A stretch of 64,000 nucleotides of DNA from Sulfurospirillum sp. 1612. Lineage in GTDB: Bacteria > Campylobacterota > Campylobacteria > Campylobacterales > Sulfurospirillaceae. Shown here piece by piece: positions 1 through 64,000 of the stretch (position 1 is its first letter; the number at the start of each line of letters is the position of its first letter). The translations under genes and the position numbers were made by a program. The DNA lies in NCBI RefSeq assembly GCF_036556685.1, contig NZ_CP140614.1, positions 1,178,001 through 1,242,000 of the forward strand. Direction: 5' to 3'. The notes under the pieces are model-generated. The model was not told the DNA's origin and did not search any database. It saw nothing but the letters and a program-made list of their open reading frames with translations.

Positions 1-141
1 TATTTTGTTTGCTTTTAAAATATTATCTTGATGTTTTTCTAGATTCTCTGCCATTTTCTTGAGTACGTCTGATTTCGTTTCGGGTTTGAGTGTCGAGAGT
101 ATTCTGCTTGAATCTTTTGCTTTTCTTAAAAAATTTTCCAT
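1..141 (-). CDS. proA: Gamma-glutamyl phosphate reductase (glutamate-5-semialdehyde dehydrogenase), N-terminus only
   Basis: The minus strand opens at an ATG (141-139) after a GGGAAA-type ribosome-binding site and stays open to the window edge, so only the first 47 residues are seen. They begin MENFLRKAKDSSRIL and continue through EILKANK-like residues (NILKANKI), the pattern at the N-terminus of ProA, the NADPH-dependent second enzyme of proline synthesis. The catalytic cysteine region lies outside the window. In Campylobacter jejuni proA lies divergent from a gene for a pyridine-nucleotide oxidoreductase like the next gene here, which supports the call. The identification rests on a short stretch plus synteny. 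Confidence 0.72.
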   Translation of the reverse strand, partial: MENFLRKAKDSSRILSTLKPETKSDVLKKMAENLEKHQDNILKANKI

Positions 142-270
142 TTTTTTCCCTTAATGTAAACTTTATAATAAAAATTGAATAAAATTTTAAAGATTTTACT
201 CTTATTTTAATGTAAGTAAGCTAAAATAGTTTCTATATTAGATAAAATTAAGCAAAAATAAGGAGAGAAA

Positions 271-1224
271 ATGCAGCAAATGTATGATGTCTTAATTATC
301 GGTAGCGGGCCAGGAGGCGTCGGTGCCGCAATTGAATCAAAGGTTCTAGGACTAGAAAAAATACTCGTCATAGAAAAAGGAGACAATCACTCTCAAACCA
401 TCAGAAAGTTTTATAAAGATAACAAAAGAGTCGATAAGGATTATCAAGGCCAAGAGGTAGAAATCAAAGGAAATGTCCAATTTCTTGATGGAACCAAAGA
501 GAGTACACTAGACTATTTTGACCAATTAATTGATAATGAAGAGATTGATGTTGTTTTCAATAGCGAAGTCGAAAAAGTTGAAAAACAAGAGGGATATTTT
601 TTAGTCACTACGGCCAAAGCCACATACAAAGCGCAAAATGTCATTATAGCCATAGGAAAGATGGGAAAACCGAATAAACCAAGCTACAAAATCCCTCCTT
701 CTATCAGACAAAAGGTAAATTTTAATCTAGAGCGATGTACTCATGGTGAGAAGATTTTGGTTGTGGGAGGCGGTGATTCTGCTTCGGAATATGCTGTCTA
801 TCTTGCCAAAGAAAATACCGTCACGCTCAATTATCGAAAAAAAGAGTTTACACGCCTCAATAGTATTAATGCAAAAGAGATTGCTGATGCCAATGGAGAA
901 GAGCGACTACGATTGAGAATGGGGCGCAATATTTTGAGCTTGGAGAATGAATCTGGTGCGGTTAAAGTAAATTATGATGATGGATATAGTGTGGTTTACG
1001 ACAGAATTATTTATGCAATTGGTGGTACCACTCCTGTGGAATTTTTGAAAAAATGCGGTGTGGCGCTGGATGAGGGCAAGCAGCCGATTATTGATGAAAA
1101 CTTTGAAACCAATAACAAAGGGATGTATATCGTCGGAGATTTGGCCGTAGATAGTGGTGGTAGTATTGCCATTGCACTCAATCACGCATTTCATGCCATC
1201 ACCCATATACTCGGTAAAAAATAA
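271..1224 (+). CDS. NAD(P)-binding FAD oxidoreductase, thioredoxin-reductase-like (paralog 1)
   Basis: 317 residues. There is an N-terminal FAD-binding Rossmann fold with GSGPGG (residues 12-17), a second dinucleotide fold with VVGGGDSA near residue 165, and a C-terminal MYIVGDLA stretch typical of the FAD-binding end of thioredoxin-reductase-like proteins. The redox-active CxxC of true TrxB is absent, so the electron acceptor is unknown; ferredoxin- or disulfide-linked relatives (YpdA-like) are possible. A good ribosome-binding site (AAGGAGAG) precedes the ATG. Its ortholog in C. jejuni also lies beside proA. It is followed 151 bp later by a close paralog with its own promoter region, so the pair is a tandem duplication. 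Confidence 0.8.
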   Translation: MQQMYDVLIIGSGPGGVGAAIESKVLGLEKILVIEKGDNHSQTIRKFYKDNKRVDKDYQGQEVEIKGNVQFLDGTKESTLDYFDQLIDNEEIDVVFNSEVEKVEKQEGYFLVTTAKATYKAQNVIIAIGKMGKPNKPSYKIPPSIRQKVNFNLERCTHGEKILVVGGGDSASEYAVYLAKENTVTLNYRKKEFTRLNSINAKEIADANGEERLRLRMGRNILSLENESGAVKVNYDDGYSVVYDRIIYAIGGTTPVEFLKKCGVALDEGKQPIIDENFETNNKGMYIVGDLAVDSGGSIAIALNHAFHAITHILGKK

Positions 1225-1375
1225 GATTATCAAGCATAAAGTGGTAATCTCAAGAAATACATGATATGATTTAGGATAAATTTTGCCTTATTTAATTTAT
1301 TTTAAGTAATTTTTTACCACTTTATTAATATAACTAAGGTAAAATCACTTTTTTATAATATAAAGGAGTTTTTTT

Positions 1376-2335
1376 ATGCCTCAAGTATATGATCTCATCA
1401 TTATTGGTGGGGGGCCCGGTGGCATCGGTGCTGCAGTTGAATCCAATGTCCTGGGTATCAAGAATATTTTGATGATTGAAAAAGGCGACAACCATTCTCA
1501 GACCATTAGAAAATTTTACAAAGAACATAAAAGAGTCGATAAAGATTACAAAGGTCAAGTTGTCGAGTTAGAAGGAAGTGTCAAGTTTGAAGATGGCACC
1601 AAAGAAAGTACCCTTGATTACTTTGATTCGCTTTTGGATAATGATGAAATTGATGCCATATTTAACAGCGAAGTAGAGAGTGTCGAAAAATCAGGTGATA
1701 CCTTTTTGGTGACGACTGCAAATGCTGGTTATATCGGTAAAAATGTCATTATCGCCATCGGAAGAATGGGAAAACCAAACAAACCTACCAATTATAAAAT
1801 CCCGCCTTCTATCACACAAAGAGTCAATTTTAATTTAGATAAATGTGTGCCCGGTGAGAAGATACTCGTAGTAGGTGGTGGTAATTCTGCTGCTGAGTAT
1901 GCGATTGACTTAACCGCCAAATATACGGTCACTTTAAATTACCGAAGAACAAAATTTAACAGACTCAATGATATCAATTTAGAGACATTGTACCGATTAA
2001 ATGGTCTTGAAAAAATGAGATTACGATTGGGTTGTGATATTACCTCTTTAGAGAATGAAGATGGCTTAGTAAAAGTGAATTTTACGGATGGTTACTACAC
2101 GATATATGATCGTGTCATCTATGCAATTGGTGGAACAACACCTGTTGAATTTTTGAAAAAATGCGGTATTGAATTAGATGAGAAGGGTGAGCCGATATTT
2201 GATGAAAATTATGAAACTTCAAGCAAAGGCTTATTTGTCGGTGGAGACATTGCGGTAAGAAGTGGTGGTAGTATTGCGATTGCGCTCAATCACACCCATC
2301 ATATTGTGTCGTATATATTAAAACATAAAAAGTGA
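1376..2335 (+). CDS. NAD(P)-binding FAD oxidoreductase, thioredoxin-reductase-like (paralog 2)
   Basis: 319 residues, alignable end to end with the preceding gene: the same GGGPGG N-terminus, the shared GDNHSQTIRKFYK segment, VVGGGNSAAEYA in the NAD(P) fold and a matching GGTTPVEFLKKCG segment. It also lacks a CxxC motif. An AAAGGAG ribosome-binding site precedes the ATG. The 151-bp gap from paralog 1 contains AT-rich promoter-like sequence (TATAAT-like at about 1357) rather than direct read-through spacing, so the two copies may be separately controlled. The stop codon overlaps the start of the next gene (TGATG). Confidence 0.8.
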   Translation: MPQVYDLIIIGGGPGGIGAAVESNVLGIKNILMIEKGDNHSQTIRKFYKEHKRVDKDYKGQVVELEGSVKFEDGTKESTLDYFDSLLDNDEIDAIFNSEVESVEKSGDTFLVTTANAGYIGKNVIIAIGRMGKPNKPTNYKIPPSITQRVNFNLDKCVPGEKILVVGGGNSAAEYAIDLTAKYTVTLNYRRTKFNRLNDINLETLYRLNGLEKMRLRLGCDITSLENEDGLVKVNFTDGYYTIYDRVIYAIGGTTPVEFLKKCGIELDEKGEPIFDENYETSSKGLFVGGDIAVRSGGSIAIALNHTHHIVSYILKHKK

Positions 2336-2910
2336 TGCGATACAGTTCTCTTTCGATTCTTTTAAATTTTATTCTTTTTATTGTGCTTGCGTTGGGTGGG
2401 GTATATTGTTATAAAACCCAACGCAAACATGAAGCGAAAATCTTAGAATTGAAACAGAACTTTATCGAAAAAACAGCCATTCGTTTTGAAGATTTACCCA
2501 AGCGTACTCAAAAAAGATACCTTTATATTGGGGCACCTAGTGATTTTGATGTAGTGTCTTCTGATGCGGATGATACCAACCAAACACGCCACTATATCCA
2601 TGAATTAAAAAAGAAGTTGATTATCGTACAAAAAGACAATCTTCTTCTTGCTGAAGAAAAAGATAAGATCCAAAAATCTTTATTGAAAACGAAAACAGAA
2701 CTCATGGAACAAAAAAAACTTTTATTATCACAAAGTTTAGAACAGATGAATGAAGCCGAACAGCAACATTATGAGAATATCAGTGCCTTAAGAAAACGAT
2801 TGACGGAGTTAGAGCGAGAAAATATTGATTTGATGCAAGAGGAAAATGAAAAAATTATCATGTTGCAAAACAAAATAAAAAGCTTGGAGCGACAACGAGA
2901 TGGGAAATAA
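2335..2910 (+). CDS. Membrane-anchored coiled-coil protein of unknown function
   Basis: 191 residues from the ATG at 2335; a GTG three bases earlier is also in frame. One N-terminal membrane segment (about residues 5-24) is followed by a charged region and a long predicted coiled coil (about residues 85-190), rich in Leu, Glu, Lys and Gln with heptad-like spacing. The start overlaps the stop of the flavoprotein gene (TGATG), which implies translational coupling. I recognise no domain. It resembles cell-envelope tethers or scaffold proteins only in architecture. The next gene begins six bases after its stop. Confidence 0.65.
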   Translation: MRYSSLSILLNFILFIVLALGGVYCYKTQRKHEAKILELKQNFIEKTAIRFEDLPKRTQKRYLYIGAPSDFDVVSSDADDTNQTRHYIHELKKKLIIVQKDNLLLAEEKDKIQKSLLKTKTELMEQKKLLLSQSLEQMNEAEQQHYENISALRKRLTELERENIDLMQEENEKIIMLQNKIKSLERQRDGK

Positions 2911-2916
2911 GCCCGC

Positions 2917-3609
2917 ATGCTAAAATTATATCAGTACAAACAGGGGTATCGTTACAATAGTGATACTATTTTTCTATATAATTTTATTACGCAATTTGAT
3001 CTCAAAGGCTCCGTCTTGGATGTGGGGTGCGGTTGTGGTGTCTTGGGCTTATTGTTAAAGCGCGATTTTAATAAAATTGCCTTGACGCAAATCGACATAC
3101 AAGAACGCAATATCGCCTTAACCCAGCGCAATGCCGAGGCCAACAAACTAAAAACTTTGACGCTTCATGATGATTTTCTTACGCATGATTTCAGTGAGAA
3201 ATTTGACTGCATCATTAGCAATCCTCCTTTTTATAATAGAGGTGCCCTAAAGAGTGAAGATCCATCGCTTTATTTGAGTCGTCACAGTGATGCTTTGGAT
3301 TTTGAACGTTTTGCTATTAAGGCGTATCGGCTATTAAAGCATCGAGGATCTTTTTTATTTTGCTATGATGCTAAACAAATTGATCTTTTGATGAGTAAAT
3401 TGGTCGCAGCAAAATTCAAAATTAATCACCTCCAATTTGTCCATGTTCGCGCCAATAAAGAAGCCGGATTGGTCATGGTTCATGCCAGACGAGACTCAAA
3501 AAGTCTCTGCAAAACGTTACCGCCTATCATTCTTTATGAGGGAGACAGTTTGCGAGATGAGATCAAAAATTTTTATATAAAGGCTGATACAGACAGTGAA
3601 GATATCTAA
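2917..3609 (+). CDS. Class I SAM methyltransferase, TrmN6/YfiC-like
   Basis: 230 residues. Motif I is seen as LDVGCGCGVLGLLL (about residues 35-48), and the amino-methyltransferase motif IV as IISNPPFYNRG (about residues 98-108). NPPF/Y is the signature of N6-adenine (or glutamine) methyltransferases, and overall the protein fits tRNA1(Val) A37-N6 methyltransferase relatives. The N-terminal LYQYKQGYRYNSDTIFL matches the substrate-side start of that family. The substrate is inferred, not seen. It overlaps the following YkgJ gene by 14 bases and sits in the operon that runs to selU, an order also found in C. jejuni (Cj0495 region). Confidence 0.75.
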   Translation: MLKLYQYKQGYRYNSDTIFLYNFITQFDLKGSVLDVGCGCGVLGLLLKRDFNKIALTQIDIQERNIALTQRNAEANKLKTLTLHDDFLTHDFSEKFDCIISNPPFYNRGALKSEDPSLYLSRHSDALDFERFAIKAYRLLKHRGSFLFCYDAKQIDLLMSKLVAAKFKINHLQFVHVRANKEAGLVMVHARRDSKSLCKTLPPIILYEGDSLRDEIKNFYIKADTDSEDI

Positions 3610-3970
3610 AGAAGGGTTTGATTATAGTTTTGATCCCAAAGCATGCGAGACGTGTGCGGGAAATTGCTGTATTGGCGAGAGTGGATACATTTGGGTTGAT
3701 CGACAAAAAGCTAAAGAGATTGCCGACTTTTTAGGGATAAAAATTGAAGAATTTTCTCAAAATTATCTAAAAAAGGTTCAATATAGATTTTCGTTAAAAG
3801 AGATTGAGTATAATGGTGGTTATCGGTGTGTATTTTTCAATCTTGAAAAACGAGCATGCACCATTTATCCCGTGCGACCAAAGCAATGTGCTAGCTTTCC
3901 GTTTTGGGAATATTTCAAAAAAAATATCAAAGAATTGGAGGATGAATGTCCAGGTATAACGCGCCTTTAG
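3596..3970 (+). CDS. YkgJ-family cysteine cluster protein
   Basis: 124 residues starting at a GTG that lies inside the end of the methyltransferase gene. It has the CxxCxxxCC-type cluster (CETCAGNCC, residues 17-25) and a second set in CVFFNLEKRACTIYPVRPKQC, the pattern of the UPF0153/YkgJ family, which is thought to bind zinc or an Fe-S cluster. The biochemical role is unknown. It overlaps the next gene by 25 bases, so the three genes are tightly packed. Confidence 0.75.
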   Translation: MKISKEGFDYSFDPKACETCAGNCCIGESGYIWVDRQKAKEIADFLGIKIEEFSQNYLKKVQYRFSLKEIEYNGGYRCVFFNLEKRACTIYPVRPKQCASFPFWEYFKKNIKELEDECPGITRL

Positions 3971-5229
3971 TCTTTATTTTATTGTTTCTCTTTTATGGCT
4001 GTTCTACCAAAGAACCCACATCAATGATTGGTAAAAAAACGTTTCAAAATGAAGATGTTTTGATTCTCAAGGCACTCGAATATCAAAGAGAAAAACAGTA
4101 TGATAATGCTCTTGAAACCTATAAAATACTTTATGAAAAGAGCCATAAAGTTAATTATTTAGAAGAAGAAGCACGCCTCTCTTTTTTATCCAATAATCAA
4201 GCCAGAACATTGGATATTTTAAACCGGGCCATAGAAAAATATCCCAATAATATTTTGTTTAAACGATTGAAATCTGGATATTATATGAAGACAAAAGCAT
4301 ACTCCAAAGCAGAAAAACTAGCTTTAGAGATTCTCAAACGAGAGAGGAATGCTGAAAATCTTTCTCTTTTAGGTGATATCTATTTTCTAGAAAAGTCATA
4401 CAATCTTTCATTAAAATATTATGAGAGTGCCTTTAAGACAAACGAATCTGAAAATCTGCTTTTAAATATGGTCAATCTCCTTTACAAATTTCTCGATAGA
4501 AAAAAAGAGGCGATTTCGTATCTAGAGACCTATATTCGCATGAAAGATGCCAGTGAGCATGTCTATTTTGCATTGGTTCGTATCTATGGACAAGAAAAAA
4601 ATATTGATGGATTGATTTCTACTTATGAAGAGTTATATACTAAATTCAAAAAAGATGAATATGGGAAAAAAGCCATAGAATTATTGATTTATAAAAAAGA
4701 CAAACAAGCAGCCATCAAATTTTTGGAAGAGAGTGATTATAATCCTCAAATGCTACTCGATCTTTATACCTCTAACAAAGATTACAAAAACGCGTATCGT
4801 ATTGCTCAATCGCTGTATAAAAAAACCAATAATATAGATTTTTTAGCCAAAATGGCTATTTTTGAATATGAAAAAAATAAGAACCATCTCAATCCAAAAA
4901 TTTTGAATTCAATCTCCAATAAATTTGAAACGGTCATTGAGAAATTTCATGACCCGGTTTATCTTAATTATTATGGGTATTTGTTGATTGATCATGATTT
5001 AAATATCAAAAAAGGAATCAAACTGGTCAAACTCGCTCTTGAATCAGATAAAAATTCACCCTTTTATTTGGATTCTTTAGCTTGGGGATACTATAAACTG
5101 GATGAATGTCGCAAAGCATTAGAGGTGATGAAAAAAATCATCAATGAGACCAATGAACCTGAAGTTTTGTTACATTACAAAATGATACAACAGTGCTTAA
5201 ATCAAAAAAACAGTAAAGAGAAACAATGA
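3946..5229 (+). CDS. TPR-repeat lipoprotein
   Basis: 427 residues. A lipoprotein signal peptide ends in LFYGC, so Cys19 is the likely lipidated residue. The rest is a solenoid of degenerate tetratricopeptide repeats (aromatic and Ala/Leu spacing such as [21 protein letters not shown]), the last ones near residues 340-415. It is probably an outer-membrane-facing assembly scaffold. It corresponds by position to C. jejuni Cj0497, also a lipoprotein upstream of trpC. It overlaps trpC by four bases (ATGA). Confidence 0.75.
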
Positions 5230-6011
5230 TATTAGATGACATAATCAAAAAAACAAAAGAAGATTTAGAGATTCGAAAAGAAGAATTTTCGATGGATTGG
5301 CTAGGGCGTAGTTTGGCGTACAATCCCTTTCCTCCTAGAGATGTTATGGAGGCCTTAACCACGACCAAAGAGGAGCCCTACCGCATCATTGCAGAGGTCA
5401 AAAAAGCAAGTCCGAGCAAAGGAGTGATTCGTGAAGATTTCGATCCCTTGCAGATTGCAAAAGATTACGAAGCCGGTGGTGCCAATGCGATTTCTGTCTT
5501 GACAGAGCCACATTTTTTTCAAGGAAATATCGAATATTTGACGATGCTCAGACGATACACCTCCTTGCCTCTTTTGCGTAAAGACTTTATTATAGATGAG
5601 TATCAGATTCTCGAAGCAGCGGTGTATGGCGCCGATTTTATTTTATTGATTGCCAAAGCGCTCGAGAAAAAAACATTAAAAAGATTGTTGGAATATGCGT
5701 GGCATTTAGGGTTAAATGCCTTGGTTGAGATTCATGATAAAGATGATTTAACAAAAGCGATTTTTGCTGGAGCTGAGATTATTGGTATCAATCATCGAAA
5801 TTTGGAGACATTTGAGATGGACATGAAACTGAGTGAAACATTGATTCCGATGATTCCTAACGGTAAAGTTTTAGTAGCCGAGAGTGGTTTGTCTGAAAAA
5901 TCCACACTTGAGGAGTTGCATCACATTGGTGTTGATGCCTTCTTGATAGGAGAATTTTTTATGAGACAAGAAGATATCACTAGTGCGCTTGCTCATTTTA
6001 AAGAGGCGTAA
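5226..6011 (+). CDS. trpC: Indole-3-glycerol phosphate synthase
   Basis: 261 residues, a complete TIM-barrel TrpC converting CdRP to indole-3-glycerol phosphate in tryptophan synthesis. Seen: the catalytic lysine region [11 protein letters not shown] (about residues 54-64), [31 protein letters not shown] and the phosphate-binding VAESGL. The gene stands alone, without the other trp genes, as in Campylobacter. The start overlaps the lipoprotein stop by four bases, which indicates coupled translation rather than attenuation control. Confidence 0.93.
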
Positions 6012-6012
6012 G

Positions 6013-6507
6013 ATGGACTATTTATATGCCCCTTGGCGAACAGAATATGTGACGGGGAAGAAAAGCGATTGTGTGTTTTGCGATATTGCTCAAGATGAAG
6101 CACATGATGAAGACAACAGTGTGTTGTATCGAGATTCACAGTGTTTTGTCGTCATGAACAAGTATCCTTATACTCCTGGGCATCTCCTTGTTGTACCGTT
6201 AAAACATACTGATGCAATAGAAAACTTAGATGAAGCGGTCTGGCTTCATATGAGTAAAGTAGTGCGACAATGCAGTGCGATGTTGCGAAAAGCATTTAGG
6301 GCTGATGGGATCAATATTGGGATGAATCTTGGCAAAGCAGCAGGAGCGGGGATTGCTGAGCACGTTCATTATCATATCATGCCCCGTTGGCTTGGTGATA
6401 CGAATTTTATTACGACGATTGCCGATACACGAGTTTTTTCCAATGATTTTCAAAAAATTTATACAGAACTGAAAAAGAATATAGACGCTTATGTTACAAA
6501 CAATTAG
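6013..6507 (+). CDS. HIT-family nucleotide hydrolase/transferase
   Basis: 164 residues from the ATG at 6013; an upstream in-frame start at 5983 lies inside trpC and would add a non-conserved leader. The histidine-triad motif HVHYHIMPRW (His117, His119, His121) and a CxxC pair (Cys20, Cys23) that often binds zinc in this subfamily are present. Family members hydrolyse or phosphorolyse dinucleoside polyphosphates or AMP conjugates. The natural substrate is not deducible. C. jejuni carries the same gene between trpC and selU. It overlaps selU by 17 bases. Confidence 0.85.
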   Translation: MDYLYAPWRTEYVTGKKSDCVFCDIAQDEAHDEDNSVLYRDSQCFVVMNKYPYTPGHLLVVPLKHTDAIENLDEAVWLHMSKVVRQCSAMLRKAFRADGINIGMNLGKAAGAGIAEHVHYHIMPRWLGDTNFITTIADTRVFSNDFQKIYTELKKNIDAYVTNN

Positions 6508-7495
6508 CACAGAGACTTTTTTGCGTGAAGAAGAGACGTATGATTTGATTATTGATGCGAGAAGCCCTGCTGAATATCATCATTCAAAAATTCCTAATGC
6601 GATTAACCTCTATGCACTCAGTGATGAAGAACATCATGAAGTAGGATACATTCATAAGCAACAATCCAAGAATGATGCAAAATTAAAAGGGGCAAGCTAT
6701 ATTTGTTGCAATGCAGCCCGACATATTTATACCCTGAATAAACAGTGTAAAATTGGATCTAAGATTGCTATATATTGTGCAAGAGGTGGACTTCGATCGG
6801 CCTCTTTGGCTACTATATTTTCAAATATTGGATATCGTGTTGATCGATTGGAATTGGGGTACAAGGGTTACCGAAGTGCTGTCGTGTCCTATTTGGATAC
6901 TTTTGATCAGGGGAATTTTATCGTCTTAGGCGGTAATACAGGATGCGGGAAAACTCAATTGCTACAACATTTAGATAATGCCATCGATTTGGAGGGTTTA
7001 GCCAACCATCTTGGTTCAACTTTTGGATATATAAAAGGCGAGCAACCTTCTCAAAAAGAGTTTCAAAATAGATTATTTTGGGTGCTCAATCGCATTGATT
7101 GGAATAAGCCTGTGTTTATTGAAGGAGAAAGCAAACGCATTGGTACGGTGATTTTACCTGATTTGCTTTATAGGAAAATGGGAGAAGGAAAGCGTATCGA
7201 AATTACGGCGCCTATTGAACAACGTGTTGCACGAATTTTACGTGATTATGAACAGATAGATGATGCATTTTTTTATCACGCGATGGATACCATCACCCCC
7301 TACATCAAAAAAATTGCTAAACAACAAGCGATTGCTTATTATCAAGAAAAAAATCTTGCAAAAGTAGCGGAAATTTTATTGTTAGATTATTATGATAATG
7401 TTTACAAAAAACCACAAAAAATAGATTTTAGTATTAATAATAGTGATATAAATGTGACTTTATCAAAATTAAATAATATTTTGGATACCTTATAA
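6491..7495 (+). CDS. selU: tRNA 2-selenouridine synthase (rhodanese-P-loop fusion)
   Basis: 334 residues. The N-terminal rhodanese domain carries the active cysteine in YCARGGLRS (Cys96). The C-terminal half has a P-loop GGNTGCGKT (residues 147-155). This is the MnmH/SelU architecture, which replaces sulfur with selenium at the wobble 2-thiouridine of tRNAs for Lys, Glu and Gln, using selenophosphate. It therefore predicts that selD is encoded elsewhere in the genome. It is the last gene of the operon; the following copper gene has its own ribosome-binding site after 23 bases. Confidence 0.88.
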   Translation: MLQTISTETFLREEETYDLIIDARSPAEYHHSKIPNAINLYALSDEEHHEVGYIHKQQSKNDAKLKGASYICCNAARHIYTLNKQCKIGSKIAIYCARGGLRSASLATIFSNIGYRVDRLELGYKGYRSAVVSYLDTFDQGNFIVLGGNTGCGKTQLLQHLDNAIDLEGLANHLGSTFGYIKGEQPSQKEFQNRLFWVLNRIDWNKPVFIEGESKRIGTVILPDLLYRKMGEGKRIEITAPIEQRVARILRDYEQIDDAFFYHAMDTITPYIKKIAKQQAIAYYQEKNLAKVAEILLLDYYDNVYKKPQKIDFSINNSDINVTLSKLNNILDTL

Positions 7496-7518
7496 TTATC
7501 ACTTATAAAAGGGGTTTT

Positions 7519-8007
7519 ATGTTCAAAATAGTTATGTTGTTTTCTATCGCAATGTCTACGGTGCTTTTAGCTGGCAATATCGAAGTCAAAGATGCTTATG
7601 TTAGGGCAGTTCCGCCTAATTTACCCAATTCAGCTTCTTTCATGACAATCATCAACAATGGTGCCACGGCGGTGGATTTAACTCGTGCGGATTCCACACT
7701 TGCTGATACCTTAGAGCTTCATGAACACACTATGAAAAACGGTATGATGGTGATGGCTCAAGTGCCAAAAATCACAATCCCCGCTCATGGTAGTGTGATG
7801 TTAAAACCGGGTGGATATCATATCATGATCATTGGTCTTAAAAAACCAATAAAGCCTCATGATAGTGTTAAAATGATAAACCTACATTTTTCAGATGGTG
7901 AAACTCTCACGCTAAAAAATGTGCCCGTAAAGAGTGTGATGGGTGGCATGAAAATGAAAAATATGAAGATGAACGGTATGAAAATGAACGGTATGAAAAG
8001 TAATTAA
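7519..8007 (+). CDS. Periplasmic copper chaperone, PCu(A)C domain, with Met-rich tail
   Basis: 162 residues. A signal peptide (about 1-19, ending LLAG) is followed by the DUF461/PCu(A)C domain with the copper ligands His68/His70, a Met cluster (MMVM) and the downstream GGYHIM motif (His101, Met103). Family members carry Cu(I) to SCO proteins and the CuA site of cytochrome oxidase. The last 20 residues are a repeat of Met-Lys-Met/Asn-Gly-Met units holding eight methionines, likely an extra Cu(I)-binding arm. The gene is paired with an SCO gene and converges on the cox operon, which fits a CuA-loading role. Confidence 0.85.
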   Translation: MFKIVMLFSIAMSTVLLAGNIEVKDAYVRAVPPNLPNSASFMTIINNGATAVDLTRADSTLADTLELHEHTMKNGMMVMAQVPKITIPAHGSVMLKPGGYHIMIIGLKKPIKPHDSVKMINLHFSDGETLTLKNVPVKSVMGGMKMKNMKMNGMKMNGMKSN

Positions 8008-8013
8008 TTCCGT

Positions 8014-8598
8014 ATGAGAAAAAAGTTAATTATTATATTTTCAGCGATTGTTATCATCGCGGGGTTGGTTTTTGTTGGATTGCCTTATTATCAAAATCAA
8101 AAGCTAATCCAGCGCTATGCTTTCACGATGGATTCTGCAAGTGGCAAGGTTAGTTTAAAGGACTTTAAAGGCAAGATTGTCATTTTATATTTTGGCTATA
8201 TGTATTGTCCTGATATTTGTCCCACTACACTTAGCATGGTGAGTGATGCGCTTCATAAGCTTCCAAAAGAAGAGGCCAAAAGATTTCAATTACTTTTTGT
8301 GAGTGTCGATCCTGACCGGGATACGCTAAAAAATCTAAAAGCGTACGCGAACTATTTCTATCCTACAGCGATGGGCTTAACGTCAACAAAAGCTAATCTT
8401 AAAGCAGTGAGTCGAACGTTTGGAGCATATTATTCTAAGATTTACGATAAGGGCTCAAAAACCCAATATACTGTCGCACATACCTCATCAGTATATATTA
8501 TCAATACCCAAGGTATCTTAGAGAAGACAATACCTCACACGGAGGATGAAAATGTCTTCTTGAAAGCTTTTAAAACCGCATTAATCAAAAACCGCTAG
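8014..8598 (+). CDS. SCO1/SenC-family copper chaperone (plus-strand copy)
   Basis: 194 residues. One N-terminal membrane anchor (about 5-25), then a thioredoxin-like domain with CPDIC (Cys65, Cys69) and the distal histidine in VAHTSS (His156), the three Cu ligands of SCO proteins. It inserts copper into, or reduces, the CuA site of oxidase subunit II. It lies six bases after the PCu(A)C gene. Its stop codon sits inside a perfect hairpin shared with the convergent ctaB gene. A second, longer SCO protein heads the cox operon. Confidence 0.85.
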   Translation: MRKKLIIIFSAIVIIAGLVFVGLPYYQNQKLIQRYAFTMDSASGKVSLKDFKGKIVILYFGYMYCPDICPTTLSMVSDALHKLPKEEAKRFQLLFVSVDPDRDTLKNLKAYANYFYPTAMGLTSTKANLKAVSRTFGAYYSKIYDKGSKTQYTVAHTSSVYIINTQGILEKTIPHTEDENVFLKAFKTALIKNR

Positions 8599-8614
8599 AG
8601 TGTGACTCTAGCGG
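8592..8614 (-). terminator. Bidirectional hairpin containing the stop codons of sco and ctaB
   Basis: A perfect 10-bp stem (CCGCTAGAGT / ACTCTAGCGG) with a 3-base loop. It holds the TAG of the plus-strand SCO gene (8596-8598) and the TAG of the minus-strand ctaB (8608-8610) at symmetric places. On the minus strand the stem is followed by five T residues, the form of an intrinsic terminator for the cox operon. The plus-strand side lacks a T run. Confidence 0.75.
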
Positions 8615-9510
8615 ATTAACCAACGATCGACGACTAAAAATACAACCACAGCTAAAGTATAAAGATTGAGCTGCATAAAGATTTTCTTGCAACGTTTTTT
8701 ATTCAGATAAGTATCGTTTTGAAGAAGTGGAAAACTCTTGTATGCCAAAAAGAGAGAGTGTCCTATCACTATCGTAAAGATAATGATACTTTTGGGGATA
8801 AAAAATGAAACCACCATCAAAGCGCTGATAATAGTCAATAGAATCCACACATAAGTGATGTGCGAGAGCGATTGTGCACCGACAACATTAGCCATATTGG
8901 GAAATTTTGCCTTATTGTAATCATCTTGATAGATGAGTACTAAAAGCCAAAAATGAGGAATTTGCCAGATAAAATAAAACCAAGCAATCACCAAGAAGGC
9001 AGGGTGGAGTAAACTAAAATTTGCTGCCATAGTACAAAGTATGGTGGGAATAACACCTAAAATTGCCCCCGGAAATACGGCATAAGCACTCGTACGCTTC
9101 ATGGGTGTATAGATCATATTGTATAAAACAACAACCGAGGCAAAGATCAAAACGCCACTAAAACCGAGTACATAATATTCGATAATAGAAGCGCCACCAA
9201 TCAATCCAACAATAATACCAAGTGCTCCTTTTTCACTAATACTTCCCTGTACGAGTGGCCGGTTTTTGGTTCGTGGCATCAACGCATCAAGCCCTCTTTC
9301 TTGAAATTGATTGAGGGCACTCACACCGAGTGCCAATAAAAATATCGCTGTAATAGAGAGCCAAAAGTCCAATGTGATTTCTTTCGCAAACAAGAGATAT
9401 GCCAAGGCTCCTGGTATCATTACAGCAAAAGATAAATATGCTTTGGTTAGGGCGATATAATCTTTGATACCCGCCCTTTGTTTATTGACTAAAATTGCTG
9501 TTTTCATCAT
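8608..9510 (-). CDS. ctaB: Protoheme IX farnesyltransferase (heme O synthase)
   Basis: 300 residues. The start is set at the ATGATG at 9510/9507 because AAGGAG lies just upstream; a further in-frame ATG at 9534 overlaps coxB and has no such site. UbiA-type prenyltransferase with about eight membrane helices and the Asp-rich motif seen as NQFQERGLDALMPRTKNRP (about residues 67-85), followed by YT-P-KRTSAYAVFPGA. It makes heme O, the precursor of heme A for the aa3 centre. It is the last gene of the cox operon. No ctaA (heme A synthase) is in the window. Confidence 0.9.
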   Translation of the reverse strand: MMKTAILVNKQRAGIKDYIALTKAYLSFAVMIPGALAYLLFAKEITLDFWLSITAIFLLALGVSALNQFQERGLDALMPRTKNRPLVQGSISEKGALGIIVGLIGGASIIEYYVLGFSGVLIFASVVVLYNMIYTPMKRTSAYAVFPGAILGVIPTILCTMAANFSLLHPAFLVIAWFYFIWQIPHFWLLVLIYQDDYNKAKFPNMANVVGAQSLSHITYVWILLTIISALMVVSFFIPKSIIIFTIVIGHSLFLAYKSFPLLQNDTYLNKKRCKKIFMQLNLYTLAVVVFLVVDRWLIR

Positions 9511-9533
9511 CACACTCCTTTTGGCTTTTATCA

Positions 9534-10817
9534 CTAATCTTTAAGCGTTTTAAAATATTGTATCAAGGTATTGATATCATCATCGCTCAAGATGCCTCGA
9601 TAAGGTGCCATCATGCCACCACTGTATCCTTTTACAATTTTTGCATCAGGATCTAAAATTGATTCCTTGAGGTAGGCATCATTAGCGACGACATCCTCCT
9701 CTTTACCCTTAACGAGGACTTTGGTTTTATGTCCATACATCCCCTTGTAACTTGGACCGATTAACTTTGAACCATCCAAAGAGTGACACCCTAAACAACC
9801 GTTTGATTGAAGAAGGCTTGTAGCTTTTTCTTTGATATCCACTTTTTTTGGTTTATCCCCATTTTTTAGATAGTCAATAATTTGGTCAATCTGTTTATCG
9901 CTGAGCACGCCTTTGTATGAGCTCATCATACCCGGTGTAAAGCCCTCTACCACTTTGGCATTAGGTTTTAAAATTGACTCTTTGAGATACTGTGCATTTG
10001 CGACCACTTCTTCTACTTTTCCATTGACGAGGACTTTTGTTTTGCGTCCAAATAATCCCTTGTAGCTTGGGCCTACTAAAGGAGAGCCATCTAATGAGTG
10101 ACAGCCAAGGCAGCCATTTGATTTGAGCAAGGCAAGACCTGGATTTTCTTTAGTTTTACTCTCTTTGCTAAAAGGTGTTTTCTTATCACTGTTGTACCAA
10201 GCATCAAAGTCTTTTTGGCTGAGCACATGAACTTTTGCCAACATACGAGAATGTCCCACACCACAATATTCAGCACATTCAATATCATAAACACCCAATT
10301 TTGTAGGGTTGAACCATGAGTGATACACATATCCCGGTACGGCATCTTGTTTGAATCGAAAAGCCGGAATATAATAACTGTGTAATACATCATTGGTCTT
10401 CGCTGTAATATCGAGTTTGACATTTTTACCGATTGGCACATAAAGATCTGTAGTGACTTTTCCATTTGGATATTCATGTGTCCAAAACCACATTTGCCCG
10501 GTGACTTTTACTTCCATATTATCTTTTGGGACTTCTCTAATGATTTTTAAACTTGTCATACCGTAATAAAACATAATAGCAAGCAAAAACATCGGGAGAA
10601 TGGTCCAAGCAATTTCAAGCTTACTGTTGTGCTCAATATTGACAATATCCTTCCGTGCATGTCGTTTACTGCTATATTTGTATGCGAAGTAAAACATCAC
10701 ACCAATAACGATGAGAAACACGACGGTAGTAATCCCAAATACTACAAGCATTGCCATATCTACCTGAGAAGCAAAACTTGATACGCCTTCTATTCCATTT
10801 ATTAAATATTTATTCAA
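9534..10817 (-). CDS. coxB: Cytochrome c oxidase subunit II with two fused cytochrome c domains
   Basis: 427 residues. Two N-terminal membrane helices (about 22-46 and 68-88) precede the cupredoxin CuA domain with His146, Cys181, Cys185, His189 and Met192 (CAEYCGVGHSRM). Two c-type heme domains follow: CLGCH at 236-240 and again at 341-345, each with a GPSYKG segment and a Met-Met candidate axial ligand (297-298, 402-403). The two domains are strongly similar and look like an internal duplication. A single fused c domain defines caa3 oxidases; two is unusual. The subunit receives electrons from periplasmic cytochrome c or the bc1 complex. Confidence 0.92.
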   Translation of the reverse strand: MNKYLINGIEGVSSFASQVDMAMLVVFGITTVVFLIVIGVMFYFAYKYSSKRHARKDIVNIEHNSKLEIAWTILPMFLLAIMFYYGMTSLKIIREVPKDNMEVKVTGQMWFWTHEYPNGKVTTDLYVPIGKNVKLDITAKTNDVLHSYYIPAFRFKQDAVPGYVYHSWFNPTKLGVYDIECAEYCGVGHSRMLAKVHVLSQKDFDAWYNSDKKTPFSKESKTKENPGLALLKSNGCLGCHSLDGSPLVGPSYKGLFGRKTKVLVNGKVEEVVANAQYLKESILKPNAKVVEGFTPGMMSSYKGVLSDKQIDQIIDYLKNGDKPKKVDIKEKATSLLQSNGCLGCHSLDGSKLIGPSYKGMYGHKTKVLVKGKEEDVVANDAYLKESILDPDAKIVKGYSGGMMAPYRGILSDDDINTLIQYFKTLKD

Positions 10818-10837
10818 AATGTATCTCCTTTTGCCTG

Positions 10838-11161
10838 CTAATTAAATATATCACTATTAGTATGTCTCGCATACGTATCAATAGCCATGATAATATACAT
10901 ACTAAACAATAACGCGGTCGTACCAAAAACCAATCGCTTATAAAAAGGTTTTGAGCCTTTTATGTGCATATAATAAGAGACAACCAAAGCGACCTTTGTA
11001 AATGAAATCAACATTTGAATCGCATAAGTGTTTTGTAAATCGGTATGAAAAACGATAGGCTGCAAGATGGTGGCCGTTGTTAAAATCAACAACAGTCCAA
11101 AAACTTTGTAATAGATTGCCGTGTCAATCATATGATAATTTTCATTTGAATTTGATGTCAT
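10838..11161 (-). CDS. Cytochrome c oxidase subunit IV family membrane protein
   Basis: 107 residues with three predicted membrane helices (about 18-38, 47-67 and 79-99). Its size, topology and place between coxC and coxB fit the prokaryotic COX4/CtaF-type small subunit of caa3 oxidases. It has no catalytic residues and probably stabilises the complex. It is separated from coxC by 10 bases and from coxB by 20 bases. Confidence 0.75.
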   Translation of the reverse strand: MTSNSNENYHMIDTAIYYKVFGLLLILTTATILQPIVFHTDLQNTYAIQMLISFTKVALVVSYYMHIKGSKPFYKRLVFGTTALLFSMYIIMAIDTYARHTNSDIFN

Positions 11162-11171
11162 AACCCTCTCC

Positions 11172-11840
11172 TTAATAAATCAAATAAAATATAGGAAATA
11201 CAAATATCCATACGATATGAACAAAATCCCAATATAAGGCAGTATTCTCAAGAACGACAAAGTTCTCTGGAGTGATTTTGCCACGATTAATCAGACTCAA
11301 AAGCCACAACATCACACCAATGCCCACGATAATATGCACACCATGTAATCCTGTCATGGTAAAGTACAGTCCAAAAAATAGCTTTCCACCATGCCCTAAT
11401 GCTGCTAAATCAGCAGAAGGAGAACCGGGATAGAATCCCTCACCTATCTCTAGTGTCCACTCTGTATATTTGATGGCCAAAAAGAGAGTTGCCAAGATGA
11501 TGGTGGCCCAAATATATTTTTTGCATACTGCAACATGGCCATTCCTAAGATTGGCCAATGAGAGTCCCATCGTTAAGGTGCTGATTAATAATATAAAAGT
11601 ATTAATACCCCCTAAAAGACGATTCATATGAATCGAAGCGGCTGAAAACTGAGCGCCATGCTGATAGGAATAGAAGGTATAAACCAAGAACAGTGATCCG
11701 AAAATCATCATCTCAGTGAGTAGAAATATCCAAAAACCCAGTTTGGCACCTTCATAATCATGATCCCAATCGACAACCTCATGGGGATTGCCTTGTTTAT
11801 CAAAAATAATTTCTGGTTCATAGGTTTTAACATCACTCAT
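11172..11840 (-). CDS. coxC: Cytochrome c oxidase subunit III
   Basis: 222 residues from the ATG at 11840, which has GGAG six bases upstream; a longer frame to 11864 would overlap coxA further and lacks such a site. About five to six membrane helices, with WIFLLTEMMIFGSLF and a closing HIVWIFVFPIFYLIY that match the heme-copper oxidase subunit III family. The start overlaps the coxA stop by eight bases, so the subunits are translationally coupled. Confidence 0.9.
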   Translation of the reverse strand: MSDVKTYEPEIIFDKQGNPHEVVDWDHDYEGAKLGFWIFLLTEMMIFGSLFLVYTFYSYQHGAQFSAASIHMNRLLGGINTFILLISTLTMGLSLANLRNGHVAVCKKYIWATIILATLFLAIKYTEWTLEIGEGFYPGSPSADLAALGHGGKLFFGLYFTMTGLHGVHIIVGIGVMLWLLSLINRGKITPENFVVLENTALYWDFVHIVWIFVFPIFYLIY

Positions 11841-13509
11841 GATGGGCTCCTTTTTTACTCTCATCTACAGACAAATCCATATGATGTACGGGTTCTCCTT
11901 TGATGTATTCATAAGGCATAAAGTCAACATAAGGAATCGTACCAAAATTCTCAGCTTGTGGCGGAGAAGGTATTTGCCACTCTAATGTGGTAGCATTCCA
12001 AGGATTTGGACCCGCAGGTTTACCTTTTCTAATTCCTTTATAGAGATTCACAAACATATAAATGAGTCCAAATGCAAAAATCCAAGACCCGACGGTCGCG
12101 ATTTGATGATAAATTGTAAATTGTGGCAGATAATCAAAATAACGTCGTGGCATGCCTAGTGCTCCGGCTACAAACATCGGAAACCAAAGCGTGTTGAAAC
12201 CGACAAAGATGATGTAAAAAGCGATTTTTCCATGCAATTCATTGTACATTTTACCCGTGACCTTTGGAAACCAATAGTGCATCCCTGCAAACATCAAGAA
12301 TACAACACCACCAAGGATTGCGTAGTGAAAATGCGCAACAACAAAATAGGTATCATGAAAATAAACATCCACACCAACCGCACCTAAAATCAATCCAGTC
12401 ATACCCCCGATAATGAAGGTGATAAAAGTACCTAAAGTCCATAACATCGGAGTATCAAAGACGATAGAGGCTTTGTACATCGTAGCAATCCAGTCAAAAA
12501 ATTTAATACTCGTAGGCACAGCGACCAAAAATGTCAAAACAGAAAAGACAAGTGCGACAGTATTGGATTCACCGGATGTAAACATATGATGTCCCCAAAC
12601 CAAATATCCGATAAATGCAATCATAGAACTTGAGATTGCAATGGCACGATAGCCAAAAATCGGCTTTCTACAAAAGGTCGGGATAATTTCTGAGGCGATA
12701 CCAAAGGCTGGTAAAATCATCAAATAAACAGCAGGATGAGAATACATCCAAAAGAGATTTTCTAATAAAACCGGATCTCCACCCTTTGTAGGGTCAAAAA
12801 CGCCCACGCCAAAAACACGTTCTAAAATAACTAAAACAAGAGTAATCCCGACAATAGGAGTCGCTAAAACTTGAATCCAAGAAGTCGCATACAAACCCCA
12901 AACAAATAGTGGCATTTTGAAAAATCCCATGCCTGGTGCTCGCAATCTGTGTGTGGTTGCGATAAAGTTAATCCCCGTTAAAATAGAGGCTAACCCTAGA
13001 AGATAGGCTCCTGTTAGGGCCATGACGATATTAGAGCCTGTTTTGGTACTGTATGGAGCATAAAAGGTCCATCCCGTATCGGGAGCATTGCCATTCCAAA
13101 AAAGCGATGTGAGTACGGCTATAATACCCAAAACAAAGACCCAAAAAGAGAGCAAATTGAGTCTTGGAAATGAAACATCTCGCGCCCCAATTTGCAGGGG
13201 AAGCAAGAAGTTCCCTAATGTCGCAGGAATCCCTGGTACAATGAAGATAAATATCATGATAATACCATGGAGCGTAAAGGCCTCGTTGTAGGTTTGTGGA
13301 CCCATGATTTGTTGCCCTGGATAAAATAACTCTAAACGCATGGACAGTGCTATCAAAACCGCAATGCCAAAAAACGAAAACATAACGATACCGTACATAA
13401 TCGCAATTCTTTTGTGGTCGATACTAAAAATCCACTGTAAAAACTTATTGTCATGATGTCCAAAAACCGTATGGGTTTCTTGATAAAAACTTGTGTGAGT
13501 ACTACTCAT
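11833..13509 (-). CDS. coxA: Cytochrome c oxidase subunit I (A2-type heme-copper oxidase)
   Basis: 558 residues with 12 membrane helices. The heme a ligand lies in FTLHGIIMIF. The CuB ligands are in YSHPAVYLMILP and GHHMFTSG, and the heme a3/a ligands in HDTYFVVAHFHY. The usual proton-channel Glu of HPEVY is replaced: the helix VI motif reads YSHPAVY, the signature of A2-type oxidases (as in Rhodothermus and Thermus caa3). It reduces O2 to water and pumps protons in the inner membrane. It sits between the SCO gene and coxC with eight-base overlaps at both ends. Confidence 0.95.
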   Translation of the reverse strand: MSSTHTSFYQETHTVFGHHDNKFLQWIFSIDHKRIAIMYGIVMFSFFGIAVLIALSMRLELFYPGQQIMGPQTYNEAFTLHGIIMIFIFIVPGIPATLGNFLLPLQIGARDVSFPRLNLLSFWVFVLGIIAVLTSLFWNGNAPDTGWTFYAPYSTKTGSNIVMALTGAYLLGLASILTGINFIATTHRLRAPGMGFFKMPLFVWGLYATSWIQVLATPIVGITLVLVILERVFGVGVFDPTKGGDPVLLENLFWMYSHPAVYLMILPAFGIASEIIPTFCRKPIFGYRAIAISSSMIAFIGYLVWGHHMFTSGESNTVALVFSVLTFLVAVPTSIKFFDWIATMYKASIVFDTPMLWTLGTFITFIIGGMTGLILGAVGVDVYFHDTYFVVAHFHYAILGGVVFLMFAGMHYWFPKVTGKMYNELHGKIAFYIIFVGFNTLWFPMFVAGALGMPRRYFDYLPQFTIYHQIATVGSWIFAFGLIYMFVNLYKGIRKGKPAGPNPWNATTLEWQIPSPPQAENFGTIPYVDFMPYEYIKGEPVHHMDLSVDESKKGAHHE

Positions 13510-14305
13510 CTACCTTATCTCCTTTTCTGTGTTTCTTTCCCGTAATGAAAAAATATAAAAATATGATGATTAAAAATATTGAGACGACCAAACCAAATAT
13601 TTTTTTATATTGCACTACATATTTGCTACTTTGTGGATCAAACGAATAGCAAAAAGCCAAAGCGCGTGTAATCGTAGGTCGCACTGTGCCTGCTCCTGCT
13701 TCTGTCAATGCCATTTGTAAATCAAAAGGTAAGTATTGAATCCCCTCAAGATAACGTGTAATCTTTCCTTTTGGAGAGATGATGGCCAAATCTGTAGGGT
13801 GAATGTAATCTATAAAACCTTGCTTATTGACAATTTTTTTATATTCATACCCCAATGATTCTAAAAAGGTGTGCATGGTTTGGTTATTGTCTGTGACCAA
13901 AAAGTGCCACGCATCTGCATCAAAGCTTTTTTTGATGACTTGCGTGTGATTTTTTTTGAAAACCATCGCATCTTTTGGCGTATCGGTGGTGACAAAACTA
14001 ATCGTAAGCGCATTATATTCTTTGCCTTCTTTTAACTTCAAGTTTCCCAATGATTTGGTCAAACTATCAATTTGAGGGCCGCAAATACCAGGGCAGTGGA
14101 AATAGTTAACCGAAATAACCGTCGGTTTTCCATCAACAAACTCTTTCAGACTCTTAGTCACCCCATGTTCATCCGTAAAACGAAGATCTAGTGGCACAAA
14201 ATGCCCCAGTTTCTCATATGTCCCGACTTTTCCGTTTTTATTTGGAGTGTCAGCTTGTAAAAAAATCGTGCCAAAAATCAGCACAACAAGTAAAACTTTT
14301 TTCAT
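13502..14305 (-). CDS. SCO1/SenC-family copper chaperone with C-terminal membrane anchor
   Basis: 267 residues. Signal peptide (about 1-18), SCO domain with CPGIC (Cys71, Cys75) and a distal histidine in YIHPTDLAI, then a C-terminal membrane helix (about 233-255) with a basic tail. The topology differs from the plus-strand SCO, which is anchored at its N-terminus. It is the first gene of the cox operon, so it is probably the dedicated CuA assembly factor. GGGAG lies five bases before the ATG. Confidence 0.87.
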   Translation of the reverse strand: MKKVLLVVLIFGTIFLQADTPNKNGKVGTYEKLGHFVPLDLRFTDEHGVTKSLKEFVDGKPTVISVNYFHCPGICGPQIDSLTKSLGNLKLKEGKEYNALTISFVTTDTPKDAMVFKKNHTQVIKKSFDADAWHFLVTDNNQTMHTFLESLGYEYKKIVNKQGFIDYIHPTDLAIISPKGKITRYLEGIQYLPFDLQMALTEAGAGTVRPTITRALAFCYSFDPQSSKYVVQYKKIFGLVVSIFLIIIFLYFFITGKKHRKGDKVDE

Positions 14306-14483
14306 TTTTCTCCCAATTTCCTATCTTCATGTTGGTAAATATTAAGTAAATATTTATTTAACACATTTTTAACACAATTCTATCAGATATTTTTTTTCTT
14401 AAAGGCATATAAATATTTTAATCTATTATATTTATAAATGTTCCTTTTATATTCTATTTTTGGATTATTAATATAAATAAATA

Positions 14484-14504
14484 TATTGAAAATGATTTTC
14501 AATA
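14484..14504. promoter_or_regulatory. Fur-box-like perfect palindrome
   Basis: Perfect 10-1-10 inverted repeat with arms TATTGAAAAT and ATTTTCAATA around a central G. Its core TGAAAATGATTTTCA differs from the 7-1-7 Fur consensus (TGATAATnATTATCA) by one position in each arm, symmetrically. It lies about 180 bp upstream of the sco start of the cox operon. Binding by Fur or a relative such as PerR is inferred from the shape. Confidence 0.5.
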
Positions 14505-14538
14505 AGTTATTAAAGTGCGGTATATGTGGAATTTGTGT

Positions 14539-14563
14539 AATTAAGATAAAATTTATCTTAATT
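14539..14563. promoter_or_regulatory. Perfect 25-bp palindrome, operator candidate
   Basis: Arms AATTAAGATAAA and TTTATCTTAATT around a single central A. It has no G+C stem or T run, so it is not a terminator; the shape suggests a dimeric regulator. A related half-site (GATTTATCTAAATT) occurs about 35 bp further upstream at about 14599. I do not recognise the regulator. Confidence 0.45.
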
Positions 14564-14701
14564 TAGAAAATTATATTTTTTTCACCATAATAGAATTTGA
14601 TTTATCTAAATTTCTTATATTAAGACAGTGTGATAGTAAATATAACACGTCGTCGTTAGAGGAATGAAATGCCTAAAATAGGGGATATGAGAAACTTTAA
14701 A

Positions 14702-16372
14702 TCATGATTGATTAAATATCATATTTTCAAGCTTATCTGTATTGTTGATATTGTCTTTCAGAAAATCAATATAATTAGAGGTGATTTCTACGTCATAACC
14801 GTTGAGAAATGTATCAAATAACGTGGTATCTAAAATCGTATTTTGATCTATATTGACAATCAAAAAATGATCTCCAAAAAATCTGATAATCGTAGATGTT
14901 GGATAATGTTGCATCAAAAGAGCGGCTAAATCCTTGAGTAACCTATCACCTTTTTTCCAACCGTATCGTTTGTTGTAAGCAGTTAAATTTTTAAGGGTAA
15001 GGTGGTAGGCATTGAGAGATTGATACTCTGTGAATTTTGTCAAGAGGACCTTTAGGTGATTAATATTGTAACAACCGGTGAGTTGGTCTTTGAGATAGTA
15101 ACAAAATCGCATTTCATCCAGCTTGTTTTCTGGTAGTTGTCGTGTTAATGTATCGATTTTGATTGTTTCTAAAACCGGCAAAGCCGCATCAACGATATCG
15201 GGATTAAACTGTTTTCCCTTCTCTTGTTCTAATATCTTTAACGCGTCTCTCTTGCTACGAGCACTTTTATAAGCTCGGTTTGTGGTGATGGCATCAAATG
15301 CATCGGCTACTGCGATAATTTGAGAGAGGAGGGGAATGTGTTTTCCTTTTAATCCATGAGGATATCCTTGGCCATCAAAGCGCTCATGATGATGCAAAAC
15401 GATGGTGGAGAGCTCTTTAAATGGCCCATGAGATAAGAGTTCAGCACTGAAGAGTGCATGCGTTTTAATAAGCTCATATTCGGCGGTACTTAATCGATCA
15501 GGTTTTAGTAAAATGGCATCAGGAATCTCTATTTTACCAAGATCATGCAACATCGATGCCCGAAAAAGTAGTGCCACGTTTTCTTTGCTCAGATTCATCA
15601 CTTTGGCAATCTCTGTGGCGTAGTGTGCGACACGCCTGCTGTGTCCTGCTGTGTAAGTGTCACGACGCTCCATCATATCGGTTAATAGATAAATATTCTC
15701 TTCATAATCTTTCATTTTTGCGTTGAGATATTTTTTGCTGTTGTGATTGATCCAGTAAATGACAATTAAGCCCACAATCCATGTCATGATATAAATCAAA
15801 ATCAGATTATAATAGCGCTTTTGATTTAAATCTTTGAAAGAGGGGACTAGCATTTTAGCTTCAACACTCCCAATAACATCACCTTCTTTCGCATCATCAT
15901 GGATATGGCACAAAAGGCAGCTTTTTGTAGCAAGTAGCGGAGTGATTGTGTAGACATACGTACTATTATGTTTACCTGAGATAACACTATGATGTTCTTG
16001 TTTGGTTTGTTGCATTTTTTTAATTGTCTTGGCGCGTCGTTGTGTCATAGCCTCAAGCTCATCTTTGTAAAAAAAACTATTTACGCTCAAATCAATATTT
16101 TTATTTTTATTGATTTTTTCAAGTAAATAGCTTAAAGAATAGGAGAGATTTGATTGTGCATTGGGATATTTAATCTTTTGGTTGAAACTCCAATCAAGTA
16201 GATGGGCTGCTTCTTTTGTAGCGGTTTGTGTTTGCAAAATACGAGTATTGATAATATTTTTGTTTTCATTTTTGATTTGAAAGGTGAAGAACAAGATATT
16301 CGCAAGAGTCCAAAGAATAGCCATAATAATAGCTATTTGTTTAAAATAATGATACCTTATCGACAATGACAT
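14702..16372 (-). CDS. Membrane HD-GYP phosphodiesterase with periplasmic c-heme sensor and C-terminal degenerate GGDEF
   Basis: 556 residues. Membrane helix about 11-32; a periplasmic sensor with a heme-binding CLLCH (152-156) of the DUF3365/Tll0287 type; membrane helix about 187-208; HD-GYP domain with HD at 276-277 and HHHERFDGQGYP (327-338); and a C-terminal domain (about 425-540) that resembles GGDEF but reads RFFGDHF at the active-site loop, so it is probably not a cyclase. HD-GYP enzymes degrade cyclic di-GMP. A heme sensor suggests redox or gas sensing. The GGDEF-like domain after, rather than before, the HD-GYP is uncommon. Confidence 0.85.
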   Translation of the reverse strand: MSLSIRYHYFKQIAIIMAILWTLANILFFTFQIKNENKNIINTRILQTQTATKEAAHLLDWSFNQKIKYPNAQSNLSYSLSYLLEKINKNKNIDLSVNSFFYKDELEAMTQRRAKTIKKMQQTKQEHHSVISGKHNSTYVYTITPLLATKSCLLCHIHDDAKEGDVIGSVEAKMLVPSFKDLNQKRYYNLILIYIMTWIVGLIVIYWINHNSKKYLNAKMKDYEENIYLLTDMMERRDTYTAGHSRRVAHYATEIAKVMNLSKENVALLFRASMLHDLGKIEIPDAILLKPDRLSTAEYELIKTHALFSAELLSHGPFKELSTIVLHHHERFDGQGYPHGLKGKHIPLLSQIIAVADAFDAITTNRAYKSARSKRDALKILEQEKGKQFNPDIVDAALPVLETIKIDTLTRQLPENKLDEMRFCYYLKDQLTGCYNINHLKVLLTKFTEYQSLNAYHLTLKNLTAYNKRYGWKKGDRLLKDLAALLMQHYPTSTIIRFFGDHFLIVNIDQNTILDTTLFDTFLNGYDVEITSNYIDFLKDNINNTDKLENMIFNQS

Positions 16373-16499
16373 TCCCCGATTCCCCAGCCTATTTTAATGA
16401 AAGTATAATTGGGAGATTATATCGTAGTAAAGTTAATTAATTATAACCTTTTCAATATTATTTTTATTTTTAAGTTATAAATTAAGTAAATTTTACCAT

Positions 16500-17405
16500 C
16501 TATTTAATGGCTTCTTTGATGGCATTAATATAGCTTTTGAGTGATAAATCTGCGTTTTTATAGGCTTTGTCAAATGCGGTGCCATGATCTACTGACGTGC
16601 GTACGATGCTTGCATTTAATGTGACATTGATACTCTCTTCAAAGTAGAGTGCTTTTAGCGGAATTAACCCTTGATCATGATACATACAAACAAAATAGCG
16701 ATAGCGCTCTCTACTGCTCTTACTAAAAGCAATATCAGGAACAAGTGGACCGATGAAGCGCTCTTTTCCAAGTAATTCATTTGCTTTGTTAATGGCCAGC
16801 GTGATTTCTGATTCTTCATCACCGATGACACCATGGTCTCCAGCATGGGGATTGAGCCCGAGTACTGCAATCTCTTCTTCCTCAACAGACGTGGCCACAT
16901 CTAAGAGAAATTTTGCCAATTTTTTAGCATGTATTTTATCACTAACAGCCTTTAATGGGATATGGTGGGTGTATAATATGACAAACATTTCATCACATCC
17001 TAGCATCATGATAGTTTTACAGCCTAAAAGATCCGCAAGCGCATCAGTATGCCCTTTATAGCGAATACCCGCCATATTCCAAGAGGTTTTATTGATAGGT
17101 AGTGTTACAATAGCGGAGACTTTTTCGCTTTTTGCTAGAGCAATGGCGGTCACAAAAGAATCATAGGACATCTCTCCCGCTTCTTTTGTCGCAATACCGG
17201 GTTTTATATCAAAGATTTCACCACACTCTTTGGTTTTGAACTTTTCAGGTACATCAAGTCCCAACATCGCAGCACCCCAGCCTAGCATCGTTTTATTAAT
17301 ACAATAAGTAGGTTTACACAGTTGCGAAATCTCTTCATGCGCCCGTAATGCAATTTCTAATCCAATACCATTAATATCTCCAATGCTGATTGCGATTTTT
17401 TTCAT
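16500..17405 (-). CDS. pdxA: 4-hydroxythreonine-4-phosphate dehydrogenase
   Basis: 301 residues. SIGDINGIGLEIALRA at the N-terminus, GHTDALADLLG around residue 115, the metal-binding histidine in the same segment, and a C-terminal HGTAFDKAYKNA all fit PdxA. It oxidises 4-phosphohydroxy-threonine; the product condenses with deoxyxylulose phosphate on PdxJ. It overlaps the pdxJ stop by four bases (ATGA), so the two consecutive vitamin B6 enzymes are co-translated. Confidence 0.93.
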   Translation of the reverse strand: MKKIAISIGDINGIGLEIALRAHEEISQLCKPTYCINKTMLGWGAAMLGLDVPEKFKTKECGEIFDIKPGIATKEAGEMSYDSFVTAIALAKSEKVSAIVTLPINKTSWNMAGIRYKGHTDALADLLGCKTIMMLGCDEMFVILYTHHIPLKAVSDKIHAKKLAKFLLDVATSVEEEEIAVLGLNPHAGDHGVIGDEESEITLAINKANELLGKERFIGPLVPDIAFSKSSRERYRYFVCMYHDQGLIPLKALYFEESINVTLNASIVRTSVDHGTAFDKAYKNADLSLKSYINAIKEAIK

Positions 17406-18181
17406 TTTACCGCCTCTATCATATCTTTGATTGCTTGCTCAAGTCCGGTAAAAACTGATCTTGCGATGATGCATTGACCAATATTTAATTCTTCAATTCC
17501 TGCAATATTGACGATTTTATTGACATTTTGATAATTCAAGCCATGACCAGCCGCTACTTTTATATTCAACTTTTTAGCATAAGCAGTACTGTGTTTGATC
17601 TCTTCTATGGATTCTGCTAGTAAGACTTGAAGTTCATTACGTGATACATTGAGTGCCTCAATACAATGTTTGGTTTTGGAGAGATTAGAAAATAACATTG
17701 CATAGATATTAGAATAGTGTCCGGTGTGCAATTCAACCCATGAGGCCCCTATCTCACTAGCTAGATCAATAACATGCGTATTGGGATCGATAAAAAGGGA
17801 TAATTCAATATTTTTACGTTTTAGGGCAACCGCAATATTCTGAATAGCATCAAAATTCTTTTCGACATTTAATCCCCCCTCGGTGGTGACTTCTTCTCTT
17901 TTTTCTGGTACTAAAGTGATGCGATGAGGATGTAATGCGATGACTTTACTGATGACCTCTTTGTCGATAGAGCATTCCATATTAATAGGAAGTTGAGAGT
18001 TTTCTATAATTCTTCTCGCATCATCATCACAGATATGTCTTCGATCTTCGCGAAGATGTATGGTAATCTGATCGGCTCCTGCTCGTCTGACAATTGAGAC
18101 CGCATCAAGGGGATCAGGATCGTTGATTTTTCTTGCTTCCCTAAGGACGGCAATATGGTCGATATTTACACCCAAAAACAT
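17402..18181 (-). CDS. pdxJ: Pyridoxine 5'-phosphate synthase
   Basis: 259 residues. It begins LGVNIDHIAVLREAR with the conserved NIDHxAtLRxAR active-site segment, then ITIHLREDRRHI and AAGHGLNYQNV, all diagnostic of PdxJ. It makes pyridoxine 5'-phosphate from 1-deoxyxylulose 5-phosphate and the PdxA product. An AAGGAG ribosome-binding site precedes the ATG. It is the first gene of a pdxJ-pdxA operon and divergent from the hydrolase at 18287. Confidence 0.95.
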   Translation of the reverse strand: MFLGVNIDHIAVLREARKINDPDPLDAVSIVRRAGADQITIHLREDRRHICDDDARRIIENSQLPINMECSIDKEVISKVIALHPHRITLVPEKREEVTTEGGLNVEKNFDAIQNIAVALKRKNIELSLFIDPNTHVIDLASEIGASWVELHTGHYSNIYAMLFSNLSKTKHCIEALNVSRNELQVLLAESIEEIKHSTAYAKKLNIKVAAGHGLNYQNVNKIVNIAGIEELNIGQCIIARSVFTGLEQAIKDMIEAVK

Positions 18182-18252
18182 GAAAAACTCCTTTATTGAG
18201 TATCTTTTTGAAACTTTATATTATACCTATATTAAATAAAAGAAATATTTAG

Positions 18253-18258
18253 TATAAT
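18253..18258 (+). promoter_or_regulatory. -10 box (TATAAT) for the alpha/beta hydrolase gene
   Basis: A consensus TATAAT lies 28 bases before the ATG at 18287, in the 105-bp divergent region with pdxJ. Upstream is the T/A-rich periodic sequence usual for sigma-70 promoters in this phylum, without a clear -35. Confidence 0.5.
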
Positions 18259-18286
18259 AGTAAAAAATCACATAAAAGGCTCAAAA

Positions 18287-19042
18287 ATGAAAAAATTATT
18301 TTTGATTGTACTCTTATTTATGGGACTCAATCTTTTCTCGGGTGAAATTCAATTAAAGACTCAAGATGGTTTTGTACTAAAAGGTTGGCTAACCTATCCA
18401 AAAGTAAGCCAAAAAAGCTATCCTTTAGCTCTCTTCGCACATGAATTTGGAAGCACGCATAAAATGTGGGCCAAAATATCGCAACTCATGAGAGAGAAGG
18501 GGTATGCAACGTTTGAGATGGATTTGCGTGGACATGGTGTCTCAGACATGCAAAATGGTAAGAAAAATGCTATCGTACACTTCAAAACAATCGACCAACT
18601 CAGCAATGCGGTCAAAGAGAGTGCAGCAAAAGTAGATTTTAAAAAGATTCCTTCTGACTTATCCGCGTGGATTGACAAACTCTCTGAAAACCCTAAACTT
18701 CAAACCGAAGATATGGTATTTTTTGGCTCTTCGCTTGGTGGTGGTGCGATTATTTCCATCTTACTTGATTATGAACCCAAAGTGGTGGTTTTATTCTCCC
18801 CCGCGGGTCCAAAAGAGTACAATGCTAGCGATATTGACGATGCCATTTCTAATAGTGAAGCCAAAATCTTACTCGTCTCCTCACGCGAAGATTTTGCACT
18901 TGGTAATACCATTGATTATATGAAAAAAGCGTTGACACCGACACTACTTGTCGTACCAGGAAGCGGTCATGGTAGTGCTACTTTTGATTTGGCGATGCCT
19001 TTTTTGAAAACATATCTTGATAAATATCTACCAAAGAGATAA
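18287..19042 (+). CDS. Secreted alpha/beta hydrolase
   Basis: 251 residues. A signal peptide (about 1-18) is followed by an alpha/beta-hydrolase fold. HEFG and DLRGHGVSDM match the strand-turn and lid segments. The nucleophile is in FFGSSLGGG (GxSxG), an acid is likely at REDF, and the histidine is in PGSGHGSATF. Substrate unknown; esterase or thioesterase activity is plausible. It abuts the Ppx/GppA gene with no gap. Confidence 0.75.
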   Translation: MKKLFLIVLLFMGLNLFSGEIQLKTQDGFVLKGWLTYPKVSQKSYPLALFAHEFGSTHKMWAKISQLMREKGYATFEMDLRGHGVSDMQNGKKNAIVHFKTIDQLSNAVKESAAKVDFKKIPSDLSAWIDKLSENPKLQTEDMVFFGSSLGGGAIISILLDYEPKVVVLFSPAGPKEYNASDIDDAISNSEAKILLVSSREDFALGNTIDYMKKALTPTLLVVPGSGHGSATFDLAMPFLKTYLDKYLPKR

Positions 19043-19945
19043 ATGGGGATGATAGGTTGTGATTTAGGAACCAATACCCTACGTGTGGTAGAAATTGATT
19101 GCAAAACAAGAAGACGTGTCAAGGAGTTTGAGAGGATTGTCAAAACCGGCCAAAATCTCAAAAAAACCGGTCAGATTTCAACAGAAGCCATTCATAATAT
19201 TTTTGAAGCACTAAGAGATGCTTCAAAAATCTTTGATTTTGAGAAACATAAGGTCAAATGTGTCACCACAGAAGCGATGCGACTCGCTAGTAATTCACGC
19301 GAAATTCTGCAAGAAATTCGTCAAGAATTCGGGCTTGATTTTCAAATCATTTCAGGCGATGAAGAAGCAAAATATACTCTCTTTGGCGTTCAAAATGCTC
19401 TTAAAGTGCTCAATCAATTTGATAATGATTTTTGTATGTTTGATTTAGGGGGTGGCTCTACGGAAATTATCTATGCCAACAAGCCAACACCCTCATACAA
19501 GAGTTTTCCTTTTGGCATTTTGAAGATTTCTGAAAAATATAATGAAACCCAAGCTTTAGAAAAGGGCATTGAACACGAACTAAATCAAATAGACCCTTTT
19601 GTTTTAGATCATGATAAACCCAAAAGATTGATTGCTACTGCTGGGACGCCCACTACAGTGTGTGCCTTTTTGCAAGGAGTGGATTATAAATCTTATGACC
19701 ATAAGCGAATTAGTGGTCAAATCTTGCGTCGTGATGACTTTAAAAAAGCCTACAAGCAACTTTTTGCATTGGATTTGAGTGAGCGAGAAAGGTTTTGCGG
19801 TACCAATCGCAGTGATTTGATAAAAACGGGTATTTTGATTGTTATTGGGTTGATGGGAAAGCTAGGATTTGATGAGTGTGTCATCGTGGATGATGGCCTT
19901 CGTGAAGGCGTTGCATTGTCCTTGTGTCATTTTGGCTTTATCTAA
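19043..19945 (+). CDS. Ppx/GppA-family phosphatase
   Basis: 300 residues of the ASKHA fold: GCDLGTNTLRVVEID (phosphate 1 loop), TTEAMRLASN, and the second loop MFDLGGGSTEIIY. Family members are exopolyphosphatases or guanosine pentaphosphate phosphohydrolases. At 300 residues this is the short form, lacking the C-terminal HD-like extension of E. coli Ppx, as is usual in this phylum. The start could be the ATG at 19043 or 19049. Confidence 0.82.
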   Translation: MGMIGCDLGTNTLRVVEIDCKTRRRVKEFERIVKTGQNLKKTGQISTEAIHNIFEALRDASKIFDFEKHKVKCVTTEAMRLASNSREILQEIRQEFGLDFQIISGDEEAKYTLFGVQNALKVLNQFDNDFCMFDLGGGSTEIIYANKPTPSYKSFPFGILKISEKYNETQALEKGIEHELNQIDPFVLDHDKPKRLIATAGTPTTVCAFLQGVDYKSYDHKRISGQILRRDDFKKAYKQLFALDLSERERFCGTNRSDLIKTGILIVIGLMGKLGFDECVIVDDGLREGVALSLCHFGFI

Positions 19946-19956
19946 GATTTTTTTGA

Positions 19957-19962
19957 TATAAT
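19957..19962 (+). promoter_or_regulatory. -10 box (TATAAT) for the ilvB operon
   Basis: A TATAAT lies 46 bases before the ilvB start. The 63-bp gap has no leader peptide or attenuator, so classical branched-chain attenuation is not supported here. AAAAGGAGAAG is the ribosome-binding site. Confidence 0.5.
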
Positions 19963-20008
19963 AAACGCCTTTTTTATAAAGCACAAATTAATTTTAAAAG
20001 GAGAAGTC

Positions 20009-21703
20009 ATGGATTTAAACGGTTCCCAGATGGTCGTAGAAGCACTACGCAAGGAGAATGTTAGTGTCGTCTTTGGCTATCCTGGTGGTGCTATTATGAA
20101 TGTTTATGATGAAGTATATAAACAAGATTATTTTGAGCACATCTTAACACGACATGAACAAGCAGCAATCCATGCTGCAGATGGCTATGCGAGAGCAAGC
20201 GGTGATGTCGGTGTTGCTTTTGTGACAAGCGGCCCTGGATTTACCAACGCAGTGACAGGTCTTGCCACAGCGTATATTGACTCTATTCCTATGGTTGTCA
20301 TCAGCGGACAAGTTCCTATTAGTATGATAGGTACCGATGCATTTCAAGAGATTGATGCAGTTGGAATCAGTAGACCTTGTGTCAAGCATAACTACTTAGT
20401 CAAACATGTCAAAGATTTGCCCCGAATTTTAAAAGAAGCATTTTATATAGCACGAAGCGGCAGACCGGGACCGGTACATATTGACTTGCCTAAAGATGTG
20501 ACAGCACAAGTCGGTAAATTTGAATATCCTGATACTATATCTATCCGCACCTATAAACCGACATACAAAGGTAATGCACGACAGATTAAAAAAGCTATCG
20601 ATGCCATTGAAAAATCTAAAAGACCCGTTCTTTATATCGGTGGTGGCGCAGTAAACGCAAATGCGGCAGCTGAAGTGAGAGAATTTGCTGAAATTACCGG
20701 AGTACCAGCCGTTGAAACTTTGATGGCCCGAGGGGTGATGGGTGATGATAATCCACTACTGCTTGGCATGTTGGGGATGCATGGTTCTTATTGTGCCAAT
20801 ATGTCGATGAGTGAAGCCGATTTGATGATTGCTTTTGGAGCACGATTTGATGATAGGGTCACAGGAAAATTAAGTGAATTTGGAAAACATGCCAAAATTA
20901 TTCATGTTGATATTGACCCCAGTAGCATCGGAAAAATTGTCAAAATTGATTATCCAATCGTTGGGGATTTGAAAAACATCGTGAGTGAAATGATTCCGTT
21001 GGCAAAAGAGAAAATTAATCCAACCCAATATGAGTCTTGGAGAAAATTACTCAAACGCTATGATGAAATTCATCCTCTTGGCTACAAAGATACTCCAACA
21101 GTTATTAAACCCCAATGGGTCATCCAAAGAATAGGGGAGTTGTTGGGAGAAAAAGCTATCATCACGACAGATGTTGGGCAGCACCAAATGTGGGCGGCGC
21201 AATTTTATCCTTTTGATAGACCGCGACAATTTATCACTAGTGGTGGTCTTGGTACGATGGGATTTGGTTTCCCCGCGGCTATTGGCGTAAAAAAAGCAAT
21301 CCAAGACAAAATTTCGATTAATATTACAGGCGATGGTTCGATTTTGATGAATATTCAAGAGTTAATGACTGCGTATGAATCGAAAGTTCCAGTTATCAAT
21401 ATTATCCTCAACAACGGATATCTTGGAATGGTGCGACAGTGGCAAACCTTTTTCTATGACAAGCGATACTCTTCGACTGACCTAAGTGGTGCGCAACCAG
21501 ATTTTGTCAAATTGGCGGAAAGTTTTGGTGGACGTGGATTTAGAGTTGAAACAAAAGCTGCATTTGATGAAGCATTAGATGAGGCGGTAAAGAGCAATAG
21601 TGTTTGCATGATTGATGTCAACGTTGATCGATTGGAAGATGTATTACCAATGGTTCCAGCCGGTGGCAGTCTTTACAACATGATATTAGAGCATAAGGAT
21701 TAA
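20009..21703 (+). CDS. ilvB: Acetolactate synthase large (catalytic) subunit
   Basis: 564 residues, ThDP-dependent. N-terminal FGYPGGAIMNVYDE with the catalytic Glu in LTRHEQAAIHAADGYARASG, a central FAD-binding domain, and the C-terminal ThDP-Mg motif GDGSILMNIQELMTA...NNGYLGMV. It makes 2-acetolactate or 2-aceto-2-hydroxybutyrate, the first common step to valine, leucine and isoleucine. It is followed after three bases by the regulatory subunit. Confidence 0.95.
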   Translation: MDLNGSQMVVEALRKENVSVVFGYPGGAIMNVYDEVYKQDYFEHILTRHEQAAIHAADGYARASGDVGVAFVTSGPGFTNAVTGLATAYIDSIPMVVISGQVPISMIGTDAFQEIDAVGISRPCVKHNYLVKHVKDLPRILKEAFYIARSGRPGPVHIDLPKDVTAQVGKFEYPDTISIRTYKPTYKGNARQIKKAIDAIEKSKRPVLYIGGGAVNANAAAEVREFAEITGVPAVETLMARGVMGDDNPLLLGMLGMHGSYCANMSMSEADLMIAFGARFDDRVTGKLSEFGKHAKIIHVDIDPSSIGKIVKIDYPIVGDLKNIVSEMIPLAKEKINPTQYESWRKLLKRYDEIHPLGYKDTPTVIKPQWVIQRIGELLGEKAIITTDVGQHQMWAAQFYPFDRPRQFITSGGLGTMGFGFPAAIGVKKAIQDKISINITGDGSILMNIQELMTAYESKVPVINIILNNGYLGMVRQWQTFFYDKRYSSTDLSGAQPDFVKLAESFGGRGFRVETKAAFDEALDEAVKSNSVCMIDVNVDRLEDVLPMVPAGGSLYNMILEHKD

Positions 21704-21706
21704 GAT

Positions 21707-22177
21707 ATGAAAGAAATCAGAAGAGTTTTGTCAGTTATTGTTACAAACGAACATGGTGTGCTTTCAAGGATTTCCGGATTATTCGCAGGAAGAGGGTACA
21801 ATATAGATTCTCTCACCGTTGCTCCCATCCCTGAAACAGATTTTTCTCGGTTGACAATTGTGACCTCTGGCAATGAGAATGTTTTAGAACAAATCGTGAA
21901 GCAATTGCACAAGTTGATACCTACTTATAAAGTTATTGAATCGGGTGAATTTGTTGAAAAAGAGATGGCATTGGTCAAAATACCGCTTAATGAAGATTTT
22001 AATGGACTTGATGCTATGTTAAAAGCATATAATGGTGTGATTGCCAATAGCGGTACGAATTTTATCGTTGTTATGGTCGCAGATAACGCCAATAGAATCG
22101 ATGATTTTCTGAAAGCAATTAAAAAATACAATCCAACAGATATGGTACGAAGTGGTTCTGTTGCGATGGATGTGTAA
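21707..22177 (+). CDS. ilvH: Acetolactate synthase small (regulatory) subunit
   Basis: 156 residues. The N-terminal ACT domain ([34 protein letters not shown]) binds valine for feedback inhibition, followed by the C-terminal ALS_ss domain. It pairs with the large subunit upstream. Its stop overlaps the lpxD start (TAATG), so lipid A and branched-chain genes share a transcript, as in C. jejuni. Confidence 0.93.
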
Positions 22178-23139
22178 TGAGATTAAAAGCATTATTAGAG
22201 AGATTAGAATTAACACAAGATATTTGCGATGTCGAGATTAAGTCCTTTGCGACCTTGCAAGATGCTAATTCGGAGCAAATTACCTTTTTTAATGATGAAA
22301 AATTGCTAAAAGCTCTCAAAAAAACTGAGGCGGCAGCCGTTTTAATTCATCCCAAATTTGAGGCGTTTGTTCCCCAAGGGACTCAAGCATTGGTGTGTGA
22401 GGACCCTTATTTGTATATGGCACGAGCGAGTCAATATTTTTGTAAAGACTCCTTTTTGTATGGTGGCATGAGTCAAATATCAGACCAAGCTCGCATTGGT
22501 CCTAATGTTCAAATTGGCAATGACAGCATCATAGAAGCCGGTGTCATTATCCATCCCAATGTTGTGATTGGACGCAACGTCATAATCAAAGAAGGGACTA
22601 TTATTTATCCCAATGTTGTGGTGTATGCTAATACCACAATCGGATCACACTGTATTATACAAGCAGGAGCCGTTTTAGGCAGTGATGGTTTTGGTTATGC
22701 TCATACTAAAAATGGCGAGCATGTAAAAATTTGCCATAGTGGAAATGTTATCATTGAAGATGATGTAGAAATAGGAGCCAATACGACAGTGGATCGTGCA
22801 GTATTTGGTTCTACCGTGATTAAAAAAGGAACAAAAATTGACAATCTTGTCCAAATAGCGCATAATTGCGAACTTGGAGAATACTGTCTAATCGTATCAC
22901 AAACAGGAATTTCTGGTTCTACGACACTAGGAAGGAATGTGGTCATGGGAGGTCAAAGTGCAACTGCCGGACACCTAAATATTGGTGATTTTGCAATTAT
23001 TGCAGCAAGAGGCGGTGTCACAAAAACGATAGAAGGTGGAAAAACATACGGTGGTTTTCCATTGATGCTACAAAAAGAGTGGCTTAAAAAACAAGCAAAA
23101 ATAGCAAATTATTTTAAAAAATTAAATAAAAGGATTTAA
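22177..23139 (+). CDS. lpxD: UDP-3-O-acylglucosamine N-acyltransferase
   Basis: 320 residues. An N-terminal LpxD-type uridine-binding domain ([13 protein letters not shown]) leads into a left-handed beta-helix of hexapeptide repeats (about residues 100-270), with the catalytic-region motif [21 protein letters not shown] and the [12 protein letters not shown] segment. It adds the second acyl chain in lipid A synthesis, at the cytoplasmic face. It is in one operon with ilvBH. Confidence 0.94.
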
Positions 23140-23141
23140 AA

Positions 23142-23381
23142 ATGGGTGGAAAAAATACAGTATTAAAGGAATTCCCTTTAGCAGATACCAAAAATGGTAA
23201 AATTTCGGTTTCTCACTTAGAAGAGCCTTATGGCGATGGATCATTTCCAGTTGTGAGTATCGGAATCTCTCTTAAGAAAAGTGCAGAAGAACCAGATTGG
23301 AAAGCACACATTCCTTATGATAATCTTGATGAATTGATTGAGGCATTGAAAGAAGCTAAAGAAACTTTTGGCAAAAAATAA
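23142..23381 (+). CDS. Small conserved-looking protein of unknown function
   Basis: 79 residues, two bases after the lpxD stop and ending before a terminator hairpin, so it is the last gene of the ilv-lpxD operon. The sequence is polar, with an SVSHLEEPYGDGSFPVVSIGISLK beta-rich part and a C-terminal amphipathic helix (NLDELIEALKEAKETF). This strand-helix pattern recalls PC4-like single-strand-binding folds, but I see no diagnostic motif and do not assign a function. Confidence 0.6.
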   Translation: MGGKNTVLKEFPLADTKNGKISVSHLEEPYGDGSFPVVSIGISLKKSAEEPDWKAHIPYDNLDELIEALKEAKETFGKK

Positions 23382-23390
23382 TTCACAATA

Positions 23391-23419
23391 AAGGGGCTTG
23401 CATAATCTGCAAACCCCTT
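23391..23419. terminator. Bidirectional terminator hairpin between lpxD operon and aspC
   Basis: Arms AAGGGGCTTGC and GCAAACCCCTT with a 7-base loop: 10 of 11 pairs on the plus strand, and all 11 on the minus strand (one G-U). It lies between two convergent operons (last stops at 23381 and 23427). T runs are short on both sides. Confidence 0.65.
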
Positions 23420-23426
23420 AGAAAAT

Positions 23427-24596
23427 TTAGTAATTTTCTTTAATAAACTCTCGGATTCTCAAGATTCCCTCTTCAATACTTTTAGTACTTGTTGCGAATG
23501 AAAACCTAAAATATCCATCACTTCCAAATCCAATACCTGGTACGGTTGCTACGCCCTTACTTTCCAATAATTGTTTACAAAATTCTAGTGAGTCATTGGA
23601 AACTTTTTTGATATTCACAAAAAGATAAAAAGCACCATTTGGACTCACGACGCTAAGTCCTTCGGTCTCATTAAATAATTTAACAGCAACATTTCTTCTC
23701 TTTTCAAACTCAACGCGCATCATTTCAATATCATTATTTGCCTCACCCAAAAGTGCTGGAATTGCCGCTTTTTGTGTGATTGAGTTGATATTGGAAGTAC
23801 TTTGACTTTGAAGTTTTTTAACTGCATTGGTAATCTCTTTGATAGGACATGCCATATATCCAAATCTCCATCCTGTCATCGCTACAGATTTACTTAATCC
23901 ATTGATGGTAATGGTGCGATCAAACATATCTTTGCTAATACTAGCGACAGATGTAAAGACACGACCATCATAAAGAAGTTTTTCATACATCTCATCGGCT
24001 GCTACCAAAACCTTGGTTCCTTTGAGTACTGCAGCAAGTGCTTGTAAATCCTCTTTGGTATAAACTGAGCCGGTTGGATTTGATGGAGTGTTTAAAATCA
24101 ACAATTTGGTTTTTGGTGTTATAGCATTTTGTAATTGTTCTGGCGTAATTTTGAATGCAGTCGTATCATCGGTTGCTATTTCAACAACACTACCTCCTGC
24201 AAATTTAACAATTTCAGGATATGTTACCCAATAAGGGGAGGGGATAATGACTTCATCTCCATCATCAATAATCGCTTCCATAAGATTAAATAAAGACTGT
24301 TTGGCTCCAACATTTGAAATAATATCTCCCAGTTCATAATCCAATCCATTTTCATGTTTGAGTTTAAATTGAATGGCTTCAACTAAATCAGGAGCACCGA
24401 CAACGGCAGTATATTTGGTGAATCCATCTTGAAGTGCTTTAATCGCCGCATCTTTTATAATTTGAGGAGTATCAAAATCAGGTTCGCCTGCTGAAAAACT
24501 CAACACGTCCTTTCCCTCTGCTTTCATTTGCTTAGCCAAAGCAGTAATGGCAAGCGTCATCGATTCAGATAGTACTTGTATTCTTTGTGATAGCAT
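23427..24596 (-). CDS. aspC: Aspartate aminotransferase (class I PLP)
   Basis: 389 residues. PLP-lysine motif TINGLSKSVAMTGWRFGY (Lys near residue 233), LILNTPSNPTGSVY, and the carboxylate-binding arginine in YFRFSFA. This is the aspB-type subgroup I-gamma enzyme. In C. jejuni the same gene (Cj0762c, aspB) begins the same cysE-speA-hisS run. It has its own spacing (33 bp) after cysE. Confidence 0.88.
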   Translation of the reverse strand: MLSQRIQVLSESMTLAITALAKQMKAEGKDVLSFSAGEPDFDTPQIIKDAAIKALQDGFTKYTAVVGAPDLVEAIQFKLKHENGLDYELGDIISNVGAKQSLFNLMEAIIDDGDEVIIPSPYWVTYPEIVKFAGGSVVEIATDDTTAFKITPEQLQNAITPKTKLLILNTPSNPTGSVYTKEDLQALAAVLKGTKVLVAADEMYEKLLYDGRVFTSVASISKDMFDRTITINGLSKSVAMTGWRFGYMACPIKEITNAVKKLQSQSTSNINSITQKAAIPALLGEANNDIEMMRVEFEKRRNVAVKLFNETEGLSVVSPNGAFYLFVNIKKVSNDSLEFCKQLLESKGVATVPGIGFGSDGYFRFSFATSTKSIEEGILRIREFIKENY

Positions 24597-24629
24597 ATTT
24601 GTCCTTTTTATATGAGAATTCTCATGTGA

Positions 24630-25349
24630 TTATTGTTTGACTGAATTCAAAAATTGTTTATAAATATCTTCAAGCTCTTTATCGGCTTCAATGAGGTCTT
24701 TATCGGCATGTTGCTCATTAACAACCGTTTCTAGCGCTTTGATTCTTTTAAAAAGATATAAAAATAATTCCTTATTGATATCGGGAATTTTATTGTGTGC
24801 CATTGGATTTTTATCTCGCCCTTTTTCAATGACTCGAGCAGGAATGCCCACCGCTGTTGAATTCTCAGGTACGGGATTGACCACAACTGAATTTGAACCA
24901 ATGCGGCAGTTTTTGCCAATAATAATATCCCCTAATACTTTAGCACCCGCTCCAATGACCGTCCCACTGCAGATTGTCGGGTGTCTTTTTTGACCTCGGT
25001 TTAGATTCACACCACCTAAAGTCACCCCTTGATAAATCAAGATATCATCTTCTACAACCGCAGTTTCGCCAATCACTACACCAAAGGCATGGTCTAAAAA
25101 TACGCGTCTTCCAATCGTAGCTGCGGGATGAATGTCAATATTGGTGACAAATTGATTGATACCCATAATAATTCGAGAGAGAAACTTGAATCCTTTGGTG
25201 TAAAGAGCATGTGCGATACGATAATTAACGATAGCCCAAACACCCGGATAATTGAAAAAAATTTCAAATTTAGAATTTATGGCAGGATCGCTTAGAATAG
25301 GTTGTGCAAAATCCTCTTTTATTTTATGCCACAAACTAGCATCACTCAT
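24630..25349 (-). CDS. cysE: Serine O-acetyltransferase
   Basis: 239 residues. An alpha-helical N-terminus, then hexapeptide repeats with DIHPAATIGRRVFLDHAFGVVIGETAVV and GVTLGGVNLNRGQKRHP, which carry the catalytic His pair of CysE. It makes O-acetylserine for cysteine synthesis. The C-terminal extension after the beta-helix is about 45 residues longer than the minimal form and is helical. It overlaps the speA stop by four bases (ATGA). Confidence 0.93.
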   Translation of the reverse strand: MSDASLWHKIKEDFAQPILSDPAINSKFEIFFNYPGVWAIVNYRIAHALYTKGFKFLSRIIMGINQFVTNIDIHPAATIGRRVFLDHAFGVVIGETAVVEDDILIYQGVTLGGVNLNRGQKRHPTICSGTVIGAGAKVLGDIIIGKNCRIGSNSVVVNPVPENSTAVGIPARVIEKGRDKNPMAHNKIPDINKELFLYLFKRIKALETVVNEQHADKDLIEADKELEDIYKQFLNSVKQ

Positions 25350-27187
25350 GAGTCATCCTTTCCATTGATTGTTTTAAGATATCCATTGTCGTTGAGAAAT
25401 AGATAAATTTCACCCAATATATACTTTTTAGTCTTATCATCGATTAAAGAGGATTTTTCAATTTTTTCATTTAAGATTTCTTGCACTTCTTTGATGTCAT
25501 AATCAAGATCTTCAAAAATATCCAAAATACTTTGTGATTCAATCACATTTTCCACGCTAAATCCCGTATCATCGATTCGTATTGTTGCTTCTGTCGGATG
25601 AGTAAAAAGATTATGATCCATACCCAAAACCTCTTGATACGCGCCCACAAGGAAAAATCCAATAAAATATTCTTCTTTTGTGACATCCACATCATGTAAG
25701 ATAAGCGGACTGGCGCGATTATAGCTGATTTCACCATCACTATCACAGGTAATATCCCAAATTGAGGCCGATCGTGTTGGTTTTTCATCTAAGCGATCAA
25801 GCGGCATGACAGGAAAAGATTGACTAATACCCCATAAATCTGGCAAACTTTGAAACATCGAAAAGTTTACCAAATAACGCTCCTGTACCATATCTTGAAT
25901 GCGCAATAATTCTCGAGTTTTTTTGTCTTTGAGCAGCATAATAGCTTTTTTCATGATTAAATTCACTAGAATTTCTGTATTACTACGATCAATCAAATCA
26001 ATATATCCCAAATCAAACAGGGTTAATAGTGAATCCATGTGATCGAGACTATCATGAAGATATTCTTGTGCTCGTGGAGAATCTATGGTCTTGTAAATAT
26101 CATAAAGTTCTTGAACCAAAGGAGGATTTTTCTCTTTTAATTGTAGTTTTTCTTCGGTATATTCTTGAGAAAATAGTTCTAAAACAGGCGCCACCAAAAC
26201 CGCATGTGACGCGGCGATATAGCGACCTGATTCGATAAAAATATTCGGTTCTGGTACGTTTTTCCTCACAGAAATGTCTTTGAGCAAAAAGGTAATATCA
26301 TTCGCATACTCACTCAAAGAGTAGTTGCGATTCATACTCTGTCTGTGTTGTGAGTACTCAATCGCCAATCCTCCGCCAATATTGATAGCATTGAGTCCTG
26401 TTGCCCCCATTTTTTTTAGCTGTACAAAGAGATTTCCTGCCTCTCTTAGAGCTTTTTTAAGTGGTCCAATCTCTGAGATTTGTGATCCGATATGAAAGTG
26501 AATCATCGTAAATTTCTCAATGAGATTTGCTTTTTTGAGCAAATTAACCGCTTGTAATAATTCTGTCGATGTGAGACCAAATTTTGAATTAATACCACCA
26601 CTTTTAGCCCAGATTCCGACACCAGAACTGTGTAATCGGATACGTAATCCAATATTAGGAATAGAGCCAAATCTTTTCTTGGAGATTTTGATGATATTCT
26701 CCAATTCACTGAGTCCTTCTATGGTAATGGTGATATTATGTCCCATTTCACAAGCAATAAAACCAATCGATATCATTTCCTCATCTTTGAATCCATTGAC
26801 GGTGATGGGTGCTTTTTTATTATTGTAAGCCATCGCTAGAAAAAGTTCTGCTTTACTGCCCGCTTCGAGGCCATAATCATATTTTTCACCCAATTGGACC
26901 AAATTTTTGACAAAATTTGGATATTGATTGACCTTGAGAGGATACACGGCATTAAACGTACCGCGATACTTGAATTCTGCCCGTGCTTTATTGAATGTTC
27001 TATAAACCAAATCGATTTGTTTTTCAATCAAGTGCGGAAATCTGAGTAATATGGGCCCTTTGATATCATTTTCTCTAATTTGTTGTACGATTTTTACTAA
27101 AGAAGGACTACTTTTGTAATTGAGTTTTACTTTTTTATTATCAATAAAAAAGTTATTATCGCCCCATAATTTGATGCCATAGTCCAA
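25346..27187 (-). CDS. speA: Biosynthetic arginine decarboxylase
   Basis: 613 residues. PLP lysine in VYPLKVNQ (about residues 80-87), the glycine-rich phosphate loop in NIGGGLAIEYS, and the C-terminal catalytic region with WDITCDSDGEIS. It converts arginine to agmatine for polyamine synthesis in the alanine-racemase fold. It sits between hisS (one base upstream) and cysE in a housekeeping operon conserved in Campylobacter. Confidence 0.94.
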   Translation of the reverse strand: MDYGIKLWGDNNFFIDNKKVKLNYKSSPSLVKIVQQIRENDIKGPILLRFPHLIEKQIDLVYRTFNKARAEFKYRGTFNAVYPLKVNQYPNFVKNLVQLGEKYDYGLEAGSKAELFLAMAYNNKKAPITVNGFKDEEMISIGFIACEMGHNITITIEGLSELENIIKISKKRFGSIPNIGLRIRLHSSGVGIWAKSGGINSKFGLTSTELLQAVNLLKKANLIEKFTMIHFHIGSQISEIGPLKKALREAGNLFVQLKKMGATGLNAINIGGGLAIEYSQHRQSMNRNYSLSEYANDITFLLKDISVRKNVPEPNIFIESGRYIAASHAVLVAPVLELFSQEYTEEKLQLKEKNPPLVQELYDIYKTIDSPRAQEYLHDSLDHMDSLLTLFDLGYIDLIDRSNTEILVNLIMKKAIMLLKDKKTRELLRIQDMVQERYLVNFSMFQSLPDLWGISQSFPVMPLDRLDEKPTRSASIWDITCDSDGEISYNRASPLILHDVDVTKEEYFIGFFLVGAYQEVLGMDHNLFTHPTEATIRIDDTGFSVENVIESQSILDIFEDLDYDIKEVQEILNEKIEKSSLIDDKTKKYILGEIYLFLNDNGYLKTINGKDDS

Positions 27188-27188
27188 T

Positions 27189-28406
27189 TTAATCTCCCAA
27201 AAAATCTGAAATAGATATTTTATGTTCTTCTTTGTTTTCTAAATCTTTCATCCAGAGTCCGTGTTCTACTAGCTCATCTTCTCCGATGCATATACAAAAA
27301 CGAGCATTTTGTTTGTCTGCATTTTTCAAATGTGCCTTCAAGCTCTTTTTTTCATAATGTAGCACTACTTTTTCTTCGCGTCTGAGTGCTATTGAGAGTT
27401 CAAAACAAGAATCCAATGCCTCCTCGCATAATGCGCCGACATAATAGCCTTCTCTTTTCTTTTCTGGCATTTTAATCAATTCCATCAATCGTTCAATTCC
27501 CATAGCAAAACCGATTCCATATGTTGGTTTGCCATCTAAAAATTCGACCAATCTATCGTATCTACCGCCTCCTGCTATGGCACTTTGTGCTCCTATCTCA
27601 TCACTGACAAATTCAAAAGCTGTCTTATTATAATAATCAAGTCCACGTACTAATTTTGAATTTACCACATATTTCACACCAAAGGAATCTAAAATCGAAG
27701 TGAGTTTTGAAAAGTCTTCTTGGCAATCTTCACAAAGATTATCCGTAATCAACGGAGCGTGACGATAAATCTCTTTGCAATGTTCATTCTTGCAATCCAA
27801 AACTCTTATGGGATTGGTATCTTTGCGTCTTTTACAATCATCACAAATATCCTCTTCGCCTTCTAAAAATTGAACCAATTTTTCACGATAAGGCGGCATG
27901 CATTTGTGACATCCTAATGAGTTGAGTTCTAACACATAACCGATACCAAAGAAATCAAGCATCTCTTTTAACATCAAAATAATACTCGCATCTTCTTTGA
28001 CATTACTTTCACCAAAAGATTCAACTCCAAATTGATGAAACTCTCGAAGTCTTCCTTTTTGTGGACGTTCATATCGAAACATCGGTCCGTAATAGTAGAA
28101 TTTTTTCCCACCGCCGGCTTTATCATATTTTTGTTGTATAAAGGCGCGAACAACGCCAGCGGTACCCTCAGGTCTCAAACAGACGTCATTGCCCCCTTTG
28201 TCAGTAAATTGATACATTTCCTTACCTACAATATCACTGCTCTCGCCGACACTTCTTTTAAATAAAGCGGTCTCTTCTAAAAGGGGCGTTTCAATATAGG
28301 TAAAACCATAATTTTCTGCAATTCTACTGCAGTGTTTTGTAAAATAAAGATATCTCTCGTTGGCTGGGTCTAGCAAATCTTTCATGCCTCTAAGCGCTTG
28401 TATCAT
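27189..28406 (-). CDS. hisS: Histidyl-tRNA synthetase
   Basis: 405 residues, class II. Motif 1 region near residues 40-70, motif 2 FRYERPQKGRLREFHQFGVE, histidine A motif LVRGLDYYNKTAFEF, and motif 3 GIGFAMGIERL, then the anticodon-binding domain. It has a Cys-rich insertion (CHKCMPP, CDDC, CEDC pairs, about residues 178-232) that may bind zinc. It overlaps tmk by 17 bases. Confidence 0.94.
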   Translation of the reverse strand: MIQALRGMKDLLDPANERYLYFTKHCSRIAENYGFTYIETPLLEETALFKRSVGESSDIVGKEMYQFTDKGGNDVCLRPEGTAGVVRAFIQQKYDKAGGGKKFYYYGPMFRYERPQKGRLREFHQFGVESFGESNVKEDASIILMLKEMLDFFGIGYVLELNSLGCHKCMPPYREKLVQFLEGEEDICDDCKRRKDTNPIRVLDCKNEHCKEIYRHAPLITDNLCEDCQEDFSKLTSILDSFGVKYVVNSKLVRGLDYYNKTAFEFVSDEIGAQSAIAGGGRYDRLVEFLDGKPTYGIGFAMGIERLMELIKMPEKKREGYYVGALCEEALDSCFELSIALRREEKVVLHYEKKSLKAHLKNADKQNARFCICIGEDELVEHGLWMKDLENKEEHKISISDFLGD

Positions 28407-28980
28407 ATATAAATTCCTCTATTTCTTGATAAATTTTTTCTCTTGTTTGTTGTGCATCAACTTTTAAAACACGTACGGGAAGTTTACTCAATACGGCCTC
28501 CATCAAATCTTGGACTTTCAAAAGATAGTCAATGCCGCGTTGTTCAATATTATCATGCTCTTTTTCCTCTAATCGCGCTACAATCAAATCCCTATTGGTG
28601 TGAAAAAAGACAACAGCATCGGGTAGATTGCCACCTAGTGCAAATTGATTTAATGCAATCAAAAAATCCATCTTCAAGTCTTGATTATTAGCCAAGGCAT
28701 AAGCAATCCCTGAAATCATTCCACGGTCTGAGAGAATGATATCATGATCTTTTCCGGCGATATTTTCTGCAAAATTTTGAGCACGATCGGCCAAAAACAA
28801 AAACAATTCCGTATTAAAAGCGAGTGAATGCTCACTGTTTAATATAAGGTCTCGCAGTGTCTCCCCCAACTTAGTATTGCCCGGTTCTTTTAGTGTGATG
28901 ATGCTATCATGATGTTGTTTGAAAAGCTCAATTTGAGTACTTTTCCCCGTCGTATCAATCCCTTCAAATATCACATACAT
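28390..28980 (-). CDS. tmk: Thymidylate kinase
   Basis: 196 residues. P-loop EGIDTTGKSTQ (residues 5-15), LKEPGNTKLGE, and the DR motif in SDRGMISGIAYA. It phosphorylates dTMP to dTDP. The start overlaps the coaD end by ten bases. Confidence 0.92.
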   Translation of the reverse strand: MYVIFEGIDTTGKSTQIELFKQHHDSIITLKEPGNTKLGETLRDLILNSEHSLAFNTELFLFLADRAQNFAENIAGKDHDIILSDRGMISGIAYALANNQDLKMDFLIALNQFALGGNLPDAVVFFHTNRDLIVARLEEKEHDNIEQRGIDYLLKVQDLMEAVLSKLPVRVLKVDAQQTREKIYQEIEEFIYDTSA

Positions 28981-29456
28981 TGTTTGATCTTTATGTATTT
29001 TAAAACTTCTTTAGGGACAAGATGGCTCGCATCTCCTTGGTGTCTAATGATATCACGTACCACAGTCGAGCTGATAAAAGCATGTTCCAAATTTGGCATC
29101 AAATAGACAGTATCAATATTTTTGTCCATCGACGCATTGGCATAGCCAATCTGTAATTCATACTCAAAATCGCTCACCGCACGCAGTCCTCTAAGGATGG
29201 TATTGACGTTTTGCTCTTGACAAAAACTTACAAGCAAGCTGTGAAACGGCATCACATCGACATGAGGGATATCTTTGACACTATCTTGTGCCATCTCGAC
29301 TCGTGTGACGAGATCAAACATCGGATTTTTATTGCCTGAGGCTGCGATGCCAACAATCACTCTATCGAAAATCTTTCTGGCTCTTTTAATGACAGAAATA
29401 TGTCCATTTGTAATAGGATCAAATGTCCCGGGGTAAATTGCAACTAAACCTGACAT
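28971..29456 (-). CDS. coaD: Phosphopantetheine adenylyltransferase
   Basis: 161 residues from the ATG at 29456, which follows GGAGGG inside the end of ubiX; a longer frame to 29519 would add 21 residues with no family match. AIYPGTFDPITNGHISVI (HxGH-type nucleotidyl-transfer motif) and ISSTVVRDIIRHQGD are diagnostic. It makes dephospho-CoA. Confidence 0.94.
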   Translation of the reverse strand: MSGLVAIYPGTFDPITNGHISVIKRARKIFDRVIVGIAASGNKNPMFDLVTRVEMAQDSVKDIPHVDVMPFHSLLVSFCQEQNVNTILRGLRAVSDFEYELQIGYANASMDKNIDTVYLMPNLEHAFISSTVVRDIIRHQGDASHLVPKEVLKYIKIKQCM

Positions 29457-29457
29457 C

Positions 29458-29979
29458 TCAGCCCTCCCATCTTTGAAATAAATTATGGTTGATATTAAGA
29501 GCATCAAACCATTTACCAATCAAAAAATTCTCCATATCTTCCAAGGAGCGAATTGCAGCATAATATCCTAAAATAGGAGGTGAAATTAGCACTCCGAGAT
29601 TAGAGAGTTTGAGCATATTTTCTAAGGCAATAGAAGAGAAGGGCATCTCTCTTGGCGCTAATACCAAATGCTTTTTCTCTTTAATCATGACAGCCGCACT
29701 TCTTGTGATCAAATTATCGCTAATACCACATGCTATTTTGGCTACAGTATTCATACTACAAGGGACAACAATCATCGCATCGGCACCAAATGAACCGGAG
29801 GCAATGGGCGCTGCGATATTGTGATTATCAAAAAAATTTCTATTCTCCTCTTTTTCTAATACCGTCGTGGCATTTTCAGAAAATATAATATATTTTTCAA
29901 TCTCTTTTGGTAGTTTTTTTATAAACTTTTCACCCAGTTTTACACCACTTGCACCACTGATGCCGATTATTAATTTCAT
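29458..29979 (-). CDS. ubiX: Flavin prenyltransferase
   Basis: 173 residues: LIIGISGASGVKLGEKFI at the N-terminus, CSMNTVAKIACGISDNLITRSA, and the LAPREMPFSSIALENMLKL motif with the conserved Arg and Glu. It makes prenylated FMN, the cofactor of UbiD-type decarboxylases; a UbiD gene is at 41235. In this phylum the pair serves menaquinone (futalosine route). One base separates it from coaD. Confidence 0.92.
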   Translation of the reverse strand: MKLIIGISGASGVKLGEKFIKKLPKEIEKYIIFSENATTVLEKEENRNFFDNHNIAAPIASGSFGADAMIVVPCSMNTVAKIACGISDNLITRSAAVMIKEKKHLVLAPREMPFSSIALENMLKLSNLGVLISPPILGYYAAIRSLEDMENFLIGKWFDALNINHNLFQRWEG

Positions 29980-29998
29980 ATTGCTTCTTTCTCTAATA

Positions 29999-30883
29999 TT
30001 ATTCTAAAATCATAGCACTTTTTTGAGATAAAATCTTCGCCCTAAATACTTTTCCTTTTGCCGTTCTTATTTTGACGACATCTCCGATATTGGCATCACT
30101 CAAAACATGTGCATCGGTGGCTATTCGTAAATTTTCATCTTGCAACACTGCTTGAATCAAATCATTTTTCAACAAAAGTTTTTTGATTTTCAAATCATTA
30201 CGTGTTAGGATTGCGCCTTTTTTAATATAACCGCGGATAATATACTCTTGGTGCATCTTACCGGTAATAGCATATCTTGGCAAGACATCAAAAGGAATAA
30301 CCGTTTTTTGATAATCGTTATTTTGGAGGATTTTACCGTTTCGCAAGTTATATTTTGCTTTAAAAACTGAAATATTGGCGATAATATGATATTTAAGATA
30401 GATTTTTTTTGTTTGGAATTTTTTAGTATAAGTGACGCTTAATGTACCGGTTGCATTTCTATAATTATTTTCTTTTAAATTCAATGTACTTAGGGTAAAT
30501 TTGGAGAGGTCAAAATTTGGTAAAGTAGCAGCTTGAAGCTTGATTTTTTGGATATTCATAGACGGATATCTTCTTTGAAATTTTTTTCGTATCTCTGTTT
30601 TGATTGCTTGCAAAGCAACGGGTTCATAGCATTTTCGGAAGGTGATGATACCACCAGAATGATCACTATAAGTCATATTGTGTTCTTTTAGCTTAGAAAC
30701 AATTTGCAATGAGGGAACAGAAAAAGAGGAGAGGTTTTTGGGTATCTTGAGAATCGTAAAATCATGATGGGGATTCTTGAGAAAAAAAGAGGCTCGTATT
30801 GTCATAATATTTTTAGTACAATATTGATTTTTGAGCGTGATATGTTCGGATGCTTGTAAGAAAGAGATGAAGAAAATAAACAT
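29999..30883 (-). CDS. flgA: Flagellar P-ring assembly protein FlgA
   Basis: 294 residues from the ATG at 30883, just after a tRNA gene. Signal peptide (about 1-15, FISFLQAS), then the SAF/ChapFlgA region in the C-terminal half ([18 protein letters not shown] and [16 protein letters not shown]), closing with [20 protein letters not shown], the FlgA signature. It is a periplasmic chaperone for FlgI. A frame that extends upstream would translate the tRNA and is not credible. No ribosome-binding site is evident before the ATG. Confidence 0.85.
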
Positions 30884-30888
30884 CAAGA

Positions 30889-30963
<75 letters not shown>

Positions 30964-30981
30964 TTACAAGTTGGAATTTTA

Positions 30982-32190
30982 TCAAAAGAATCCTTTAAAA
31001 AGAATTATTTTAACATACTCACCTTGAGAAAGTTTATCAGTTTGTTCATCTGTCACTAATAATGCATTACTTTGTAATATGGGTGACACCATCCCGGAAC
31101 CATAACGGTTTTCCATAGTTACTGAAAATATTCCATCATGATACGTTCCCAATATCAAATTGGATCGGTTGGGCTTGATTTTGAGATCCTCTGCCATTTG
31201 TGCCGTGATAGTAGGATGCCCCGGATTTTTATTGCCTTGCATTTTTTTGAGTACTGGGACTAAAAACAAAAAGGCATTGACAAATGCGGCAAGAGGATTT
31301 CCTGGCATAGAGGCTACAATCGTAGAACCCATATTGCCTATCATGGTAGGACGTCCTGGTTTGATATTGACCCCATGAAAAAGGGCTTTGAGTCCATTAA
31401 AGAGCAACGCTTCTTCTACAAAATCAGCCTCACCCATACTAATGCCCCCTGTGGTGACTAGCAAATCATAACGTTTCATCTCTTTAAAGTATGCTTTACT
31501 TTGCTCTAAATTATCTGGAATCACACCACAATAATCTGCATCAAAACCATACTCTTTAAAAAGAGCAATCAAAGCAGAAGAATTGACATTGTAAATCTCA
31601 TCTTCTCCTGCTTCTTCCCATGGTTCTTTGAGTTCATTACCGGTAGAGAAGATAGCAATGGTTGGATTTCTGTAAACTTCAACTTCTGAAATCCCCTGAG
31701 AAACTAGCAGAGCGATGCACGAAGAATCGAGTAAAGTTCCCTCATGTAAGAGAATATTACCGCGTGAGACTTCTTCCCCTTTGACACGAAAAGCATTGCC
31801 TTTTTTCACCGTTTTTGTCAGACTCATGAGATTATTTTCATCTACGCGCGTGTCTTCTATCCCGATGATTGTATCGGCATTATCTGGTATTTTAGCGCCC
31901 GTCATGATTTTGTAACATTCACCTGGTTGGAGTTTGGTGTGAGTGGTATCACCCGCAAAAACTGTCCCTTTTATAATGAGTGCTTTGTGACTATCTGCAC
32001 TTTGAAAAGCATAGCCATCAAGTGCAGAATTATTAAAAGCTGGTAAATCTTTTTTACATATAATATTTTTTGCAATGACTCTACCAAGTGCTTTGTGTAC
32101 AGGGAGCCAAAGGCTTGTTGGTTTTACTTTAACAAGCGCCAATGATGATTGTTTTGCTTCTTTTAATGATACAGATGTTAATTTTTGCAT
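30982..32190 (-). CDS. moeA: Molybdopterin molybdenumtransferase
   Basis: 402 residues. LPAFNNSALDGYAF near residue 52, GDTTHTKLQPGECYKIMTGAKIP, the MoCF domain VTTGGISMGEADFVEEAL and the GRPTMIGNMGSTIVASMPGNPLAAFV block are typical of MoeA. It inserts Mo (or W) into molybdopterin. An aldehyde oxidoreductase of the tungsten family and MoaD-like proteins are encoded near 57-59 kb. It is followed by murA upstream in the transcript, as in C. jejuni. Confidence 0.92.
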   Translation of the reverse strand: MQKLTSVSLKEAKQSSLALVKVKPTSLWLPVHKALGRVIAKNIICKKDLPAFNNSALDGYAFQSADSHKALIIKGTVFAGDTTHTKLQPGECYKIMTGAKIPDNADTIIGIEDTRVDENNLMSLTKTVKKGNAFRVKGEEVSRGNILLHEGTLLDSSCIALLVSQGISEVEVYRNPTIAIFSTGNELKEPWEEAGEDEIYNVNSSALIALFKEYGFDADYCGVIPDNLEQSKAYFKEMKRYDLLVTTGGISMGEADFVEEALLFNGLKALFHGVNIKPGRPTMIGNMGSTIVASMPGNPLAAFVNAFLFLVPVLKKMQGNKNPGHPTITAQMAEDLKIKPNRSNLILGTYHDGIFSVTMENRYGSGMVSPILQSNALLVTDEQTDKLSQGEYVKIILFKGFF

Positions 32191-32194
32191 GAAA

Positions 32195-33457
32195 TTATTC
32201 CTCTAATCTTTCTATTTTTGCACCTAATGCGGAAAATTTACCTTCTAGATTTTCATATCCGCGATCTAGATGATAAATTCTATGGATTCTCGTGGTTCCT
32301 TTAGCCACTAATGCTGCTAAAATAAGTGCGGAACTGGCTCTAAGGTCTGTTGCCATCACATCCGCGGCATTGAGTTGTGTATTGCCCTCAACTGCGGCAC
32401 TATGTCCTTTTAATTTGATGATGGCACCCATACGACCGAGTTCGCTGACATGCATAAAACGATTTTCAAAAAGTCGTTCATCGATAATACTCGTGCCATT
32501 TGCTTGGGTACAAAGCGCCATAAACTGTGCTTGCATATCGGTTGGAAATCCCGGATATTCGCTCGTTTCAAGATCACAGGCTTTGATGGTTTCAGCTGGC
32601 AATAATGTGATAGAATCGGCATCTTTTTCGATACCAAATCCCATCTGCTTCAGCTTCAAAGTCATGGATTCAAGATGTTTGGGGATGATATTAGTAATAG
32701 TAATACCCGAATTTGTAATCGCACCGGCACACAGATACGTCCCTGCTTCTATGCGATCGGGAATCACTGTGATATCTTGCATATCTAAAAGAGCACCATC
32801 TGTACCTATTATATTGATAGTAGAAGTACCAATACCCTCAATCTGTAATCCCGCGTCTCGCAATACCTCACACAATTGCACGACTTCAGGCTCTTTAGCT
32901 ACATTCACAAGAGTGGTAGTGCCATGAGCCAAACTTGCGGCCATGATAATATTCTCACTACCGGTGACTGTTACTTTATCAAAGATAATGTTGGCGCCTT
33001 TCAACCCATTGGGTGCTTTTGCTATGACATAACCTTGTTTGATTTCAATTTCTGCTCCCATTTGCTCGAGTGCTTTAAGGTGCAAATCAATCGGTCGTTG
33101 CCCAATCGCACACCCTCCAGGCAAAGAGACTTCACAATGTCCAAAGCGAGAGAGAAGCGGTCCAAGCGTCAAGATAGAAGCGCGCATTTTTCTGACAATA
33201 TCATAATTTGCAAATGCTGATTTGACTTGTGTTGTATCTATGGATACTATATTATCCTTTTGTACGGTTGTAGAGCCTAAATTTTCCAAGAGTTTTAAAA
33301 GCGTTTTGACATCAGCCACGTCGGGAACATTGGAAAGCATGATGTTGTTTTTGGAAAGTAATGTTGAGGCAAGAAGTGGCAACGCGGAGTTTTTTGCTCC
33401 GGAGATTGCAATCGTGCCTTTTAATTTTTGGTTTCCTTCTACTGATAAATAATGCAT
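32195..33457 (-). CDS. murA: UDP-N-acetylglucosamine 1-carboxyvinyltransferase
   Basis: 420 residues from the ATG at 33457; AAGGA is eight bases upstream, whereas the in-frame ATG nine bases earlier sits on top of that site. [16 protein letters not shown] at the N-terminus, the catalytic-loop cysteine in [16 protein letters not shown], and the C-terminal [17 protein letters not shown]. First committed step of peptidoglycan synthesis, target of fosfomycin; the reactive Cys is present, so sensitivity at this site is expected. Confidence 0.95.
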
Positions 33458-33575
33458 AAAAATCATCCTTGTTATATTTGACTTATTATATAAAAACTAT
33501 ATTTAAAACTTAATATGTTTGAGCCTCTAAGTATCATTAAAAAAATACTTTTGGGAAATTTTATATATTAGTTGA

Positions 33576-33581
33576 TATAAT
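33576..33581 (+). promoter_or_regulatory. -10 box (TATAAT) placed six bases before the SixA-like start codon
   Basis: TATAAT with an upstream TTGA. The start codon at 33588 lies where transcription would begin, and no ribosome-binding site fits between them. This predicts a leaderless transcript. Confidence 0.5.
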
Positions 33582-33587
33582 TGCCCC

Positions 33588-34082
33588 ATGAAAAAAATAT
33601 ACCTTATCAGACATGCAAAGTCAAATGACAAAAACAATATTGAGAATGACTTCGAAAGAGGCTTGAGTAAAAGAGGAAAAGAAGATATAAAATTTATGGC
33701 AAAAAGATTAAAATTTTTTGAAATCATGCCAGATATAATTATCAGTAGTCCTGCTAAAAGAGCCAGAAAAACAGCAGAAGGCATCGCCTCAATTGTTGAA
33801 TACAAAAATGAGATTGTCTATGAGCCATCTTTGTATGAATCAACACCCAAGCATTATATGGATCTCATCACCAATTTAGATGATAGTATCCATTCGGTTT
33901 TTATGATTGCGCACAATCCAACCATTACGGAAATAGGGGAGTATTTAAGTGGCGCTATTTTGACCAATATCCCGACGTGTTCTATTGTTTGTATCGCTTT
34001 TGATGTGAACACTTTCAAAAAAATACAAGAGAGCAGTGGTTCTGTTCTATTTTTCGATTATCCTAAAAAACATAGAAAATAA
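33588..34082 (+). CDS. SixA-like histidine phosphatase
   Basis: 164 residues of the phosphoglycerate-mutase/histidine-phosphatase superfamily: YLIRHAKSN (RH at residues 8-9), ISSPAKRARKTAEGIA, EPSLYEST and the second histidine in IAHNPTITEIGEYL. It is close in size and sequence to SixA, which dephosphorylates HPt domains. The start cannot lie much further downstream because the catalytic histidine is at residue 9. No neighbour suggests a partner. Confidence 0.8.
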   Translation: MKKIYLIRHAKSNDKNNIENDFERGLSKRGKEDIKFMAKRLKFFEIMPDIIISSPAKRARKTAEGIASIVEYKNEIVYEPSLYESTPKHYMDLITNLDDSIHSVFMIAHNPTITEIGEYLSGAILTNIPTCSIVCIAFDVNTFKKIQESSGSVLFFDYPKKHRK

Positions 34083-34421
34083 TTACCCTCATTATCATTT
34101 CTACCTCTTATTTCAACCCCATAGTACTCTTTTCTAAAAAATCTTAATTTATTTGTTAGTAACACTTTCCCTCTCACTTTTTTGTCAAAAATAAAATACA
34201 TATAATTTTATGTATAATATTTCAAAACTACCTATTTTAGGGCTTTAAATGCTATAGAAATACTCATTTTTTGGGCTACTAACATGTTAGTAATTACATA
34301 TGAGGCTCAAAAATGTTTCACGAAAAATAAAATAAAAACCTATAATTTTTTTCTAAAAATTTATATCTAACTTGATTTAAATAAAAAAAATGTATAATTA
34401 TCTATGTTTTAAAGGAGTCAC
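34083..34421. promoter_or_regulatory. Non-coding region with two extended -10 promoters
   Basis: 339 bp without a gene. Two identical ATGTATAAT boxes are seen, with TATAAT at 34213-34218 and 34393-34398. The second is correctly placed for the DUF2018 gene at 34422. The first is 204 bp upstream and could give a long leader or a small RNA. A perfect 16-bp palindrome lies between them (34277-34292). Confidence 0.5.
34277..34292. repeat. 16-bp perfect palindrome (TACTAACATGTTAGTA)
   Basis: Two 8-base arms with no spacer, about 60 bp downstream of the first TATAAT box in this region. It could be a dimeric regulator site or, if transcribed, a small hairpin. No flanking T run, so not a terminator. 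Confidence 0.45.
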
Positions 34422-34703
34422 ATGTTATACGAAGATGAAGATGATTATTTTATGGGAAGTCCAAAAAGTAAATTTTTTGATATAGTATTTAATGCCAATC
34501 GATCATTGGTTGAAAATTCACTCTCCAATATCGCCGAACGATACAGTGCTATGGAGATACTTTTAGAAGAGTTTATCCCTGATGAAATGGAATTAGAATA
34601 CCGTATTAATGAAATACGAACAAATCAAGCAGATGAAATCATTAAAAAAAGCAACAGCTTATATATTGTCACAACGGGTGAAGTTTTAACGCAACATGAA
34701 TAA
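34422..34703 (+). CDS. DUF2018 family protein (HP0242-like)
   Basis: 93 residues, all-helical in appearance and acidic. The opening (EDEDDYFMGSPKSKFFDIVFNA) and length match the HP0242 family of Helicobacter, small proteins whose crystal structure is an intertwined, knotted dimer. In H. pylori the family also lies beside the ispB-hemA-proS-hemC cluster, as here. Function unknown. Clear AAAGGAG site before the ATG and a -10 box at 34393. Overlaps the next gene by eight bases. Confidence 0.78.
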   Translation: MLYEDEDDYFMGSPKSKFFDIVFNANRSLVENSLSNIAERYSAMEILLEEFIPDEMELEYRINEIRTNQADEIIKKSNSLYIVTTGEVLTQHE

Positions 34704-35160
34704 GATATGTTTCTTATTGTTTTTTTTAGTTTCAACGCTACTCTATGGCAAAGACAAACAAATATGGGAATATCAACATCGGTTTTTACTCAAGAAAGAT
34801 CAAGTTGCACAAATACATATCGATAATGTCGCTTTAGCAAATAAGCAAAAAAATAGCTCCTTCTTGCTAAAATTCGGCTGGGTTTTATTTGAGAATGCAA
34901 ATATCACGCTATTATTAAATTATAAAGGGTATCCACATCAATACTTATTACGTAGTGGAAAGCCGACTGATGGTGTAAAAATTGATTTATTGAGCAATTC
35001 AAATGGATTAAGGGGTCGGGTGTATGCCTTGATTGATATCGCTGATTTTGACCAACAAAAACAGCGTGCACAGATTGATGTTTATATCAAAGATGACACA
35101 AAAAAAGTGCGTATTAAATTTCAAGATCCCAAACAAAATATGATAGACAAAAGGAAATAG
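34696..35160 (+). CDS. Secreted protein of unknown function
   Basis: 154 residues. A signal peptide (about 1-18, ending LLYG) precedes a beta-rich domain with no cysteine and no recognised motif. It is found at the position of H. pylori HP0241 between the HP0242-like gene and the prenyl synthase. Probably periplasmic. It overlaps the DUF2018 gene by eight bases. Confidence 0.65.
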   Translation: MNKICFLLFFLVSTLLYGKDKQIWEYQHRFLLKKDQVAQIHIDNVALANKQKNSSFLLKFGWVLFENANITLLLNYKGYPHQYLLRSGKPTDGVKIDLLSNSNGLRGRVYALIDIADFDQQKQRAQIDVYIKDDTKKVRIKFQDPKQNMIDKRK

Positions 35161-35162
35161 TA

Positions 35163-36059
35163 TTGTTAACTAAGATAGAAGCCTTTATGGAAGAGTTTAT
35201 CGCCTCACTTGAAGACCAGCATAGTCTGGATTTATTTAAAAAACTTCCAAAAGGCAAAAGATTACGAGCAAAACTGATACTGAAAATAGCCGGAGAATCA
35301 AGAGAATCTTATAAATTAGCAGCCATTGTGGAGCTTGTACATGCGGCAAGTTTATTACATGATGATGTCATTGATGATGCATTGACGCGTCGCGGTAAGG
35401 ACTCAATCAATGCCATATATGGCAATAAAACCTCCATCATGTTAGGAGATATATTATATTCGAAAGCATTTGCAGAATTATCAAACTTTTCAAGTGAGAT
35501 TGCTTATAGAATCTCCAGTGCCGTCTCTTTACTTTCTGTTGGAGAATTACTTGATATGGCTTTATCAGAGCAGTTTAACGACAACAAAACTGCCTATTTT
35601 GATATGATTTACAAAAAGACAGCAATTCTCATCGAAGCCGCAGCGGCCAGTGCTGCCATGCTGTGTGGAAAAGATGCTAGCCTTTATGAAACCTACGGTC
35701 GTAATCTGGGCTTGGCATTTCAAGTCATCGATGATGTACTTGATATTACTCAAAGTAGCGAAGTCCTCGGTAAACCCTCTTTGAGTGATTTTAAAGAAGG
35801 CAAAACGACCTTACCGTATCTTTATCTCTATGAGCGTATCAATACAGAAGAACAACACAAGCTCATCTCTTTGTTTAAAAAAGATTTAGACAAAGATGAT
35901 AAAATGTGGATTAAAAACAGAATGAAGGAGACTTCAAGTTTGAATGACTCGATTCAATATGCTAAAGAGCTGGGGCTAGAGGCATTAAGTGCCATCAAAG
36001 ATGAAAACAACGATGGCCTCACTAAGATCATCAAAGAGATGATTGAGAGAGAATTCTGA
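35163..36059 (+). CDS. ispB: Polyprenyl diphosphate synthase
   Basis: 298 residues, starting at a TTG preceded by AAAAGGAA at suitable distance. First aspartate-rich motif LLHDDVIDDA (about residues 65-74) and second FQVIDDVLDITQ (about 181-192). It makes the long side chain of menaquinone from FPP and IPP; the exact chain length cannot be read directly. It overlaps hemA by one base (TGATG). Confidence 0.88.
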   Translation: MLTKIEAFMEEFIASLEDQHSLDLFKKLPKGKRLRAKLILKIAGESRESYKLAAIVELVHAASLLHDDVIDDALTRRGKDSINAIYGNKTSIMLGDILYSKAFAELSNFSSEIAYRISSAVSLLSVGELLDMALSEQFNDNKTAYFDMIYKKTAILIEAAAASAAMLCGKDASLYETYGRNLGLAFQVIDDVLDITQSSEVLGKPSLSDFKEGKTTLPYLYLYERINTEEQHKLISLFKKDLDKDDKMWIKNRMKETSSLNDSIQYAKELGLEALSAIKDENNDGLTKIIKEMIEREF

Positions 36060-37366
36060 TGCATTATCTCACCGTCAGTTTCACTCATAAAAATACCGAT
36101 ATTTCTATCAGGGAAAAACTAGCGCTTAGTGAAGAAGAAAAACGCACCAATTTTCAAAACCGCTTAAAAGAATATCCAACCATCAACGAAACTATTGTTT
36201 TATCTACCTGTAATCGTGTTGAGATTATACTCAGCGTGACAACCTGTGATGAAACGATTAAATACATCTATGAAGTGTTAAGCGACATCAGCGGGGTTGA
36301 TGTAGATGATTTGGAAGAACGTGCTGATGTTTATGAAGACAATGGCGCAATTTTCCATCTTTTTTCCGTTATTTCCTCTTTGGATAGTCTTGTAATCGGT
36401 GAAACACAAATTGTAGGGCAACTTAAAGATGCTTATAAATTTTCTTTTGATAAAGGATTTTGCGACCAAAAACTCAGTCGCGCCATGCATCATGCTTTTA
36501 AATGCGCCGCAAAGGTGCGAAATAATACAGCAATTTCTCAAAGTGCTATTTCTGTCTCTAGCGTTGCGGTATCTATGGCCAAGGATTTATTAGGTCGAAA
36601 CCTTGGTGGTTCTACCGCCTTGGTAATCGGTGCAGGAGAGATGAGTCGATTGGCTGCAAAACATCTCATAACTCATGGGGTTAATGTCATCATCATCAAT
36701 AGAAATCCAGAACATGCACAAAGCTTAGCGGATGAACTCGGCGAAATGGCTACGATTGCGCCTTTCTCTAAATTGGCTGATTTGATTAACCGCTATAAAC
36801 TCGTATTTAGTGCGACGGGTGCGCCTCAGCCTATTATCACCGAAGAGATTATAGAAGAAAAAGAGTTTGAACGCTATTGGTTTGATATTGCCATCCCGAG
36901 AGATATCGAAAATTGTGATCATGATAATATCCATATTTATGCGGTAGATGACTTGAAAGAGTTGGTAGAAAAAAATCTCGCCCAAAGAGAAGAGCAGGCT
37001 AAGATTGCCTATTCTATTGTAGGAAAAGCGACGATGGACTTCTTTAAATGGCTCCAATCCCTCTGTATTGATCCTATTATCAAAGAGATCCGCGATAAGG
37101 CACAAGATTGTGCTATTTATGAGTTAAACCGTGCTATCAAAAAAGGCTTCATTGATGAGGCTTACAAAGAAGAAGTCACCAAAATTTTGCACCACTCGTT
37201 TAACTCTTTTTTACACGTGCCAACGAAAAAATTAAAGGGCATTGCAGAATCAGCAGAAGCAGACGTGATTGTACAATCGGTACAGTATATCTTTGATATC
37301 AACGAAGACCAATCAGAAAAATTAAACATGTATAAATGTGAATACCAAATGGAGAATAATGTATGA
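36059..37366 (+). CDS. hemA: Glutamyl-tRNA reductase
   Basis: 435 residues. The catalytic cysteine is in VLSTCNRVEI (Cys50), the NADPH fold at ALVIGAGEMSRLAAKHL (about residues 185-201), with the C-terminal dimerisation helix. First step of heme synthesis by the C5 route. The stop overlaps proS by four bases (ATGA). Confidence 0.94.
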   Translation: MHYLTVSFTHKNTDISIREKLALSEEEKRTNFQNRLKEYPTINETIVLSTCNRVEIILSVTTCDETIKYIYEVLSDISGVDVDDLEERADVYEDNGAIFHLFSVISSLDSLVIGETQIVGQLKDAYKFSFDKGFCDQKLSRAMHHAFKCAAKVRNNTAISQSAISVSSVAVSMAKDLLGRNLGGSTALVIGAGEMSRLAAKHLITHGVNVIIINRNPEHAQSLADELGEMATIAPFSKLADLINRYKLVFSATGAPQPIITEEIIEEKEFERYWFDIAIPRDIENCDHDNIHIYAVDDLKELVEKNLAQREEQAKIAYSIVGKATMDFFKWLQSLCIDPIIKEIRDKAQDCAIYELNRAIKKGFIDEAYKEEVTKILHHSFNSFLHVPTKKLKGIAESAEADVIVQSVQYIFDINEDQSEKLNMYKCEYQMENNV

Positions 37367-39075
37367 GATTTTCAAAATTATATGCACCCACAACCAAAAA
37401 CGCACCCAAAGATGCGACACTTCCCAGCCACCAATTTTTGCTTAGAGCAGGATTTGTGACACAAAGTGGAAGCGGGTTGTATAGTTTTTTGCCTCTAGGA
37501 AAAATTGTATTAGATAAGATTAGACGTATCGTCAAAGAAGAGATGGATGCATCTGGGGCTCAAGAGATTGAGATGGGCGTGGTCGTTTCAGCAGATTTAT
37601 GGAAACAAAGTGGTCGATATGATGTTTTCGGCAAAGAGTTATTGCGTTTCAAAGACAGAAAAAACAATGAATTTGTACTCGGTCCAACACACGAAGAAGT
37701 CGTCGTTGATATTGTCAAAAATATCATCACAAGCTACAAACAACTGCCACTACATCTGTATCAAATCACAACCAAATTTAGAGATGAAGCCAGACCAAGA
37801 TTTGGACTCTTGCGAGGAAGAGAATTTATCATGAAAGACGGATACAGTTTTCATGATAGTGAAGCCTCACTAAAAGAAGAATTCCAAGTCATGGAAGAGA
37901 CCTATACGAAAATCTTCAAAAGATTAGGTTTGGATTTTAGAGCTGTGGATGCAGATAGCGGTGCTATTGGTGGTAGCGGCAGCAAAGAGTTTATGGTCTT
38001 AGCTGAGAATGGAGAAGATGACATCGTCGTCTGCGATGGTTGTCAATATGCTGCCAATATCGAAGCAGCAACACGTGCTAAAAAAACAACCGATATTGAA
38101 GCGCCTGTTGCAAATTTTGCAAAATTCTATACACCAACTCCGGTCAAAGACAGTATCAAACACATCGCAGAATTTTTCAAAGTCGATGAATTTTACACCA
38201 TCAAATCCGTCATCAAAAAAGCGATTTATAAAGATGAAGAGAAAATCATCTCCTTTTTCATCAGAGGTAATGATACCCTCCAAGAAACCAAAGCACTCAA
38301 TGCTTGCGGTGCGTTGGAGTTGTTAGATGCCAGTGAAGAAGAGGTCATAGAAGCAGGGTTCCATCCAGGATTTTGTGGACCGGTTGGATTGGATGAAGAT
38401 TTAGAATTTTATATTGACAAAGAATTACGAGAAGAAAAAAACTTGATATGTGGTGCCAATGAAGATCAATATCACTTTGTCGGCGTCAGTATGTTTAATT
38501 TCAAAGAGAATCGTTATAAAGATCTCGTACAAGTGAGTGCGGGTGATATTTGTCCTCATTGTGGTGGTAAATTGCACATCACCAAAGGGATTGAAGTGGG
38601 ACACATCTTTCAATTAGGGCAAAAATATGCTGCTGCGATGGACGCAAAATTCTTAGATAAAAATGGCAAATCTATGCCTTTTTATATGGGATGTTATGGT
38701 ATTGGGGTGAGCCGATTGGTCGCGGTAATGATTGAAGCCAGTCATGACGAGAAAGGCTGTATTTGGAACCAACAAACCGCCCCTTATTTACTTGATATTA
38801 TCGTCTCTAATATTAAAGACGAGGAACAATTTGCCTTTGCAACTCAGCTATATGAAACATTAAAAGAAAAAAAATACAATGTACTGCTCGATGATAGAAA
38901 AGAGCGATTTGGATTTAAAATGGGTGATTTTGAGCTGATAGGCTTCCCTTATGCTCTTATCGTTGGCAAAGGGTTGGCTCACAAAGAAGTTGAATTGATT
39001 AATCGAAAAACTCTAGAAAAAGAGAGCATTAGCATTGATACTATTGTCAGTGTTCTTGAAGAGAGATTATCTTGA
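37363..39075 (+). CDS. proS: Prolyl-tRNA synthetase
   Basis: 570 residues, bacterial class II form: TLPSHQFLLRAGFVTQSGSG at the start, motif 2 TKFRDEARPRFGLLRGREFIMKDGYSFH, motif 3 GCYGIGVSRLVAVMIE and the anticodon domain at the end. The insertion (editing) domain between motifs 2 and 3 is present (about residues 225-385). It overlaps fxsA by four bases. Confidence 0.95.
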   Translation: MRFSKLYAPTTKNAPKDATLPSHQFLLRAGFVTQSGSGLYSFLPLGKIVLDKIRRIVKEEMDASGAQEIEMGVVVSADLWKQSGRYDVFGKELLRFKDRKNNEFVLGPTHEEVVVDIVKNIITSYKQLPLHLYQITTKFRDEARPRFGLLRGREFIMKDGYSFHDSEASLKEEFQVMEETYTKIFKRLGLDFRAVDADSGAIGGSGSKEFMVLAENGEDDIVVCDGCQYAANIEAATRAKKTTDIEAPVANFAKFYTPTPVKDSIKHIAEFFKVDEFYTIKSVIKKAIYKDEEKIISFFIRGNDTLQETKALNACGALELLDASEEEVIEAGFHPGFCGPVGLDEDLEFYIDKELREEKNLICGANEDQYHFVGVSMFNFKENRYKDLVQVSAGDICPHCGGKLHITKGIEVGHIFQLGQKYAAAMDAKFLDKNGKSMPFYMGCYGIGVSRLVAVMIEASHDEKGCIWNQQTAPYLLDIIVSNIKDEEQFAFATQLYETLKEKKYNVLLDDRKERFGFKMGDFELIGFPYALIVGKGLAHKEVELINRKTLEKESISIDTIVSVLEERLS

Positions 39076-39485
39076 TTTATTTTTTTATTTATCTCTTTTT
39101 AGAAGTTACGATTAGTGTGAATATTGCCTCGCAAATTGGAGCTTTTGCAACATTTTCAGAAATTGTCATCTCTGCTATCTTAGGCTTTGGACTATTGGCA
39201 AATTTTCGCTACACTTTTTTTGAAACCATGCAGGCACTTAACAATCGTACCATCTCAATAGAAGAGTTCCAAAAACTCAATGCTTTCTCCGTTATAGGAG
39301 CATTATTACTGATATTACCAGGTTTTTTCAGTGATATTTTGGGGATTTTACTTCAATTTAGCTTTTTTGCTACCATATTTGCACGAAAAATTTTACATAT
39401 AAATAACAAAACAGAAAAATTCAAAGATAGGAGGGACGATGAAGTCATTGATGTTGAGATTATTGACGATCATACTACTAAGTAG
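39072..39485 (+). CDS. fxsA: FxsA family membrane protein
   Basis: 137 residues starting at a TTG inside the proS stop (TTGA). Three to four membrane helices, with the family features EVTISVNIASQIGA, the SIEEFQKLNAFSVIGALLLILPGFFSDILG segment and a charged tail. FxsA relieves F-exclusion of phage T7 when overproduced in E. coli; its normal role is unknown. C. jejuni has the same gene between proS and hemC. Confidence 0.82.
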   Translation: MIYFFIYLFLEVTISVNIASQIGAFATFSEIVISAILGFGLLANFRYTFFETMQALNNRTISIEEFQKLNAFSVIGALLLILPGFFSDILGILLQFSFFATIFARKILHINNKTEKFKDRRDDEVIDVEIIDDHTTK

Positions 39486-40281
39486 TACGGTTTTATTAGC
39501 ACAACAATCCGTAGAGAGCAAGGTGATTGGTTTTGTCAATAAAGCGATCAATACAGGGAAAAATTATAAATTTTTAAAAGCAGAGGTCATACACAGCGAA
39601 CCCATCCCAAAACTACCAAATTGGAAAGCATATTTTTTGAAAATTGACTTAGAGATTATCAGCCAAAAAAGACAAGTTTCTGTGAAAGATATCATCTTTT
39701 CAAATGGTCAATTTATTAGTAAAGATTTTATCAATCTAAACCTTGGCAAAAGTATTAAAAGTGATTTTTCTTTTCCTGCTAGCGCCGATTTATATGATGC
39801 GAAGCACTTCTTGGCTGGCAATCAAAATGCTAAAAATAAATTGATTCTTTTTAGTGATCCATTGTGTCCTTTTTGTATGGATTTTGTACCCGACTTGATT
39901 CACTTTGTGGAAAAACATCCAAATCAACTCGCGTTGTACTACTATTATATGCCGCTCTCCATGCATCCAGGAAGTACGACATTGGTAAAAGCAATCCTCG
40001 CTTCTAAAAAAATCAAAACGATAAAAAACTTGGATGAAAAAGTCTACTCTGAGGCCTTTGATTTCACAACGGGCAGTGAAGATGAAGTCATCAACCAATT
40101 TAACAAAGCTTTTGATATAAAACTTACCAAAAAAGAATTAAACACTCCCGATATAGCTGCACGTATTAAAGCAGATGTCAAAGTAGCCAATGACCTCATG
40201 ATTCGAGGAACACCAACATTATATGTCAATGGCAAAAAAGATCCAAGTCGATCTCTTTATAAAAAATTAGTGAAAGAATAG
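39439..40281 (+). CDS. Periplasmic thiol-disulfide protein, DsbA/DsbG-like
   Basis: 280 residues; the ATG has a strong GGAGG site and lies 47 bases inside the fxsA end. Signal peptide (about 1-21), an N-terminal dimerisation-type domain, then a thioredoxin domain with LFSDPLCPFCMDF (CPFC near residues 138-141) and the cis-proline in MIRGTPTLYVNG. The layout fits DsbC/DsbG-like isomerases or dedicated Dsb proteins for cytochrome maturation. Confidence 0.78.
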   Translation: MKSLMLRLLTIILLSSTVLLAQQSVESKVIGFVNKAINTGKNYKFLKAEVIHSEPIPKLPNWKAYFLKIDLEIISQKRQVSVKDIIFSNGQFISKDFINLNLGKSIKSDFSFPASADLYDAKHFLAGNQNAKNKLILFSDPLCPFCMDFVPDLIHFVEKHPNQLALYYYYMPLSMHPGSTTLVKAILASKKIKTIKNLDEKVYSEAFDFTTGSEDEVINQFNKAFDIKLTKKELNTPDIAARIKADVKVANDLMIRGTPTLYVNGKKDPSRSLYKKLVKE

Positions 40282-40282
40282 T

Positions 40283-41233
40283 ATGAAAGAATTGATTATT
40301 GCAACAAGAGGAAGCAAACTGGCATTGTGGCAATCTGAACATATCAAAGCACTTTTAGAAGCAGCTCATGATGATTTAAAAGTTAGTTTGAAAACCATGA
40401 CCACTAAAGGGGATAAGATATTAGATACACCACTTGCTAAAATAGGAGGCAAGGGACTTTTTACTAAAGAACTAGAAGATGCGATGCTCAGAAAAGAAGC
40501 ACATATTGCCGTACACAGTCTCAAAGATGTGCCGGTTGTTTTTCCTGATGGTTTAAAATTAGCCGTTATCACCGCGAGAGCAGATGTACGTGATGCCATG
40601 CTATCAGAAAAATACACATCGCTTGAAAACCTACCCCAAGGTGCTATTGTCGGAACAACAAGTTTAAGACGCAGAATGCAACTTTTGAAAATAAGACCCG
40701 ATCTCATCATCAAAAATCTTCGAGGTAATGTCAACACACGACTCAGAAAATTAAAAGAAGGTGAATTTGATGCTATTATTCTTGCCAGTGCGGGGATTAA
40801 AAGATTGGGACTAGAAAAAGAAGTCAAATATTTTGCACCGATTGATCAAAGTATCATGATACCAGCCTCTGGTCAGGCCGCATTAGGAATCGAAATTGTA
40901 GATGAAGAAGCCGTCGAGAAAATCGTCAGCGTTTTAAATGATGAAACCGCCATTATTGAAACCGCCATTGAGCGAGAATTTGTTGCTAAATTAGAGGGTG
41001 GCTGCCAAGTACCCATTGGTATCAATGCAACCCTACACGGAGATGTGATTGATGTTTCGTGTCTTATTGGTTTGCCCGATGGAAAAGAAATCTTAAAAGA
41101 GAGCATTCAAATCCAAAAAGAAAATTATAAAGGTGTGGGTACGGCATTGGCACAAAAGATGATTGATGCTGGGGCTAGAGATATTCTAAAAAGAGCCGAA
41201 GATATGGCTCTTAATGTGATCTTCGAGGACTGA
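40283..41233 (+). CDS. hemC: Porphobilinogen deaminase (hydroxymethylbilane synthase)
   Basis: 316 residues. ATRGSKLALWQSEHIK, KDVPVVFPDGL, TTSLRRRMQLLKIRPDL and the dipyrromethane-binding cysteine in EGGCQVPIG (about Cys243). Third common step of heme synthesis, in the same operon as hemA. One base separates it from ubiD. Confidence 0.95.
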   Translation: MKELIIATRGSKLALWQSEHIKALLEAAHDDLKVSLKTMTTKGDKILDTPLAKIGGKGLFTKELEDAMLRKEAHIAVHSLKDVPVVFPDGLKLAVITARADVRDAMLSEKYTSLENLPQGAIVGTTSLRRRMQLLKIRPDLIIKNLRGNVNTRLRKLKEGEFDAIILASAGIKRLGLEKEVKYFAPIDQSIMIPASGQAALGIEIVDEEAVEKIVSVLNDETAIIETAIEREFVAKLEGGCQVPIGINATLHGDVIDVSCLIGLPDGKEILKESIQIQKENYKGVGTALAQKMIDAGARDILKRAEDMALNVIFED

Positions 41234-41234
41234 T

Positions 41235-43043
41235 ATGCAAAAAACAATTGAGCTACTAAAAGAACATGATTTACTGAAAGTTATTGATGCAGAAGTGGAT
41301 ATTGACCTTGAAATGGCTCATATTGCTTATATTGAAGTCAAAAGCGATGACTCCAAGGCCTTGCTTTTTACCCATCCTGTGAGTAAAAGACTCAATAAAA
41401 AGTTTGATATTCCTGTCTTGATGAATGTTTTTGGCTCTTATGAGGCTACCAAACTCATCTTCAATAAAGAACCCGATACGATTGCCAAACAGATTGAAAA
41501 ATTTCTGCACATGAAACCCCCTTCCAATATTTGGGATAAGTTTGGTATGCTCAATGAACTTTTTAGTCTCAAAAATGTTTTTCCTAAGCGACTGAATCTC
41601 AAAGCCGCGTGCCAAGAGAACGTTTGGGAGACGATTGATTTGTTTGATTTACCTATACTCAAAACTTGGTCACAAGATGGTGGTGCTTTTATCACGATGG
41701 GACAAGTTTACACACAAAGTCTAGATGGAAACAAACACAATTTGGGGATGTATCGGTTGCAACTTTATGATAAGACGAGACTGGGCATGCATTGGCAAAT
41801 TCATAAAGATGGCGCACATTTTTTCAATGAATACAAAAAAGCCGGCAAAAAGATGCCCGTAAGCATTGCGATTGGAGGAGATCCTCTTTATATCTGGTGT
41901 GGGCAAGCGCCGATGCCAAATGGTATGTTTGAACTCCTTCTTTATGGCTTGATTCGAGAAAAAAATGCCCGTTTGGTACAATCAAAAACTAATCCTATCT
42001 ATGTACCGATAGATAGCGATATTGTCATAGAAGGATGGGTAGATCCCCAACAAAGTGAAATCGAAGGCCCTTTTGGTGATCATACGGGGTATTATACCCC
42101 AATGGAGCCTTATCCGGTTATGGATGTCACGGGTATCACCACAAAAACCAATCCCATCTATCAAGCGACAGTGGTTGGAAAGCCCCCACTTGAAGACAAA
42201 TACATGGGATGGGCAACAGAGCGAATATTTTTGCCACTATTACAAACAACAACGCCTGATTTGATTGATTACAGGATGCCTGAAAATGGTGTCTTTCACA
42301 ATCTAATTATTGCTAAGATGCGTACTTTATATCCCGGTCATGCCAAGCAGTTTATGCATGCGTTTTGGGGTGTGGGACAGATGAGTTTTGTCAAGCATGC
42401 ATTTTTTGTTAATGAAGATGCTCCAGCACTCGATCATTATGATGATTTGAGTGATTACATCCTAGATCGTGTGAGTGTGGATAATATCCTCATTAGTGAA
42501 GGAGTGTGCGATGCACTCGATCATGCCTCTCCTAATGCGTGTTATGGTGGAAAGCTTGGCGTTGATTGCACGGCGGACAATGTCTCCTTTTGCAAAAAAG
42601 AGATACTCCAAGATGCGAAACTTTATGATATAATATCAAAAAAAGTTGATGAAGTTGTTTGTCTCCATCAATATAAGACACACACAAAAACTCCAATCAC
42701 TGTTTTGGCCCTTAACAAAAAAAGAGAGATAAAAGAACTCTATGAAGATTTAAAAGAGTTTCAAGCACATATGAAACTTTTAGTGTTTGTCGATATGGAG
42801 AAAAATGACATTGAGAACCCTTATATGCTAATTTGGAGGGTTGTCAATAATATCGATGCGAAAAGAGATCTCTTTTTAAATGAAGAGTTTATTGGTATTG
42901 ATGCAACGAGTAAAAATGAAAATGATGGCTACATGAGAGATTGGCCACAAGATACAGATTGCGATCAAAAGGTATTAGAATCCTTAATTCAAAGAGGATT
43001 AATAAAAAACAACAAGGAGTTATTTAAAAACTATCATGTCTGA
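41235..43043 (+). CDS. ubiD: UbiD-family decarboxylase (menaquinone biosynthesis)
   Basis: 602 residues: SIAIGGDPLYIWCGQAPMPNG, the prenyl-FMN site segments EIEGPFGDHTGYYTPMEPYPV and HNLIIAKMRTLYPGHAKQFM, including the catalytic Glu-Arg-Glu network. It depends on prenylated FMN made by UbiX (29458). In this phylum the UbiD homolog beside hemC acts in menaquinone synthesis rather than ubiquinone. Confidence 0.88.
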   Translation: MQKTIELLKEHDLLKVIDAEVDIDLEMAHIAYIEVKSDDSKALLFTHPVSKRLNKKFDIPVLMNVFGSYEATKLIFNKEPDTIAKQIEKFLHMKPPSNIWDKFGMLNELFSLKNVFPKRLNLKAACQENVWETIDLFDLPILKTWSQDGGAFITMGQVYTQSLDGNKHNLGMYRLQLYDKTRLGMHWQIHKDGAHFFNEYKKAGKKMPVSIAIGGDPLYIWCGQAPMPNGMFELLLYGLIREKNARLVQSKTNPIYVPIDSDIVIEGWVDPQQSEIEGPFGDHTGYYTPMEPYPVMDVTGITTKTNPIYQATVVGKPPLEDKYMGWATERIFLPLLQTTTPDLIDYRMPENGVFHNLIIAKMRTLYPGHAKQFMHAFWGVGQMSFVKHAFFVNEDAPALDHYDDLSDYILDRVSVDNILISEGVCDALDHASPNACYGGKLGVDCTADNVSFCKKEILQDAKLYDIISKKVDEVVCLHQYKTHTKTPITVLALNKKREIKELYEDLKEFQAHMKLLVFVDMEKNDIENPYMLIWRVVNNIDAKRDLFLNEEFIGIDATSKNENDGYMRDWPQDTDCDQKVLESLIQRGLIKNNKELFKNYHV

Positions 43044-43100
43044 TTCATCGTCGAACATGCAGTGGCGTATACGACAAATCTCAAATTTAAGGTTTGCAAT

Positions 43101-44216
43101 ATGACACTGCTACTTATTTATTTCAGCTTAGCTGTTGGTATTTCCTTCTTATGTTCTATGTTGGAGACTATTCTTCTTTCTATCAGTTTGTCACATATTA
43201 ATGTCATCAAAAAAACCAATTTACCAATTGGTAAAAAATTAGAAAAATTAAAAAAAGAGATCAACACCTCTTTGGCTTCTATTTTGATATTAAACACAGC
43301 AGCCAATACACTCGGTGCCGCCGGTGTTGGGGCAGAAGCATCTCTGATTTTTGGTACAGAATATATGTTTTACGTCTCTGCTATTTTGACTTTGGTTATC
43401 TTGTTTGTCTCAGAGATTATTCCTAAAACTATCGGTGCGATATATTATAAAGAGCTAGCTCCTATCGCTGCGCGACTGATAAGCTTCTTTATTTTTATCA
43501 CCTATCCACTGATCATTGTCTCTTTGTCTTTGACCAAAAAAATATCAAGATCCAAAACAAGCCACTCCATCACAAGAGAAGAATTATTAGAGAGTACTTT
43601 AATTAGTGAAGATGATGGTGTGATTGATGAAAAAGAGTCTGACTACATAGAAAATATTTTGCGCCTTCACAAAAGCAAAGTAGAACAAATTTTGACGCCA
43701 AGAAGTGTTATTTTTGCGCTCGATAAAAACATGCAAATTCAAGAAGCGCTCAAAAGACCAGAAATCAAAAGATTTTCAAGAATCCCCGTTTATGAGGATA
43801 CAATCGATAATATTATTGGTGTAGTACTAAGTAAACAGATCTTTGAAGAAGCCATCAGTAATCATAAAACAAAATTAAGTGATTTGATGGAGCCTATTTT
43901 TGCTATCAATGAGCACATCCCGGTCTCTTATACTCTAGATCTCTTTATCAAACGAAAAGAGCATATGTTTTTGGTCACAGATAGTTATGGACAAACCGAG
44001 GGTATTGTAACGCTTGAGGATTGTATTGAAACCCTTTTGGGTGTTGAAATCATGGATGAGAGAGATACGACTGAAGATATGCAAAAACTTGCAAAAGATA
44101 GAATGAGACGAAAAAAAAATAAAAAGTTAAAGAAAAAATTGGAAAGACAAAAAAAACTTTTACATGAATTGCAAGAAAAAAATGTCTCCCCGGAGACATC
44201 AAGTAAAAAAAAATAG
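43101..44216 (+). CDS. CNNM/CorC-type transporter with CBS pair
   Basis: 371 residues from the ATG at 43101 (AAGG eight bases upstream); an earlier GTG at 43062 would add a polar leader before the first membrane helix. The CNNM membrane domain (about 1-150, including SFLCSMLETILLS) is followed by two CBS motifs (TPRSVIFALDKNM and VSYTLDLFIKRKEHMFLVTD) and a Lys-rich tail replacing the usual CorC/HlyC domain. Members act in Mg2+/Co2+ efflux or Na+-coupled Mg2+ transport. Confidence 0.8.
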   Translation: MTLLLIYFSLAVGISFLCSMLETILLSISLSHINVIKKTNLPIGKKLEKLKKEINTSLASILILNTAANTLGAAGVGAEASLIFGTEYMFYVSAILTLVILFVSEIIPKTIGAIYYKELAPIAARLISFFIFITYPLIIVSLSLTKKISRSKTSHSITREELLESTLISEDDGVIDEKESDYIENILRLHKSKVEQILTPRSVIFALDKNMQIQEALKRPEIKRFSRIPVYEDTIDNIIGVVLSKQIFEEAISNHKTKLSDLMEPIFAINEHIPVSYTLDLFIKRKEHMFLVTDSYGQTEGIVTLEDCIETLLGVEIMDERDTTEDMQKLAKDRMRRKKNKKLKKKLERQKKLLHELQEKNVSPETSSKKK

Positions 44217-44394
44217 TCATACCATAAAAGTATCGCACGATATTTCCATTTAGTGATAATCATATTTGGGTTACAATAAAGCACGGAATGGTTAATTATA
44301 TTGTAAAATCATAAGATAAATAATAATTTTTTATTTAATTTGTGATAGAATTGAAGGGCGGTCAAGACAAACTAGAAAATATATGGAGCAGAAA

Positions 44395-44985
44395 GTGGAC
44401 AAAAAAAGAAAAAAAATCGAACAAATTCTAGAAGCGTCATTGATTTTATTTTCAAAAAAAGGGTTTTATTCTACAACGATACCTGATATTGCAGATGCGA
44501 TGAGTATGAGTGTGGGCAATCTTTATAACTACTTTTCTTCAAAAGAAGAGTTAGCCATGGAGGTCATCAAGTACTCATCTGAAATCTTGGGTGGAGAAAT
44601 CAGGCAAATCAATGAACTCAAAATCACTTCAAAAGAAAAAATCAAGAAAATTGTTGAATTATATTTTGATATGGCAATCCATCAACCCCAACATATTGAT
44701 TTCTTTCTCAGAGTCTATCTCGCTAATAAAGAAGTTTTTAAAAATGGTTGCGAGGGGATGATTTGTGTCGCTTCTTTTGTGACAGAATTGATGATATTCT
44801 TTGAAGAAGGTGTGAGAAATAAAGAGCTCAGAAATCAAAACTTTTTCTCTGCTTTTGGTTTATTTATGGGCTATCTTGGTGGATTTGTCTTTTTAAACGG
44901 CGAAGGTATTTTGGATGATAAATTGGAAAATTATACCGATGAAATCGCTGAAAATATTTTCAATGCACTAAGGATACAAAACTAG
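44395..44985 (+). CDS. TetR-family regulator of the hydrogenase island
   Basis: 196 residues from a GTG at 44395, chosen because GGAG lies six bases upstream; an ATG at 44383 is in frame but has no such site. The N-terminal HTH reads ILEASLILFSKKGFYSTTIPDIADAMSMSVGNLYNYFSSKEEL, classic TetR. The ligand domain has no recognised motif. The stop codon touches the start of the hydrogenase small subunit, so regulator and enzyme are one unit. Three inverted repeats in the hydA promoter are candidate targets. Confidence 0.85.
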   Translation: MDKKRKKIEQILEASLILFSKKGFYSTTIPDIADAMSMSVGNLYNYFSSKEELAMEVIKYSSEILGGEIRQINELKITSKEKIKKIVELYFDMAIHQPQHIDFFLRVYLANKEVFKNGCEGMICVASFVTELMIFFEEGVRNKELRNQNFFSAFGLFMGYLGGFVFLNGEGILDDKLENYTDEIAENIFNALRIQN

Positions 44986-45882
44986 ATGTCAACATTTCAT
45001 AATCGAAAGACAATTGTTTGGATTCAAGGCATCACGTGCAATGGAGACTCACACTCTTTTTTTAATTATGAAAATATGAAAACCTTCGCTAAAAGTTTTG
45101 AGATTATTTATCACCCTTTGTTGGTGACAGATCATGATTTACTGAGTGTATTAGATGATGAAAAGCATTATGATTATTTGATTGTTGAGGGCTCATTTTC
45201 TAAAGATATCAGCATTATTGAAAGATTTGGACTCTCACTAGAAACTATCATGAACAAAATTGCCCATCGGGTTGATTATATTATCTGCGCAGGTAGTTGT
45301 GCGAGTTATGGTGGTATTTTTAGACTTCGTAATCCAGAAAAAATCACCGGAGCTATCTTCTCGGGAGAAGAGCAGGGTGGTTTTTGGAAGAAGAACGATA
45401 AAGTAATCAATATTCCAGGATGCCCAATGCATCCAAGATGGCTTAGTGATACCCTTTTTATGCTACGTTCGGGCAAGAAAATAGCTCTTGATTCTATGTC
45501 AAGACCCAAGGAGATTTTTTCCTATTTTGTGCACCACGGATGCTTGAGAAATGAATACTTCGAATGGAAAGTAGACGCAAACCAGTTTGGAGAAAAAGAG
45601 GGATGTTTATTTTATCATCACGGGTGCAAAGGGCCTATGACACACGGAAATTGTAATAAAATACTCTGGAATGAGGTCAGCTCAAAAACTCGAGCAGGTT
45701 CGCCTTGTCTTGGATGTACTGAGCCCACTTTCCCGACAGATAATATCTATGAAACCAAAACATACATGTCCTTACCACTTGCGCCAACAGGTGTGAGCAA
45801 GCGTGCTTATTACACTATTACCGGTATTGCCAAAAGCTTTAAAATTGAAAGATTAGAAAAGAGATTGATTGATGACAACTAA
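44986..45882 (+). CDS. Cytoplasmic NiFe hydrogenase small subunit, HupS/HupU-like
   Basis: 298 residues without a Tat signal or C-terminal anchor, so cytoplasmic. The N-terminal proximal-cluster motif reads WIQGITCNGDSHSFF: the second cysteine of the usual CTGC is Asp (CNGD). Later ligands are present: GSCASYGG, NIPGCPMHP, HHGCLRNEYFE, YHHGCKGPMTHGNC and GSPCLGCTEPTFP. A 3Cys-1Asp proximal 4Fe-4S cluster is known from the actinobacterial-type hydrogenase of Ralstonia. It pairs with the next gene (11-base overlap). It may be a sensor or an uptake enzyme. Confidence 0.85.
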   Translation: MSTFHNRKTIVWIQGITCNGDSHSFFNYENMKTFAKSFEIIYHPLLVTDHDLLSVLDDEKHYDYLIVEGSFSKDISIIERFGLSLETIMNKIAHRVDYIICAGSCASYGGIFRLRNPEKITGAIFSGEEQGGFWKKNDKVINIPGCPMHPRWLSDTLFMLRSGKKIALDSMSRPKEIFSYFVHHGCLRNEYFEWKVDANQFGEKEGCLFYHHGCKGPMTHGNCNKILWNEVSSKTRAGSPCLGCTEPTFPTDNIYETKTYMSLPLAPTGVSKRAYYTITGIAKSFKIERLEKRLIDDN

Positions 45883-47215
45883 AGAAATTATTGAGCGGGT
45901 AGAAGGAGAAGCGACACTTGAGCTAGAGTGGGATCATGATAAAATCTCCTATGCAAAAATCAAATTTGCAAACTATCGAGCGATTGAAAAAATTTTACAA
46001 GAGCGCCATCTCTTAGATGCCTTGATGGTCACGCCTAGAGTTTGTGGTATCTGTTCGCACTCACATGTCAACGCCAGCATCTTGGCGATTGAAGATTGCT
46101 ATAGAAATTTAGGTATCGATATCACATTGACACAAAAGGCACAATACCTCAGAGAACTCATATTAAATGCTGAAAAAATTCAAAATCATATCAAATGGTT
46201 TTATTTTCTAATTTTGCCAGAACTCTTTAAAATGAATCAGAAAAAATTTGTCTTAAGTGAACCATTTAGAGACAAAGAGTGGTTTGAAGCACAACAAGCC
46301 ATCACAAACATTCTCAAGATGGGTTCTCTCTTTTCAGGTCAATGGCCTCATGGTTCTTACGTCATGCCCGGGGGTGTCACGTGTGATCCTATCAATAGTG
46401 ATGTGATTAATGCTAAAAACCACTTGATAAAAGTCAAAGATTTTTGTGAAGAGAGATTGTATGGTTGTAGTATTGAAGAGTTTTTAGCTATTGAGTCCAT
46501 GCAAGATATCATCAATATGGATTCTACTTTGGAACATGCTGTTTATATCATGAAGGAAAAAGGCTTCCATCAAACAGGAAAAAGTTATGATAGATTTTTG
46601 ACCTTAGGGGGCTATACGCATTGTGATGCGGCATTGAAAGTATTCAAAACACGTGTCGTCAAGGCAGATGTCAAATTTGTAGAAGAGAGTTTAGAAAATA
46701 GTTTTTTCCAAGAAAAGACCAAGGGATTTACCTATTCTAAAAGTGCCTTATATAAAAAGATGTTTTACGAAGTAGGGCCGTTGTCGCGATTAATGGCCTC
46801 AAAAGACGCTTTGATTCGTGATTGTCATAGACGATGTGCGGATTCTACGATTACAAGAATTGTGGCGAGGATTAAAGAGATTGCCATCTTAATTCAAAGA
46901 TCAGAAATGTTGCTCGATAACATAGATATCCGACAAAAATCGTTGCAAACTCCTAAAAAACTGCCAAAAAATATCACATCTCATGGTGTTGGTGTCATCG
47001 AAGCAGCGAGAGGGTCGCTGATTCATAAGGTTGAAGTCGAAAATGGCTTGATAAAAAGCTATGACATTATTCCGCCAACAGTATGGAATTTAGGCAACGG
47101 AAGCCCCACCAATCCGTCAATTGCGCAAAAAGCAATCATCGGTCTTGATAGTGTGGAAGCAGCAGATTTCATCTTTAAAAGCTTTGATATTTGTTCTGTG
47201 TGTACAACACAATAA
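45872..47215 (+). CDS. Cytoplasmic NiFe hydrogenase large subunit lacking a C-terminal propeptide
   Basis: 447 residues from the ATG at 45872. The N-terminal NiFe motif is RVCGICSHSH. The C-terminal motif is SFDICSVCTTQ, and the protein ends there: the canonical Pro is Ile, the terminal His position is Gln, and there is no extension to be cleaved by a maturation protease. Known H2-sensing hydrogenases (HupUV/HoxBC) also lack the cleavable tail. With the TetR gene upstream this suggests a regulatory or low-turnover enzyme, though a group 2 uptake role is not excluded. Confidence 0.85.
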   Translation: MTTKEIIERVEGEATLELEWDHDKISYAKIKFANYRAIEKILQERHLLDALMVTPRVCGICSHSHVNASILAIEDCYRNLGIDITLTQKAQYLRELILNAEKIQNHIKWFYFLILPELFKMNQKKFVLSEPFRDKEWFEAQQAITNILKMGSLFSGQWPHGSYVMPGGVTCDPINSDVINAKNHLIKVKDFCEERLYGCSIEEFLAIESMQDIINMDSTLEHAVYIMKEKGFHQTGKSYDRFLTLGGYTHCDAALKVFKTRVVKADVKFVEESLENSFFQEKTKGFTYSKSALYKKMFYEVGPLSRLMASKDALIRDCHRRCADSTITRIVARIKEIAILIQRSEMLLDNIDIRQKSLQTPKKLPKNITSHGVGVIEAARGSLIHKVEVENGLIKSYDIIPPTVWNLGNGSPTNPSIAQKAIIGLDSVEAADFIFKSFDICSVCTTQ

Positions 47216-47288
47216 CGCCTTTAGTTTAATAAAACTTTAATTTAATACTAATTTTATCCTATTAATTTGTTACGATATTACACATTAA

Positions 47289-47387
47289 ATTGAATTTATA
47301 TTCAATAAATGACCATTCATTTGCTTTTTATTTATAATTGTGATTTAATGAACTTATAAATAACTATTCATTTACTTATAATGAATA
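47289..47387. promoter_or_regulatory. Cluster of three inverted repeats in the hydA promoter (TetR operator candidates)
   Basis: Within 99 bp: ATTGAAT-TTAT-ATTCAAT (47289-47306, perfect 7-4-7), AAATGA-CCAT-TCATTT (47307-47322, 6-4-6) directly next to it, and TATTCATT-TACTTAT-AATGAATA (47365-47387, perfect 8-7-8). All share TGAAT/ATTCA half-sites, and GACCATTCATT resembles half-sites of known TetR-family operators. The last repeat is 22 bp before the hydA start codon, placed to block initiation. The rest of the 194-bp gap is AT-rich. Confidence 0.55.
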
Positions 47388-47409
47388 AATATTAAAAAGG
47401 AGCAATTTT

Positions 47410-48567
47410 ATGGAGCAAGATAAATTGTACCAAAGTCTCAATGAGAGATTAGGTAAACTTACGAACTTTCCAAAATTGATTGGTAGTGATAATAAATCCA
47501 TTTCATCACTATTGGAAGAGCATGGTATCTCTAGAAGAGATTTTATGAAATGGGCTGCTGGCATGACGGCAATGTTATCATTACCAGCAACATTTACTCC
47601 TCTTGTCGCTAAAGCTGCTGAATTGACAGACCGACTGCCTGTCATCTGGTTGCATATGGCAGAATGTACAGGCTGTAGTGAAAGCTTGCTAAGAAGTGAT
47701 GCCCCGACGATAGATAGTCTTATTTTTGACTATATTTCATTGGAATATCATGAGACATTGATGGCCGCATGTGGCTGGCAAGCAGAAGAAAACTTAGAAC
47801 ATGCTATCAAAAAATATAAAGGTAAATATGTTTTGATGGTAGAAGGTGGAATTCCAGCAGGCAAAAGTAGTTATTTCTTGACAGTTGGTCCTCAAGGTCA
47901 AACAGGTGAATCTCATGCAAAAGAAGCAGCAGAGAGTGCTGCAGCAATTTTTGCGATTGGAACGTGTTCAAGTTTTGGTGGCGTACAAGCGGCTTATCCA
48001 AATCCAACGAATGCACAACCGCTTCATAAAGTTACAGATAAACCTGTTATTAATGTACCAGGATGTCCTCCAAGTGAGAAAAATATTGTTGGTCAAGTAC
48101 TCCATTATCTTTTATTTGGTACCTTACCATCTCTTGATGCCTACAATAGACCAAAATGGGCTTATGGTTTAAGAATTCATGATCTATGTGAACGACGTGG
48201 CCATTTTGATGCCGGTGAATTTGTTCAAGAATTTGGTGATGAAGGTGCAAAAAAAGGGTATTGTCTCTACAAAGTTGGTTGTAAGGGGCCTTATACTTTC
48301 AATAACTGTTCTAGAGAGAAGTTCAATCAACATACCTCATGGCCTGTTCAAGCAGGACATGGATGTATCGGCTGTTCTGAGCCTGATTTTTGGGATAAAA
48401 TGGGACCATTTGAGTCACCGCTTGCTGACAGGCTCTATCATAGTGTGTTTGGTGGACTTGGCGCAGATGCAACTGCTGACAAAATTGGTGTAACCGTTCT
48501 CTCAGCTGCTGCTATTGGTATTGCAGCACATGCAGCGATCACTATAGTAAAAAAACCGAAGGAGTAA
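47410..48567 (+). CDS. hydA: Membrane-bound NiFe hydrogenase small subunit
   Basis: 385 residues. Twin-arginine signal ISRRDFMKWAAG (Arg42-Arg43) for Tat export, the proximal cluster motif ECTGCSES, then GTCSSFGG, NVPGCPPSE, HDLCERRGHFDAGEF, GCKGPYTFNNC and GHGCIGCSEPDFWDKMG, and a C-terminal membrane anchor (about 358-380). The proximal motif has the standard cysteines, without the two extra Cys of O2-tolerant enzymes. Periplasm-facing uptake hydrogenase feeding menaquinone through HydC, as in Wolinella. Confidence 0.95.
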   Translation: MEQDKLYQSLNERLGKLTNFPKLIGSDNKSISSLLEEHGISRRDFMKWAAGMTAMLSLPATFTPLVAKAAELTDRLPVIWLHMAECTGCSESLLRSDAPTIDSLIFDYISLEYHETLMAACGWQAEENLEHAIKKYKGKYVLMVEGGIPAGKSSYFLTVGPQGQTGESHAKEAAESAAAIFAIGTCSSFGGVQAAYPNPTNAQPLHKVTDKPVINVPGCPPSEKNIVGQVLHYLLFGTLPSLDAYNRPKWAYGLRIHDLCERRGHFDAGEFVQEFGDEGAKKGYCLYKVGCKGPYTFNNCSREKFNQHTSWPVQAGHGCIGCSEPDFWDKMGPFESPLADRLYHSVFGGLGADATADKIGVTVLSAAAIGIAAHAAITIVKKPKE

Positions 48568-48571
48568 TAGA

Positions 48572-50293
48572 ATGTCAAAAAGAATAGTTGTTGATCCTAT
48601 AACTAGAATAGAGGGACATTTAAGAGTTGAAGTGGTAGTTGATGATAATAATGTCGTAACGGAAGCATATTCTTCATCTACATTGTGGCGAGGTATTGAA
48701 ACCATTTTAAAAGGAAGAGATCCAAGAGATGCTGGATTCTTTACACAAAGAATCTGTGGTGTTTGTACCTATTCACACTATAAAGCGGGTATCGAAGCTG
48801 TAGAAGACGCCCTAAAAATTGAACCACCACTCAATGCAAAGTTGGTGAGAAACTTGATGAAAGCAGCACTCTTTTTACATGATCATCCCGTTCATTTTTA
48901 TCACTTGCATGGTCTTGATTGGGTTGATGTTGTTTCTGCACTCAGTGCTGATCCTCACAAAGCTGCAGTCGAAGCGTTTAAATATACAGATAGCCCGATT
49001 GCTTGCGGTCAGGACACTTTGGTAGCGACACAAAAAAGAGTTGCAGAATTTGTCAAAAAAGGTCATCTTGGACCATTTGCCAATGCTTATTGGGGAAATA
49101 AAACATATAAATTCACTCCAGAACAAAATCTTATCGCGCTATCGCATTATCTAAAAGCCTTAGAAATGCAACGAACTGCCGCTCAAATGATGGCAATTTT
49201 TGGTGCAAAACAACCGCATCCTCAAAGTTTAACTGTGGGTGGTGTCACATGTATTATGGATATGAAAGATCCAGCAAGACTCGGTGAATATCTCACCAAA
49301 TTCAAAGAAATGGCAGATTTTGTTAATCGTGCTTATTATGCTGATATCGTTATGGCAGCATCTGCATATGCCACTGAGCCAAGTGTCAATGCAGGACTTG
49401 GAACACCAAATCTCATCACAGGTAAATCTTTCTTACTTGCTCAAGATAAGTATTTGTTTGATGATGGTATTATCCTCAATGGTGATATTTCAAAAGTATT
49501 ACCAATCGATGAAAGCAAGATTACAGAAGAAGCAACCCATGCATGGTATGCTGATAATGAAGCTTTGCATCCATATGATGGAAAAACAAATCCAAAATAT
49601 ACAGGATTTAAAGAAGCTGAAACTGTCGATGGTCACGGTAAAATGGTGATGACAAAAGTCTTGCAAGAAGATGGAAAATATTCTTGGGTAAAAGCACCAA
49701 GATATGATGGCAAACCAATGCAAACAGGTCCATTGGCAAATATCGTAGTCAACTATGCCAAAGGCAATCAAAAAGTCGTCAAAGTGGTCGATCAATTCTT
49801 GAAAGATGCCGGTATTCCAATCACGGCAGTATTCTCAACACTTGGTAGAACCGCTGCACGAATGTTAGAGACTAAGATTATTGCAGATAATGCACTTGAA
49901 ACCTTTAACAGTTTGGTTCAAAATCTCAAAACTGATGAATCTACATTTACGACTTATGAAATTGATAAAGATAAAGAGTACAAAGGTAGATATATTGGTG
50001 AAGTTCCAAGAGGAATGCTTAGCCATTGGGTTAGAATCAAAAACGGCGTGATTGAAAATTATCAAGCAGTTGTTCCAACCACTTGGAATGCCAGTCCGAA
50101 AGATGCCAATAATGTCAGAGGACCATACGAAGAATCATTGATAGGATTAAAAATCTCTGATCTTTCACAACCTCTTGAAATTGTAAGAGTAATGCACTCT
50201 TTTGATCCATGTATGGCATGTTCTGTACACGTGATGGATGTAAAAGGAAACGAACTAAGTGAGTATAAGATAGACACAAGTTGCTTTTGCTAG
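48572..50293 (+). CDS. hydB: Membrane-bound NiFe hydrogenase large subunit
   Basis: 573 residues. N-terminal motif RICGVCTYSH and C-terminal DPCMACSVH supply the four NiFe cysteines; the 20 residues after the His form the propeptide removed by the HydD protease downstream. It has no signal and is co-exported with HydA. In contrast, the cytoplasmic large subunit at 45872 has no such tail. Confidence 0.96.
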   Translation: MSKRIVVDPITRIEGHLRVEVVVDDNNVVTEAYSSSTLWRGIETILKGRDPRDAGFFTQRICGVCTYSHYKAGIEAVEDALKIEPPLNAKLVRNLMKAALFLHDHPVHFYHLHGLDWVDVVSALSADPHKAAVEAFKYTDSPIACGQDTLVATQKRVAEFVKKGHLGPFANAYWGNKTYKFTPEQNLIALSHYLKALEMQRTAAQMMAIFGAKQPHPQSLTVGGVTCIMDMKDPARLGEYLTKFKEMADFVNRAYYADIVMAASAYATEPSVNAGLGTPNLITGKSFLLAQDKYLFDDGIILNGDISKVLPIDESKITEEATHAWYADNEALHPYDGKTNPKYTGFKEAETVDGHGKMVMTKVLQEDGKYSWVKAPRYDGKPMQTGPLANIVVNYAKGNQKVVKVVDQFLKDAGIPITAVFSTLGRTAARMLETKIIADNALETFNSLVQNLKTDESTFTTYEIDKDKEYKGRYIGEVPRGMLSHWVRIKNGVIENYQAVVPTTWNASPKDANNVRGPYEESLIGLKISDLSQPLEIVRVMHSFDPCMACSVHVMDVKGNELSEYKIDTSCFC

Positions 50294-50311
50294 AACGAAA
50301 GGGAGTTAATT

Positions 50312-50989
50312 ATGTTAAATAAAAGAACAAAAGAATTAGAATTCTCATCCGGTCTTAGATGGACTCACTGGATCCGAGTTTTTGCGATAACTGCCCTCAC
50401 CGTAACAGGGTTTTATATTGCTTATGTATTTGTTGCGCCAGCACCTTCAGGTACGCCAACGGTATTTCTAAATGCAAAATTTAGAATGTGGCATGAAGTA
50501 GCAGGATTTATCCTCATCGCTGTGACGCTTTACAAATCATACCTGTTTATATTTGGGAAGCTCAGCGGAAAAGAAAGGATATCATTGTATGATGCGTTTA
50601 ATCCAAAAGTTTGGGTTGCACAAATAAAGTATTACCTTTTTATGAGTAAAAAACATCCTAAACTAAAAGGGGTATATAATCCACTACAATTTGTATCGTA
50701 TGTGTTTTTGTATTTCCTTATCTTTATCATTTCATTGACAGGACTTGTCTTGTATGCACGATGTTATGGAGAAGGTTTGGGTGGATTTTTATTACCATAT
50801 ATGGAGCCGATTGAAGCGCTCATGGGTGGTTTGGCAATGGTGAGAGAGATTCACCATATAGCGATGTGGGGTATCTTGATTTTTATTCCTGTACATATCT
50901 ATATGGCTGTTTTCAACTCTATCATGAGTACTGAGGGCTCTATTGATTCAATCATTAGTGGATATCGTTTCACTAAAACTGAAGAGTAA
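50312..50989 (+). CDS. hydC: Hydrogenase cytochrome b subunit
   Basis: 225 residues with four membrane helices (about 20-40, 58-78, 130-150 and 185-205). Histidines for two b hemes are seen in LRWTHWIR, MWHEVAGF and REIHHIAMWGILIFIPVHIYM. It passes electrons from the HydA clusters to menaquinone. Third gene of the hydABC operon. Confidence 0.92.
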   Translation: MLNKRTKELEFSSGLRWTHWIRVFAITALTVTGFYIAYVFVAPAPSGTPTVFLNAKFRMWHEVAGFILIAVTLYKSYLFIFGKLSGKERISLYDAFNPKVWVAQIKYYLFMSKKHPKLKGVYNPLQFVSYVFLYFLIFIISLTGLVLYARCYGEGLGGFLLPYMEPIEALMGGLAMVREIHHIAMWGILIFIPVHIYMAVFNSIMSTEGSIDSIISGYRFTKTEE

Positions 50990-50998
50990 GAGTTTCTC

Positions 50999-51538
50999 TT
51001 GAAAATTTTAATATTAGGAATTGGCAATGTGATGTTCTCCGACGAAGGTGTCGGAGTGCATCTTTGCCATTTGATGGAAGAAAAATATGAATTTTCCTCA
51101 GAAGAGCATACTTTAGATTTCATCGATGGTGGTACACTTGCTGAGAGATTGATTCCCATCATTGCAGAATATGATTATGTTATCGTCTTTGATTGTGTTG
51201 ATGCCAAAGGTGGAGAAATCGGAGATGTTTACTTCTTTGATTTTGAAAATGTACCAGATAGCATTACATTTCAAGGTAGTGTTCATGAGGTAGAAATGCT
51301 TCAAACATTAAGCATGATGGATATGTTAGGTGATAGGCCACCGACTAAAATAATCGGTATTATTCCGGAAGTGGTCAGTGAAACAACATTGCATCTAACA
51401 GACAAGTTGATTGCCGGAACGGCTATCATGGAAAAGGTATTTTTAAAACATATGGATGAATTGGGATTTAAATACCAGTTAAAACAAGAGATTGACATAC
51501 AAAGCATCGCCAACAAGGCATGCGCACAATTTGCATAA
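50999..51538 (+). CDS. hydD: Hydrogenase maturation endopeptidase
   Basis: 179 residues starting at a TTG, required to include the N-terminal ILGIGNVMFSDEGVG motif whose Glu16-type residue binds nickel in HycI/HybD proteases. It cleaves the HydB C-terminal tail. The conserved Asp (FDCVDA) and His (QGSVHEVEM) ligands are also present. It lies nine bases after hydC. Confidence 0.92.
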   Translation: MKILILGIGNVMFSDEGVGVHLCHLMEEKYEFSSEEHTLDFIDGGTLAERLIPIIAEYDYVIVFDCVDAKGGEIGDVYFFDFENVPDSITFQGSVHEVEMLQTLSMMDMLGDRPPTKIIGIIPEVVSETTLHLTDKLIAGTAIMEKVFLKHMDELGFKYQLKQEIDIQSIANKACAQFA

Positions 51539-51560
51539 GAAAAACAAGGGTAATAATAAA

Positions 51561-53249
51561 ATGGTAATAGCTTATAGATTTGAATATATATCAACCAATA
51601 GAGTATTGGAAAATTTCTTAAAAGAAATTTGTGATGAATTTAAGATTGATTATTCAATCGAAAAAGACGGTACAATCGTCACATTATTTGTAAGTGGTAC
51701 TGAAGAAGTTTTGCATAAATTTGCTGATTTCATATCATTTTATCTACCCTTGTCTATCTTTCTAAAAGCAACCCATGTGGAAGCTGTAGATTCGATGCCA
51801 AAAAGCAATGTCAAAATCAAACCTTGCGAGATTGCGTTGCCTTTTAGCAAAAAGGCTATAACGCTAGCAAAGGATAAAAATTCTGTTTTTTGGAATAATC
51901 CTTTTACTCCTAATGAGGTCGGAAAGGTTTGTGTCGATTGTGAAGCATCCCTGATTTTTAGTAAGAACAACAACATTCTAATCGCCAATAATGCCATCGC
52001 ACACCATAAGGTCTACCAAGAAGTAGCCGAATTGATTGCAAAAAATGAAGTTGTTTTTATTAAAATGCCAGGTGGTGATTTTGCTTTTTCTAAAGTATCC
52101 AAAAAACACGTTCACCAACAAGATGATGCCATCATCATACCGACAGATTTGTCAAATGCTCAAAAGATGGTGCTACTAGATGAAAATGAAATCCGAAATC
52201 TTGCTTCAATAGAAAAGCCAATTATCAATGCAAGAATCAACTCAATTTATGCAGCCAAAGGAATATTGGATGAAAAAAGTGTCAAAATTCAGATGCCAAA
52301 TACAATTCTTTTGCAACTTATCTGTGAAGAGTTGTATAAAATCGGTGTCGATTTTGTAGTCAAATCCCATCTTGTAGGCGAGAAAAATTATTCGATTGAT
52401 TTTGAGGCCGTACCTCCTAAAATCGATTCGATGGAAATAACAGTACTAGAGAATAATGAAGTATTGATTTTAAAAGAGTATGAAGGCGCTCCAGAGCATC
52501 TCGTACAAGGGTTAGAAAAGCTTACAAATCCAGCAATTCGTCAATACGCATCCATACTCAATGAACGTGCTCTTTTTAATGCTAAAACCAGTTGTTTTTA
52601 TTTTAGTAAGACTCATGACGATGCCATTTTGTTTCATGATGAAGAACACGGCATGCTAGAGTTGAGTAAATTTCCACTTTATCCTTCCATTGCAGCTATC
52701 TTTGCAGCAATCGAAGATGCCGGTGAGACCGGTAAAAAATTAATCAAAAATTATAAAGCAGCATTTCCAGAGATTTTTCAACATGCCCTTGATACTGAAG
52801 TGCCGCAAAGATTGCCGCAAAACCTCTTTCATCTTTTTGCATTTGCATCTGTTATCTTAGGATTAAGTGAAGATTTTGAAAACGGTGCTGAAAAATTGAT
52901 GGATCATGCCCTGGGTTTTGGTGGTCAAAAAGGGCCAAGAATCGAGTTTACACTCAAAGAAAAAACAAAAGTACACTCAGACTTTGATGCCATCAAAATG
53001 ATACGCAGTGCGATGAGTTTCAAACTAGCCGGCACAGATGATGCCACGCTAAGCTTTGGTTTTTTAGATAGTTTTTCATATTTTGTCTCTGATATTGCAG
53101 ATGCCCATAAAGAAACCCTATCAAGCTCTGCTATGACGCTTGGTGGTTCACTTTTTGGATACAAACGCCTTAGCGAGATGACATGTAAAAACTTACTTTC
53201 CAGTCATAAAATATACTTTAACCGAGAGTTGCCAATCGACAATATTTAA
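51561..53249 (+). CDS. hydE: HydE, hydrogenase accessory protein distantly HypF-like
   Basis: 562 residues from the ATG at 51561 (AAGGGTAA upstream); a longer frame to 51492 overlaps hydD. It corresponds to the fifth gene of the Wolinella hyd operon and to H. pylori HP0635. A CVDC pair in NEVGKVCVDCEASLIF and the C-terminal region LPQNLFHLFAFASVILGLSEDFENGAEKLMDHA loosely recall HypF, but the acylphosphatase start and zinc fingers of HypF are missing. Probably needed for hydrogenase maturation; mechanism unknown. It ends at a strong terminator. Confidence 0.75.
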   Translation: MVIAYRFEYISTNRVLENFLKEICDEFKIDYSIEKDGTIVTLFVSGTEEVLHKFADFISFYLPLSIFLKATHVEAVDSMPKSNVKIKPCEIALPFSKKAITLAKDKNSVFWNNPFTPNEVGKVCVDCEASLIFSKNNNILIANNAIAHHKVYQEVAELIAKNEVVFIKMPGGDFAFSKVSKKHVHQQDDAIIIPTDLSNAQKMVLLDENEIRNLASIEKPIINARINSIYAAKGILDEKSVKIQMPNTILLQLICEELYKIGVDFVVKSHLVGEKNYSIDFEAVPPKIDSMEITVLENNEVLILKEYEGAPEHLVQGLEKLTNPAIRQYASILNERALFNAKTSCFYFSKTHDDAILFHDEEHGMLELSKFPLYPSIAAIFAAIEDAGETGKKLIKNYKAAFPEIFQHALDTEVPQRLPQNLFHLFAFASVILGLSEDFENGAEKLMDHALGFGGQKGPRIEFTLKEKTKVHSDFDAIKMIRSAMSFKLAGTDDATLSFGFLDSFSYFVSDIADAHKETLSSSAMTLGGSLFGYKRLSEMTCKNLLSSHKIYFNRELPIDNI

Positions 53250-53256
53250 ACCCGCT

Positions 53257-53277
53257 AAAACCAAGACTATTGGTTTT
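53257..53277 (+). terminator. Intrinsic terminator of the hyd operon
   Basis: Stem AAAACCAA / TTGGTTTT (8 bp) with a 5-base loop GACTA, followed on the plus strand by a further T. It contains the stop codon of the convergent MFS gene (53267-53269), so it can act in both directions. Confidence 0.65.
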
Positions 53278-54472
53278 TACGAAGGCGTGGCAAAAATACT
53301 ATCAAAATAATGACAGCGATTAGACCTTGCAATGTTATAGTATGTTCTGCTCCGATATAATGAGATAGCGTCCCCACCATGAGCGCGCCTAGTGGCTGCA
53401 TACCAAAAAGTGCCATAGCAAAATAACTCACAACACGTCCACGCATCTCTATGGATGATGTGGTCTGCAACAGTGTGTTGATAATAGCGATTTGCATCAT
53501 CATCCCAAAACCGGTGATGGTTGCGAAGAAAAAAGCAAATGTTAGCGTATGAGAATTGGAAAAGAAAAGCAAGCCGACTGCGAAGATTGCAATCGCTGCA
53601 ATGAGAATTTTCTTGAGATTGATGCTAGATTTAAGCGATGCTAAAGTAATAGCACCAAAAAATGCACCGATTCCAATACAACTATTGAGATATCCAAATG
53701 TCGAAGCATTGCCAGCTAATGAAACTTTGGCGATAATCGGAAGTAGGGTGATATATGGCAACACCAAAAAGCTCATCAAAGAGAGTAATAAAATCAACAT
53801 TCCAATCATCGGAGTGGCTTTGATATAAGACAATCCCTCTTTGATATCTTCTACCATCTTTTTACTGCTGACTGTGGGAATATAATCAGGAAGTCGCATC
53901 ATGAGCAAGGAACCAATGACGGCAATAAAACTAATGGCATTGATAGCAAAACAAAAACCAGCACCCACTTGGTCTAGCAAAATCCCAGAAATAGCAGGTC
54001 CGATTAGACGGGCGAGATTTACCATCGAAGAATTCAGCGCGATAGCATTGCCCAGATACTCTTTTTTATCAACCATGTGATGCACTAAAGATTGTCTTGT
54101 GGGAACATCAAAAGCGTTAATAATGCCAAGAAAAATACTCAGAACTAAAATCTCCCAGACTGTATAAGCAGTAAAAAAGACAATCAAAGTCATCAAAGTC
54201 GCTTGAATCATCGAAGCAATTTGTGTTATAAGTAACATTTTATATCGGTTGTGTCTATCGGCGATTGTTCCCCCAATCAGTGAAAATAAAAAAGAAGGAA
54301 ATTGCGTAGCAAACACCGCAACACCTAACATAAAAGCCGATTGCGTCATCTCATATATGATCCAATATACGGCTGTTCTTTGTATCCAAGTCCCCATCAT
54401 GGAGATAGACTGTCCGAAAAAAAAGAGTCGATAATTGCGACTGTGAAAGGCATTAAAGGTATTGATATTCAT
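53267..54472 (-). CDS. MFS exporter (EntS/MFS_3-like)
   Basis: 401 residues, 12 predicted membrane helices. The opening FHSRNYRLFFFGQSISMMGTWIQRTAVYWI and the GGTIADRHNRYKMLL loop between helices 2 and 3 (MFS signature) match the MFS_3 group that includes the enterobactin exporter EntS. Substrate unknown. No siderophore genes are nearby. The start has no strong ribosome-binding site. Confidence 0.8.
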   Translation of the reverse strand: MNINTFNAFHSRNYRLFFFGQSISMMGTWIQRTAVYWIIYEMTQSAFMLGVAVFATQFPSFLFSLIGGTIADRHNRYKMLLITQIASMIQATLMTLIVFFTAYTVWEILVLSIFLGIINAFDVPTRQSLVHHMVDKKEYLGNAIALNSSMVNLARLIGPAISGILLDQVGAGFCFAINAISFIAVIGSLLMMRLPDYIPTVSSKKMVEDIKEGLSYIKATPMIGMLILLLSLMSFLVLPYITLLPIIAKVSLAGNASTFGYLNSCIGIGAFFGAITLASLKSSINLKKILIAAIAIFAVGLLFFSNSHTLTFAFFFATITGFGMMMQIAIINTLLQTTSSIEMRGRVVSYFAMALFGMQPLGALMVGTLSHYIGAEHTITLQGLIAVIILIVFLPRLRKNQ

Positions 54473-54552
54473 GAATTCTAACTGCTTTGTACTTGTAAAT
54501 TTTATATTTTTATCTTTTGAAATCCTATCACTTTTATACTTAATTTTTGTGT

Positions 54553-54558
54553 TATAAT
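54553..54558 (+). promoter_or_regulatory. -10 box (TATAAT) that rules out the first in-frame ATG of the radical SAM gene
   Basis: The TATAAT overlaps an in-frame ATG at 54557, so that codon would not be transcribed. Transcription should start near 54565, and the next start with a ribosome-binding site (AAAGGA) is the TTG at 54587. Confidence 0.55.
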
Positions 54559-54586
54559 GTCAAAATATACTGAAAGGAACGAACTT

Positions 54587-56098
54587 TTGAATGACATCAT
54601 ACTCTGCACCTTTAATGCACGTTATACTCATACTTCTATAGGCTTGAGATATCTTTATGCAAATCTCAAAGAACTCAAACAACAAGCTAAAATCATCGAA
54701 TTTGTTATTAATAGCAGCATTGAAGATGCCGTAGAAAAAGTCTTGCATGAGCAACCAAAAATCATCGGTATTGGTGCTTATATCTGGAATGCGCAAGAGG
54801 TGAGCGCCTTTATCGATTTGACTAAAAAAGTCGCTCCTGATACGCTCATCATAGTGGGTGGACCTGAGGCGAGTTACCTCCCTCATCGTGTTGATTTCTC
54901 AAAAGCTGATTATATCGTGCAAGGAGAGGGCGATGTGGTATTTTATACATTGTGTCGTGATCTCTTGGAGAATCGTTTCCCTGTTGAGAAGATGATTCAA
55001 GCACCCATGGTCGATATGAGTCAAATTGAGTTACCCTATAAATACTACAGCGACATCGATGTTAGGCACCGTTATGCTTATGTCGAGGCCAGTCGGGGTT
55101 GTCCTTATAATTGTGAATTTTGTCTCTCATCTTTGGATAAAAAAGTACGCCATATTGATTCGCAACGATTTTTAGATGAGATTGAAATACTTTGGAATAG
55201 GGGAGTGAGAAATTTCAAATTTATTGATAGAACCTTTAATCTCAGGATTGAGACCGCCAATAAACTGATGGATTTTTTCCTCTCAAAAGAAGAGACGTAT
55301 TTTGTACATTTTGAAGTCATTCCGGATCATTTTCCTAAATCTTTAAGAGAGCGTATCGTGAAGTTTCCTCCTGCCTCATTGCAACTTGAGGTGGGAATAC
55401 AGACATTAAATCCTGAAATTTCTAAAAATATCAATCGTAAATTAAATATCGAAAAAATTCGTGAGAATCTTCGTTTTTTAGATCAAGAAACTACCGCACA
55501 TCTACATGTAGATTTGATTGTTGGCTTACCAGGGGAGAGTCTGGACGGATTTGGTGAAAACCTAGATCGACTCTATCAAATGACAACATGCGAAATTCAA
55601 ATCGGTATTTTGAAAAAACTCTCCGGCACAACACTCAATCGACATGATGAAGAATATGGCATGGTCTATTCAGATATTCCTCCTTATGACATTTTAAAAA
55701 ATGATTTGATTTCCTATCATGAGATGCAAGAGATGAAGCGATTTGCAAGATTTTGGGATTTGGTCTATAACAGTGGAAATTTCAAACATAGTGTAGTATA
55801 TTTATGGGAAGATGGTCGTGTTTATGCAGGATTTAAGAAATTTTCCCATTGGATTTACCAGCAAACTGAATCGACGTGGCAAATCTCTCTGGATAGGCTA
55901 GCACAGCTACTTTATCGTTATCTTACTGAAATTTTAGAGAAAGATTCGCTCATGATAAAACAGTTGCTCATCAAGGATCTCACCGTAATTCGAGGGCGTA
56001 AAATACCAAAATTTTTAAGGATTGAAGAAGAGGGCAAAAGTAAAGAAATTGGGAAGCCGACGTTTAACAAACGCCAACTCAAGCATTTGGACGCATAA
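54587..56098 (+). CDS. B12-binding-domain radical SAM protein (DUF4080 type)
   Basis: 503 residues from the TTG at 54587. The new N-terminus NDIILCTFNARYTHTSIGLRYLYANL aligns with the cobalamin-binding domain start of this family. IIGIGAYIWNAQEVSAFIDL and IVGGPEAS follow. The radical SAM cluster is ASRGCPYNCEFCLSS (CxxxCxxC). The C-terminal DUF4080 region is intact. Family members of this type are unassigned; methylation or rearrangement chemistry on an unknown substrate is likely. It converges on bpt with one base between the stops. Confidence 0.82.
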   Translation: MNDIILCTFNARYTHTSIGLRYLYANLKELKQQAKIIEFVINSSIEDAVEKVLHEQPKIIGIGAYIWNAQEVSAFIDLTKKVAPDTLIIVGGPEASYLPHRVDFSKADYIVQGEGDVVFYTLCRDLLENRFPVEKMIQAPMVDMSQIELPYKYYSDIDVRHRYAYVEASRGCPYNCEFCLSSLDKKVRHIDSQRFLDEIEILWNRGVRNFKFIDRTFNLRIETANKLMDFFLSKEETYFVHFEVIPDHFPKSLRERIVKFPPASLQLEVGIQTLNPEISKNINRKLNIEKIRENLRFLDQETTAHLHVDLIVGLPGESLDGFGENLDRLYQMTTCEIQIGILKKLSGTTLNRHDEEYGMVYSDIPPYDILKNDLISYHEMQEMKRFARFWDLVYNSGNFKHSVVYLWEDGRVYAGFKKFSHWIYQQTESTWQISLDRLAQLLYRYLTEILEKDSLMIKQLLIKDLTVIRGRKIPKFLRIEEEGKSKEIGKPTFNKRQLKHLDA

Positions 56099-56099
56099 C

Positions 56100-56831
56100 C
56101 TACTTCCAGATATCTGGCTCATCCAAAGCTGGGTTATTTTGCAGAATCTCATAAGGTTTATAGTGCTCTTTGTAGTTTAAGCTGATGCAATCTTTAACAT
56201 AATATCCCAAATAAATCCATCGGAGGTTAAAATTTTTGGCCAGTTGGATTTGAACATAAATTGAATACCTTCCAAGAGAAAAATCTGCATAATCGGGATC
56301 ATAATAAAAATATATAGATGAGATACCATCATCCATGAAATCGATTAAATCGACAGCTACGAGCCGATCATCAATAAAATAGAGCACCTCTTTACCAAAT
56401 TTTCCAGCTCCTGCTATATAGAGCTCATAATAACTATTGGGGCGTATTTTATAACTTTTCCACCCTTTTTTCGCTTCCATATGTGCGTGATATTTTTCAT
56501 AAATTTCAAGATGTTCATTACTCAGTGTTGGTTTTTGGATGGTATAGACTGTTTTGGAATTTTTGCGTATAACTCGTCTGGCACTTTTGCTAAATGTATA
56601 GGCTTGTGCATCGATTCTTAGGCTTTTGCATTCTTGACACGTGGCACAATTGGGTCTGGAATAATAGTTTCCAAAACGTCTCCAACCTCTTTTGACCAAA
56701 TCATCATTAAAGCGACTGGTACAGTTTTCAATGTACTTGTATTCCATGCGTGAGCGTTTGTCACTGAGGTAAGAACATTGGTTTTCAAGTGTTGAAAATT
56801 CGATTATCTTAGTAGAAAATTGCATATTCAT
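56100..56831 (-). CDS. bpt: Aspartate/glutamate leucyltransferase (bacterial N-end rule)
   Basis: 243 residues of the ATE/Bpt family: KRSRMEYKYIENCTSRFNDDLVKRGWRRFGNYYSRPNCATCQECKSLRI includes the CxxC pair. FDxxSLGRYSIYVQIQLAKNF-like and IYLGYYVKDCISLNYKEHYKPYEIL close the fold. It adds leucine to N-terminal Asp or Glu, marking proteins for ClpAP-type degradation. Its start overlaps the stop of a 58-residue gene by ATGA, so the two are translationally coupled. Confidence 0.9.
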   Translation of the reverse strand: MNMQFSTKIIEFSTLENQCSYLSDKRSRMEYKYIENCTSRFNDDLVKRGWRRFGNYYSRPNCATCQECKSLRIDAQAYTFSKSARRVIRKNSKTVYTIQKPTLSNEHLEIYEKYHAHMEAKKGWKSYKIRPNSYYELYIAGAGKFGKEVLYFIDDRLVAVDLIDFMDDGISSIYFYYDPDYADFSLGRYSIYVQIQLAKNFNLRWIYLGYYVKDCISLNYKEHYKPYEILQNNPALDEPDIWK

Positions 56832-57004
56832 GATGGATTGATTTTTTTAATGCCACTCTCTTTGACAAAATCCAAAAATTGATCTTGCATTTTTTCTTCT
56901 TTACTCTCTTTTGCTTCTTTAATTTTTCTTTCGTTCTCGATTTTTTCGTTCTCTTTCATATTTTTCTTCAAATCTTTTAATTCATCAAATAGTGCATTTT
57001 GCAT
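56828..57004 (-). CDS. 58-residue charged helical protein coupled to bpt
   Basis: Minus-strand ATG at 57004 with GGAG six bases upstream, ending in a TGA that overlaps the bpt ATG (ATGA). The sequence starts MQNALFDELKDLKKNMKE and ends FVKESGIKKINPS; about half of the residues are Lys, Glu or Asp, and it looks like one long helix. It is below the usual length cut-off for gene calling. Ribosome-binding site, coupling and codon pattern support translation. Function unknown; an adaptor for Bpt or Clp is speculation. Confidence 0.7.
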   Translation of the reverse strand: MQNALFDELKDLKKNMKENEKIENERKIKEAKESKEEKMQDQFLDFVKESGIKKINPS

Positions 57005-57117
57005 CAGACGCTCCGATAGTATTTTTGTTTATTATAGCAAAATATATGCATTCTAAATTGCATTCGTGTTATAATTTATCGAAATATTCTAGATATTTTG
57101 AAGATAAGGAGGGGAAA

Positions 57118-57408
57118 TTGATACATATCACATTCAATGCCTTTTCATTTTTAAGAGAAAAACTAAAAGCGCAAGGCATCCCCTATGTCAATGCCCCGAT
57201 GGAATTACCAAAGGGCATCACACCCAATCAAATCATAAAAAATTTAAATTTTAAAGACGAAGAAGTCGAAGCTGTTTTTATCAATGGCGTGGTATTACCC
57301 AAAGATACCATACTAAAAGAGGGCGATAGATTAGCACTTTTACCACCAGGAACGCCGGGGTCTTATCGGCTCATGCTTGGTATCAAACAAGAAGAGGGCG
57401 ACTTTTAG
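57118..57408 (+). CDS. MoaD/ThiS-like beta-grasp protein with a C-terminal extension
   Basis: 96 residues from a TTG at 57118, chosen for the AAGGAGGGG three bases upstream; the frame is open further upstream but without a start site and with no family match. The fold signature is ITFNAFSFLREKLK...VFINGVVLPKDTILKEGDRLALLPPGTPG. Instead of ending in Gly-Gly it continues GSYRLMLGIKQEEGDF, so it cannot form the usual C-terminal thiocarboxylate unless processed. It converges on a second MoaD-like gene that does end in Gly-Gly. Confidence 0.72.
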   Translation: MIHITFNAFSFLREKLKAQGIPYVNAPMELPKGITPNQIIKNLNFKDEEVEAVFINGVVLPKDTILKEGDRLALLPPGTPGSYRLMLGIKQEEGDF

Positions 57409-57416
57409 TCACCCTC
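57394..57416. terminator. Hairpin over the facing stop codons of the two MoaD-like genes
   Basis: GAGGGCGAC and GTCACCCTC form a 9-bp stem with a 5-base TTTTA loop: one C-A mismatch on the plus strand, a G-U pair on the minus strand. It includes the TAG (57406-57408) and the opposed TGA (57409-57411). No T run follows, so termination is uncertain. Confidence 0.45.
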
Positions 57417-57651
57417 CACCCACTTTTGGGAAGATGGTAAATATTTGACCATCTTCCAAAACAAAATCTTCCTCAACATGTCGTCCATTGACCATCAAAA
57501 CTCCAACCGGCAGCTTCTCTTTGTCAATGCCAACATCTTCTAAAATATGCTGAGCCGTCGATCCTTTTGGATACTGACGCTGTTGTGATTTAAATCTTCC
57601 TTCTCGATATTGTGCGAAAAGTTTCACCGTGATTTCCATAAGTTCAGCCAT
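57409..57651 (-). CDS. MoaD-like sulfur carrier ending in Gly-Gly, paired with AOR
   Basis: 80 residues from the ATG at 57651, which overlaps the AOR stop (TGATG). Beta-grasp features: VKLFAQYREGRF, VGVLMVNGRHVEEDFVLEDGQIFTIFPKVGGG. The C-terminal GGG fits activation and thiocarboxylation as in MoaD, which supplies the dithiolene sulfur of the pterin cofactor. Gene coupling to a tungsten/molybdenum-pterin oxidoreductase suggests a dedicated carrier. Confidence 0.8.
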   Translation of the reverse strand: MAELMEITVKLFAQYREGRFKSQQRQYPKGSTAQHILEDVGIDKEKLPVGVLMVNGRHVEEDFVLEDGQIFTIFPKVGGG

Positions 57652-59393
57652 CAGAAATCCCAAAAAGCATCAATCTCTTCGTTGGTGAAGTCCCACGTCA
57701 CATTATGAGGAGGAAGCGCTTCATATTTCATGAACTCCGGTATTCTGTCATCATGCTTGGTTAATCCTGCATTTAAATTAAATTCATGCTCTGTTTTTAG
57801 AATGGTTTTACCTAAATTCATCACATCATCAATACTTAAAGTAGTGCCAAATCTGGCATTAATCATATCAATAAGTGCCGGTAAACACGCCGGTTCATCA
57901 AGTGCTGGGAACGCCACGAAAATACACATTCCGGTACTATCTACAGCCGCTGAGGCGATTTGTAAATTTCGTGCAAGCTCCACTTGTCCCTCTTTTTTGA
58001 GTGGATCAACATGTCCCCCACTGTTGAGAATATTGGTAGCGACGGCATAACCGGCGGTATGATCTGCTCCCATAGGTGTGGTAACATAAGTAACACCTTG
58101 TCCTTTGATTGCTCTTGGTTCATAAGCAGGAATACTTTGATTTTTGACCACTGGCACACGAACAAGACCGTAGAGTTTTCCTAGATTTCCAGCTCCTGAG
58201 CCGATAATTCTACCAAGATGTGTTCCTTTGCTTACTTCGTATTTGAGAATTTCATAGGCTCTATCTCCATCACCAAATTCAATCAATCCAGCATCTACTG
58301 CGAGTCCCAAAGTCACACCGGTTTCAATAGCATCCAATCCCAAATCATCCATCAATGCATCGATTTTTGCGATTTGGTCTAAGTCTCGAATACCAAGATT
58401 AGCACCAAAGGCCCAAATCATCTCATATTCAAATCCAGAAGTGAGATATTTCCCCTCTTTATCATTATAAGTTTGAGAGCATTGAATCACACATCCGGCA
58501 TGACATCCATGAGTCGTGCTACCGCCACGGGCTTTGATATTTTCAGCCATCGTTTCACCGCAGATATTTTCTGCATTATCTGAATATCCTGATCTGAAGT
58601 TTCGAGTCGGTAAGCCACCGGCTTCATTGATGATATTAACCAGAACATTTGTACCAAAAGCGGGCAAGCCTTCACCACTGATTGGATTATCCTTGAGTGC
58701 TTTAGTAAACACTTTACTCGCAGCTTTGAATTTTTCCATATCAACAATGCTGGCACTTGCTTCGTTGAATTTTTCAGCATCCACCGTGATACATTTGATT
58801 TTCTTAGAACCCATTACCGCACCAAGACCACCGCGGCCATGGCTTCTGAGCTTACCTTTTGGGTCTTTGACAGAAATATTGGAAATCAACATTTTCATCT
58901 CACCCGGACGTCCAATACTCATGACGGCTACTTTTTTGTCATATTTTTCTAGCATTGAATCTAATACAAAGTAATTATCTTTGCCGACAAGTTCCGGTAC
59001 GCGTTCGATCTCAATATGCTCTTTGGTGACATGAATGTGATAAAAAGTACTATCATCCTCAGGCATTCCTTCGATGATGAGCGCTTTTACACCCAATTTT
59101 GCCATCACTCCGGCGATAGTTCCACCAACATTACTCTCTTTGATACCTCCGGTTAGTGGGCTTTTGGCACCTAGAGAATTTCTACCGCTGTTTGCAGCAC
59201 TGGTACCGGAGAGTAGTCCTGGAGCAAAGACCATTTTATTATTTGGACCAAGAGGGTGACACTCAGGGTCAACCTCGGCAGCAACGATTGTAGAAGTAAG
59301 ACCTCTACCACCTAATCCCATCCAGTCTTGCGGTACATCTTCAATCTTAAAACTAAGATTTGACATATTTACTCGGTAAATTTTATCTGACAT
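57651..59393 (-). CDS. Aldehyde:ferredoxin oxidoreductase family (tungsten-pterin) protein
   Basis: 580 residues. N-terminal GGRGLTSTIVAAEVDP and GRNSLGAKSPLTGG line the pterin site. The 4Fe-4S cysteines are in THGCHAGCVIQCSQ (CxxxCxxxC) with a likely fourth in DSTGMCIFV. MGADHTAGYAVATN is a further family block. AOR enzymes oxidise aldehydes to acids with ferredoxin in the cytoplasm; the substrate is not readable. It is transcribed away from the carbonic anhydrase and coupled to the MoaD-like gene. Confidence 0.88.
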   Translation of the reverse strand: MSDKIYRVNMSNLSFKIEDVPQDWMGLGGRGLTSTIVAAEVDPECHPLGPNNKMVFAPGLLSGTSAANSGRNSLGAKSPLTGGIKESNVGGTIAGVMAKLGVKALIIEGMPEDDSTFYHIHVTKEHIEIERVPELVGKDNYFVLDSMLEKYDKKVAVMSIGRPGEMKMLISNISVKDPKGKLRSHGRGGLGAVMGSKKIKCITVDAEKFNEASASIVDMEKFKAASKVFTKALKDNPISGEGLPAFGTNVLVNIINEAGGLPTRNFRSGYSDNAENICGETMAENIKARGGSTTHGCHAGCVIQCSQTYNDKEGKYLTSGFEYEMIWAFGANLGIRDLDQIAKIDALMDDLGLDAIETGVTLGLAVDAGLIEFGDGDRAYEILKYEVSKGTHLGRIIGSGAGNLGKLYGLVRVPVVKNQSIPAYEPRAIKGQGVTYVTTPMGADHTAGYAVATNILNSGGHVDPLKKEGQVELARNLQIASAAVDSTGMCIFVAFPALDEPACLPALIDMINARFGTTLSIDDVMNLGKTILKTEHEFNLNAGLTKHDDRIPEFMKYEALPPHNVTWDFTNEEIDAFWDF

Positions 59394-59480
59394 ATCTTCC
59401 CCTTTTGGTCAATTTTCCTCATTCTATGATGTATAAATTGAATTATTTCTTAAAATTTTGCCAAAGCACTTATAATGAAA

Positions 59481-59499
59481 ATATGCTAAAATTGCATAT
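59481..59499. promoter_or_regulatory. Inverted repeat in the AOR/carbonic anhydrase divergent promoter
   Basis: ATATGC-TAAAATT-GCATAT, perfect 6-7-6, in the 197-bp region between the divergent AOR and carbonic anhydrase genes. A run of seven T follows on the plus side, but no gene end is near, so an operator is more likely than a terminator. Confidence 0.4.
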
Positions 59500-59590
59500 C
59501 TTTTTTTACACACTTTTCACATAATTATGGATTTTTAAATGGTAATATGATTTTGATAATGATATACTTCCAATTTCAGAAGGAGTCATT

Positions 59591-60244
59591 ATGGATATAT
59601 CAATGTTGATGCGTGGTACTGAAGCGTTCAAAAAACAGAGTTTCAAAAAGTATAAAGAACGCTATATCGATTTGGTAAAAAGGGGACAAAAACCCAAAGC
59701 ACTCTTTATCGGTTGCAGTGACTCAAGGGTCGTACCTTCGCTCATCACAAACTCCGATCCTGGCGATCTTTTCGTCGTTCGAAATATTGGAAATTTTGTT
59801 CCTCCCTATAAGCCAGATGTCGATTTTCACGGTACTGCTGCTGCCATAGAGTATGCCGTATCCTTTTTGAAAGTGAGTGATATCATTGTCTGTGGTCATT
59901 CTCATTGTGGTGCTATCGAGGGAGTATTTAAAAAAGAGGATATTGATCCTGATGCGATGATACATGTCAAAAAGTGGTTGGAACTGGGTGAGCGAACAAA
60001 AGAGATGATAGACCAACTCGAAGTCAGTGAACCACTTGAGTTAAAATTAAAGATGGAAATGGCCGAACAAATCTCTGTCGTCTTTTCACTTCAAAATCTC
60101 TTGAGCTATCCCAAAGTCGCAGAAAAAGTGGAAGAGGGCACTTTGTCGATTAGAGGATGGTATTATAAAATCGAAACCGGTGATGTTTCGTTTTATGATG
60201 ATGACAAGATGCTCTTTTTGCCACCAGAACATCATGATGCCTAA
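59591..60244 (+). CDS. Beta-class carbonic anhydrase
   Basis: 217 residues. Zinc ligands and dyad in FIGCSDSRVVPS (Cys, Asp-Arg) and ICGHSHCGAIEG (His, Cys), plus the GDLFVVRNIGNFVPP loop: the full beta-CA active site. It interconverts CO2 and bicarbonate, important for CO2-fixing or capnophilic members of this phylum. AGAAGGAG precedes the ATG. It converges with xerH, whose stop is three bases away. Confidence 0.93.
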   Translation: MDISMLMRGTEAFKKQSFKKYKERYIDLVKRGQKPKALFIGCSDSRVVPSLITNSDPGDLFVVRNIGNFVPPYKPDVDFHGTAAAIEYAVSFLKVSDIIVCGHSHCGAIEGVFKKEDIDPDAMIHVKKWLELGERTKEMIDQLEVSEPLELKLKMEMAEQISVVFSLQNLLSYPKVAEKVEEGTLSIRGWYYKIETGDVSFYDDDKMLFLPPEHHDA

Positions 60245-60247
60245 TTT

Positions 60248-61303
60248 TTAGAAAATATCAGTCGTTTTTTTCAGTTTTTCTTTGTCAAAATGCGTATAAA
60301 TACGAGACGTATTAATATCAGCATGTCCTAAAGATTCTTGCACGAGTATCAAATCATGACTTTTTTGGTACAGCAAAGTGGCAAAGGTATGGCGTAGCAT
60401 ATGGCACCCGTTTTTCTCTTTTCTAATACCTGCTGATATGAGTATTTGCTCCACAATTCGGCTCAAATAAGCTTGTGTGAGTTTCGTACCTTTTTGATTG
60501 CAAAACATCAAACCATCGTGACAATGATGGATCTCAAGCCAAGCTAAGAGATCTGATTGTATGATTTTTTCACGTATCATGACAACACGGGGCTTGTTGC
60601 CTTTGCCGCGTACTTGTATGACATAAGTATCTTCATCTTTAAAAAAATCACTCTTTTTGACGCCAATCGCCTCACCCACGCGAATGCCGGTATAGAGAAT
60701 CAGTTTGATAATCAAACGGTTTCTGATGCCGATTTCTGGGGTTTTGAACTCATAAGCGTCAATCGCTGCGATAAAACGCTGTACTTCATCTTTATTGAGG
60801 TAAGAGGGGAGTTTAATGCCCCCTTTTCCTCCTAATCCTCCCCAGTTCTTGAGTTCGATGCCATAGTGATAAGCCGTACCATTTTCATCACTATTTTGCT
60901 TGTCAATATAACTAAAAAAACTAAGCAATGCGATACGATAGTTCTTTTTGGAGGCATCGGAGAGTTGTGATGTTTCACTGGCCAAAAAATCACTCAATAA
61001 CTCTTCATCAATCTCTCGCATCGAAGCGGCACCAAAACGCATCAGATACTCATAGAGTTTTTCAAGTGGACGAAAATAGACATGAATGCCTCCCATGCCA
61101 ATATTTCTTGCATCATTGAGCCATTGTTTTAAGACCTTGATATTATCGCTGCCTTGAGCGAGATGCTGGATGATTTGAGCCAATCGATCTTTATCGGTGA
61201 CGTTGCGATTCGATAATGTCGTTATTTTGTTACGAGTAAATTTACTCAACCAAAAAAGATAGGTCTTACTAAATGTAGCTTCAAAGTCAAGAGGATATCT
61301 CAT
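60248..61303 (-). CDS. xerH: Tyrosine recombinase XerH (chromosome dimer resolution)
   Basis: 351 residues. It follows H. pylori XerH closely: ATKKNYRIALLSFFSYIDKQN-like core, GIRVGEA (catalytic Arg), the Lys in RGKGNKPR, LFCNQKGTKLTQAYLSR-like segment, HMLRHTFATLLYQKSHDLILVQESLGHA (HxxR and His) and the nucleophile Tyr in TSRIYTHFDK. It is therefore the host single-recombinase Xer protein acting at difH, not a phage integrase. A mobile element starts directly beyond its start codon. Confidence 0.92.
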   Translation of the reverse strand: MRYPLDFEATFSKTYLFWLSKFTRNKITTLSNRNVTDKDRLAQIIQHLAQGSDNIKVLKQWLNDARNIGMGGIHVYFRPLEKLYEYLMRFGAASMREIDEELLSDFLASETSQLSDASKKNYRIALLSFFSYIDKQNSDENGTAYHYGIELKNWGGLGGKGGIKLPSYLNKDEVQRFIAAIDAYEFKTPEIGIRNRLIIKLILYTGIRVGEAIGVKKSDFFKDEDTYVIQVRGKGNKPRVVMIREKIIQSDLLAWLEIHHCHDGLMFCNQKGTKLTQAYLSRIVEQILISAGIRKEKNGCHMLRHTFATLLYQKSHDLILVQESLGHADINTSRIYTHFDKEKLKKTTDIF

Positions 61304-61357
61304 GAGTATGCCTTGTGATGATTTATGGGTATTATAGCAAAAATTTCCTTAATTGTA

Positions 61358-61377
61358 TTGGAAACTATAATTTCCAA
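61358..61377. other. dif/att-like inverted repeat upstream of xerH
   Basis: TTGGAAA-CTATAA-TTTCCAA: 7-bp arms around a 6-bp spacer, 55 bp before the xerH start and 76 bp before the first element gene. Xer sites have two arms of about 11 bp around a short spacer, and their inner arms are the symmetric part. It is a candidate difH or element attachment site; promoter function is the alternative. Confidence 0.4.
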
Positions 61378-61452
61378 ACTCTTATTTGGTTGTATCGGCT
61401 TGAAACTTAAACGAGTTAGAAACAATGAGTTAAAACTTAAAAAGAGCATGTC

Positions 61453-62094
61453 ATGATAGACGTTAAACTCATAGATAAGTTTGAAAATGGGCGTACAACA
61501 GTAGAAAATGATATTTTACTTAATACAAGCTTGACAGCTACTGAAAAGATCGTATATATGTACATAGAAATGCTGAGCTACAAGGATAATTATTGCTATG
61601 CTACAAATCGTCAAATTTGTGATCTAACAGGTCATAGTATTGATGCACTAAAACAAGCAATTAAAAAATTAAAAAAGAAAAAATACATCGTAATTGATAC
61701 ACTACAAACTAGAACACCATATAAGCGACGAATATTTACAGAAACAAGATTTCTTAAAGCATGGAATTCAGCCACCCTACCCTCAGATTGTACAGTTAAA
61801 AATCCGATCAGGCGCATTGAAGAGTTGGACAGATTACAAATTAGTAAGTCTTTTGCAAAGTTTAGAAAATTCATGAAACTATATCTAACAGAAAATCAAT
61901 TTTTCATTGATACCGCGGGAGATTTACAAGCACAAATAATTGAGATTAAAAAGAATGGCTACTATCGCACAATAACATATAATAGGGATCTAAACAAAGA
62001 TGAGGCCATATTATTTGAAATGTTGATGTTTGATAAACGTGAAGCATTACTAGATGCTTTTTTCAAAAATAAGGAGTTAAAAAATGATTATTGA
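61453..62094 (+). CDS. Winged-helix protein, replication initiator or regulator of the element
   Basis: 213 residues. The N-terminal half is a winged helix: SLTATEKIVYMYIEMLSYKDNYCYATNRQICDLTGHSIDALKQAIKKLKKKKYIVI, like HTH_36 domains in phage and plasmid initiators. The C-terminal half is charged and unrecognised. It is the first gene of the element operon. Just upstream are repeated AACTTAAA and GAGTTA words (about 61402-61441) that could be its sites. Confidence 0.65.
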   Translation: MIDVKLIDKFENGRTTVENDILLNTSLTATEKIVYMYIEMLSYKDNYCYATNRQICDLTGHSIDALKQAIKKLKKKKYIVIDTLQTRTPYKRRIFTETRFLKAWNSATLPSDCTVKNPIRRIEELDRLQISKSFAKFRKFMKLYLTENQFFIDTAGDLQAQIIEIKKNGYYRTITYNRDLNKDEAILFEMLMFDKREALLDAFFKNKELKNDY

Positions 62095-62299
62095 AATTTT
62101 ATCTTTACAATATGACATGATCCAAAATATTATAAAAGAACAAATCGAAGATAGAAAAGGTGGCATTAGTATATTAAAAGGTGAAGATCACTTTTATGGC
62201 AATGACAATGAAGAGCGAACAAAACGAATAAAAGAATTAAAAAAAGAGATCAAGCAATTGATAGAACTAAGAAGAGCTTTAAAACGCGGCATAAAATAG
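62084..62299 (+). CDS. Small helical protein of the element
   Basis: 71 residues, overlapping the winged-helix gene by 11 bases. Strongly charged, with a C-terminal helix ERTKRIKELKKEIKQLIELRRALKRG of coiled-coil type and a basic end. No recognised family. It precedes the structured non-coding region. Confidence 0.55.
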   Translation: MIIEILSLQYDMIQNIIKEQIEDRKGGISILKGEDHFYGNDNEERTKRIKELKKEIKQLIELRRALKRGIK

Positions 62300-62311
62300 A
62301 TGTTTAACTCT

Positions 62312-62389
62312 TATACAGGGATACCGTAATTTCCCTATATAAGCGTTTTCATGTTACGGAATGAAAGCGCCTTTAATCAAAATAAAGGC
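62312..62389 (+). promoter_or_regulatory. Structured RNA/ssDNA element: two hairpins with complementary loops and a third over the ribosome-binding site
   Basis: Hairpin 1: AGGGA (62317-62321) with TCCCT (62332-62336), extendable by TATA/TATA past a bulged C. Hairpin 2: GCGTTTTCAT (62343-62352) with ATGAAAGCGC (62361-62370), 10 bp with one G-U. Loop 1 contains CCGTAA (62324-62329) and loop 2 contains TTACGG (62354-62359): a perfect 6-bp kissing interaction. Hairpin 3: GCCTTTA (62369-62375) with TAAAGGC (62383-62389) hides the AAAGG site of the gene at 62395 and shares two bases with hairpin 2. It may be a packaging or replication signal, or a translational switch. Confidence 0.6.
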
Positions 62390-62394
62390 AAAAA

Positions 62395-62793
62395 ATGTTT
62401 CCAATTTTATCTTCTATTTTAGGGATTTTTCAAGATCCTATCAAAAAAGCGGCTTCTAAATGGTTTGAAACGGCACAAGATAAAGCACAAGCAACAGCAA
62501 TATATCTTAAAGCGCTTGATCCAAATGGGCAGATGAGAAGAAGCATAACTACAACCACGATGAGGCTATATAGTACTTATATTTATGTTATGCTTTTTTT
62601 ACTACTCGCACAATCTTTTAATCTAGGAAATACACAACAAATATCTAGTGCCATATCTAGCATGAAAGATTTATTTTTACCTATTACGACGGCCTTTGGC
62701 ACGATTATGAGTGCAAGTTTTGCAGTCAATGGCGTAAACTCATTTACAGATGGAAAAATTAAAACAAATACAAATCAAGGAGGCGAAAAATGA
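62395..62793 (+). CDS. Two-helix membrane protein of the element, holin-like
   Basis: 132 residues. An amphipathic N-terminal part (DPIKKAASKWFETAQDKAQATAIYLKALDP) leads to two membrane helices (about 62-78 and 95-112). The layout recalls small phage holins of the 3TM/gene-transfer-agent type or a virion membrane protein; I cannot decide between them. The ribosome-binding site lies in a hairpin. The stop overlaps the next gene by four bases. Confidence 0.5.
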   Translation: MFPILSSILGIFQDPIKKAASKWFETAQDKAQATAIYLKALDPNGQMRRSITTTTMRLYSTYIYVMLFLLLAQSFNLGNTQQISSAISSMKDLFLPITTAFGTIMSASFAVNGVNSFTDGKIKTNTNQGGEK

Positions 62794-63074
62794 CTAAAGA
62801 GATTGAAAGTTTATCTGATGATCAAATTATTCAAACAGAAGAGGAAAATATACCAGATATAAAAGAAAATTTGACAAAAGATTTAGAGAAACGCATAAAT
62901 GAAGTTGAAAAAAGATTTGAGGATTTTAAGGTCGTAGAAATTAAAGAAGAACATGAAGAGGAAAAGAAACCAAAATCAAAATACTTTTTTTTGATTGGTA
63001 GTGTTTCTTTGATTGGTATTGGCCTATTTCTTATTAAAAACTCTAAAAATAACGATAAAGAGGCTAAAGCATGA
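62790..63074 (+). CDS. Acidic protein with C-terminal membrane helix
   Basis: 94 residues: an acidic, coiled-coil-prone part (about 1-70) and one membrane helix (about 67-83, FFLIGSVSLIGIGLFLI) with a short basic tail. No recognised family. Overlaps both neighbours by ATGA, so it is part of a coupled series. Confidence 0.5.
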   Translation: MTKEIESLSDDQIIQTEEENIPDIKENLTKDLEKRINEVEKRFEDFKVVEIKEEHEEEKKPKSKYFFLIGSVSLIGIGLFLIKNSKNNDKEAKA

Positions 63075-63634
63075 ATAAAGGAGCGGAAAAAGTAACGGAT
63101 AATGGCGTAGATATGGATATTCCTTTTGATGACATAAAAAGCACGAAGGAAGATATAACCAGGACTGAGTTAATGCAGAAGACGGGCAAAGAATTGGCAA
63201 AAATCGCCCTCCCCTATACAAATTTAAAAGAAGTTACATTAACAAAATTAAGCAAAGCCGAACTTTGCGACATAATACTAACAAAAGGAGCAAATAGAGA
63301 GCAAACAGAGCCAAAGGCAAGAGCAAACAGAGCCAAAAGCGATAGCGAGGCGATTATTGATACATTTTTGGCTATTGCAGAGAGTTTTAAGCTAAAGAGA
63401 GAGCAAGAGCCGCTTAATGCAGCAGCAAAACAGATTTTTAAAAATAATGCAGTCAATATCGTTGATAAAAAGGTCGAAGATGAAACAGTAAGTAGCCACG
63501 GCGTTAATACGGCAGTCGTAATTGTAGCGGGTGCATTTTTGGCTATTGATGGGATTATAGGCTTAGCGAATATTCCAACATTTTTAGGAAAGTTAAAAAG
63601 TAAATTTAATGCTAATAGAACAAAGACAAAATAA
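63071..63634 (+). CDS. Element protein with one membrane segment
   Basis: 187 residues. A soluble N-terminal region with a KTGKELAKIALPYTNLKEVTLTKLSKAELCDIILTKG segment of SAP-like helix character, a low-complexity stretch encoded by short DNA repeats (about residues 72-92), and a membrane helix (about 147-168). Function unknown. It overlaps the ATPase gene by 26 bases. Confidence 0.5.
   Translation: MNKGAEKVTDNGVDMDIPFDDIKSTKEDITRTELMQKTGKELAKIALPYTNLKEVTLTKLSKAELCDIILTKGANREQTEPKARANRAKSDSEAIIDTFLAIAESFKLKREQEPLNAAAKQIFKNNAVNIVDKKVEDETVSSHGVNTAVVIVAGAFLAIDGIIGLANIPTFLGKLKSKFNANRTKTK
63288..63337 (+). repeat. Helically phased short direct repeats inside an element gene
   Basis: GAGCAAA begins at 63288, 63299 and 63321, i.e. 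at steps of 11 and 22 bp. The last two are part of identical 17-bp copies (GAGCAAACAGAGCCAAA at 63299-63315 and 63321-63337). The step of 22 puts the copies in different reading frames, so they are not conserved for the protein. Iteron-like. Confidence 0.5.
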
Positions 63635-64000
63635 AATTATTACAGTCATAGGGCATAAGGGCTATGGAAAGACAGCTTTAACAGAAGCACTTATGCTCAT
63701 GTACAATAAGCCGACTATAATTGCAGATCCACGATTTCAATATTCTACATTTCAAAATCGACGGTTAAGTTTTCAATCCGTTGGAAAGTTTAGAAAGTGG
63801 ATATATAACACGGCAAATTTCAAAGTTTTTTATAAATACAAGTTAGAACTAATCGTTAATGCTTTTGATGATACTTTTGATGAACTTGCAAGTATCGTTG
63901 CACAGATGAGATCTTTGATGTTTGTCGTCGATGAAGTAGATATGTTTTTAGATCCTCGGGCTACAAAAAAGAACTCCTTGAACAAGATTATACAATATGG
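63609..64000 (+). CDS. P-loop ATPase of the viral packaging/export type, partial
   Basis: The frame opens at the ATG at 63609 and stays open to the window end (130 residues seen). Walker A VIGHKGYGKTAL (about residues 14-25), TIIADPRFQYS after it, and Walker B LMFVVDEVDMFLD near residue 112. This spacing and the ADPRFQY stretch resemble HerA/FtsK-like genome-packaging ATPases of tailless viruses; Zot-type export ATPases of filamentous phages are the alternative. The C-terminal half is missing, so the family cannot be fixed. Confidence 0.65.
   Translation, partial: MLIEQRQNKIITVIGHKGYGKTALTEALMLMYNKPTIIADPRFQYSTFQNRRLSFQSVGKFRKWIYNTANFKVFYKYKLELIVNAFDDTFDELASIVAQMRSLMFVVDEVDMFLDPRATKKNSLNKIIQY

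Follow-up and report, generated by a model that had tools for sequence, protein, structure and literature searches.

In phage lambda, a stem-loop in the leader of the S holin gene (sdi) sets holin translation and the timing of lysis. To our knowledge, lysis timing in tailless double-jelly-roll phages has been little studied. Loop-loop contacts close to a Shine-Dalgarno (SD) sequence are known from the guanidine-II riboswitch (mini-ykkC), a two-hairpin mRNA leader in which a proposed kiss between the loops is thought to make the nearby SD accessible, and P1 of this riboswitch is reported to dimerise through its loops (PMC9300104). A kissing hairpin has also been predicted in the picornavirus 3' end of Senecavirus (PMC9189406). 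For PM2-like (corticovirus-type) prophages, PMC1950889 and PMC5894146 describe a double-jelly-roll capsid protein, an FtsK-type ATPase, and lysis and replication genes that can be exchanged. Here we analysed 64 kb of DNA from Sulfurospirillum sp. 1612 (the whole stretch is called the window), in which three hairpins precede a holin-like gene. With moderate confidence, we regard this element as a cis-acting structure in an intercistronic mRNA leader that would control translation of the holin-like gene of a double-jelly-roll virus; the direction of regulation and its trigger are as we infer them below.

Structure of the element and chance expectation

The whole element spans 62310-62389 and is composed of three directly adjoining hairpins, P1, P2 and P3 (Table 1). 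Folding energies, computed without the kiss, are -10.6 kcal/mol for P1 (arms CTTATA-c-AGGGA / TCCCT-a-TATAAG), -12.3 kcal/mol for P2 (arms GCGTTTTCAT / ATGAAAGCGC) and -6.2 kcal/mol for P3 (arms GCCTTTA / TAAAGGC, enclosing a 7-nt loop). P1 and P2 meet without a linker, and G62343 is able to pair in either hairpin. The initial annotation had described two hairpins with loops complementary over 6 bp and a fully paired second stem containing one G-U; both are present, at 62310-62370. It had placed the hairpins 6 bases apart, whereas they adjoin in a structure that starts at 62310. Its pairs and loops were right and its spacing wrong. It noted neither P3 nor the SD, and the provirus setting at difH/XerH and the probable identity of the downstream gene as a holin were also absent from it.

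Table 1 Features of the element and of its surroundings in the window
Feature	Position	Strand	Details
Host xerH recombinase gene	60248-61303	-	Phage_int_SAM_6, Phage_integrase; adjoins attL
attL, difH site TATTGGAAACTATAATTTCCAAACT	61356-61380	+	partner attR at L002 11515, outside the window
Winged-helix replication-initiation-like protein, 213 aa	61453-62094	+	HTH_36 4e-10, RepL 2e-4, PHROG replication initiation 3e-10
71 aa ORF	62084-62299	+	stop codon 10 nt upstream of P1; possible translational coupling
P1 hairpin	62310-62321 paired with 62332-62343	+	11/12 pairs, one C.A mismatch
P1 loop	62322-62331	+	TACCGTAATT
Kissing sequence CCGTAA, loop 1	62324-62329	+	6/6 complementary to 62354-62359
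P2 hairpin	62343-62352 paired with 62361-62370	+	10/10 pairs, one G-U
P2 loop	62353-62360	+	GTTACGGA
Kissing sequence TTACGG, loop 2	62354-62359	+	ATTCGG at L022
P3 hairpin GCCTTTA-N7-TAAAGGC	62369-62389	+	contains the Shine-Dalgarno; 62369-62370 common to the P2 base
Shine-Dalgarno-like AAAGG	62384-62388	+	6 nt upstream of ATG 62395
Holin-like membrane protein gene, 132 aa	62395-62793	+	PHROG 31219 1e-22; putatively controlled by the element
Packaging ATPase, 218 aa, runs past the window end	63609-63998	+	profile A1 matches STIV B204 packaging NTPase, E 1e-7

The structure had been judged hard to explain by chance, and this assessment held. A 101 nt region around it folds with z = -4.5, none of 200 shuffles being equally good. 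When the window was scanned for kissing hairpins (two neighbouring hairpins with complementary loops), the element came out on top with a score of 59.5-60, and 150 dinucleotide shuffles gave an expectation of ~0.007 pairs at that score or better per 64 kb strand. No shuffle of the intergenic region, out of 20,000, reached the score. Given the loop compositions, six perfect loop-loop pairs have p = 0.0046; loop complementarity by itself is a modest share of the element's improbability. The runner-up of the same scan, at 13134-13208 on the minus strand (GCAAAT/ATTTGC), scored 55, near chance level.

AT-rich intergenic DNA often contains isolated hairpins, yet a chance structure, an ordinary operon hairpin or a terminator is scarcely credible as an account of an element that is so rare in shuffles and is conserved with compensation in L039 and L022, two relatives that contradict it. 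A terminator was rejected separately, as there is no plus-strand T-run at this place. Because the two relatives keep the shape with different letters, we take it to be a genuine control element, not described before, and not a product of chance.

A provirus at difH and its holin-like gene

The genome was read beyond the window end as L002, in which position 2356 corresponds to window position 61356. A plus-strand gene block lies there between two difH-like sites, L002 2356 and 11515, 9,159 bp apart, so that the complete provirus occupies L002 2356-11540 (9.2 kb). The attL site fits the difH consensus published for Campylobacterota (PMC3325230), and genus mates have the identical 25-mer difH next to their xerH orthologues. 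With its flanking sites and the site in genus mates recognised, this difH-flanked provirus beside xerH has the make-up of a Xer-exploiting integrated element; Pfam and PHROG profiles detected no integrase among the proviral proteins scanned (the set less a few short ORFs). From left to right, the provirus encodes the replication-like protein, the 71 aa ORF, membrane proteins of 132 aa and 94 aa after the element, p187, the packaging ATPase, the capsid protein and several small membrane proteins, with a 181 aa PHROG 3108 protein downstream. The earlier placement of the hairpins, within a mobile element and ahead of a gene for a membrane protein, agrees with this difH-flanked provirus and the holin-like gene that follows them.

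The capsid protein of the window provirus matched the C-terminal domain of PM2 P2 (P2_C) at 5e-5, just under the curated cut-off. A predicted model of its L039 homologue (63% identical; mean pLDDT 81.7) matched PRD1 P3 (4e-21), STIV (2e-18) and PM2 P2 (9e-15), and ssDNA double-jelly-roll phages of the FLiP type were absent from the best structural matches listed for this model. The FtsK/HerA-type packaging ATPase expected of the double-jelly-roll lineage (PRD1/PM2/STIV) is present. Since a double-jelly-roll capsid protein and a STIV-B204-type packaging ATPase are both encoded, the provirus is, on sequence and predicted structure, a tailless double-jelly-roll virus and not a filamentous ssDNA phage, and by analogy its genome is presumably dsDNA.

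These features bear on the possibility that the element acts as a DNA-level signal, such as a single-strand origin, a packaging site or a cruciform. Compensation in stems does not tell RNA from single-stranded DNA, and the minus strand of the element folds about equally well (kissing-hairpin score 59). Such a signal is nevertheless very unlikely in a virus of the double-jelly-roll type with a STIV-like packaging ATPase, whose replication protein carries an initiator domain of the winged-helix type, with no rolling-circle family reported by Pfam or PHROGs, and in an element that lies against a start codon and has the corresponding SD inside it. The initial suggestion of a packaging or replication origin of an ssDNA virus is not supported, given the same virus type, STIV-B204-like ATPase and position at the start codon.

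The identity of the gene after the element comes from its counterparts. Its 132 aa product matches only PHROG 31219, which has no named function, and, weakly, PHROG 9646; profile searches with Pfam and PHROGs gave it no direct holin match. A match to PF11351 lay below the cut-off. The genes at the same position in L039, L022 and L044 match the PHROG 3427 holin at 2e-15 to 3e-18 (L039 2e-15, L022 7e-17), and for this reason we call the 132 aa gene holin-like and consider it a probable lysis gene.

In the window and in L022, the element separates the replication genes from the block that runs from holin to capsid (L039 is cut by a contig end). Gene-block boundaries of this sort typically have stacked hairpins. 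A processing or mRNA-stability element at the junction of early genes (rep) with late ones (lysis, capsid), blocking an exonuclease or offering an RNase III cut, would result in unequal amounts of early and late messages. We consider this unlikely, as it leaves unexplained both the loop complementarity and the presence of the SD inside P3 in all three proviruses.

Provirus relatives also lie beside xerH in L023, L031, L033 and L034, and XerH-site proviruses are a family in Campylobacterota. IMG/VR scans with the ATPase, the capsid protein and p187 found no relatives, and tblastn with the capsid protein found no match in the phage collection; the holin-like protein retrieved from IMG/VR one tailed-phage-like contig, L019, which is without the element. 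Near the distal end of the window provirus, an inverted repeat with 82% complementary arms (L002 10794-10842) holds a second TACCGTAAT, the loop 1 sequence, and may be due to chance. Near attR (L002 11123-11199), the 24-nt sequence TAGCTAGTGTCTGTTAGACACCAG occurs three times as a direct repeat, and every copy contains an inner palindrome; these copies could be iterons or repressor sites.

Relatives with the element and covariation

Related proviruses in other Campylobacterota were found through searches with the ATPase. The two closest, L039 (ATPase 75% identical to that of the window provirus) and L022 (69%; a Sulfurospirillum MAG, on the same contig as L040), have the three-hairpin element at the same place, upstream of PHROG 3427 holin genes. 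In L039, the first hairpin is TTTGAGGAGG-ATACCGTAATTC-CCTCCTCAAA and the second GCGTTTCT-TGGTTACGGACAT-AGAAACGC, followed by the SD hairpin and the start codon (ATG) of a holin-like gene of 146 aa. Its loops equal those of the window over the conserved core, and its stems are re-sequenced with compensation: pairwise alignment gave four two-sided compensating changes in P1, along with repair of the window's C.A mismatch, and two in P2.

The L022 element, picked up at the homologous spot by the same kissing-hairpin scan (1 in 20,000 shuffled versions of that intergenic region being as good), consists of TTAAACAAT-CCTCTGAATGGC-ATTGTTTAA, GGTGTTTT-CTAATTCGGTAA-AAAACACC and a P3 of the form CCTAAT-N5-ATTAGG that includes the SD, after which a holin-like gene of 140 aa begins with its ATG. 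Both stems and the loops differ from those of the window, and the loops are still complementary (CTGAAT/ATTCGG; p = 0.0025 with the register allowed to shift by ±1, p = 0.03 with any register). From window to L022 the kiss goes from CCGUAA/UUACGG to CUGAAU/AUUCGG, with two pairs changed on both sides and one C-G replaced by U-G, counted from the explicit arms and not from the fitted alignment. Loops varying without complementarity, the finding named initially as one that would speak against the element, were thus sought in homologues, and those of L022 vary yet stay complementary. Elsewhere in L022, a long hairpin of ~18 bp lies directly 3' of the replication gene (8181-8236), and the capsid gene loses homology towards its 3' end, not far from where the contig stops (11874-11940), possibly through a frameshift.

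The three-row alignment, which was fitted to the structure, has 12 pairs changed on both sides, a number that none of 500 shuffles reached. In it, 93% of cells are paired, falling to at most 54.5% when the partner is slid by 1-3 columns; L022 loop 2 is one column off, so that the kiss scores 78% there. As the three members belong to one host family and amount to two independent comparisons, the covariation supports the stems strongly and the kiss moderately. All three stems are well supported by these comparisons, and kissing draws its support from one divergent relative, L022, where alone the loop-loop pairing covaries.

Conserved loops could alternatively mark a mainly protein-binding RNA, in which a protein of phage or host recognises ATACCGTAATT and GTTACGGA, the complementarity being that of an inverted-repeat recognition site, and blocks or exposes the SD. 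The loops of the window and L039 are indeed letter-for-letter the same while the stems have changed, as expected of a binding site, but a fixed recognition sequence does not predict L022, in which both loops have changed and remain complementary. We give this alternative a small though appreciable probability.

The initial annotation had proposed a covariance search of Campylobacterota. Run with models of the element on 44 family and 399 order genomes, it recovered the members in the window, L039 and L022 and gave no further clear member; the other hits of the family-wide search look like chance. A candidate at L033 7726-7813 was rejected as a member, its E of 2e-4 with covariance model R1 being 0.018 with model R2 and a clean P1-P2 pair being absent. 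What this more distant provirus has at the equivalent place before the gene is a strong hairpin that sequesters the SD. At that position the element is absent from the more distant proviruses L023, L026, L034, L044 and L075, and none of 17 matches to the loop pattern in IMG/VR had both stems. The element is a narrowly distributed family.

Proposed control of the Shine-Dalgarno and comparison with known systems

P3 encloses the SD in the window, L039 and L022, with a spacing of 6-7 nt to the ATG. Folding models predict the SD to be almost fully paired in the window (unpaired probability ~0) and L039. The bases of P2 and P3 overlap by one or two nucleotides; in L022 a CC common to both pairs with the GG of the SD, which makes full P2 and full P3 mutually exclusive. 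The L022 model favours full P2 over P3 and leaves the SD largely open, so a default OFF state is not uniform. The distance from the stop codon of the upstream ORF to P1 is 10 nt in the window, 20 nt in L022 and ~6 nt in L039, where the frame is a predicted one at a contig edge. The mRNA control element entertained at the outset is probably the right description.

In the mechanism that we propose, P3 in the mRNA would block ribosome entry and keep holin output low. Kissing of loop 1 with loop 2 would lock P1-P2 as one compact module and stabilise P2, which could then take over the G-C pairs holding the SD in P3 and so free it. Because the bases of P2 and P3 share nucleotides, anything that stabilises P2, the kiss included, should open the SD, and that the kiss leads on to SD release is our inference. 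The trigger might be ribosomes finishing the upstream gene (translational coupling), for which traffic would be a natural candidate since that gene stops 6-20 nt before P1, or else a phage or host factor, and the likely purpose would be the timing of lysis. The lack of a linker between P1 and P2 may put strain on a kiss of six pairs within one molecule, and pairing of the loops between two RNA molecules (dimerisation) is a possible alternative.

We suggest, tentatively, that the element could be the first of a class of phage lysis-timing RNA switches in which linker-free kissing hairpins compete with an SD-hiding hairpin and which, on sensing a ligand, a protein or ribosome traffic, would release holin translation. 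The element provides a concrete, testable RNA in front of a probable holin gene, with loops that predict compensatory mutants exactly. The analysis also documents a provirus family at difH beside xerH in Campylobacterota.

The expectation that no described family has this form was upheld against Rfam, where the element had no match above the gathering threshold and the sole match in the window was a tRNA. The guanidine-II (mini-ykkC) covariance model was not among the matches up to E = 10 in the window or L039. No holin or phage leader with kissing loops was among the listed results of literature searches in a collection that lacks many subscription journals, and term searches of PMC1950889 and PMC5894146 gave no Sulfurospirillum or Campylobacter member and no hairpin element. 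The provirus resembles the PM2-like prophages of those sources in its double-jelly-roll capsid protein and FtsK-type packaging ATPase (PMC1950889 and PMC5894146), and differs in being integrated at difH beside xerH in Campylobacterota. With the Senecavirus 3' end the element has in common a predicted loop-loop kiss in a short untranslated region, but there the kiss sits at the 3' ends of RNA genomes and not in leaders of bacterial or phage genes (PMC9189406).

Like lambda sdi, the element is a structured RNA where a (probable) holin gene begins and would set translation and lysis timing, whereas sdi is a single hairpin acting through a choice of two start codons, with no kissing loops. By analogy, the nearest mechanism is that of the guanidine-II riboswitch, with which it shares two hairpins, a proposed kiss, an mRNA leader and a nearby SD (PMC9300104). 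Guanidine-II has ACGR in both loops, a kiss of two G-C pairs and a linker (PMC9300104); the element has loops of 8-13 nt, six pairs, no linker, a dedicated third hairpin for the SD and a holin-like gene. In the window and L039, ACGG occurs in loop 2 but loop 1 has CCGU, and the L022 loops hold neither, so the defining ACGR loop pair is absent. The element is a previously undescribed RNA family, and kissing hairpins near an SD are an already known kind of device.
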